Virus record (IMG/VR): IMGVR_UViG_3300008012_000104
Span: 1-30,497 of that record
Origin: a virus
Length of the DNA: 30,497 nucleotides
Strand: one strand, 5' to 3'
The translations under genes and the position numbers were made by a program. The first letter of the stretch is position 1. Each line of letters opens with the position of its first letter. Below, piece by piece: positions 1 to 30,497 of the stretch. The notes under the pieces were generated by a model that was not told the DNA's origin, ran no database searches, and saw only the letters and a program-made list of their open reading frames with translations.

Positions 1-182
1 ACCCAAAAGAATGGAGGCATAAAAGCAATAACACAGCAATAGCCAAAGGCGGCTAGCTCATAGCTCGGAGGGCATAGCTCAAAGACAATGCACGTCTGAA
101 CACCAAAGAAGGTGAACATGATAAGACCAGCAATAGCAAGAGCGTACCGAGAGACTTTTGATATGCCGGTCAGAGCTGGCAT
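1..182 (-). CDS. Small membrane protein, 3' end outside the window
   Basis: An open frame begins at the ATG at 182-180 and runs off the left edge without a stop, giving at least 60 residues. Its start overlaps the end of the preceding gene, whose TGA is at 172-170. Two hydrophobic stretches are visible, roughly residues 13-32 (ALAIAGLIMFTFFGVQTCIV) and 44-60, so it is probably an inner-membrane protein. I recognise no family. It is the last visible member of a run of tiny genes downstream of the tRNA. Overlap with its neighbour and the hydrophobic pattern are the only support. Confidence 0.5.
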   Translation of the reverse strand, partial: MPALTGISKVSRYALAIAGLIMFTFFGVQTCIVFELCPPSYELAAFGYCCVIAFMPPFFW

Positions 183-358
183 TTCTTAAAGCCGATCTTT
201 TCAAAGAACCACTTAGAGGGGCAAAACTTTGTCCAGACGCCGAGTTGAAGCATGGCACATACAAAGAGAACCACACCCCAAGACTGGGCTGCGTATGCGA
301 CGATGAGTACTGCTGACATGAGCAGGTACACCATCCTTACAGAAGTCCAATGAAACAT
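170..358 (-). CDS. Small membrane protein, DUF2892-like
   Basis: This 62-residue frame starts at the ATG at 358-356, which shares its A with the TAA stop of the preceding 36-residue gene (TAATG coupling). That arrangement decides the start against upstream TTG codons. Residues 9-35 form one long hydrophobic stretch. It is followed by a TKFCPSKWF segment and a basic tail. A hydrophobic helix pair followed by a CP motif recalls small DUF2892 / YgaP-type membrane domains, but the match is from memory and weak. Function is unknown; a role at the host membrane is inference from composition. Confidence 0.55.
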   Translation of the reverse strand: MFHWTSVRMVYLLMSAVLIVAYAAQSWGVVLFVCAMLQLGVWTKFCPSKWFFEKIGFKKCQL

Positions 359-468
359 TAGTACATAGAAATAAACTCGAAGAATGCAACGCGTAGTCGG
401 TAGCCAAAGCGCTTGTACCAAGACAAGGCTTTGAACTCAGGTGTGTCGAATACTTCGTAGGGGTGCAT
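358..468 (-). CDS. 36-residue hypothetical protein
   Basis: A short frame from the ATG at 468-466 to the TAA at 360-358 encodes MHPYEVFDTPEFKALSWYKR and 16 more residues ending in FISMY. It is mixed aromatic and basic, without a clear membrane segment. It lies 9 bases downstream of the 44-residue basic protein and its stop codon is fused to the start of the next gene. Both neighbours keep this frame free of gaps, which supports translation coupling. No family is recognised. Confidence 0.5.
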   Translation of the reverse strand: MHPYEVFDTPEFKALSWYKRFGYRLRVAFFEFISMY

Positions 469-477
469 GACAGGTAG

Positions 478-612
478 TTATCGGCCCTGTCCCCTGTATT
501 TCTTTTTGTACAGCTTAGATTGCTTGTTGACGGATGTCTTCGTCTTGGCATGTACCCCTGGTCGGGATACTGACGCCTTCTCTAACTTGATTGTTTCTTT
601 GACGCGGGCCAT
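478..612 (-). CDS. Small basic protein (44 residues)
   Basis: The protein starts MARVKETIKLEKASVSRPGV and ends in a lysine/arginine-rich tail with a KLYKKKYRGQGR finish. About one third of its residues are basic. I chose the ATG at 612-610 because a TAnnTTTG box (TATATTTG) sits four bases upstream and because a longer frame would run into the tRNA. Very similar RPGVHAKTK-type small proteins are, as far as I remember, common in crAss-like phages and related metagenomic contigs, without a known role. Its charge suggests nucleic-acid binding or a packaged structural protein; that is inference. Confidence 0.7.
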   Translation of the reverse strand: MARVKETIKLEKASVSRPGVHAKTKTSVNKQSKLYKKKYRGQGR

Positions 613-616
613 GCGA

Positions 617-624
617 CAAATATA
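617..624 (-). promoter_or_regulatory. TAnnTTTG box (Bacteroidota -7-like)
   Basis: On the minus strand the sequence TATATTTG is followed by TCGC and then the ATG of the 44-residue basic protein. It matches the Bacteroidota -7 element TAnnTTTG exactly. I see no TTG-type -33 element at the usual distance, where the end of the tRNA lies. If this is a promoter, the transcript would start at or next to the ATG, giving a leaderless message. Confidence 0.45.
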
Positions 625-636
625 ACTAAAAGATTG

Positions 637-722
637 TAGCTGAGGCGGGATTCGAACCCGCACGGGCAATGCTGCCCAACAGAGTTTAAGTCTGTCATGT
701 CTACCAATTCCATCACTCAGCC
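637..722 (-). tRNA. tRNA-Leu (anticodon UAA)
   Basis: The minus strand folds as a class II tRNA. The acceptor stem is GGCTGAG with CTCAGCT, and the D-arm region contains TGGTAGA. The anticodon stem is ACAGA/TCTGT with loop CTTAAAC, so the anticodon is TAA, reading UUA leucine codons. A long variable arm (GGGCAGCATTGCCC) is present, and the T arm is GCGGG-TTCGAAT-CCCGC. The long variable arm is expected for leucine. A CCA end is not encoded. It lies between uracil-DNA glycosylase and the basic protein and is the only tRNA I see in the window. Confidence 0.95.
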
Positions 723-729
723 AACCAGG

Positions 730-1419
730 TTACCACTCAATAGCAGCGGAACCATGTTGTACTAGGAAGTTATTTGCCTTAGCAAAATGACCGCATCCAA
801 AATACCCAGCCTTGCCTCCTGCATACCCTTCGGCAGCAGGATGCGGGGCTTTCAACACTAGCTGATTGGGCATAGTAAAGAAGCGCTCATACTCTTGTGC
901 AGCTTTACCCCATAGCATAATGACCAAAGGATCAGTGGTGCCACGGTAGTTGAGTGCATTAAGACTTGCAGCAATAAACTTCTCCCATCCCCAACCGTGG
1001 TGTGACTTGGCTTTGCCTTTATCTACGGTAAGGATGGTGTTCAACAAGAGGACGCCTTGCTCAGCCCAATGGCTAAGGTTGCCGCCCTCCTTCTTCAGGG
1101 GACCAACGCTGCCTTTGATTTCCTTTTGGATATTCCTCAAAGACGGGTTGATCTTGGGACTATCGCCTACATCAAACGCAAGGCCGGTTGCCACACCGTC
1201 ATGGTATGGGTCTTGGCCGAGGATGAGTACGCGGGCATCCAGGAGAGGGGTATCCCTGAAAGCTCTAAAAATATTCTTACGTGCAGGATAAACTGTGCCG
1301 TAAGTATAGCAGACCTCAAGCTTTTCCTTGAGATCCTGCATATACTTCGACTTGAACTCAGCATCGAGATGCTTTGCCCAATCAGCTCCTACAACGTGGT
1401 CATACGTTGGTAGGATCAT
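730..1419 (-). CDS. ung: Uracil-DNA glycosylase, family 1
   Basis: This 229-residue enzyme removes uracil from DNA by base excision. The water-activating motif GQDPYH is at residues 68-73 with catalytic Asp70. A LLLNTILTV strand follows at 124-132 with the uracil-specific Asn127, and the end carries GYFGCGHFAKANNFL, as in the family. The second active-site loop is HPAAEGYAGG (from His193) instead of the usual HPSPLS, so the catalytic His is kept but the DNA-intercalating leucine is not in its usual place. Length is normal for the family. Its ATG overlaps the end of the upstream nuclease gene by 20 bases. Such glycosylases are common in crAss-like replication modules. Confidence 0.95.
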   Translation of the reverse strand: MILPTYDHVVGADWAKHLDAEFKSKYMQDLKEKLEVCYTYGTVYPARKNIFRAFRDTPLLDARVLILGQDPYHDGVATGLAFDVGDSPKINPSLRNIQKEIKGSVGPLKKEGGNLSHWAEQGVLLLNTILTVDKGKAKSHHGWGWEKFIAASLNALNYRGTTDPLVIMLWGKAAQEYERFFTMPNQLVLKAPHPAAEGYAGGKAGYFGCGHFAKANNFLVQHGSAAIEW

Positions 1420-2416
1420 CTGGTAACACTAGGTTTTGTACAAGCCCCATCTGAGTCTCCATAGAGTTACCCCAGTTGTTGCGGCTCATGTGAAATGCAA
1501 TACGGTCGAGTAGTGCTTCGTATTCAAGGACACCCTGACGCAGATAGCTTTCGTCAATCTTGAATGCTTCTGCTGGATACTCTTTGTTGGTTTGCACTGC
1601 GACGATGTAGCAATCCGTTACTTGATAGTCCGGGTATGCAGTCTGCAAACACATGCGATACCAAGCTAGCTGCCGGTAGTAGCGATAGATAGCGAGAGTC
1701 TCTTCGAAGCGTCCCAAAGGTTTTGCTGTCGTCTTAAGATCGACCAGCGTGATTGTCTTCTCCTTATGATTCATAAGGATGCGGTCAATCTTAGCCTTGA
1801 TAGGGATTGTAACCTCCATCTCATTCTCAGCTTCCCAAGGCAAGTCAAAGGTAATCTCTGTCTCTGCCATGGCTTCATCGGCATGACCAAACCCATCTTT
1901 GCAGATGAGTTGGTCTGCCACTTCATTGAGCTTGATAGACTCGATACAGCCTTGAACGATATGGTAGGTAGCGGGGTCAACAATCTTCTTGCCTTGGGTG
2001 CTGTACAGGGCTTTCCAATACATCCCACCCTCACGGACAACTCTATTGATCTTAGTCTGTAGAGTGTACTTCGGGTAAAAGTCTGCAGGAATAACTGCTT
2101 CCCACGTCTCAGGAGACAGTGAGTCTAACTCCAGTTCAATAATGCCAGTCTCGTCTACGTTAGCATACAGCCTGTCCCAAAGAGCATCGATAATATCTTG
2201 TGTCTTTGGTCCGGGAGTATCTGAAGGTACGATGTCCAGCTTACCAGGCTCGAGCAGCTCTTCGTGAATCAGCGTTCCAATCTCAAAAGATTTGGAGGTG
2301 GTTTCATCTAGTTGACCATCGAGAAATTTCCGGAAGAGGCGGGGATTACCCCCGCTCTCCGGATTGATGTACGACAGTGAGCTGTTGCTTACAGCTTTGA
2401 TATCGAAGTAGTTCAT
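1400..2416 (-). CDS. PD-(D/E)XK nuclease, RecE/exonuclease VIII-like
   Basis: The N-terminus (KAVSNSSLSYI) followed by FEIGTLIHEELLEP near residues 44-57 is typical of RecE-type exonucleases, where the His is part of the core. Later IKAKIDRIL and TITLVDLKTT (about 205-230) give the D...DxK metal-binding core of the PD-(D/E)XK fold. A YRYYRQLAWYRMCL helix follows, matching the QLa.Y signature of the superfamily. The 338-residue size fits. It probably resects DNA ends for the phage recombination system, together with NinB, the RusA-like enzyme and the Sak4-like ATPase of the same operon. Start and the next gene's stop share ATGA. Confidence 0.85.
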   Translation of the reverse strand: MNYFDIKAVSNSSLSYINPESGGNPRLFRKFLDGQLDETTSKSFEIGTLIHEELLEPGKLDIVPSDTPGPKTQDIIDALWDRLYANVDETGIIELELDSLSPETWEAVIPADFYPKYTLQTKINRVVREGGMYWKALYSTQGKKIVDPATYHIVQGCIESIKLNEVADQLICKDGFGHADEAMAETEITFDLPWEAENEMEVTIPIKAKIDRILMNHKEKTITLVDLKTTAKPLGRFEETLAIYRYYRQLAWYRMCLQTAYPDYQVTDCYIVAVQTNKEYPAEAFKIDESYLRQGVLEYEALLDRIAFHMSRNNWGNSMETQMGLVQNLVLPDDPTNV

Positions 2417-3465
2417 GTAAATAAGCTCAGTTGTGCGTTGGTCATCTCCTTGTACTCCGCGTCAGTAAGATACTGCTCCGTAGTTAGGTTGAACCACATC
2501 TTCTCGTTCTCGTCCCATAGAAAGTCGTAGCCAAAGTCTGGACCATCAATCTCCTCGATTTCGTCAAAGATTGTAGGTCGGTACATGGTACGCCCTACAG
2601 GGGTACGGTAGTGTTCGAAGTCTTTATAGAACTGAACACCTTCGTAGTTAACGGTATCGTTGAAGTACAACCAAGCATTGACAGTCATACCGTTGTCCAA
2701 AGTAATGGGCACCTCTTTGCGAGTGTACCATTCTGGGTGACGTTCCAAATCATCCAGGCGTAGGATGGTCTCATCATCAACAGCGTACACTTCTACTGCA
2801 ATGTTGTGCCCATCTTGACGAACTTCCGATCCGACATACGGGATGCCTTCACAGACCATAGCGTATTGGTCTACTGTGTTACCAGCTCCAAGAAGACCGG
2901 CAGACTGCAGCAGGCCGTGGTTGCCAAAGCCTTTTCGCAAAGTGCCGTACACTGCAACGAGATGAGGTTTGTCTAGCACATTAGGCTTGCTGTAGAATAC
3001 GCCGTCTCTTTCGTGCCAGTTTCCTACACGATTGACGTACCACTTACCAGCTTTAGATTCACGAGTGTACACGAACCGGCTGTCAGTAAGAGAAAGAATA
3101 TCCTTCCATGATTGCCACGGAGTCTTACGCAAAGTCTCTGCGACAAAGCGTGTGTCAGACTTTTTGGTATCCCATGTATGAGGAGTTGCTACAGTTCCGT
3201 TGTGGAAGAGCCAGTTGTGTTCGTTGACTCGAACTGGGTGAGTATTCTCCAGGTTGGTTTCACCGACTGTAGTCAGGCGAGCGTGGAAAATGTATGGACG
3301 CTCAGACTGTAGCCAGTCCTGAGCTTCACGGATGTCCATGGTGCGGTATACGGTTCCGTCGTCTAGCGTTTGGATACCGAATCCGTGAGGGTTGTATGCA
3401 AGTGCTTGAGCTGCGATAGAGGGATCAAGCTTCCCGTGTTGCTTCTTGACTATAATCACACACAT
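2413..3465 (-). CDS. Class II glutamine amidotransferase fused to gamma-glutamylcyclotransferase-like domain
   Basis: The start is placed at the ATG at 3465-3463 because residue 2 is then cysteine (MCVIIVKK), as needed for the N-terminal nucleophile of class II amidotransferases. An earlier ATG would bury it. Residues 1-150 carry HARLTTV (61-67), HPV (76-78) and FHNG (87-90), matching the glutamine-site residues of that family. Residues 168-290 form a second domain with VYGTLRKGFGNHG (172-184), VEVYAVD and LDDLERHPEWYTRKEV, matching AIG2/GGCT-type cyclotransferases. The last 60 residues are acidic and unassigned. The start lies inside the upstream amidoligase gene (41-base overlap), so the two are coupled. 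Known families suggest release of ammonia from glutamine and opening or closing of a gamma-glutamyl amide; the target is unknown. Confidence 0.85.
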   Translation of the reverse strand: MCVIIVKKQHGKLDPSIAAQALAYNPHGFGIQTLDDGTVYRTMDIREAQDWLQSERPYIFHARLTTVGETNLENTHPVRVNEHNWLFHNGTVATPHTWDTKKSDTRFVAETLRKTPWQSWKDILSLTDSRFVYTRESKAGKWYVNRVGNWHERDGVFYSKPNVLDKPHLVAVYGTLRKGFGNHGLLQSAGLLGAGNTVDQYAMVCEGIPYVGSEVRQDGHNIAVEVYAVDDETILRLDDLERHPEWYTRKEVPITLDNGMTVNAWLYFNDTVNYEGVQFYKDFEHYRTPVGRTMYRPTIFDEIEEIDGPDFGYDFLWDENEKMWFNLTTEQYLTDAEYKEMTNAQLSLFT

Positions 3466-4378
3466 CGAGAGTGAGTTGTTGAGAGTTAGACTTAACAGTA
3501 GGGTTGGGCTGGACAATCATCTGGTTCCGTACCCCGGTTGGAATAAGGCGGTGCACCTTGCTGTAGGTGCTCCATTCAATACGCTGATCTTCGAATGCTT
3601 TGGCATACGCACTGGCTAGCATCACTTTCTCTCCGTACTTCTTACCGTACAGGTCGTAGATATGCTTACCGATACCGCCACCTATGTGCATTAGATCCTT
3701 GTAGATAGTATCGAACTTGAGGTCTTCATACTTGTCCGTTGTAAACAGAATCTGCAGGAGCTTGATGCGCCACTCCAATTGCTTGAGGTGTTTGATGCCG
3801 GCGAAGATGCGTATCTCCATACGCCCTGTACTACCTAGATTGATAGCATTGTATCTATCGTGGTAGTCACCCTTCTTGTAGAAACGAGCATACCCACGGC
3901 GCTTGGCACGCTTAGGATACAGAGCATACAGGAGAGGGATAATCTGAGCAGCCTTATCAGTGTACCATTGCTGGTCCTTACCTGATACAGAGATAGTGAT
4001 GTGTCCACCACAGCGATAGCTTGTGTCAGAGTGGATGAGGTAGTTCAAAACAGGGTTTGACAAATCAGTCAACCACTTGTTAGACTTGAGATTGTATACC
4101 GGGCTGATAAGCTCGAACCCATTATGCCCTAGTGAACCGTCACGTTCTGCTCTCCACTTATGAGGTAGCAGGTCTTCACGGTCTCCTTGATACCAGCATG
4201 CTACTGCACACCCCTCATGGTCTTCTTTCTCTGCCTCAATACCAAATCGATAAGTCGTATTAGTACCGCAATCCCACAGCGCACTCATGCTGTGGTATCC
4301 GTATAGCATACCGCGTGTATAGGGAGCGTCTTCTCTAAGTGCGTTGTACAGCTCCTGTCGGTTTACTTCGGTAGACAT
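3425..4378 (-). CDS. Putative amidoligase (COOH-NH2 ligase family)
   Basis: The 317-residue protein shows the motif series of glutamine-synthetase-like amidoligases (Amidoligase_2). FGIEAE is at 45-50, ERDGSLG at 78-84, GFELISPV at 87-94, CGGHITIS at 123-130, RYNAIN at 175-180 and RMEIRIF at 186-192. Such enzymes use ATP to join a carboxylate to an amine. The gene sits between a 69-residue protein and an amidotransferase-cyclotransferase fusion. That is the combination described computationally for phage and bacterial peptide or metabolite tailoring systems by the Aravind group. What it ligates (protein, cell wall, nucleobase or free metabolite) cannot be told from sequence. Confidence 0.85.
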   Translation of the reverse strand: MSTEVNRQELYNALREDAPYTRGMLYGYHSMSALWDCGTNTTYRFGIEAEKEDHEGCAVACWYQGDREDLLPHKWRAERDGSLGHNGFELISPVYNLKSNKWLTDLSNPVLNYLIHSDTSYRCGGHITISVSGKDQQWYTDKAAQIIPLLYALYPKRAKRRGYARFYKKGDYHDRYNAINLGSTGRMEIRIFAGIKHLKQLEWRIKLLQILFTTDKYEDLKFDTIYKDLMHIGGGIGKHIYDLYGKKYGEKVMLASAYAKAFEDQRIEWSTYSKVHRLIPTGVRNQMIVQPNPTVKSNSQQLTLDVCDYSQEATREA

Positions 4379-4572
4379 GGGTCGTGCCGGTTTTCGAAGT
4401 CAGTTACTTCGCGTACAACAGTCTTAACCCAATTGGCGGTCGTCATCCGCCCTGCCATCCAATCGGCTGTAGCTCCTTGGATTTGCATCATGTTTGCGAT
4501 GGCGTAGTCTTTGTCTTCGCCCTCCATACCACGGTTAATTTCATCGTGGTAGTACTCTTTTAATTTGCCCAT
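4363..4572 (-). CDS. 69-residue hypothetical protein
   Basis: The start at 4572-4570 is fused to the TAA of the NinB gene (TAATG), which makes it preferable to an upstream frame extension. The product begins MGKLKEYYHDEINRGMEGED and is rich in Met, Asp and Lys with two predicted helices. Its 3' end overlaps the amidoligase start by 16 bases. I do not recognise it. Its place between NinB and the amidoligase means it could belong to either the recombination genes or the ligase cassette. Confidence 0.7.
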   Translation of the reverse strand: MGKLKEYYHDEINRGMEGEDKDYAIANMMQIQGATADWMAGRMTTANWVKTVVREVTDFENRHDPCLPK

Positions 4573-5030
4573 TACTGTATGGAATAAAGGTGGGTTGGGT
4601 CTGGTACATCCAGACTCAGATTCTCTACAGCCCACTGCCGGATGTTGTCGATGTAGGTCTTGAACTCTTTCGTCGACATATCACGGGTAGACCGCTTAGT
4701 GGTTGCAATCACGCGCCCAGTTTCAGGATGATAAATCTCTTTCTTAGCAAAGAGTTCCTTCATCGTTTCGTGGACGAGATCACGTGTTAGGTTCCCGGTC
4801 TCACCAGAGACCAAGTCGCCAGCTTGATAGCCAGCTGACTCGAGTTCTTCTCGAATCATATACAATAGAGTACCCCAGTAATATCTGTTCTGAGGATTGC
4901 TACGGATACGAACGCTACGGACTATTACCTCGACGTCGTGTCCTTCGAGCTTACGCAGCTCGTTACGGAACTGAAGGTCTTCATGAGGGATTAGTTCTCC
5001 CTCAGCAACCTTCGCTGTTACATGAATCAT
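4572..5030 (-). CDS. ninB: NinB-like recombination protein
   Basis: The 152-residue product carries RSNPQNRYYWGTLL (about 43-56), an HETMKELF segment, STRDMSTKEFKTYIDNIRQW and the ending LDVPDP. This is the pattern of the lambda NinB / YbcN family (QN.YYWG, H..lk..F, ST..l...eF..yi..i..wa....gi.iPdP). Lambda NinB binds single-stranded DNA and acts in the Red pathway. Here it follows the RusA-like resolvase with a 4-base overlap, consistent with a recombination sub-operon. Confident on family, less so on mechanism. Confidence 0.85.
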   Translation of the reverse strand: MIHVTAKVAEGELIPHEDLQFRNELRKLEGHDVEVIVRSVRIRSNPQNRYYWGTLLYMIREELESAGYQAGDLVSGETGNLTRDLVHETMKELFAKKEIYHPETGRVIATTKRSTRDMSTKEFKTYIDNIRQWAVENLSLDVPDPTHLYSIQ

Positions 5031-5617
5031 ACATAGAAGTACGTGTGCTTCCTTGTGTCTGATGTAATGGTAAAGACGAGCTTACGGTCTTCCTCGTTCT
5101 CGACGGGAAAGAACTCCATGCTCGCGGCTTTGCTAACGTACTTGATGTTGTCGTCGGGAATAATCTTCTCCTGGACAATCAAGTCTTGGAACACCTTAAG
5201 GTAGATCCACTTGTTATCTAAGTCCCAGTCAGCTTTACCGGGCACATCAAACATGGCACAGCTAATTTGAATTGGATACTTGTCTTTAGGAATCTTCCGA
5301 ACCTTCCTAAGGTAAGGGCGGAAAGCATCCTTGATTGCGTTGACAATCTTCACGCGCATGACTGGCCGGGTTGAACCAGCATAAAAGTCCTGCCCGTTAA
5401 TCTTCTTCATGCGGGGAGTATTTACACTCCGTGCATTACGGATAATCGGTTGACCATCGTTTGTGCAGAGGCGTCCCTTTCTATCGAAATGAAACGTAGG
5501 ATCTTGGTACTTCTTAGGAATACGATCCTTCTCTGTGTAGTAGGTTGGTCGTCGCCGGTTGCTCATCTTCACGTGGGTGATGAACTCTGGTACGATGACC
5601 GTTGCGATATGCGCCAT
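5027..5617 (-). CDS. rusA: RusA-like Holliday junction resolvase
   Basis: The core near residues 130-160 reads WDLDNKWIYLKVFQDLIVQE followed by KIIPDDNIKYV. This gives the acidic residues of RusA (D.DN..K....D.L.....i.DD). RusA enzymes cut four-way junctions and branched DNA before packaging. At 196 residues it is longer than typical RusA (about 120), mainly because of a basic N-terminal extension (NRRRPTYYTEKDRIPKKYQ). The chosen ATG at 5617 overlaps the primase gene by 104 bases. An internal ATG at 5566-5564 would reduce this to 53 bases and cannot be excluded. Confidence 0.8.
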   Translation of the reverse strand: MAHIATVIVPEFITHVKMSNRRRPTYYTEKDRIPKKYQDPTFHFDRKGRLCTNDGQPIIRNARSVNTPRMKKINGQDFYAGSTRPVMRVKIVNAIKDAFRPYLRKVRKIPKDKYPIQISCAMFDVPGKADWDLDNKWIYLKVFQDLIVQEKIIPDDNIKYVSKAASMEFFPVENEEDRKLVFTITSDTRKHTYFYV

Positions 5618-6581
5618 ACGCTAAAGATACAAGTTCAGATACTTTATCCTTACCCCATCGCTCTACTAGGTCACTGATATCTTTGGCTTGATAGTCTTTA
5701 GAACCGAACCGTCCGTTGGTAAAGAACAGAGGCTCAATGCCATACCGCTTTCGCATGTAGTTTGCCATAGTTACACCGGCTCGGTCAAAGTCGTATAGAC
5801 TTACTACCACGGGTGCTTCTTCAAGCAAACCGGCAACCCACTCGTCGTCTGGGTAGACGGTCTCGGATTGCGGTGCGAAAGCTGTGATACCAAACTCATG
5901 AAGAACCATGACGTCCTTCATACTCTTGGTAATGACGACCCCGTCACTAAGGTCACGGGGTACCTGATAACCTTGGACAATGCTGCAGTTGCACATGAAC
6001 CGGTTGGTCTTACGCTTCGGGAAATAGATCTTGTATTGTCCATCTCCAAAGTCATATGCATAGGCAGGGTCACCTTTCCGATAGGAATAGATGCACTTGC
6101 CGTTGAGCCAAGCAGCTTCGAGAGGCGGTACATGGAAATGTAAAAGCGTCGCCTTAGTAATACCGAACTGAGTCCAGAACTCTCTGTCCTCGTCGGTAAA
6201 AGAACGACGCTTAATCTCTATGATGGTCTCTCTGCGTTGGAAAGTGATGAGATGCGGATAGTCCTTTCGTTCTACCCGCACCCCATCCACCAATCCAAAG
6301 TCGTTGGCTATAATCTCTAGTGCCTCATGGAAGCTACAGTTGTACATGTGCATGACAACCTTGAAGCACCCACCACTAAAGAAGCCAGCGAAGTCCTTGA
6401 ATATCAGCGAGCCTTCCTTGGTGTAGAAGAATCCACAAGTCGGGTTTGTATCCTTACGGAGAGGAGACAGGAACCTAGACCGGAGCTTAATGGGCACACC
6501 GAGGTAGTGCTCCATGATTTGCTCCTGACTGTATTGACTGAGGATGTATTCTGCAGTTAGGTCAGGCTTGAGCTGATACAT
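5514..6581 (-). CDS. DnaG-type primase with Toprim domain
   Basis: The N-terminal 100 residues (SPLRKDTNPTCGFF, FKDFAGFFSGGCFKVV, FHEALEIIANDFGL) have the layout of the CHC2 region of DnaG but lack a full set of zinc ligands. The Toprim domain follows with GVVITKSMKDVMVL (214-227) and VVSLYDFDRAG (259-269). Asp264 and Asp266 form the DxD pair, and the usual glutamate is replaced by lysine (ITKS). It would lay primers next to the DnaB-type helicase encoded further upstream. The last 35 residues overlap the RusA-like gene and look like read-through sequence. Its ATG overlaps the preceding TAA. Confidence 0.88.
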   Translation of the reverse strand: MYQLKPDLTAEYILSQYSQEQIMEHYLGVPIKLRSRFLSPLRKDTNPTCGFFYTKEGSLIFKDFAGFFSGGCFKVVMHMYNCSFHEALEIIANDFGLVDGVRVERKDYPHLITFQRRETIIEIKRRSFTDEDREFWTQFGITKATLLHFHVPPLEAAWLNGKCIYSYRKGDPAYAYDFGDGQYKIYFPKRKTNRFMCNCSIVQGYQVPRDLSDGVVITKSMKDVMVLHEFGITAFAPQSETVYPDDEWVAGLLEEAPVVVSLYDFDRAGVTMANYMRKRYGIEPLFFTNGRFGSKDYQAKDISDLVERWGKDKVSELVSLAYGAYRNGHRTRVHHPREDEQPATTNLLHREGSYS

Positions 6582-7207
6582 TACCAGGGAGCTTCGTCAG
6601 CTGTCTCTTGCTTGGTAGTCTCACTAGCAGCCCATGCATCACCAGACGAGTCCGGTTGTGCAGCCTCTACGATATCCCATTTCGGATCAATGGTCAATCG
6701 ATTGGGCATGGACATAGGCTGAATGAACGGCTTGAATGCACGGTTAGGGAACGTCGTGTATTGACTGTTCTTCTTGTAGACAATCTTTACACGGCATGGT
6801 ACATTCACATACTCTTCACCAAGCATTTTGATGACTCCCTCTGCGAACTCTTGAAAGTTAGCAGCACGGAAGACACACTTGTCCTTAGGGATAAAGCATG
6901 AAAGGATGTGCTTGATACGCTCACCTTGTGCATCAAACTGTTGCTTGACGTAGGTCTCAGCTTCAGCTTGACTCTTGCCCCAGCCTTTAGCCAGCTCGGT
7001 AAGACGTGGCGCATCGATAGGAAACTCGATATGCGTAAAGGATGCACCAGTGGCATCACTGAACAAGAACTTCAATACGTCGTCGCCAGTGCCATCCGAC
7101 TTAAGAGGTTCAAACAAGACATCTTTGAGGCTCACGTTTTCGTTGATGCCTGCGGGGATACGGGCGCCTCCTTCTGAAGCACCGGTTTGTTCATCAAATC
7201 CGTACAT
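6581..7207 (-). CDS. Candidate single-stranded DNA-binding protein
   Basis: I do not recognise this 208-residue protein by family motifs. The pattern of alternating strands in residues 28-60 (VLFEPL, VLKFLFSD, FTHIEFPI) would suit a beta-barrel. The C-terminus is acidic and ends TADEAPW. An acidic tail with a terminal aromatic is a hallmark of SSB-type proteins that dock partner enzymes. It lies between a Sak4-like ATPase and primase, and Sak4 needs an SSB partner in characterised phages. The function is therefore inferred from tail and position only. Confidence 0.65.
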   Translation of the reverse strand: MYGFDEQTGASEGGARIPAGINENVSLKDVLFEPLKSDGTGDDVLKFLFSDATGASFTHIEFPIDAPRLTELAKGWGKSQAEAETYVKQQFDAQGERIKHILSCFIPKDKCVFRAANFQEFAEGVIKMLGEEYVNVPCRVKIVYKKNSQYTTFPNRAFKPFIQPMSMPNRLTIDPKWDIVEAAQPDSSGDAWAASETTKQETADEAPW

Positions 7208-7893
7208 TACTTGATAGTATCAGGGTATACTGTGTCCCACTTCAATTCAACAAACTGACCAGCAAGGGTAGGGATACGACACCCTGCGTCAGTATTAACT
7301 CCAGTTCGGAAATCAATCATAAGCTTGTCGTCCTCACGAACGATACGGCCCACACCATCCATGATAGAACAGAGGTGAGTCTTCAGCTTACCGGTAAGAT
7401 TGATTTTCTGTACCTCAACACCCTCTTCGTCATGCCCATCTTTCTGGTGCCCGACGATAATGATGTGCTTAGAGGCACGAGCAAATTGCTCAATGATAGC
7501 AATGACTTGACTACGCATCAGATGCCAGCCCTTGCCGTGCGGGATATCGCCAATATGCTTGACCTTATGTGACCGGCAGACAGTATCTGTTACCCATGCC
7601 TCGATGTGGTCGATGGTGTCGAGCACAATGAAATCATAAGCATCCGGGTTCTCCTGCACGTATTCCAAACATTGCTTGAGCTTAGGTAGCCCATCAACCA
7701 CTACGCTTGTAGCACCGTCACAGTATGACGTGCCACCTACAAGTTGGTCTCCATTGTTTCCCTTGACTTCGGTGTCGATAATCAAGTGCTTGGGTAACTG
7801 TGCTACAGCACTAGTCTTACCCACCTTCGGCTTGCCATAGATAAACAAGCGCTGCGGCGATTGTGCCGCTTTGATTTTCTGTGGTTCAATCAT
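7207..7893 (-). CDS. Sak4-like RecA-fold ATPase
   Basis: The start is the ATG at 7893-7891; the codon before it is TTG. Walker A is GKPKVGKT at 20-27, IIDTE follows at 38-42 and Walker B is FIVLDT at 88-93. IIIVGHQKD near 135 resembles the sensor region and the protein ends in strands. Length (228) and layout match the Sak4 / AAA_24 group of phage single-strand annealing ATPases. It overlaps its upstream neighbour by 8 bases and abuts the candidate SSB, which fits annealing or strand-exchange work during replication. Confidence 0.88.
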   Translation of the reverse strand: MIEPQKIKAAQSPQRLFIYGKPKVGKTSAVAQLPKHLIIDTEVKGNNGDQLVGGTSYCDGATSVVVDGLPKLKQCLEYVQENPDAYDFIVLDTIDHIEAWVTDTVCRSHKVKHIGDIPHGKGWHLMRSQVIAIIEQFARASKHIIIVGHQKDGHDEEGVEVQKINLTGKLKTHLCSIMDGVGRIVREDDKLMIDFRTGVNTDAGCRIPTLAGQFVELKWDTVYPDTIK

Positions 7894-8233
7894 CAAATAC
7901 TCCTTCTTCTATTTCTTGAATGACGTCACCCAGTGACTTCTGGGCGCGCTCTCTAAGATACGAAATAAGCTTGGCATCATCAACAACTCTTTCACTCGCA
8001 GAAGCAGTGTAATCGCTTGTGTTTCTGATACTTATGTAGTCATCGCCTACAAAGCAAAAGACCCTGTGCATCCCGATAACGGTGAAGCTTCCGGTCTTTC
8101 CTCTGTTGGCAAGCATCGAGTCTAAGTCCCACTTATTGACTAAGATGGTACCGACGACGAAGTTCTTATAGACCGTAGGGGTTGTCTCTACGTGCTGGCG
8201 AATCTCCACCGTCCCAGTCTTCAAAGATTCCAT
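7886..8233 (-). CDS. 115-residue hypothetical protein
   Basis: The product contains FVVGTILVNKWDLDSM and GSFTVIGMHRVFCFVGDDYI, predicted mostly beta strands, then a charged helix ending in EIEEGVFDD. It starts 68 bases before the DnaB stop, so its first 22 residues share DNA with the helicase C-terminus. No alternative ATG before residue 40 exists. No family is recognised. Its position between the helicase and the Sak4-like ATPase suggests a replication accessory factor, without further evidence. Confidence 0.65.
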   Translation of the reverse strand: MESLKTGTVEIRQHVETTPTVYKNFVVGTILVNKWDLDSMLANRGKTGSFTVIGMHRVFCFVGDDYISIRNTSDYTASASERVVDDAKLISYLRERAQKSLGDVIQEIEEGVFDD

Positions 8234-9146
8234 GTCTCAAATTATTCTTGAGCAGTGTAATACCTGCTTGACCGTGACGGTTCTTGAGGCAGTGCAATGC
8301 TACTAGGTTTCTCGTCGGTAGGTTTTTCCTACCGTACGTTTCTAAGCCCAGCAAAGACGGTTGATGTATCACCATGACTACATCAGCAGCGTGGTAGAGC
8401 TGCTTAGAGCCATGGATGTCCGTCTTCAATGGGTAGTGTAGGTTAGGGCTGTCAGGGTCTCGACGTTTCTCGCCTTCGATCTTGTCGTTGAGCTGAGAAA
8501 GTAGAAGCACCATAGCACCAAACCTCTTGCGTATTTCAATACACATCTTACCGAGTTCCGCGAGAGTCTGAATCTCGTTCTCTCCCGGCATAGGAGTTAC
8601 AAGCAGAGTGTGGTCAAGGCAGATGACGTAGTGACAATCGCCATGCTGCTTGACAAATTGTGAAACTGCACGAGCAATCTGCATCCTGTTGCCAGGCTGC
8701 TCGATGAAATAGATAGAAGGCTCATTGATTTGACCCAGCTTATCTTCAATCATAACTCGCTCTACATCATCAAGAGCTGTCGTTGCGTGTAGCATACGGT
8801 CCAGCGGCACCTCAGCAAGCGAGGATAGCCGGCGCATCAGCTCCATCTCTGCAGACATCTCGAATGAGAAGTGCAGAATCTTGACCGGTTTGTCAAACTT
8901 GTTGTAGGCAGTAGAAGTAAAGTCGCGGATAAGGTTGTTGAGATACATACTCTTACCGTGACCTGACGCTCCTGCTACTACATAGACCATCCCGAACTGC
9001 ATCCCGCCCAGCAACATCTTGTTGACTTTATCCCAGCGCGTTTTCATCACAGGGATTTTACCGTCCATGTAGTTGTGAATCGTAGTCTGTGTAGCAGACA
9101 CGACCTCATGCATAGGGCGTACTTGGAGTTCAGAGGATTCTGTCAT
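8166..9146 (-). CDS. dnaB: DnaB-type replicative helicase (ATPase domain)
   Basis: The protein has the RecA-like core of DnaB/gp4 helicases. Walker A is GASGHGKS (59-66), FSFEMSAEME (motif H1a-like) follows, then Walker B in YVICLDHTLLV, LLLSQLNDK, and a late HCLKNRHGQAG with the arginine-finger-like KNRhG. The N-terminal domain of bacterial DnaB is absent, so 326 residues is short but usual for phage versions. It would unwind DNA at the fork with the primase downstream. Start overlaps the loader-like gene's end by 17 bases. Confidence 0.9.
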   Translation of the reverse strand: MTESSELQVRPMHEVVSATQTTIHNYMDGKIPVMKTRWDKVNKMLLGGMQFGMVYVVAGASGHGKSMYLNNLIRDFTSTAYNKFDKPVKILHFSFEMSAEMELMRRLSSLAEVPLDRMLHATTALDDVERVMIEDKLGQINEPSIYFIEQPGNRMQIARAVSQFVKQHGDCHYVICLDHTLLVTPMPGENEIQTLAELGKMCIEIRKRFGAMVLLLSQLNDKIEGEKRRDPDSPNLHYPLKTDIHGSKQLYHAADVVMVIHQPSLLGLETYGRKNLPTRNLVALHCLKNRHGQAGITLLKNNLRHGIFEDWDGGDSPARRDNPYGL

Positions 9147-9687
9147 GTGGCAAATCTTCAGCGGGCCGGTCTTTCATCATCTCCCAAAGGTCGACGAAAG
9201 TCTCAGCTTGTAACCATTTGTCGATACGCATACTGATCAGCTTTTGGTCTTTGGCATACTTCAAAGCTGCCATCACCTTCTTGTGGTCATGCATACTACC
9301 GATATGTTTGTGGTACCAGCGAATCAGCTCTTCTTTGTTGACTGCCTTCGCCGGTATCTTCTTACCATCGATATTGATGAAGGGTGGGTAGGCTGCCCAA
9401 AACTCTTCACCGTCTGTAGTAGAAGCGGAGTAGAAAGCATTGATAAACTTATCGGTTACCTCATAAAAGTCTGCATACTTGCTGTCAGCGGAAGGGTTGG
9501 TATCAATAATCAATCCCTTCGCCTCCAAGTCATCGAGATACTTGGTAGGAAATATCTGACCTTCTTGAGCAATTCGATACAGAAGATCATGCCGCCGCTC
9601 ATATATGATTTGGCAGAACAATACTTGTACTGGGCTGATATCCAGCTTTAGGAGTACGTCAACGTACTTATCGAGCGGATACACCAT
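9130..9687 (-). CDS. Replisome organiser / helicase-loader candidate
   Basis: Residues 1-90 have a winged-helix look (VLFCQIIYERRHDLL, FPTKYLDDLEAKGLI). They are followed by GEEFWAAYP and a C-terminal helical region with KWLQAETFVDLWE. An eFw..YP segment after a winged helix is typical of phage replication organiser and DnaD/DnaT-like proteins. The gene lies directly upstream of the DnaB-type helicase, which supports a loading role. I see no ATPase motif, so it is not a DnaC-type loader. Family assignment remains tentative. Confidence 0.65.
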   Translation of the reverse strand: MVYPLDKYVDVLLKLDISPVQVLFCQIIYERRHDLLYRIAQEGQIFPTKYLDDLEAKGLIIDTNPSADSKYADFYEVTDKFINAFYSASTTDGEEFWAAYPPFINIDGKKIPAKAVNKEELIRWYHKHIGSMHDHKKVMAALKYAKDQKLISMRIDKWLQAETFVDLWEMMKDRPAEDLPHDRIL

Positions 9688-9949
9688 AGCCTAGCATGAT
9701 CTTCTGTTCAACTTCTCGGGCTTCTTCCAGTGCTTTAACCACACTAGTAAGGTTGGCTTCAATGTTTGTCTCTTCGCTAAGAGACAGTTGAAACTGCCAC
9801 GCCTCATCGCTCCACTTTCTCTTACCGGCTTTAACCAGCAACAGGATTTCGGAGTAGAGAGTCGTTGCACTTTGCGAGTAGCTCCTCGATGGAGTGGACC
9901 CACTGGATGTTTGCCGACTTTGATTGTCGGGACTTAAGCCATTTTTCAT
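9668..9949 (-). CDS. 93-residue hypothetical protein
   Basis: The C-terminal half (SLSEETNIEANLTSVVKALE and beyond) looks like a genuine helical protein. The first 40 residues are Ser/Thr-rich and overlap the helicase end by 119 bases, so the true start may lie further in, perhaps at a non-ATG codon near 9840. The gene ends within the start of the loader candidate (20-base overlap). No family recognised. It is accepted because otherwise about 140 bases between two coupled genes would be empty. Confidence 0.5.
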   Translation of the reverse strand: MKNGLSPDNQSRQTSSGSTPSRSYSQSATTLYSEILLLVKAGKRKWSDEAWQFQLSLSEETNIEANLTSVVKALEEAREVEQKIMLGYGVSAR

Positions 9950-11069
9950 CTTGAGTGTCTTTCAAGTAAAGGTTGATAATCACTCCGGTCTTTCCTTCCT
10001 TAAACCTGATTGCACGGCCAGTCCGTTGCAAGTCTTGTCGCGGCTTAGAAGTACCGGAACACACAATAGCCAACTCGATACCTTTTACATCAAAACCCTC
10101 ATCCAATGCACGTGCGGTGTGAATCACACGTACATCGGTACGGTCATCTGCAAAAGAGTCCAATACGTTTTGGCGGGCGTATTTGGACATCTTTGAATGG
10201 TACGCTGCACCCCAGGGCTGCGTCTCTTTGTACATCTGCTGAGCAAACTCTACACTCTCGGAGAACGTGATGGTATGCACGTCGAAGATCTCAATGAGTT
10301 TCTTCGCTGCCTCCCGCTTAGTAGCACTCTTGTAGATGAGCTGCTTGCGTTTGTTCATAGCGGTGTTGAATGCGCGGGCCTTACCAAGTACCTGCTCTTC
10401 TGACCACCCCGATAGTGTACGGGTAAATACAGACAGATAACTGCGGTCACGTAGACATCGTTGTGCTACATGAAAGCGGTTGTTGAAGATAGCGAATGCT
10501 TCATAGTAGGCATCCGTTACCAGCTTGTAGTTCTTCTCCTCGTTCTCGCCCATGCGTAGACCAAGGTTGAAGACTTGGAACTGTGAGACGTATTCGTTCC
10601 GCACAGCTTCCCGGAGAGAGATAGTCTCAAACACCGGTGCGGCTTGGCTAATGATATGAAACCTAGGGTCTTCTCTATCAATTGTAGCCGTCAAGCCGAG
10701 GATGTATCGATAATCGGTACACGCAAATATACCACGGAATACCTCACTCATGTAGTTGTGAATCTCATCGAGTATCAACAAGTCTACATCGTGCTCCATC
10801 TTAACAGCAGTATTGATGACCATTACAGACACGCCGGTAATGTGCATGTCTGCAATGCTGTCTTCCCACTGCTGCTTAAGGTTTTGTGTAGGGACGACGA
10901 CGAGTGCCTTGCCAGTAGGCAGCTTGTCGTTCATCTCTTGGAGGATGAGGAGGGCGACGAAGGTCTTGCCAAATCCAGTAACTGCCTCAAGTGTCCCTCG
11001 CCGCCCAGCCTCCGTCCACTTAGCGACCACTTCCTTCTGTCGCTTAAGTCGACGTTGATCAATCTTCAT
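9831..11069 (-). CDS. Superfamily 2 helicase (DEAD/DEAH-like)
   Basis: A full motif set is visible in 412 residues. There is Walker A TGFGKT (31-36), a VVVPTQNLKQQW motif Ia, the DEIH box (101-104), GLTAT (125-129), and a second domain with HTARALDEGFD and QRTGRAIRF (motif VI). The order matches UvsW / ResIII-like helicases that remodel branched DNA or act in recombination-dependent replication. It is a double-strand translocase by family, not the replicative helicase. It overlaps the preceding gene by 11 bases. Some crAss-like phages carry SNF2-type helicases in a similar place. Confidence 0.9.
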   Translation of the reverse strand: MKIDQRRLKRQKEVVAKWTEAGRRGTLEAVTGFGKTFVALLILQEMNDKLPTGKALVVVPTQNLKQQWEDSIADMHITGVSVMVINTAVKMEHDVDLLILDEIHNYMSEVFRGIFACTDYRYILGLTATIDREDPRFHIISQAAPVFETISLREAVRNEYVSQFQVFNLGLRMGENEEKNYKLVTDAYYEAFAIFNNRFHVAQRCLRDRSYLSVFTRTLSGWSEEQVLGKARAFNTAMNKRKQLIYKSATKREAAKKLIEIFDVHTITFSESVEFAQQMYKETQPWGAAYHSKMSKYARQNVLDSFADDRTDVRVIHTARALDEGFDVKGIELAIVCSGTSKPRQDLQRTGRAIRFKEGKTGVIINLYLKDTQDEKWLKSRQSKSANIQWVHSIEELLAKCNDSLLRNPVAG

Positions 11070-11529
11070 ATCGATCGTCTCGTATCAACTCTTCGGTCTG
11101 CACCCAGTTGTAGCTGTTGCCCCAGACCTTGCCATGTGGCATCTCAATGAAGCAGTGAGCAAAGCCACCGTCATTGATTTCACATACATCAAAGTGCTCA
11201 TACACCCATTGGTCCAGGTCATAGCCCTGACGGTCGTCGCCAGACACTACTTGCATGCTTGGTTCTGCTTGATAGCGTCCTTGTTGCACGCGGCAGGCCC
11301 AGTGTTGCTGGACATCTTTCATGTCATGTGCCCACCGCATAGGTGCGTAGTTGTTTTGCTTCACAAAGTCGAGACCCTCTTTGCTTAAGAAGCTGATGTC
11401 GTCAATGCCTCCACTGTCGCCACAACCTTGCCAGTAGATGTAGACACCAGGGTATTCCCGTGGGTCAACTTCACTGTTCTTGTAGATGTCTTCAACAGCA
11501 TCTAGTATGTTTCTCGGGATCTTTTCCAT
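11059..11529 (-). CDS. 156-residue hypothetical protein with GDSG motif
   Basis: The sequence contains YIYWQGCGDSGGIDDI near residues 30-45, then an alternating pattern and the ending VQTEELIRDDRYED. A strand followed by G.GDSG.i recalls small uncharacterised families such as DUF6878, but I cannot confirm it. Several Trp and His residues are scattered through CRVQQGRY and FAHCFIEMPHGK. No catalytic assignment is justified; the GDSG is not in a trypsin context. It is transcribed between a zinc-ribbon-like gene and the SF2 helicase. Confidence 0.65.
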   Translation of the reverse strand: MEKIPRNILDAVEDIYKNSEVDPREYPGVYIYWQGCGDSGGIDDISFLSKEGLDFVKQNNYAPMRWAHDMKDVQQHWACRVQQGRYQAEPSMQVVSGDDRQGYDLDQWVYEHFDVCEINDGGFAHCFIEMPHGKVWGNSYNWVQTEELIRDDRYED

Positions 11530-11531
11530 GA

Positions 11532-11888
11532 TTAAAAAAAGTAATTAGGTTGTCTACCTGGTAGCCAGATATCCGGGTTATTACGGGTAGTCCAAGTAGT
11601 TGTGTACCACCAGCGTTCGCCCTCCCAAAACGTAGCACGAGCCTTTTTTAGAATGACGATAGCATCATCTACGGCACCAGTATCGAATACATCACGAGCT
11701 TCATGAAAGAGCGGTAGTGCTTTTTCCATGCAGGCTCTTTCATATTTTAAACAAGTGCTGTCATGTAGCTTCTGACATCGGGTAATCCAACTGCTGTAAG
11801 TACCACGGTTTCTAAACTTGGGCTGAGGTTTTGGCTTGGCCTTCTTCTTCAGCTTGATTTTCTGTTTGCATGTCGGGCATTTCTTCAT
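11532..11888 (-). CDS. Small protein with N-terminal CxxC zinc-knuckle-like motif
   Basis: The first residues read MKKCPTCKQKIKLKKKAKPK, a CxxC followed by a lysine/proline stretch, then a helical region (ERACMEKALPLFHEARDVFD) and an aromatic tail (WWYTTTWTTRN). Only one CxxC pair is at the N-terminus; further cysteines at about 38, 46 and 53 might complete a metal site. Function is unknown. It begins 77 bases inside the upstream gene and ends two bases before the next start. Confidence 0.65.
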   Translation of the reverse strand: MKKCPTCKQKIKLKKKAKPKPQPKFRNRGTYSSWITRCQKLHDSTCLKYERACMEKALPLFHEARDVFDTGAVDDAIVILKKARATFWEGERWWYTTTWTTRNNPDIWLPGRQPNYFF

Positions 11889-12222
11889 TGGGCAAATTCA
11901 ATTTGCGACCGGTCATCCAGAACTCTTTATCGATGCTCTTTAACCAGTCTTGTACTGATGGGACGAATCCCAAGTCTTCAATGATGTGCTGTTCGGCAAT
12001 GGTCCTAACAGGTACCTCAATGCCGTCGCTGTTGGTGATGGTTACTCCGAACCGTTCTTCACAAGCGTAAACGCCAAAGCTATGATGGCGAAGAGCACGG
12101 TGGCGATGGTCACTAAAAGCCACCTTAGAGCCATCAATCCACTCGTGTATAGCAAGATAGTCTGATTCAGTACCTCTGAAGCGACGAGTAGAACTAACAG
12201 CGTGATGATAAGCATGTGCCAT
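11812..12222 (-). CDS. DUF6915-like protein
   Basis: The N-terminal 100 residues (HHAVSSTRRFRGTESDYLAI, then DHRHRALRHHSFGVYACEER, then VPVRTIAEQHIIEDLGFVPS) are rich in His and Arg. They match, from memory, a conserved phage and bacterial family of unknown function (DUF6915). The clustered His residues could bind metal; that is inference. The C-terminal 25 residues are Glu/Gln-rich and overlap the next gene by 77 bases. It ends in TAG, one of only two amber stops I noticed in the window. Confidence 0.7.
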   Translation of the reverse strand: MAHAYHHAVSSTRRFRGTESDYLAIHEWIDGSKVAFSDHRHRALRHHSFGVYACEERFGVTITNSDGIEVPVRTIAEQHIIEDLGFVPSVQDWLKSIDKEFWMTGRKLNLPNEEMPDMQTENQAEEEGQAKTSAQV

Positions 12223-12379
12223 TGTGTTCGTCTAGGGTTACTATTTCAAATTCATCTGAGAGAAAAGGTAGAACACGGGGTATGCGGTTACGCGCATACT
12301 CACATTGTTCTTTAGTACCTGTCTCCCATACAAGATACCGGGCGGTACCTTGATGAGTCATGCTGCGTAGTACATACAT
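12194..12379 (-). CDS. 61-residue hypothetical protein
   Basis: The start at 12379-12377 is fused to the preceding TGA (TGATG). The product begins MYVLRSMTHQGTARYLVWET and continues with CEYARNRIPRVLPFLSDEF, giving a strand-helix-strand pattern as in small phage regulators. It ends with an amber codon and overlaps the DUF6915-like gene by 29 bases. No family is recognised. Confidence 0.6.
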   Translation of the reverse strand: MYVLRSMTHQGTARYLVWETGTKEQCEYARNRIPRVLPFLSDEFEIVTLDEHNGTCLSSRC

Positions 12380-12618
12380 CACAGGTCTAATATGATTTCT
12401 CTCAGGTCTAATCCTTTCTCCTTCGCAGCGTTGATTGCTAATTTCAAATCGGTGCGTAGAAGGATTGTCTGTTCATCAGCGACGGTCTCTATAATGTAAG
12501 AGGCACGCCACTTGTACAGGCGGTATCTGCCTTGACGAGAGGTCTTGGCTAGGTCGTCAGCAGTAGACTTCAACCTATCCAAAACCTCTTGCCATTCGGC
12601 ATGCTGTCTGATGTCCAT
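12379..12618 (-). CDS. 79-residue hypothetical protein
   Basis: A helix-rich N-terminus (AEWQEVLDRLKSTADDLAKT) is followed by strands (YRLYKWRASYIIETV, TILLRTDLK) and a final helix (AINAAKEKGLDLREIILDL). Its ATG overlaps the TAA of the DUF932-like gene and its TGA overlaps the following ATG, so it sits in a strictly coupled trio. I do not recognise it. Confidence 0.65.
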   Translation of the reverse strand: MDIRQHAEWQEVLDRLKSTADDLAKTSRQGRYRLYKWRASYIIETVADEQTILLRTDLKLAINAAKEKGLDLREIILDL

Positions 12619-13388
12619 TAGTTCATGCTGAACCCGGCTGCATCAGCCAAGAACTTGGTGATCTTGCTGTGGACACCGACAGTTTCGTGTGCTGGAGCAC
12701 GCTTAGCTGCCTCAGTGCAGTTGTTGTAGAACTTCCACAAGGAGTCAGGCAGCAAGATGCCATCGTCTGTCTTCTTGAAGCCCCACTCCTGTGACTCATA
12801 CGTCTCTTTCTTGAGGTCGCTGAGCATACGGGGGGACAAGATGCCGTCGAAGTACATGCGACCGGCAAGTGAAGCTACACTCTTAGGTTGAATGTCTACC
12901 TGCTCAGCCATATGCTTGAACTCCATCAGGTTGGTGAAGTCTGTATGCATCTTGTTGACCTGCGTGTCGACAGCTGAGTGGATGTCATCCCACACATTGC
13001 GGTAGTGACGACGTGCAAACGTGCCCTCATCGCTCCAGAACATACCGTTCCAGCATACAAGGACAACAGCACCAGATGCAAAGGATACCTTACGCATCTT
13101 GTTGTAGCTATTCATGAAGGCAAAGACCCGGTTGATACCTGGTGTCTCAGGGCTGCTGATGTGCAGCTTACACAGCATGATCTGATCTTTCAATGCAGAG
13201 CTAAACTCTTCATTTACTATTGTCAGTCCGTGCTGTCGTACTCGCTCCGTCACGACGCCGTGCAGGTCGGAGTTTGCGACGGGACCGTACGTTCTTGTTG
13301 CTTGTGGTACTGGTGCGTTCCACAACCGGTCTCGGGTCGCTAGGTTTTGCTGTCGCTTTAGACTCAATTGTTCTGCGGATAGGTTCAT
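12618..13388 (-). CDS. DUF932-like phage/plasmid protein
   Basis: The 256-residue sequence has TRTYGPVANSDLHGVVTERV near the start, then ISSPETPGINRVFAFMNSYN and GAVVLVCWNGMFWSDEGTFA followed by RRHYRNV. The series of an N-terminal strand region, an NSYdk segment and a C.NGM...h....kH motif fits DUF932 (TIGR03299-type) proteins of phages and plasmids. These are probably DNA-associated, but their role is not established. The ATG at 13388 lies 179 bases before the upstream ORF ends, an unusually long out-of-frame overlap. Confidence 0.75.
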   Translation of the reverse strand: MNLSAEQLSLKRQQNLATRDRLWNAPVPQATRTYGPVANSDLHGVVTERVRQHGLTIVNEEFSSALKDQIMLCKLHISSPETPGINRVFAFMNSYNKMRKVSFASGAVVLVCWNGMFWSDEGTFARRHYRNVWDDIHSAVDTQVNKMHTDFTNLMEFKHMAEQVDIQPKSVASLAGRMYFDGILSPRMLSDLKKETYESQEWGFKKTDDGILLPDSLWKFYNNCTEAAKRAPAHETVGVHSKITKFLADAAGFSMN

Positions 13389-13590
13389 TTTGAAGTACTT
13401 TAATGATTGAAGTTACTCTGCGAATTTCGCTTATCAGTCTCTGTTGTTTGTCAGGACTGAGGTCGGGGTCATAAAGGGAAAACTTAACAAGGCGATCGAG
13501 GTAATCAACCCAGTAAAGCATCCGGTGGTGCATGGGGAGATGCTCGTATCGCGTAAACGAGTTCTCCGCATAGACTTTCATTTGCTCCAT
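13210..13590 (-). CDS. 126-residue hypothetical protein with basic tail
   Basis: The first 70 residues (MHHRMLYWVDYLDRLVKFSL, LSPDKQQRLISEIRRVTSII) form convincing amphipathic helices. The remaining 55 residues are Arg/Ser/Thr-rich and lie wholly within the start of the DUF932-like gene, in another frame. The tail may therefore be read-through without function or a real DNA-binding extension. The start at 13590 overlaps the polymerase stop by 13 bases. No family recognised. Confidence 0.6.
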   Translation of the reverse strand: MEQMKVYAENSFTRYEHLPMHHRMLYWVDYLDRLVKFSLYDPDLSPDKQQRLISEIRRVTSIIKVLQNEPIRRTIESKATAKPSDPRPVVERTSTTSNKNVRSRRKLRPARRRDGASTTARTDNSK

Positions 13591-15458
13591 TTGTCTGTAA
13601 TCTCGACCTCTGCTTTCAGTAGGTCATTCCCCATAATGTGCTGAGCTGCTTGCTCCATGAGTTCTTTGAGTTTGGCAGCCCATTCCTCGGCATAGTCGCG
13701 CGGACAAGTCGTATCGATCTGGTCGTGAACGGTCATGACGAGTTTTACAGGTAGGTTATTCTTTTTGATATGGTCATAGCATAGCACGAGTGCATGCTTA
13801 GTCATATCAGCAGCAGTACCCTGGATGGGTGTGTTCTTAGATACGCGTTCGATACGGCCCTTAGTAGCCATATCCATACCACGCGGCATCCAATCGTCGA
13901 ACCATCGGGTACGTCCCCACGGCTTGAATGTCTTGATGAAACCATTCTTGACACCAGACCGTGACATGCCCTCCAAGAAGTCTTTAATCTTAGGGAAGGC
14001 CTTGAAGTAGTTCTCAATGAGGGTAGAGGCTTCTGACATAGAAATCTCCATAGTCTCAGACAACTTCTTCGGTCCCATTCCATAGGCGAGTCCAAAGTTG
14101 ATACTCTTCACTGCAGTACGCAGCTTCTTATGGTCGGGGCAGCTACACTTCTCGAAGCCTTGCTCGAAAGCGCATGAGTCTTCAGCGGCTTCCTTCCACC
14201 GTTCCCCGAACACAAGTGCTGCGCATACGCTGTGCAAATCGTGTCCATTACGGAGGGCGTGATTGAAGACCGGGTCTTTAGATCCATGGGCTATGATACA
14301 TAGCTCCTGAGACGAGTAGTCAGCAGATACGAATACGTGGTCGGGTTCTGTAACGAAACAGTTCCGATACGCATTGTCTGCTGGTATTTGTTGCATGTTA
14401 GGTTCCTTGCAAGACACACGGCCGGTACGCTTAATCTGAACGAAGCGCGGGTGAATCTTACCATCGTCATACACATGAGCCATAAAGGACTCACCAAAGG
14501 AAGAGACCTTCTTGGTCTGCTCACGGTATTGACGAAGCATCTTACCAATCTCATGTACAGCAGCAATCTTCATAGTATCTCGTTCAGAGGTACCCATGAT
14601 GCTGTTGTCAATGCATTGGAATACACGGAGAGTTTGGGCGGGGCTATCCCAATTGAGACGGGAACCCATTACCTCGGACTCTGGTAAGAACATATCGAGC
14701 TGTGACGCTGGAGTGCGTATGGACTCGAAGGTTGAATCGGTGTCGATGATAGTGTTGAGTGCTGACTCTGACTGCCGTGATTGCTGAGCGAGGTTGTCAA
14801 CCATGGCGAGCCACGACTGGCGGTCAAGGGTGAGACCGTTGTACTCGATGGTCAAGAATGCAAGGCAAGCTTGGCATTCGAGACGAGCGATGTGCATGAG
14901 GTCATTCTTCTTGAGCGCAGATATCTGAGCCTGCATTACGGGCTTGAGATACTTTACGTCATCGGCAGCGTATTGTAGCTGTCGTTCTGATAGCTGTCCA
15001 CCACGAGAGAAGGTGGCACGGACAGACTTATCCAAACGTACTTGGCAGTAGCGTTGTACTACAGAATCGAGACCGGCACGTAGGTTGGTACCATTGACGA
15101 GTACCTGCTCACACAACATGGTGTCGTAGATAGGTACTTCGATTTGGTATCCGTGGTGCATCAGGAACTTGAGGTCAAACTTGATGTTGTGACCTACCAT
15201 CATCTTACAGGTATTGAACGTCTCGAACAGAGCGGGCAGTTCCTCCTTGTTGTAGAGGAATACCCACTGGTCGTTGGTGTCGTGTGCGACTTGTATCGAG
15301 AGGATACTGTCGCTCTGGAAGTTGAATCCTGTGGTTTCGATATCGATGAATAGGTAGAGCTTGTCCCTGAGAGCTGCTACTGCAGCATCCCAGGGCATAA
15401 ACTCATATCCATCTGTGCAGAGGGTACTCTGCGGGTCAGTGGCTACTAGGTAGATCAT
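13578..15458 (-). CDS. polA: Family A DNA polymerase with 3'-5' exonuclease
   Basis: The start at 15458 (MIYLVATDPQ) is preferred because an earlier ATG would deepen the overlap with the ParB-like gene. Residues 35-175 form a DEDDy exonuclease: FIDIETTGF (Asp39, Glu41), HNIKFDLKFL (Asp95) and YAADD (Tyr163, Asp167). The polymerase shows motif A VSADYSSQE (Asp380), motif B RTAVKSINFGLAYG (Arg447, Lys451, Phe455, Tyr459) and motif C MTVHDQID (Asp579). At 626 residues it lacks the 5'-nuclease domain, as phage versions do. Between motifs A and B lies an insert with Cys429, Cys438, Cys440 and His443 that could bind zinc. Phe at 455 predicts discrimination against dideoxynucleotides, by analogy. 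Confidence 0.95.
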   Translation of the reverse strand: MIYLVATDPQSTLCTDGYEFMPWDAAVAALRDKLYLFIDIETTGFNFQSDSILSIQVAHDTNDQWVFLYNKEELPALFETFNTCKMMVGHNIKFDLKFLMHHGYQIEVPIYDTMLCEQVLVNGTNLRAGLDSVVQRYCQVRLDKSVRATFSRGGQLSERQLQYAADDVKYLKPVMQAQISALKKNDLMHIARLECQACLAFLTIEYNGLTLDRQSWLAMVDNLAQQSRQSESALNTIIDTDSTFESIRTPASQLDMFLPESEVMGSRLNWDSPAQTLRVFQCIDNSIMGTSERDTMKIAAVHEIGKMLRQYREQTKKVSSFGESFMAHVYDDGKIHPRFVQIKRTGRVSCKEPNMQQIPADNAYRNCFVTEPDHVFVSADYSSQELCIIAHGSKDPVFNHALRNGHDLHSVCAALVFGERWKEAAEDSCAFEQGFEKCSCPDHKKLRTAVKSINFGLAYGMGPKKLSETMEISMSEASTLIENYFKAFPKIKDFLEGMSRSGVKNGFIKTFKPWGRTRWFDDWMPRGMDMATKGRIERVSKNTPIQGTAADMTKHALVLCYDHIKKNNLPVKLVMTVHDQIDTTCPRDYAEEWAAKLKELMEQAAQHIMGNDLLKAEVEITDKWSK

Positions 15459-16170
15459 CAGTGCTGAGCTTACCGGAGCGGAGACCTTTGTTGTAGAAAC
15501 GAACAAAGTGTCGGGACCAATTCCCTCTTCCGCTCTGAGTTATGATAGACTCAAAGTTAAGCTCAATTGCGTGGAACAACCGGTCGATACTGAATCCTTC
15601 CAAGCGTCGGAGGTCGATGATGGCAAGCAACACAGCCTTAGATACAAAGGCGGGGTTAAGCTTGCTGTACTCTCTTAACTTGGTCAAGATGTCTTTCTTC
15701 TCCTGAGTCATCTCGAAGACGTATGACCCACTGGTGATGATACTCGTGTGAGCACCTTCAGCAGGTGAGAGGAAGGCACAGATAGAGGTCAGCTTGTGAG
15801 GCTTGAACTGTTCTGCTGCTTCCTGCAACTTGATGTAGTTCTCGTTACCACCGGTAGCGTAGAAGTGAATCCAATCGTTCATGCGCCACTGAATCTGGTG
15901 GGCATTCATCTCTGCGATGTCTGCAATAGACATGTTCTTCTTGACGTACGATACCTTGTATGGTGTCGTCGCCGTGCTGTTGAGCAGGCGGATAGCTTCT
16001 ACCCGGTGCTGCCCATCAAGAATGATGTTGCGAGAGTTGACGGTGATGGGAACCTTGAGGCCTACGCGCTTGATAGACTCTGCAAGTTTCTTTACTGCGG
16101 ACCTGTTGACACGGCGGTTTCGCTCGTGGAATTTGAACTGGTCCAGGTTGGTCGTGTGCTTGATGCTCAT
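15436..16170 (-). CDS. ParB-like domain protein
   Basis: The N-terminal 100 residues follow the ParB/sulfiredoxin fold pattern: NRRVNRSAVKKLAESIKRVG, then LKVPITVNSRNIILDGQHRV and EAIRLL. The DGQHR box takes the place of the GERR of chromosomal ParB; similar boxes occur in phage ParB-like proteins. The remaining 145 residues are helical and lack an obvious ParB DNA-binding domain. Possible roles are DNA binding, a CTP/ATP-dependent clamp or a modification enzyme. The gene lies at the upstream end of the replication operon and overlaps the polymerase start by 23 bases. Confidence 0.75.
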   Translation of the reverse strand: MSIKHTTNLDQFKFHERNRRVNRSAVKKLAESIKRVGLKVPITVNSRNIILDGQHRVEAIRLLNSTATTPYKVSYVKKNMSIADIAEMNAHQIQWRMNDWIHFYATGGNENYIKLQEAAEQFKPHKLTSICAFLSPAEGAHTSIITSGSYVFEMTQEKKDILTKLREYSKLNPAFVSKAVLLAIIDLRRLEGFSIDRLFHAIELNFESIITQSGRGNWSRHFVRFYNKGLRSGKLSTDDLPSSH

Positions 16171-16490
16171 GAGTTACTGGTAATTGTAATTGACGATTCA
16201 TTCTTGTGCAATTGCAGCTTGCCAAGGTCGGCACTGATTTGCATCTCATTGAGGTCTGCCATAGCAGCCTCACGCTTACCAAGCTCCACGTGAATGGCCT
16301 TGGTTACTCCGGACAATACTTCTCCCACCTCAAGCATCTTGTTGAGTTTGTGGTTGTGCTTGGCTTTGCGCATAAGCATGTCGTAGAGTGCAGTCATAAG
16401 TTCGACAGCATCCATGTCTTTGATCTGGTGCTGCTTACCGTCACGAGTTTGATAGACGGCATTGGTGTGTTCTGTAGGTACTGGAGTCAT
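16167..16490 (-). CDS. 107-residue hypothetical, likely coiled coil
   Basis: After a short N-terminus (TRDGKQHQIKDMDAVELMTA) the protein is a long helix with heptad-like spacing (KHNHKLNKMLEVGEVLSGVT, ELGKREAAMADLNEMQISAD), ending in a Ser/Thr tail. Its stop overlaps the ParB-like start by four bases, suggesting joint translation, perhaps as a partner. Upstream lies the terminator of the 161-residue gene and an AACCC-containing leader. No family is recognised. Confidence 0.65.
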   Translation of the reverse strand: MTPVPTEHTNAVYQTRDGKQHQIKDMDAVELMTALYDMLMRKAKHNHKLNKMLEVGEVLSGVTKAIHVELGKREAAMADLNEMQISADLGKLQLHKNESSITITSNS

Positions 16491-16511
16491 GATGGAAAAA
16501 GGGCTTGGGTT

Positions 16512-16556
16512 AAAAAAGTTCGGGGCGACTTACGCTAACGTTGAGCTGCGCCCCAA
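16512..16556 (-). terminator. Rho-independent terminator after the 161-residue gene
   Basis: On the minus strand GGGGCG pairs with CGCCCC, extended by a T-G and a T-A pair, around a 21-base loop that can itself form a small stem. A run of six T follows. It lies just downstream of the stop at 16572. This isolates the 161-residue gene as its own transcript, with reading into the ParB-like operon either attenuated or restarted. Confidence 0.7.
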
Positions 16557-16571
16557 ACTGTGGGGTTCTAA

Positions 16572-17057
16572 TTAGATACCGGCCGCAACGATACCACGTG
16601 CAGTGGCAGTTACAGCGTCAACTTCAGTCGGCACCATCACCGCATTGGCGAGCAGGGTACGACCGGAGCGTTCGAAGGCAACCTTGACAGCAGTCTCGAA
16701 GTCTGCAGAATCTGAGTTACCTTGCACAAAGCAAGAGTGATAGTTGCGGGTGTCACCGTTGATTTCGTAAGGCACAACCTCACGACGTACGATTTCACCT
16801 TCAATTACCATCCCTGGTGCTGCGTTCCAGAGGTAGTCCGGTACAGCTGACGAATCATCTTCGTCATAAAGGTACGGCACCTTGTAGCCAATGGCGCGTA
16901 CAGTTTTGGCTGGAGCGAGGATCGGGTGGACCTCTCCAGTTCCTGGATTAACCCAGGTAGAAGTAGTGGCAGCAGTGCCAAGGGTGACGCGCTTGTAGTC
17001 GCGTCCATTCTTGTCCGAGCAAATTTCAGTAGCAAGGACTTCAACAAAGTTACTCAT
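16572..17057 (-). CDS. Candidate OB-fold DNA-binding protein, own transcription unit
   Basis: The 161-residue protein has alternating strand segments (FVEVLATEIC, YKRVTLGT, KTVRAIGYKVPYLYDEDDSS, GMVIEGEIVRREVVPYEING, NYHSCFVQG) consistent with a beta barrel, then helices. A GM.IEG.IV strand followed by YEI is reminiscent of OB-fold proteins. I do not recognise a named family. It is flanked by a divergent promoter region and a strong terminator, so it is probably made in quantity, as expected for an SSB or another abundant early protein. The acidic SSB-like tail is missing. Confidence 0.7.
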   Translation of the reverse strand: MSNFVEVLATEICSDKNGRDYKRVTLGTAATTSTWVNPGTGEVHPILAPAKTVRAIGYKVPYLYDEDDSSAVPDYLWNAAPGMVIEGEIVRREVVPYEINGDTRNYHSCFVQGNSDSADFETAVKVAFERSGRTLLANAVMVPTEVDAVTATARGIVAAGI

Positions 17058-17106
17058 GTCTTGAGGTACTAAGGGTTTAAATTGAAAAAATATATCGAAT
17101 TCTGAT
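17058..17106. promoter_or_regulatory. Divergent intergenic promoter region
   Basis: Only 49 bases separate the starts of the minus-strand 161-residue gene and the plus-strand basic protein, so promoters for both must lie here. It is A/T-rich. The minus strand shows TATATTTT about 30 bases before the ATG, near the TAnnTTTG consensus, followed by TTTAAACCCTTA as leader sequence. No clear plus-strand element is visible. Confidence 0.5.
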
Positions 17107-17415
17107 ATGGCACGAAATAGTCTCGCTGGTAAGGGCCGCGTCTATAAGAAGCGCGGGATGACAAAAGCGTCAATTGAACGTAAGCGGAAATATGATGCGG
17201 AGTATCAGAAGAAACGATCGGCTGTAAAGAAGCGCGTTCAGGCTAACAGAGCTAACCGACGCGCTGGTACTTATGGCAATGGTGATGGCAAGGATGCCAG
17301 CCATAAGAAGAACGGGAAGATTGTAATGGAATCACAATCAAAGAACCGTGCTCGTAATGGTATGAAGAAGGGACGTAAGCCCTCTGCAAAGCGTAGAAAT
17401 ACGCGTAAAAAGTAA
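17107..17415 (+). CDS. Highly basic 102-residue protein, HNH-like remnant
   Basis: The sequence is lysine/arginine-rich throughout (KGRVYKKRGMTKASIERKRK, then YDAEYQKKRSAVKKRVQANR). A later DGKDASHKKNG and NRARNGMKKGRKP follow. The order RK.YD.EYqk, R..NR..R, DG.D..Hk.nG, NR recalls phage HNH-adjacent proteins whose DVdHk.g....N...NR core binds metal; here only one His is kept and catalysis is doubtful. It is the only plus-strand gene among minus-strand ones and has its own terminator. It may be a DNA-binding or packaged structural protein. I am sure of the gene, not of its role. Confidence 0.8.
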   Translation: MARNSLAGKGRVYKKRGMTKASIERKRKYDAEYQKKRSAVKKRVQANRANRRAGTYGNGDGKDASHKKNGKIVMESQSKNRARNGMKKGRKPSAKRRNTRKK

Positions 17416-17439
17416 GGGGCCGGCATCCCTGCCAGCCCC
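17416..17439. terminator. Bidirectional terminator hairpin
   Basis: GGGGC-C-GGCA, loop TCCC, TGCC-A-GCCCC forms a stem with one mismatch on the plus strand. On the minus strand the mismatch becomes a T-G wobble pair, giving ten pairs. It starts next to the stop of the basic protein and is followed by CCTTTTC; on the other strand TTACTTTTTA follows. Its place between convergent genes fits use in both directions. Confidence 0.75.
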
Positions 17440-17477
17440 CATCCTTTTCAATCTACTTTACCAAGTAGAGGTACCTA

Positions 17478-17579
17478 TTATCGGGTGGTACCAGACCCGT
17501 AGATGTAAACTACTTCTACATCATGGGTACAATTGGTGACCCATCTGCTGTTGCTACTAGTAACCCTTAATACTTTCAC
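17478..17579 (-). CDS. Possible 33-residue protein
   Basis: A frame ending TAA at 17480-17478 reads KVLRVTSSNSRWVTNCTHDV then EVVYIYGSGTTR, a plausible strand pattern. No ATG exists; the proposed start is GTG at 17579-17577, and a longer frame goes to 17660. The 17440-17630 stretch is otherwise empty of genes and holds several small inverted repeats (for example GATGTA / TACATC), so it may be untranslated RNA instead. Confidence 0.3.
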   Translation of the reverse strand: MKVLRVTSSNSRWVTNCTHDVEVVYIYGSGTTR

Positions 17580-17629
17580 GAGGTGAAGATACAAGGGAAT
17601 AGTATAGCAACCAAGAAGCGTATAAGAAA

Positions 17630-17875
17630 TTAGTATCGAGGGTCCACTGCTGTGTCCCAATCGATACCTCTTTTAAATACCTCCACTGGTTCAGTCATGG
17701 TATAGTCATGAACCGGGAGTCTGTTAGCCTTCATGTGTAGACGAGCTTCTCGTTGAGCTGCCCATCCTGTGTGGCTATAGAATGGAATGCGTGTCCCCTT
17801 CTCATTGTGAATGAGGACAACCTTCCATGTTTCTTTAGAAGCCCACTTGCCCGATGTCTTGGCATTGGCTCCCAT
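17630..17875 (-). CDS. 81-residue hypothetical protein
   Basis: The ATG at 17875-17873 is joined to the upstream TGA (TGATG), which fixes the start. The product begins MGANAKTSGKWASKETWKVV and continues with strands and a basic helix (GWAAQREARLHMKANR). No family recognised. It is the last gene of a three-gene coupled unit whose first gene starts at 18250. Confidence 0.65.
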   Translation of the reverse strand: MGANAKTSGKWASKETWKVVLIHNEKGTRIPFYSHTGWAAQREARLHMKANRLPVHDYTMTEPVEVFKRGIDWDTAVDPRY

Positions 17876-18132
17876 CACTTATCATGTTTCTGCTCGTATA
17901 GCCGGTCGGCTTTGGACATGAAGTCCTCTTCCTCATTGCTGATAGACAGGTCATGATCTTCGACAACGACACTCACGGGAAAGCCTTCAAGCTTAGCGGC
18001 TAGTCCTCGACGTAAGTCTGAGGTCAGAGAGTCAATGTCGGTAGCTTCTATGTCGTCACACTGTAGCGTGACTGTGAAGTATACCTCACCACTATAGGTA
18101 GGGTACACATCATTATCGTTCGGATTGCTCAT
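17875..18132 (-). CDS. 85-residue hypothetical protein
   Basis: The middle reads SGEVYFTVTLQCDDIEATDI and LTSDLRRGLAAKLEGFPVSV, a strand-helix-strand layout seen in small two-layer folds, with an acidic C-terminal helix. The ATG at 18132 lies inside the end of the 45-residue gene (20-base overlap). It is coupled to the following gene. I do not recognise it. Confidence 0.65.
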   Translation of the reverse strand: MSNPNDNDVYPTYSGEVYFTVTLQCDDIEATDIDSLTSDLRRGLAAKLEGFPVSVVVEDHDLSISNEEEDFMSKADRLYEQKHDK

Positions 18133-18250
18133 AGGTTATTTGAGTTACTTCTCCAGACATGTTGCGGTTGAATGCCACATCGACGCTGGGTGTACAGTAC
18201 TTCTGACCGTAGCGAGTGTAGAAGTACAAGGTGTACTGATTTAATTCCAT
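18113..18250 (-). CDS. 45-residue hypothetical protein
   Basis: A short frame from ATG at 18250-18248 to TAA at 18115-18113 encodes MELNQYTLYFYTRYGQKYCT and 25 more residues ending in TYEQSER. A promoter-like TAATTTTA box lies five bases before its ATG and a terminator hairpin just upstream of that. It overlaps the next gene by 20 bases. It opens the small unit 18250-17630. Function unknown. Confidence 0.6.
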   Translation of the reverse strand: MELNQYTLYFYTRYGQKYCTPSVDVAFNRNMSGEVTQITYEQSER

Positions 18251-18254
18251 GCTA

Positions 18255-18262
18255 TAAAATTA
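18255..18262 (-). promoter_or_regulatory. Start-proximal TAnnTTTG-like box
   Basis: The minus strand shows TAATTTTA-TAGC-ATGG. It differs from TAnnTTTG at one position and is followed by almost the same spacer and start context as TACTTTTG-TAGCA-ATGG ahead of the scaffold-like gene. It is directly downstream of a terminator, where a new promoter would be expected. Confidence 0.4.
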
Positions 18263-18269
18263 TGATAAA

Positions 18270-18294
18270 GGGGCCAGGCACGAAGCCCAGCCCC
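18270..18294 (-). terminator. Terminator hairpin
   Basis: On the minus strand GGGGCTGGGC pairs with GCCTGGCCCC around a TTCGT loop. All ten positions pair when the two T-G wobbles are counted, whereas the plus strand has an internal CA/CA mismatch. TTTATCATAATTTTAT follows. It lies 10 bases after the stop of the two-helix membrane protein, so it ends that transcript. Confidence 0.8.
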
Positions 18295-18304
18295 AATATC
18301 GCCC

Positions 18305-18670
18305 TTAACCACTGTAGTTGTCGCCAAAGACAGCTTTCCAGTAGGCATTTTCTGCATACACGCGCTTGCGGTATGCGATGTAGGAAGACACGGAACCCAC
18401 AGCAATACCAAGATCGAAACCTAAGTCAGCGATATGGTAGAGCACAGGAGATACCGTGCAAGCGTTAAGAAGGATGCCACCTAGGAAGAAACCTATGAGC
18501 ATCCCATAGAGACTGCGCTCTCTCACTTGAGTAGAGTACAGTGCATCGCTGAGTGTCATAATCTCAGCGCGTACAGCTTCAGCCTCCTCCTTAGTCATAG
18601 GTGGTAGGAGGTTGTTGTAGTTCAGCTTGCTGATTGGCAGCCGGTGATCGGGAGTACGGAACTTAGTCAT
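18305..18670 (-). CDS. Two-helix membrane protein, coupled to lipoprotein
   Basis: The start at the ATG 18670-18668 overlaps the lipoprotein stop by eight bases. Residues 1-45 are soluble and charged (TKEEAEAVRAEIMTLSDALY). Two hydrophobic helices follow, roughly residues 56-76 (YGMLIGFFLGGILLNACTV) and 84-100 (LGFDLGIAVGSVSSYIAY). A basic tail comes next, RKRVYAENAYWK. Total 121 residues. No family recognised. A charged helix plus membrane hairpin paired with a small lipoprotein could be a lysis pair or an envelope exclusion system; both are inference. Confidence 0.65.
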   Translation of the reverse strand: MTKFRTPDHRLPISKLNYNNLLPPMTKEEAEAVRAEIMTLSDALYSTQVRERSLYGMLIGFFLGGILLNACTVSPVLYHIADLGFDLGIAVGSVSSYIAYRKRVYAENAYWKAVFGDNYSG

Positions 18671-18821
18671 ATGCTGCGCAAACTGGGTGTTGTGAATTGC
18701 CAAACATCGGATTGTACGCAGAGGTATGCGACGATGTTGAACAGGAAGAGAGAAGCACGGTACACAGCGCCACAATAAAGAGGACGTATACCAGCATAAG
18801 AGAAGAGGAAGTGTTCTTCAT
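18663..18821 (-). CDS. Small lipoprotein (52 residues)
   Basis: The product starts MKNTSSSLMLVYVLFIVALC and continues TVLLSSCSTSSH. The hydrophobic stretch at residues 8-24 followed by LLSSC (Cys27) is a textbook lipobox, predicting cleavage by signal peptidase II and a mature chain of only 26 residues. It would be anchored in the envelope, with sorting in Bacteroidota depending on the residues after Cys (STSSH; no acidic surface-export signal seen). Its TAA lies inside the start of the two-helix membrane gene, so the two are a pair. Rz1-like outer spanins are similarly tiny lipoproteins, but proline enrichment is lacking. Confidence 0.7.
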   Translation of the reverse strand: MKNTSSSLMLVYVLFIVALCTVLLSSCSTSSHTSAYNPMFGNSQHPVCAAYD

Positions 18822-18844
18822 GGTAAAGGGGTTTTGGTAAAGGG

Positions 18845-19003
18845 TTAAAAGGTTTCGTCTAGGACTATGCCCATCGACAGGAGTTCTTGTTGAGTGAAGT
18901 CATAGACATTGCCTACAATCTTCTCGATGTATTGTCCCTCCTCAGCACACCACGTACGAGACGTGATGGTGCCCAGGAAGTCATAGGAGTACTTGGTCGC
19001 CAT
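18845..19003 (-). CDS. 52-residue hypothetical protein
   Basis: I place the start at the ATG at 19003-19001 because it has the ACC-ATG context of neighbouring genes. Starts at 19048 (67 residues) and 19138 (97 residues) are possible, but the longest would read through the strong hairpin at 19069-19109. The product begins MATKYSYDFLGTITSRTWCA and ends MGIVLDETF, mixed strand/helix. No family recognised. A CT-rich tract lies upstream, at 19050-19066. Confidence 0.55.
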   Translation of the reverse strand: MATKYSYDFLGTITSRTWCAEEGQYIEKIVGNVYDFTQQELLSMGIVLDETF

Positions 19004-19068
19004 GGTATTGGATTGAAAAGTGAATCGCGGAATCATCTCATCTACCATATAGGAGAGAGAGAGAAGAG

Positions 19069-19109
19069 TATACTCCCACTCAAGCCTTGTAAGCCTGAAT
19101 GAGAGTATA
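19069..19109 (-). terminator. 17-pair hairpin inside the 3' end of a gene
   Basis: On the minus strand TATACTCTCATTCAGGC pairs with GCTTGAGTGGGAGTATA around the 7-base loop TTACAAG. All 17 positions pair: 14 Watson-Crick and three G-T. The hairpin covers the last nine codons and the TGA of the 86-residue gene and is followed by a pyrimidine tract, CTCTTCTCTCTCTCTCC. It is probably a terminator or a 3' stability element; there is no pure U-run. Confidence 0.65.
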
Positions 19110-19340
19110 CACGTAAGCCTTCTGTGAGATGTAGTCATTCATACAGTTAGTAGCACTGCATGCTTCCATCTCTGTACGAATCTCTTCGAGCTTGGTTAGT
19201 CGCTCAAGTTGAAAGGCACGTGACTTGACACACTCGGTAAGGTCACGATTGAAGTCAGCCTCACGAATGAAGGCGTCCTTGTCTGCAATGAGACATTGCT
19301 TAGTTGCAATGAGGTCATTTACGTAGTCTAATGTCCACAT
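19080..19340 (-). CDS. 86-residue helical hypothetical protein
   Basis: The product begins MWTLDYVNDLIATKQCLIAD and is helical and charged throughout (AFQLERLTKLEEIRTEMEAC), suggesting a coiled coil. Three cysteines besides the initial region could matter. The ATG has an upstream TTACC like other genes of this strip. Its 3' end is built into a long hairpin. No family recognised. Confidence 0.65.
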   Translation of the reverse strand: MWTLDYVNDLIATKQCLIADKDAFIREADFNRDLTECVKSRAFQLERLTKLEEIRTEMEACSATNCMNDYISQKAYVYTLIQAYKA

Positions 19341-19398
19341 GGTAAGAATGGTTGGATGAATGAAAAGGATTATAGTCTGTAGTACTGAGGTTAGGTAG

Positions 19399-19414
19399 CC
19401 CCTTAATCTGATAC
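19399..19414 (+). repeat. Inverted repeat, left copy
   Basis: CCCCTTAATCTGATAC on the plus strand matches 15 of 16 bases of the minus-strand sequence CCCCTTAATCTCATAC at 19852-19867. The two copies flank the 112-residue gene and its downstream hairpins in inverted orientation. The right copy is in the leader of that gene. Confidence 0.6.
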
Positions 19415-19419
19415 GAAAT

Positions 19420-19457
19420 AGCTACGCATGGACGCTGGTTAGCGCACACACGTAGCT
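19420..19457 (-). other. Strong hairpin, structured RNA or terminator
   Basis: The minus strand AGCTACGTGTGTGCGCT pairs with AGCGTCCATGCGTAGCT around an AACC loop; 16 of 17 positions pair if G-T wobbles are allowed. It lies 53 bases after the stop of the 112-residue gene and is followed by ATTTCGTATC. It may be a second terminator or part of an untranslated RNA. No coding sequence is visible between 19341 and 19509. Confidence 0.55.
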
Positions 19458-19486
19458 TACAGTCCGTTTTGATGATAGTGTATCCA

Positions 19487-19508
19487 AGTAAGGCCCTAAG
19501 GCCCCACT
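19487..19508 (-). terminator. Hairpin next to stop codon
   Basis: On the minus strand AGTGGGGCC, loop TTAG, GGCCTTACT forms nine pairs including two G-T. It begins two bases after the TAA of the 112-residue gene. A U-run is lacking, so termination would be weak; it may work together with the hairpin at 19420-19457. Confidence 0.5.
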
Positions 19509-19509
19509 C

Positions 19510-19848
19510 TTAGTCTCGCTTGAGTACGAGACCATAGAATACGTCGCCTTCTTTGGTGGTCCAAGGCTTGCCGGTTTCGCGGTCCGGCCATGGCACGACA
19601 TCAAAGTGGTGACCCGCAGGTGCACTAACGTCAAATTGTTGGTCACGTTTGAACGTTGGGTAATCGTCACCGGCATCTTGGCACTCGACCCATGTCTTGG
19701 TGCCCTTGGGAAGAGCCACGCCAAGGTGTTTGGCAGTATAGGCGTCGTCTACAAAGAGCAGACGTTCCTCAAGAGAATCTGGGGTTCGTACAGTTGCGGT
19801 GAGACCAGTGTCGGTCTTGCGGATGGGAAAGAGGGTAATGTCCTTCAC
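19510..19848 (-). CDS. 112-residue hypothetical protein
   Basis: I place the start at GTG 19848-19846, with ACC before it as in neighbouring genes; another GTG at 19902 would add 18 residues and no ATG exists. The sequence opens with KDITLFPIRKTDTGLTATVR and is rich in strands, then has GHHFDVVPWPDRETGKPW and ends YGLVLKRD. It is likely a small beta-rich protein. No family recognised. A G-rich divergent region lies upstream and paired hairpins downstream, so it is a single-gene unit. Confidence 0.6.
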   Translation of the reverse strand: MKDITLFPIRKTDTGLTATVRTPDSLEERLLFVDDAYTAKHLGVALPKGTKTWVECQDAGDDYPTFKRDQQFDVSAPAGHHFDVVPWPDRETGKPWTTKEGDVFYGLVLKRD

Positions 19849-19851
19849 GGT

Positions 19852-19867
19852 GTATGAGATTAAGGGG
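19852..19867 (-). repeat. Inverted repeat, right copy
   Basis: CCCCTTAATCTCATAC on the minus strand is the partner of the copy at 19399-19414, with one mismatch. It lies within the leader of the 112-residue gene, immediately before its start codon context ACC-GTG. Confidence 0.6.
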
Positions 19868-19976
19868 TTACTTGTGAGGAACGAGCAAGTCCCGTTCCAC
19901 ACGCCACCGGGGTGTTGTCTTGTGGGGGTAACACCGGGGAGGTATAGTGGGGGTGGTAAGCAAACTCATACTTCCC

Positions 19977-19984
19977 TAACTTTG
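19977..19984 (+). promoter_or_regulatory. TAnnTTTG box upstream of virion operon
   Basis: TAACTTTG matches the Bacteroidota -7 consensus TAnnTTTG and lies at the head of the long plus-strand operon, 28 bases before the ATG at 20012 and three before an in-frame ATG at 19988. No convincing -33 TTG is seen. It is the best candidate promoter for the virion genes. Confidence 0.5.
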
Positions 19985-20011
19985 GGTATGTTTATAGACC
20001 CCCTGTACACG

Positions 20012-20176
20012 ATGAAGTGTGTAGACAATTACTTGTTTACATTCTACCAGTGTCAAGGGGGTGGGGATGTTGTTATCATCCAAACGACCACGGGTGTCTA
20101 TATATCCGGGGACATGTTACACGAGGACATGGATGATGCGACTTATGCCCTATTAGAGAACTGTAAGTCTGGCTAA
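20012..20176 (+). CDS. 54-residue hypothetical, first gene of the plus-strand operon
   Basis: The product begins MKCVDNYLFTFYQCQGGGDV and continues with strands (VIIQTTTGVYISGD), then an acidic helix (EDMDDATYALLENCKSG). The in-frame ATG at 19988 would add eight residues, but a -7-like box three bases before it makes 20012 more likely as start. No family recognised. It leads the operon of small genes that precedes the terminase. Confidence 0.6.
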   Translation: MKCVDNYLFTFYQCQGGGDVVIIQTTTGVYISGDMLHEDMDDATYALLENCKSG

Positions 20177-20190
20177 TCTGTTATGCTATT

Positions 20191-20466
20191 ATGAGTAAGT
20201 ACTACAAGGACGTGGAGACACGTAAGAAGATTGATGCCCTATTAGAGATGAATGCTTGTATTCAAGCTAATCTGGGTACTAAGAGTAAGTTTGACATGAA
20301 GAACCCGGTTGCCGCTGAGCAGATCTGGTATCAGTTCTTGGTTGAGATTAAGGCGCTGGACGATGAGTTTTATCAATGCATTGCGACCAGGGAGGAGAAG
20401 GATATGGTGACCAAGAAAATCTATAATAAGCGTAGGTTCAGGGAACAGCAAGCTGAGACTGTATAA
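20191..20466 (+). CDS. 91-residue hypothetical protein
   Basis: A helical, charged protein (YYKDVETRKKIDALLEMNAC, YQFLVEIKALDDEFYQCIAT) with a basic C-terminus (TKKIYNKRRFREQQAETV). It has 14 bases to the preceding stop. Position ahead of regulators and packaging genes suggests a late-operon accessory. No family is recognised. Confidence 0.65.
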   Translation: MSKYYKDVETRKKIDALLEMNACIQANLGTKSKFDMKNPVAAEQIWYQFLVEIKALDDEFYQCIATREEKDMVTKKIYNKRRFREQQAETV

Positions 20467-20496
20467 TTTTCCTATATTTCGAGGAAATTAAATGTC

Positions 20497-20802
20497 ATGG
20501 AAATTGTCAAGCCCGGGATAGAGTATCGGCTGCACAACTTCAAGTCAGAAACTGAGTACCAAACGGTGCGCTTCACAGAGAAGACACCTACCGGGTTTAA
20601 TCCAGGGACGACCAATGAGGAGGTGGTAAGCATGCTCATCGATCGTCTGTATGCTCTACAGAACAAGAACTTCTCAGTCGAGAATCAGTGTTGCATCATT
20701 TTACTTAAGCAAGTTCGTGTGCTGCTCAAGAAGCGCTTGAACCGTAAGATTGATCGCGTGAACAAATACCAGGAGAATGCAGCTGGAGATTCAAACAAGT
20801 AA
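20497..20802 (+). CDS. 101-residue helical-hairpin protein
   Basis: After N-terminal strands (VKPGIEYRLHNF, TVRFTEKTPTG) comes a GTTNEEVVSMLIDRLYALQN segment, then a second long helix (ENQCCIILLKQVRVLLKKRL) and a basic end. The layout of a strand region, then G.TnEEV..mLidR, then a paired helix recalls a widespread phage family of small helical proteins. A link to cyclic-nucleotide sponge folds (Acb2/Tad1 hairpin) came to mind but is not supported by motifs. The message leader has a small TTTCC / GGAAA stem. Its end overlaps the next gene by 26 bases. Confidence 0.65.
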   Translation: MEIVKPGIEYRLHNFKSETEYQTVRFTEKTPTGFNPGTTNEEVVSMLIDRLYALQNKNFSVENQCCIILLKQVRVLLKKRLNRKIDRVNKYQENAAGDSNK

Positions 20803-21130
20803 GAAAAGTTTCGTACGCCATTACTTAGAGCTATTGAATGGTATCTTGAAGCTGACTCCGCGTGAGCTAGATGCCTTGCTGCATTTCTTAGAGTACGACC
20901 AAGAAGTGGCATGCAGTATGCAAGCACGTAAGCACGTAGCAGAGGTGATGAGCTTCAAGAGCGTGTCGGTGCTAAACAACTATGTGAAGAGTTTAAAGGA
21001 CAAGCAGGTCATCTATAAGGATCGCAGTGGAGTGTATCGATACAACGACATTGTAAAACCTGACGGAACCCTTGAGTCTCTTACCTTCAAATTCATCGTC
21101 GCAGAAACCGCTGTTCAAGCTGGAGTATGA
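20777..21130 (+). CDS. Winged-helix-like putative regulator
   Basis: Residues 27-92 read LTPRELDALLHFLEYDQ, then ARKHVAEVMSFKSVSVLNNY, then VKSLKDKQVIYKDRSGVYRY. This is a helix-turn-helix with a beta wing, typical of transcription regulators. The start is supported by AGGAG four bases before it, an unusual Shine-Dalgarno-like sequence for this window, although it lies in the coding end of the preceding gene. A neighbouring HU/IHF-like gene suggests a control module at the head of the virion operon. Target unknown. Confidence 0.7.
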   Translation: MQLEIQTSKKSFVRHYLELLNGILKLTPRELDALLHFLEYDQEVACSMQARKHVAEVMSFKSVSVLNNYVKSLKDKQVIYKDRSGVYRYNDIVKPDGTLESLTFKFIVAETAVQAGV

Positions 21131-21275
21131 GATTCAAAGTCTCGATGTACTCTTTGCCTTTGAACTGCAAATGGCTGCTGAACTAGAAGGCCAGTCAGTA
21201 AACTACGAGACTCAGATTACTATAGGCCCCGAACACCCGACCATAACCTACTACGTATATGCCCCGCCCGAGTAA
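21072..21275 (+). CDS. 67-residue hypothetical protein
   Basis: The frame KPLFKLEYEIQSLDVLFAFE followed by LQMAAELEGQSVNYETQITI looks coding (helix then strands) and links two coupled genes. No ATG is available before residue 33; the TTG at 21072 is the formal start, but the true start may be nearer 21100. It overlaps its left neighbour by 59 bases and the HU-like gene by 17. No family recognised. Confidence 0.45.
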   Translation: MSLLPSNSSSQKPLFKLEYEIQSLDVLFAFELQMAAELEGQSVNYETQITIGPEHPTITYYVYAPPE

Positions 21276-21492
21276 AGTAATGCACGAAATCATCCTTGAG
21301 ATTGTTGAGGAAGACGGAGGCACGTATGATGAGGTGGCCGAGGTAGTAATGAGTCAGTTTGGATTTTTACGTAAGCACATGGAGAAGGGCGCCTTTAGTA
21401 CCGTGCGCCTACCATATCTCGGCAAGTTCTATGTCAAACCTGGGCGATTGTCAAAACTGAACCATGCGGTTATTCAGAGAAGAAAACTTTAA
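21259..21492 (+). CDS. HU/IHF-like DNA-binding protein
   Basis: The 77-residue sequence has an N-terminal helix pair (MHEIILEIVEEDGGTYDEVA, VVMSQFGFLRKHMEKG) and then STVRLPYLGKFYVKPGRLSK, where V.LP.LGKFYVKP matches the F.lpgfGkF.v hairpin that leads to the DNA-gripping arm in HU and IHF. The remaining arm is short. crAss-like phages carry a conserved IHF-like gene close to the terminase, which fits. It probably bends DNA in packaging or regulation. It overlaps the next gene by 29 bases. Confidence 0.75.
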   Translation: MPRPSKVMHEIILEIVEEDGGTYDEVAEVVMSQFGFLRKHMEKGAFSTVRLPYLGKFYVKPGRLSKLNHAVIQRRKL

Positions 21493-22027
21493 GGTAGTAG
21501 TAGACGTAGAGCTGAAACTCATCCCTGAGTTTAAAGCGCTGCTCACACGTGACCGGACGAAGGATAAGAAAGAGGCGCTCAAGGAGTTTAGCTACATCTA
21601 CTTTATCCACGACCATAAATCGCCCTACTACATTTATCCGGAAGACGAGCGGCGCTTACGCGTGTCCACAGATACAGGGTTGGGCAAAGACTATAAGCCC
21701 GATGACAAAGTCAAAGCAGCTATTGCAAAGTATTTGGAGCTGTCAAAAACTCCCACCCTTAAAAGTCTTGCATCTATTAGGGAGGGTCTTCTTACGAGCA
21801 GTCGGCTCATCGATACGCTACGTGAGCGCATTGATGCTGCTCTTGCTGATCCTGATTTGGAAGATATTGACCCTGTTACTCGTTCCGTTACACGCATGTT
21901 GGAGATTTCTGAAAAGCTCCCTAAGGCGATTGAGAACATTACCGTTCTTGAAGAGAAAGTCCGCAAGGAAGAGTCCAACGATACGCGTATTAAAGGTGGA
22001 GGTAAGAAAGGCCTCTTCGAAGATTGA
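21464..22027 (+). CDS. Conserved pre-terminase protein, possible small terminase
   Basis: The first 65 residues (VELKLIPEFKALLTRDRTKD, FSYIYFIHDHKSPYYIYPED) are typical of a protein found just before the large terminase in Bacteroidota phages. The rest (residues 75-187) is helical with a coiled-coil look (SRLIDTLRERIDAALADPD, AIENITVLEEKVRKEESND) and a KGGGKKGLFED end. A small terminase would be expected here, but the sequence has no clear helix-turn-helix. The assignment is by position. Its TGA is five bases before the terminase ATG. Confidence 0.65.
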   Translation: MRLFREENFKVVVDVELKLIPEFKALLTRDRTKDKKEALKEFSYIYFIHDHKSPYYIYPEDERRLRVSTDTGLGKDYKPDDKVKAAIAKYLELSKTPTLKSLASIREGLLTSSRLIDTLRERIDAALADPDLEDIDPVTRSVTRMLEISEKLPKAIENITVLEEKVRKEESNDTRIKGGGKKGLFED

Positions 22028-22032
22028 CGACA

Positions 22033-24042
22033 ATGTTGACTAACACCCGTGAATTCAATAGAGCAGGCCGTCATTTTCTAGAACATGGCTTCTACTGCGG
22101 CGACCCAGAGGGGTCTGCAGCATACTTTGAGTTTTGGGCAGAGCAGTTACGCCGGTGTACTGAGGGGTACACGGTAGGAGATGTGTCCATCACTGGACAC
22201 CATTACTTCTACTTGAATTACGTACAGATAAAGCTGACTGACAAGGGTAACAAGAAGATTTTGAGCTTCCCCAACTTCTGGGATGGGGACTATGAATACT
22301 TCTGGCTGCAGGAGATAGCCCGTAACGGGATCAAACCAGTAGACTATGAAAGGCTGAACCTTTCCACACACGTGGAAGAGGCTCATATGAATGGTGGGCG
22401 TCATATGATCGTAGGTAAGGCGCGTCGTAAGGGATTCTCTTATAAAAACGCTGCTCTTGTTACGAATACGTTCAATACGGAACGTAACAGCTACACCCTT
22501 TTATGCGCATTTGACAAGAAGTACTTGTACCCTAAAGGTATCATGGCAATGGTTACTGACAACATGAACTTCTTGAATGAGCATACCGGCTGGGCTAAAA
22601 GGCGCCAAGTTGTAGACAAGCAAAACCACCGCAGGGCCAGCTATTTAGAGTATATGTCGGGCCAGCAGGTGGAGAAGGGCTACAAGTCGGAAGTAGAGGC
22701 TATCACATTTAAAGACAACCCAGACGCTGCTCGTGGTAAAGATGCCTCCATCGTAATCTTCGAAGAGTGTGGCGCTTTTGACAATCTTAAAGCGTCATAC
22801 CTGGCAACTAAGCCAACTGTAGAGGATGGAGGTATCACCACGGGGCAGATGATTCTATTTGGTACGGGTGGTGACATGGCTGGAGGTACTATCGACTTTG
22901 AGAGTATGTTCTATAACCCAGAAGCATACAACCTCCTACCTATTACCAATATCTGGGACGAAAGCAGCGACCATACCACTTGTGGGTACTTCTTCCCGGC
23001 ATACAAAAACAAGATTGGGCATATGGACCACGATGGCAATAGCGATATTGCAGGTGCTCGCCAATCTGAGGAGGCTACACGAGAGCAAATCAAGCGTGAC
23101 GCGAAAGATGCGGGGGTGCTTGATAAGCACATTACCGAGTACCCTTTTACTCCCAAAGAAGCTTTCCTACAGCACAGTAGCAACGTATTCCCTACGGCTG
23201 CGTTGATTGAGCACCGCAATGAGCTAGTTCGCAGCGGTATGTTTAAGAGTTTGGCTGTAGCAGGGCACCTTGTAGAGGGTAAAGAAGGCGTCAAATTGCG
23301 TCCAGACGACCGACTACGCCCTGTAATGAAGTTTCCGGTACAACGTGGGGACGATACTACCGGATGTCCAGTAGTTTATCAGTCACCCTACAAGCAAAAT
23401 GGCGAGGTACCACGTGATTTGTACATCATCGTGCATGACCCTTACGCCCAGGATGGCTATGGCACGTCTCTAGGAGCCGCATACGTCATAAAACGTGTAA
23501 ATACGCTTAGTCAGCCGGACGATATGATTGTTGCTTCCTATGTAGGACGTCCTGATACGCAGGATGAGTACAACTATAACCTATTTTTGCTAGCAAAGTA
23601 TTATAATGCACGTATAGGTTTCGAGAATGACCGAGGTGAGATCATTCCTTATGCCAAGCGTCATAAACTAATGCAGTATCTGATGCCGGAGGTAGAAATC
23701 TTCGACAAAACAGACAACGTTCGGATACGCAAGCTGGGCCGTAGCTACGGTATGAGCATGGGTAGCAAAGAACGCAAAGGGCAAGCAGAAATTTACTTAC
23801 GAGACTGGCTCAAGACACCGAGAGGTCGTGATGAGCAAGGTGAGCAAAAACTCAACTTGCATTTCATTTACGATATAGCACTTATCGATGAGCTAGTAAA
23901 GTACAACAGGCGCGGAAACTTTGACCGGGTATCCGCCTTGCTGGTAGGCATGTTCCATCTGAAGGATCTGCATACAAAAGAAGTTCAGTTAGTAGAGCAA
24001 CAGAGCGAAAACACTTTTTTTGATCGAGCCTTCTTCTCATAA
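22033..24042 (+). CDS. terL: Terminase large subunit
   Basis: The ATG at 22033 (MLTNTREF) is chosen; the in-frame TTG at 22024 is inside the previous gene. Of 669 residues, the ATPase domain has the Walker A-like GKARRKGFSYK (128-138), Walker B IVIFEECG (240-247) with the catalytic Glu, and LFGTGG (motif III, about 275). The RNase H-like nuclease domain has IVHDPYAQDGYG (Asp469), ARIGFENDRG (Glu531) and NFDRVSALL (Asp631). It drives DNA into the procapsid through the portal and cuts the concatemer. Size and the noncanonical Walker A fit crAss-like terminases. Confidence 0.93.
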   Translation: MLTNTREFNRAGRHFLEHGFYCGDPEGSAAYFEFWAEQLRRCTEGYTVGDVSITGHHYFYLNYVQIKLTDKGNKKILSFPNFWDGDYEYFWLQEIARNGIKPVDYERLNLSTHVEEAHMNGGRHMIVGKARRKGFSYKNAALVTNTFNTERNSYTLLCAFDKKYLYPKGIMAMVTDNMNFLNEHTGWAKRRQVVDKQNHRRASYLEYMSGQQVEKGYKSEVEAITFKDNPDAARGKDASIVIFEECGAFDNLKASYLATKPTVEDGGITTGQMILFGTGGDMAGGTIDFESMFYNPEAYNLLPITNIWDESSDHTTCGYFFPAYKNKIGHMDHDGNSDIAGARQSEEATREQIKRDAKDAGVLDKHITEYPFTPKEAFLQHSSNVFPTAALIEHRNELVRSGMFKSLAVAGHLVEGKEGVKLRPDDRLRPVMKFPVQRGDDTTGCPVVYQSPYKQNGEVPRDLYIIVHDPYAQDGYGTSLGAAYVIKRVNTLSQPDDMIVASYVGRPDTQDEYNYNLFLLAKYYNARIGFENDRGEIIPYAKRHKLMQYLMPEVEIFDKTDNVRIRKLGRSYGMSMGSKERKGQAEIYLRDWLKTPRGRDEQGEQKLNLHFIYDIALIDELVKYNRRGNFDRVSALLVGMFHLKDLHTKEVQLVEQQSENTFFDRAFFS

Positions 24043-24053
24043 AACGCATACGG

Positions 24054-26255
24054 ATGTTTCAAATCCCTAAACAAAAAATTGCTAGGTCTCGCAAGACTAA
24101 AGACTGGGCTAAAGAGTGCATTCGTGCATTCATCAACCGCAGCAGCTTTAGTACGAGCACCAAGCACACGTTGCAGACGTACTACGAAGCCTATAACGGT
24201 AATATCCGTGAGGCAGACTACAACTATGTTACCAATCCTTACAACAGTGAGGCTTGGGCAAAGAAGAACTTCCCTGCACGTCTGAGGAACTATAACATCA
24301 TCAAGCCGGTAGTTGACCTGCTCTTAGGTGAGAAAGCTAAGCGTCCCATGGCTTATCAGGTGGTTGTACGCAATGCGGATATCGAATCACGCTTTGACAA
24401 GTACCGCCAGCAGCAGTTTAAGGAGTACTTAGAGCAAGTCTTTATCAATGAGGCGAACGCACAGGGTATGGAAACGGGGCAGGAGTCCCAAGAGATGCCT
24501 GTTGCTGAGGAGTACATGGAGCAGGTACTCAGTAACTACCGCGATTCTCGTGCCATCATAGGTCAAGAGGTATTGAACTACCTATTCGACTGGCTGAACT
24601 TTGAAGATAAGAGCCAGCGTTTGTTCTTTGACTGGCTTATTGCCGGTGAGTGCTATACGTACAAGGACGTATGTATGAACGACGTTGAGTATGATGTCGT
24701 GTCGCCTTTGGATATTGACTATGAGAAAGGACCAGATGTAGAGTTCATTGAAGACGCTGATTGGGTCGTCCGCCGCCAAATCATGTCGGTAAACCAAGTT
24801 GTAGACCGCTTCTATGATGTGTTGAGCAGCAAAGACATTGACCGACTCGAAGCTCCGCATGGTAAATACCGAGATAGCAGCTACGGAGGTGTGCAGAGTA
24901 TGTTCATCAACAAGCCAGAGGACGATGAGTCCGACCGTATGGTGGAGGTATTGCACGTTTGCTGGAAGTCCTTTAGCCGTGTAGGTATTCTCAAGTTCAC
25001 TGATGAGTTAGGGCAGGAGCAGGAGATGGTAGTTGACGAGTCCTACAAAAAAGAGGAGGGCGAGGATATTACCTACTACTGGGTGAACGAGGTATGGGAA
25101 GGATACCAGATCGATAAAGACATCTATGTATCTCACCAACCGCATCCGGTGCAGCGCAATGAAATGAATAACATTTCTGTCTGCAAGCTGCCATACAACG
25201 GTCGTGTGTACAGCAATCGACACAGCGACAACATCAGTGTGTGTAGCATGGGCTTGGCGTATCAGGTGCTTTACAACGTATTCCACTACCGACTGGAGCT
25301 GTCTATTGCTAAGAACAAGGACAAGATTATGCTGATGGAGATGAACACCATCCCCAAACGCCATGGGTGGGATGAGGAGAAGTTCATGTACTACGCAGAT
25401 GCTATGGGTTTTGCCTTTATTGACTCTACAGCAGAGGGCAAGAACAACGAGCGCGTGACATTCAACCAGTATCAGGTACTGGATATGTCCTTAGGTCAGT
25501 ATATCGCTGCACAGTTCCAGCTTTTGCAGGCTATCAAGACGGAGTGGGAGGAGATGATTGGTATTAGCCGGCAGCGAAAGGGTCAGGTGAAAACCTCTGA
25601 TGGTGTGGGCACCACTGAGCGTGCCATTTTCCAGTCTTCTGTCATTAGCGAGGAGCTGTTCCGCCGGTTTGAGAACTTCATTGAGCGCGAATACTTGGGC
25701 TTGCTAGATACAAGCAAGATTGCGTGGCGTGAAGGCAAGAAGATGACTTATGTGACAAGCGATTTGCGTACAGCTATGATCAACATTGACCCTGAGGAGT
25801 ATCAAGAAGCGGAGTACGGTGTCTTTGTCAAGAACAATAGCCGCGAGCAAGACAAGCTCCAACAGCTCAAAGGTCTTGCACAGGCATTTGCGCAGAACGG
25901 ACAACAGCCCGGTACGATTGCAGAAATCCTCGATACTAACAACTTCAGCAAAATCAAGACACTCTTGGCAGAGGTTGATAGCAAGCAGCAGGAAATGCAG
26001 CAGCAACAACAGCAGATGCAGCAACAACAGCAGCAGGCACAGATGCAAGCCCAACAACAGATGCAAGCTGAGAAGCAGCAGTTTGAGGCTGATCAAAATG
26101 AGCGCGATAGAGCTGTTAAGGTAGAGTTGAAGAAGATGGACCTTGCTGCTAAGATGACTACTGATGCCGATGGTAACGGGCGTAAGGATGAAATTGACAA
26201 GGCAAGGCTGGAGGTGGAGCGTCAAAAAGTAGACCTCCAAAGGCAAAAAGGTTGA
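24054..26255 (+). CDS. Portal protein
   Basis: The 733-residue protein follows the terminase by 11 bases. The N-terminal part holds YYEAYNGNIREADYNYVTNP and LRNYNIIKPVVDLLLGEKAK, the typical opening of large portal proteins of crAss-like and related phages. Residues 440-540 (FHYRLELSIAKNKDKIMLME, GQYIAAQFQLLQAIKTEWEE, MIGISRQRKGQVKTSDGVGT) match the stem and wing region. The C-terminal 110 residues are glutamine- and charged-residue-rich (a Q tract near residues 645-685) and probably form the barrel or a tail into the capsid. It makes the dodecameric DNA entry ring. Confidence 0.9.
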   Translation: MFQIPKQKIARSRKTKDWAKECIRAFINRSSFSTSTKHTLQTYYEAYNGNIREADYNYVTNPYNSEAWAKKNFPARLRNYNIIKPVVDLLLGEKAKRPMAYQVVVRNADIESRFDKYRQQQFKEYLEQVFINEANAQGMETGQESQEMPVAEEYMEQVLSNYRDSRAIIGQEVLNYLFDWLNFEDKSQRLFFDWLIAGECYTYKDVCMNDVEYDVVSPLDIDYEKGPDVEFIEDADWVVRRQIMSVNQVVDRFYDVLSSKDIDRLEAPHGKYRDSSYGGVQSMFINKPEDDESDRMVEVLHVCWKSFSRVGILKFTDELGQEQEMVVDESYKKEEGEDITYYWVNEVWEGYQIDKDIYVSHQPHPVQRNEMNNISVCKLPYNGRVYSNRHSDNISVCSMGLAYQVLYNVFHYRLELSIAKNKDKIMLMEMNTIPKRHGWDEEKFMYYADAMGFAFIDSTAEGKNNERVTFNQYQVLDMSLGQYIAAQFQLLQAIKTEWEEMIGISRQRKGQVKTSDGVGTTERAIFQSSVISEELFRRFENFIEREYLGLLDTSKIAWREGKKMTYVTSDLRTAMINIDPEEYQEAEYGVFVKNNSREQDKLQQLKGLAQAFAQNGQQPGTIAEILDTNNFSKIKTLLAEVDSKQQEMQQQQQQMQQQQQQAQMQAQQQMQAEKQQFEADQNERDRAVKVELKKMDLAAKMTTDADGNGRKDEIDKARLEVERQKVDLQRQKG
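25984..26095 (+). repeat. CAG/CAA-rich low-complexity tract in the portal gene
   Basis: The sequence alternates CAG, CAA and ATG codons and encodes repeated QMQQQQQ units in the portal C-terminus. Synonymous mixing of CAG and CAA avoids a pure triplet run. The antisense strand gives a spurious leucine-rich frame. Confidence 0.8.
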
Positions 26256-26312
26256 TATTAGTAAAATAAACGTTTCTCATAGGAAATCCGTCATATAATT
26301 CGGTATATCAAA

Positions 26313-26320
26313 TACTTTTG
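26313..26320 (+). promoter_or_regulatory. TAnnTTTG box before the scaffold-like gene
   Basis: TACTTTTG fits the Bacteroidota -7 element and is followed by TAGCA and the ATG at 26326. The spacing would put the transcript start next to the ATG. The 70-base gap after the portal is otherwise A/T-rich without a terminator. It suggests an internal promoter for the scaffold and capsid genes. Confidence 0.5.
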
Positions 26321-26325
26321 TAGCA

Positions 26326-27417
26326 ATGGCAGAAGAAAAATCACTCGATTTAAGTCAGGTAAGCGTAGCAAACCTGCTTAATGACCAAGCCCCAGCGAGT
26401 ATCCCTACTCCCGAGGCGGCAGTTGAAGAAGAGGCGCCTGTAGAAGAAGTTGCAGAGCCTGAAGTTGAACAACAAGAAGAGGTAGAAGAACCAGCAGCTG
26501 AGGAAGTTGCTGATGAGCCTGCCGCTGAACCAGAAGCAGAAACCTCAGACGAACCGGAAGCGGGGGAAGAGGAAGAAGCGAGCATTATTGACACTCTGCG
26601 CCAGAAAATGGGCTATGATGTCCAAGGCGAGTTTGGTGAAGACTACGACGGTGTTGTAGGATTTACTCAAGCAGTAGCTCAGGAGATTGCTAAAGAGCAG
26701 CTTGATGCAGTGTTCTCACAGTTCCCAGACGTAGAGCAGTACTTGCAGTACCGCTATAACGGTGGGGATTCTAAGAAATACTTTGAGGCTACCAATCCAA
26801 ACGTGGATTTTGGAGCCATTGAGCTGAGTGATGAAGATGTCTCTATGCAGCGTATGGTAGTCCAGGAGTTCTTGCAACGTCAGGGCTATACCGCTGAAGA
26901 GATTTCTGAAACGGTTCAAGAGTATGTGGATGCCGGTATTCTTATGGGTCAGGCTAACCGCAGCTTAGGAAAGCTCAAAGCAGCTCAGGAGCGTGAAGCG
27001 AAGGAGTTGGTAGAGCAACAGCGAAAGCAGGCTGAGGAAAATCAACGGCAAGTCCAGCAACAATGGGCAAGCATTCGTGACACGATTGACCAAGGCGTAG
27101 TACGGGGATTCCAAATCCCTACAGCGGATCGCAATAAGTTCTTCTCATGGATGAGCGATGCCGTAGATAATCAAGGACGCACTCAACGTTTGATTGAGCG
27201 TGAAAGCATGGACTTGGAAACTCAAGTCGCAATGGAATACTTGCTTTGGAAGAAATTCGACCTCAACAAGCTTGTGTCCAACACACAGAATACCAAGAAA
27301 GCAAAGAATTTAAAGGAAAAGCTGCAGCAGCGTAAGCCATCCAATCAGCGTATGAAGGGAGGGCAGACCGCATACAAGGCACCAAAGAAACTTCCCTCAT
27401 TGAAAGATCTTTTATAA
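26326..27417 (+). CDS. Acidic scaffold-like head protein
   Basis: Residues 20-88 are dominated by Glu, Ala, Pro and Val (EEEAPVEEVAEPEVEQQEEV), likely disordered. The middle is helical (KLKAAQEREAKELVEQQRKQ) and the end is basic (KAKNLKEKLQQRKPSNQRMK, then PKKLPSLKDLL). Length (363) and position between portal and major capsid are those of a scaffolding protein, whose basic C-terminus usually binds the shell. No protease gene is visible nearby. Identification is by architecture and place, not by motif. Confidence 0.75.
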   Translation: MAEEKSLDLSQVSVANLLNDQAPASIPTPEAAVEEEAPVEEVAEPEVEQQEEVEEPAAEEVADEPAAEPEAETSDEPEAGEEEEASIIDTLRQKMGYDVQGEFGEDYDGVVGFTQAVAQEIAKEQLDAVFSQFPDVEQYLQYRYNGGDSKKYFEATNPNVDFGAIELSDEDVSMQRMVVQEFLQRQGYTAEEISETVQEYVDAGILMGQANRSLGKLKAAQEREAKELVEQQRKQAEENQRQVQQQWASIRDTIDQGVVRGFQIPTADRNKFFSWMSDAVDNQGRTQRLIERESMDLETQVAMEYLLWKKFDLNKLVSNTQNTKKAKNLKEKLQQRKPSNQRMKGGQTAYKAPKKLPSLKDLL

Positions 27418-27440
27418 CCCTTAATTCTAAACTTTAGACC

Positions 27441-28868
27441 ATGTCTGCTGACAACATTAAGAAGCTACGTCTTTACGAAGACACCTTCAACTCGTCTGCT
27501 ATGACTGATGAGAACAGCCTCGCCGCTGCGCTCCTCACTCAACCGGACGTTCTCTCCCCTGTTATCACCCACCTCGCTGGACAAGAGGACAAGCGTTTCC
27601 CGCTTTCTTACTTGACTGAGGGTATGGGTGCAACTAAGTACATCAACGACATTGAGTACGATTACCCAGTGATGGGCCGTATGAACAAGGCGTTGGAGTG
27701 CAAGGCTCAATCCGGTACTGGAGCGAACCACACCCGAATTAAACTGACCTTTAATGAGCGTTGGTTCGTGCGCCAGTACATCATCGAAGCTCCAGACGGA
27801 ACTCAGCTCCGTATTATGGACGACCCCACTCCTGTGGCGGACGGCTATGAGTACAGCTGTCAGTTGGTTGCTGCTGATGGTGCCGGTGTTAACGGTTCTG
27901 CTTTCACAAACAAGCTGTTCGTTCAGTTGTACGCACCTGCTGCAATGAGCGGATCACGCGGAAACGAGAGCCACTGGGTTGCTCCTTCCAAGATGCGTAA
28001 CCAAATCAGCTTGATTCGTAAGTCTTACGCATACGAGGGTAACATGCCTGACCGTGTGGTGAACTTCGAGTTCAATGTTGGTGGCCGCTCTACTAACCTC
28101 TGGTATGACTTCGAGGAGTACCAGCACATGCTCCGTTGGAAGGAAGAAACCGAATACGCACTGTGGTACTCTCAGTACAACCGTGACTCTAACGGTATCA
28201 TCCACTTGAAGGACGATAACGGTAAGCCGATTACTCTCGGTTCTGGTGTCCTCGAGCAGATTCCTAACGTGGATACTTACTCTGAGTTGACCGCGTCTAA
28301 GATTAAGTCTGTTGTCCGTGACGCTTTGTATGGCGCTACCGATGCTCAGCAGATGAACATCACTCTCTTCACCGGTATCGGTGGTATGGAAGAGTTTGAC
28401 AACGCGATGAAGAACGAGATTCAGGCCGGTACGTACATCAAGAACACTGATCCTTCTAGCTTCATTGGTGGAAGCGGGTCTAACTTGATGCTCGGCGGTT
28501 ACTTCACGTCTTACCAGCACATCGATGGTCACGTAATCACTGTTCGCCACTTGCCTCTGTTTGACCACGGAGCACGTGCCTTGAACAGCGACCGTCACCC
28601 GGTTACTGGTTTGCCGCTTGAGTCTTACCGTATGGTCTTCCTCGATATGAGCACCTACGATGGTGAGCGTAATGTCCAGTACATCTCCCGTAAGGGCCGT
28701 GAGTTGGTCCGTTGGGCTGTGGCTGGTGCATCTGTGCCTCCTGGCTTCGGTGGAAACGCTCTCCGTGCGACTGACGTTGATGGCTCTGCTGTCCACTTCA
28801 TGAAGGAGTGTGGTGTGGCTATTCGCCGCGCAACCAATTGCTTGCACCTCGAGTGCACTAAGAGCTAA
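27441..28868 (+). CDS. Major capsid protein (HK97 fold, predicted)
   Basis: This 475-residue protein follows the scaffold-like gene and precedes a strong terminator. It begins MSADNIKKLRLYEDTFNSSA and includes LRIMDDPTPVADGYEYSCQL, FNVGGRSTNLWYDFEEYQHM and GGSGSNLMLGGYFTSYQHID. The size and placement match crAss-like capsid proteins. Codons are strongly biased to AAC, GAC, TAC, TTC, CGT and GGT compared with neighbouring genes, as expected for the most abundant protein. The leader holds TAACCCTTAATTC, a motif shared with a few other genes. No N-terminal propeptide signal is obvious. Confidence 0.88.
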   Translation: MSADNIKKLRLYEDTFNSSAMTDENSLAAALLTQPDVLSPVITHLAGQEDKRFPLSYLTEGMGATKYINDIEYDYPVMGRMNKALECKAQSGTGANHTRIKLTFNERWFVRQYIIEAPDGTQLRIMDDPTPVADGYEYSCQLVAADGAGVNGSAFTNKLFVQLYAPAAMSGSRGNESHWVAPSKMRNQISLIRKSYAYEGNMPDRVVNFEFNVGGRSTNLWYDFEEYQHMLRWKEETEYALWYSQYNRDSNGIIHLKDDNGKPITLGSGVLEQIPNVDTYSELTASKIKSVVRDALYGATDAQQMNITLFTGIGGMEEFDNAMKNEIQAGTYIKNTDPSSFIGGSGSNLMLGGYFTSYQHIDGHVITVRHLPLFDHGARALNSDRHPVTGLPLESYRMVFLDMSTYDGERNVQYISRKGRELVRWAVAGASVPPGFGGNALRATDVDGSAVHFMKECGVAIRRATNCLHLECTKS

Positions 28869-28886
28869 TCTTAGCGTCTGATTCGG

Positions 28887-28920
28887 AAGGGGGAGGGAAT
28901 GGTCCTCCCCCTTTCTTTTA
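28887..28920 (+). terminator. Strong terminator after the capsid gene
   Basis: AAGGGGGAGG pairs perfectly with CCTCCCCCTT around the loop GAATGGT (ten pairs), followed by TCTTTTA. It starts 18 bases after the capsid stop. It lets capsid message end before the lower-expressed head-completion genes, which presumably rely on read-through or a new promoter. Confidence 0.9.
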
Positions 28921-28946
28921 CTAGAAACTCATTAGATACAATAGAT

Positions 28947-29756
28947 ATGTCTTCACACTTAGTTACCATCAACCGTCGTCCGAATAACACAAACTTGCCG
29001 GACGAGGTATACGCCGATTCCAAGCGTAAAATTGGATCAGTCTTTACAGCCGCCGGTGACATTGTCCGGGGCTTGACCTTCGCTGAACAAAAACAATACT
29101 TGCCTGAGGTCATTGGCATGTCGCCAACTGACCAAGGTTTTGGCCGTGCCTGCAAGGAGTACTACCTCAATCTTACTGTCGAGGTGCCTGCTGCCGGTTT
29201 GGACCTAGAGGTAGGCTTGGACGAAGAGGGACATCCTCTGTCTGTGCTTGACTACATCAAGTACAAGTTTATTATGGCCCACCCTCACGTTGCAAAAGAT
29301 GAGGAGGAGTTGAGCGGCAGCAAGAAGGTTCGTTACTATATTTCAGATGCTCGTAAGGAATTGGCTGAGGCTTCTGCTGGCTTGACAGTTCGCAAGGATG
29401 CGTTCAAAGAGTTTATGAAGCTCACTGCAAACGAAGACCGGATGAATATGGTCTTGCATGTGTACGGCTATAACCCGGGCAAGCTTACTGTCGATGAGAA
29501 GGAACTCCAATTGGAAGAACTCCAAGAGGACAATCCAGAGTACTTTATCGATATTTGCACTGATAAGAACTTAGAGATTACCGCCTTGATTAATCAGGCA
29601 CTTTCTCTTGAGGCCCTTCGTCGAGTTGGCAACAGCATTTTAGATGGTGATATCACCTTAGGAGACTCGATGGAAGAAGCCGTCCTCTTCCTGAAAGACA
29701 AGAAAAACTCTAACGTTTTGACGGCCATTAAAGCCAAGCTAAAGGCTTTCGCATGA
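28947..29756 (+). CDS. Post-capsid head protein, unknown
   Basis: The start is set at the ATG 28947 (MSSHLVTINRRPNN). An earlier start at 28899 would lie in the terminator. The 269-residue product is mixed alpha/beta (KEYYLNLTVEVPAAGLDLEV, LDYIKYKFIMAHPHVAKDEE) and ends in helices (VLTAIKAKLKAFA). It follows the capsid gene in the place of conserved, unnamed crAss-like head genes. Functions such as decoration or head closure are possible, but I see no motif for them. Confidence 0.7.
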   Translation: MSSHLVTINRRPNNTNLPDEVYADSKRKIGSVFTAAGDIVRGLTFAEQKQYLPEVIGMSPTDQGFGRACKEYYLNLTVEVPAAGLDLEVGLDEEGHPLSVLDYIKYKFIMAHPHVAKDEEELSGSKKVRYYISDARKELAEASAGLTVRKDAFKEFMKLTANEDRMNMVLHVYGYNPGKLTVDEKELQLEELQEDNPEYFIDICTDKNLEITALINQALSLEALRRVGNSILDGDITLGDSMEEAVLFLKDKKNSNVLTAIKAKLKAFA

Positions 29757-29757
29757 T

Positions 29758-30450
29758 ATGACTGTTCAGGAGATGCACTATGCAGTAGACCAGGGGCTAC
29801 AGAAAGTAGCCTCCTCGGTGTACGATTACTTTATCCCAGAGGAGATTGACTTTTGGTTGAATCGCGCTCAGGAAAGGTTTATCAAGCAGCGTCTCTATCG
29901 ACAGACAGATCCTAAGAAACTAGGATTTGAGGGTAATGTCAAGCGCATGGATGATTTGCGGTTGCTCATTACCGTTGACTATACAGATGGTGTCACGCCG
30001 GATGCTACGGTAGACTTCATCAACTTTGATTTACCGATCGACTATATGTTCCTCGTCAATGCTCGCGTGACTTTTCATGTGAATCATTGCGGGGAACAAG
30101 TCGATACGGACGACCCGGAGACTACACGGGACTTGCGCATTGTAGAGCAAGACAAGCTTTACCAGCACCAGCAAAATCCTTTTGCTAAAACCAAGCCTGA
30201 ATTTCCGTTGGGGGCAGTGTATGATGATGAAGTTCGTGTCTTCCAGGACAACGAAAAGTTTATATTAAAAACACTGCACCTCGATTACTTGCGTCAACCG
30301 GTTGACATTACCCTGTCAACTAGCGTAGATTGCGAGCTAGCAGAGCATACGCACCACGAGATTGTTGATCTAGCGGTGAAAAGCATCATCGAGGCCATTG
30401 AGTCGCCACGATACCAGACGACTTCTATTGAACAACAACAATCCGAATAA
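29758..30450 (+). CDS. Head-tail connector / ring protein candidate
   Basis: The 230-residue sequence begins with EMHYAVDQGLQKVASSVYDY and EEIDFWLNRAQERFIKQRL, the N-terminal helix typical of connector ring proteins below the portal. It later has HLDYLRQPVDITLSTSVDCE and LAEHTHHEIVDLAVKSIIEA, ending ESPRYQTTSIEQQQSE. This D-E-I-d-fLN-aQerFi plus C-E-L-peh..eIvdlAv layout occurs in crAss-like ring proteins next to the capsid genes. It starts one base after the previous stop and its TAA is fused with the next ATG. Confidence 0.75.
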   Translation: MTVQEMHYAVDQGLQKVASSVYDYFIPEEIDFWLNRAQERFIKQRLYRQTDPKKLGFEGNVKRMDDLRLLITVDYTDGVTPDATVDFINFDLPIDYMFLVNARVTFHVNHCGEQVDTDDPETTRDLRIVEQDKLYQHQQNPFAKTKPEFPLGAVYDDEVRVFQDNEKFILKTLHLDYLRQPVDITLSTSVDCELAEHTHHEIVDLAVKSIIEAIESPRYQTTSIEQQQSE

Positions 30451-30497
30451 TGAGTTTACTCGATACTACCCTTGTGGTACGTGGGGACGTAGCAGCC
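30450..30497 (+). CDS. Start of a structural gene, cut by the window edge
   Basis: The ATG at 30450 shares its A with the connector gene's TAA (TAATG). Only 16 codons are present, reading MSLLDTTLVVRGDVAA, open to the right end. By order it should be another head-tail or tail gene of the virion operon; too little is visible for a family call. Confidence 0.6.
   Translation, partial: MSLLDTTLVVRGDVAA

Follow-up and report, generated by a model that had tools for sequence, protein, structure and literature searches.

Phage-encoded exclusion proteins of the inner membrane include T4 Imm. P22 SieA and HK97 gp15 are small proteins of the same membrane that act from prophages (PMC10883804; this and the other papers cited here are drawn on for selected passages). 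The known exclusion lipoproteins are small as well and engage their receptors on the periplasmic side (PMC9586334, PMC12685063): T5 Llp has an internal disulphide between Cys11 and Cys58 (PMC9586334), and Rtp45 has a mass of about 6 kDa (PMC12685063). In two-component spanins, the i-spanin consists of an N-terminal transmembrane domain and a periplasmic domain of helices, and intermolecular disulphides have been proposed as a general feature (PMC6139136). For crAss-like phages, no paper on tiny lipoproteins of the kind described below was found by title or by the start of the abstract. The passages of the Crassvirales review that we drew on describe no exclusion mechanism, and the word 'superinfection' is absent from its main text (PMC10136315).

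We analysed a viral DNA of 30,497 nucleotides (IMG/VR record IMGVR_UViG_3300008012_000104, positions 1 to 30,497), referred to as the window. Its major capsid protein matches Crass_capsid PF23898 in Pfam (E 1.8e-82; score 277.7 bits, cut-off 27), a match that identifies the window as part of a crAss-like phage (Crassvirales). Bacteroidota are the most likely host group, and the sample numbers point to marine or estuarine water. The genes for TerL (phrog_6681), portal (phrog_6547) and capsid, as matched in PHROGs, run rightward from 22024, and the leftward arm encodes a DNA polymerase, helicases, a primase and an exonuclease. Between both arms, near the head of the leftward one, a minus-strand stretch holds the genes for a tiny lipoprotein (LP) and a membrane protein (MP). 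They belong to the following strip:

17630..19902, minus strand: early-looking leftward strip with LP and MP (open reading frames, synteny)
19510-19902, minus strand: gA, open reading frame
19080-19340, minus strand: gB, open reading frame
18845-19003, minus strand: gC, open reading frame
18663..18821, minus strand: LP, 52 aa, ATG start (open reading frame, homologues, alignment, pN/pS, lipobox control)
18663..18670, minus strand: 8-nt overlap of the LP stop and the MP start, ATGACTAA (sequence, overlap count)
18305..18670, minus strand: MP, 121 aa, ATG start, predicted inner-membrane helical hairpin, N-in/C-in (open reading frame, homologues, alignments, AlphaFold2, topology, pN/pS)
18113-18250, minus strand: gD, open reading frame
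17875-18132, minus strand: gE, open reading frame
17630-17875, minus strand: gF, open reading frame

Most strip genes have no match in PHROGs or Pfam. Like the replication genes into which it leads, the strip is read leftward, away from the TerL, portal and major capsid genes; this layout bears out the first-pass annotation, which had put the pair in an early-looking region far from the virion genes. Expression in crAss001 and phi14:2 is early or middle for replication-side genes and late for TerL and structural genes (PMC10136315). From gene order, read against these expression classes, we infer that the LP/MP strip is expressed early. On the strand opposite to the strip, positions 17107-17415 (plus) encode a very basic protein of 102 aa that is 84-89% identical in L013, L018 and L060 and is the most conserved gene of the strip. 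Elsewhere in the window (2413-4378, minus), adjoining genes for a gamma-glutamyl cyclotransferase (phrog_2520, 8.2e-23) and an amidoligase (phrog_7469, 2e-7) form a possible peptide-modifying cassette.

An LLSSC lipobox and a mature part of 26 residues had been claimed for LP, and both can be read directly from its frame (18663-18821). A lysine-containing start and a long hydrophobic stretch lead to L-S-S-C at residues 24-27, with Cys27 as the lipid-bearing residue, and the mature part ends in HPVCAAYD. Across lineages this part measures 25-27 aa and contains one cysteine besides the lipidated one (7/7 lineages). Besides M1, the invariant residues of the six-sequence LP alignment (A1) are S26, C27, T33, H45, C48, A50 and Y51; the L060/L174 LP, which lies outside A1, keeps both cysteines, the alanine and the tyrosine but not H45 (SCPAY). 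In Bacteroidota, lipoproteins exposed at the surface have an acidic export signal (LES) following the cysteine, with K-(D/E)2 or Q-A-(D/E)2 in Capnocytophaga and SDDDD and SDDFE in Bacteroides and Flavobacterium (PMC5080379). Since positions +2 to +6 of LP contain no aspartate or glutamate in any of the seven lineages, LP is probably periplasm-facing rather than surface-exposed, most likely at the outer membrane.

To place the pair among related phages, we scanned TerL relatives, keeping the best 80 of 163 loci. By tblastn and HMM searches, LP and MP were found in the window type, also present without differences in four other contigs, and in six more lineages (L013/L014, L015, L018, L023, L024/L029 and L060/L174). 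Among the loci searched, they co-occur in all seven distinct lineages with the strip sequenced, with MP represented in L024/L029 by an N-terminal piece only, the contig ending inside the gene. To judge by contig limits, the remaining loci whose TerL is 87-100% identical stop short of the pair; where TerL identity is about 65-80%, neither LP nor MP gave a match near this level. Using the L023 LP, the L018 MP and the L060 MP as further queries yielded one new contig, L174. The first-pass annotation had named an unconserved lipobox, or non-coding frames in relatives, as grounds for abandoning the pair. In the relatives, the lipobox is kept in 7/7 lineages, and pS exceeds pN in 15/15 LP pairs and 15/15 MP pairs. 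In pairs with unsaturated dS, dN/dS is about 0.12-0.28 for LP (near 0.23, 0.12 and 0.28) and about 0.18-0.42 for MP (0.42 and 0.18). LP and MP are real, conserved coding genes. No isolate of the window clade was found, isolate phages gave no LP relative by tblastn up to E 10, and neither LP nor MP was seen in Flavobacterium phage Fpv3 (L114, L115). The one weak partial match of MP to an isolate phage, a Methanosarcina virus (E 0.7), was taken as chance. By sequence comparison, LP and MP now define two orphan families.

LP resembles T5 Llp and Rtp45 in that it is a small lipoprotein encoded by a phage, its predicted orientation is towards the periplasm, and its gene looks early (PMC9586334, PMC12685063). 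It differs from both in its much shorter mature part and in showing no detectable sequence similarity to them in the libraries searched. With its single extra cysteine, LP has no internal disulphide, in contrast to Llp; a dimer through this second cysteine is possible. Searches of PHROGs, Pfam, NCBIfam and PADLOC revealed no homology of LP or MP to any exclusion protein. Six proteins had no meaningful match among the PADLOC models, the one hit (E 0.027) covering residues 1-37 of the L018 LP. The EexN entry-exclusion lipoproteins (NF033894) are also tiny, and the L023 LP matches them weakly (E 0.0019); however, at 18.1 bits against a cut-off of 33, this match is confined to the signal peptide and lipobox region (residues 13-40), and the window LP has no match to NF033894.

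The anatomy of LP fits superinfection exclusion. We read LP and MP as early envelope proteins that probably change the host envelope or keep out rival phages. Our best single guess, which we hold tentatively, is that LP acts in superinfection exclusion and MP separately or at DNA entry; the step from anatomy to function is inferential throughout. Processing by signal peptidase II and transport along the Lol pathway of the host would bring LP to the periplasmic side, most likely of the outer membrane. There, the short tail with its invariant second cysteine (the CxAY end) could contact an outer-membrane or entry component or, alternatively, make a disulphide-linked dimer. LP would thereby alter the entry of further phages, in the manner of T5 Llp and Rtp45, which work from the periplasmic side. 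MP would be an inner-membrane protein whose two ends and helical stalk lie in the cytoplasm, and it would act on its own or when DNA enters. Several points speak against exclusion: the lack of homology to exclusion proteins in the libraries searched, the much shorter mature LP and its missing internal disulphide, a timing read from gene order, the failure to find an isolate of the clade, and a predicted MP loop that would extend as far as LP only if LP remained at the inner membrane. In crAss-like phages, functions are lacking for many early genes; LP, tiny and easy to express, is a concrete candidate for the means by which they act on the envelope of Bacteroidota.

MP had been described as a membrane protein with a charged N-terminal helix and a hairpin, and the predicted structure agrees. 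AlphaFold2, run with a six-sequence alignment, models two 44-residue helices (27-70 and 75-118; mean pLDDT 83.7, pTM 0.70). In the window MP, the N-terminal part has 8 K/R and 7 D/E, the loop has no K/R, and the C-tail has 4 K/R. In six members the hydrophobic segments map to about 54-100; their loops span 3-9 residues with 0-1 K/R, and their C-tails have 4-7 K/R. By the positive-inside rule, the simplest prediction is N-in/C-in: a stalk of helices would lie in the cytosol, and there would be no periplasmic domain. The second hydrophobic segment is of moderate hydropathy (1.21-2.06), and the membrane assignment is therefore a prediction. Like P22 SieA and HK97 gp15 (PMC10883804), MP would be a small inner-membrane phage protein. 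In contrast to these two and to T4 Imm, it has a predicted long cytosolic helical stalk, and it has no sequence match to them in Pfam or PHROGs. SieA and gp15 are also prophage-borne, whereas no integrase was found in records of the window clade.

The topology of MP bears directly on an earlier proposal that the two genes are a lysis pair, with LP as o-spanin and MP as i-spanin or holin. As in Rz/Rz1 spanins, a lipoprotein and a membrane protein are encoded by overlapping genes, and LP has both a lipobox and an extra cysteine, which suits the disulphides proposed for spanins. The two-segment hairpin of MP also resembles class II holins, in which two transmembrane segments form an N-in/C-in hairpin. 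However, the predicted hairpin at about 54-100, with both termini inside and no periplasmic domain, means that MP as modelled cannot be an i-spanin. The mature LP of the window contains two isolated prolines and no proline-rich tract, which argues against an o-spanin. Six MP members gave no match to a named holin family at E <= 1, nor did MP in Pfam at E <= 0.1; no lysis-family match was obtained for LP or MP. The late module of relatives encodes a separate 148-aa protein that matches holin phrog_3427 at 4e-17 (GTA_holin_3TM is below its cut-off, E 0.0046) and sits one short gene behind a DUF5675 gene. Of three records searched, two contain this holin alongside the pair or its start: G004, whose sequence begins within MP, and G315 (76.9 kb), with the L174 pair; the third, G003, is a 57-kb fragment and gave no match. 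DUF5675 was found in 6/8 records, including G001 and G002, in which TerL shares 99-100% identity with that of the window. Crassvirales lysins and spanins are late genes (PMC10136315), whereas the LP/MP pair is early-looking. Of the spanin hallmarks, the pair shows the o-spanin lipobox and lacks, as predicted, the N-terminal transmembrane domain with periplasmic domain of an i-spanin, as well as the late location. MP topology, the late holin and DUF5675 genes of relatives and the late timing of lysis genes in the review together make a lysis function very improbable, and the proposal is set aside. In the G004 late module, a 712-aa protein (L106:14692-16830) with a hydrophobic N-terminus carries the type IX secretion sorting domain Por_Secre_tail (1.2e-7) and is possibly exported by the host type IX system.

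The placement of conserved residues in MP raises a different alternative, namely that LP and MP are early host-takeover or membrane-organising proteins and not exclusion factors. MP would then anchor a phage replication or transcription complex at the inner membrane, or block a host cytoplasmic factor there, via its cytosolic helices, and LP would adjust periplasm or outer-membrane homeostasis. In line with this, the invariant positions of MP fall mostly outside the membrane core (K15, A30, R34, L44, E51 and R52; R103, Y110, G116 and Y119), and the predicted topology leaves about half of each long helix in the cytosol. The run of the strip into replication genes is likewise consistent with such a role, as is the finding that other small, unrelated transmembrane proteins fill the corresponding strip in wider relatives. 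On the other hand, no DNA-binding, polymerase-binding or other domain was found in MP, and comparison of its model returned generic helical hairpins only: there was no fold match at E <= 0.001 in BFVD or PDB, and VIA-align Z scores reached 9.5 against unrelated helical hairpins, where about 13 is advised for helical bundles. We hold this takeover role about as tentatively as exclusion and rank it second, close behind. Even if LP only adjusts the envelope, the lysis reading is removed and two orphan families are defined.

Whether for exclusion or otherwise, LP and MP could in principle form a true two-part system, one complex across the envelope. The first-pass annotation had coupled the two genes, and the LP frame does end inside the MP start, with the 8-nt overlap at 18663..18670. 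Direct overlap recurs in L018 and L060/L174 (4 nt each), and this, together with co-occurrence in 7/7 lineages, lends weak support to a joint unit. Overlap is, however, the norm in the left arm: in a gene list chosen by hand from the open reading frames, 21/31 adjacent pairs overlap, 14 of them by 1-20 nt. The LP/MP overlap therefore has no special weight, and we rejected translational coupling as special evidence. The two genes are also separable in relatives, by a gap of 73 nt in L023 and by a soluble gene of 90 or 88 aa in L013/L014 and L015, and the neighbours gB, gE and gF are conserved in most LP/MP loci too. Between the window and L013, LP is 71% identical and MP 36-37%, which indicates that they are not evolving in step, and the predicted MP offers no periplasmic surface for a partner. 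Their union in a single two-part system appears doubtful.

The exclusion reading gains a wider setting from the early strips of related phages. We applied one fixed lipobox filter to 36 loci, covering 177,207 bp between the strip and a point 1.5 kb short of TerL. It retrieved 16 tiny lipobox open reading frames on the coding strand (15 loci) and none on the opposite strand; the loci include near-duplicates, and the 16 frames are not 16 independent families. Late DNA of the filter loci (258,582 bp, both strands) gave one such frame. The filter misses some likely lipoproteins, for example a 93-aa one in L060/L174. Beyond the LP family, about three other small lipobox families were found, each with a further cysteine (L048/L050, L050/L052 and L078), in early strips of marine crAss-like relatives:

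L048:330-464: tiny cysteine-containing lipobox open reading frame (lipobox filter)
L050:3078-3206: tiny cysteine-containing lipobox open reading frame (lipobox filter)
L050:1009-1164: tiny cysteine-containing lipobox open reading frame (lipobox filter)
L052:598-753: tiny cysteine-containing lipobox open reading frame (lipobox filter)
L078:3062-3178: tiny cysteine-containing lipobox open reading frame (lipobox filter)

Early strips of wider relatives also contain small transmembrane proteins from unrelated families, and that of Flavobacterium phage Fpv3 encodes a 168-aa lipoprotein. Together with the lipobox counts, these proteins suggest that early strips of such phages tend to encode small exported proteins. 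It is conceivable, though improbable on present evidence, that marine crAss-like phages share a recurrent early 'envelope kit' of unrelated tiny periplasm-facing lipoproteins and small inner-membrane proteins. The LP family would be its CxAY-ended member, with a mature part near 26 aa and one invariant extra cysteine. If true, the kit would be an exclusion or entry-remodelling module of Crassvirales, with lipoproteins shorter than the Llp and Rtp45 types. The early strip of Fpv3 also contains an unannotated 58-aa open reading frame with two hydrophobic stretches (L114:27286-27462).

Host genomes were searched for relatives of LP as well. Scanning host genome contigs with alignment A1 gave 37 pattern stretches and no relative. 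An LP HMM matched 143 of 299 Flavobacteriaceae genomes at E <= 0.05; among the matches listed, most were limited to signal peptide and lipobox positions, and the 10 match places inspected held no LP-like open reading frame with a C.AY end. One full-length match among those listed (G168) was rejected after its frames were read and gave no lipoprotein-like open reading frame. A chromosome contig of Zeaxanthinibacter sp. PT1 carries a TerL 63% identical to that of the window, within the following element:

G011:C1 ~907561-998656 (L116, L163-L168): crAss-like provirus of about 91 kb, Zeaxanthinibacter sp. PT1 (tRNA-Met, repeats, integrase, capsid)

The element has a tRNA-Met at one end and 50-bp direct repeats of the tRNA end (907589-907638 and 998607-998656). 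It encodes a Crass_capsid protein (2.7e-86), a family A DNA polymerase and, beside the right repeat, a tyrosine integrase (PF00589, 4e-14), and it appears to be an integrated crAss-like provirus. Its leftward early-looking strip encodes a 145-aa lipoprotein (L167:16078-16515) with C-S-K-E-E after the lipobox, which, unlike LP, fits the C-X-K-(D/E)2 surface-export rule (PMC5080379). Crass-like phages have been described as seemingly strictly lytic (PMC10136315); epsilon crAss-like prophage pieces (PMC11054128) and pig-gut crAss-like prophages (PMC12454387) have been reported. An integrase was found in one of the 16 phage records searched and in none of the window's own clade. The one record, G310 (that of L062), is a marine crAss-like relative and encodes the phage integrase at 5109-5597 (2.9e-14).
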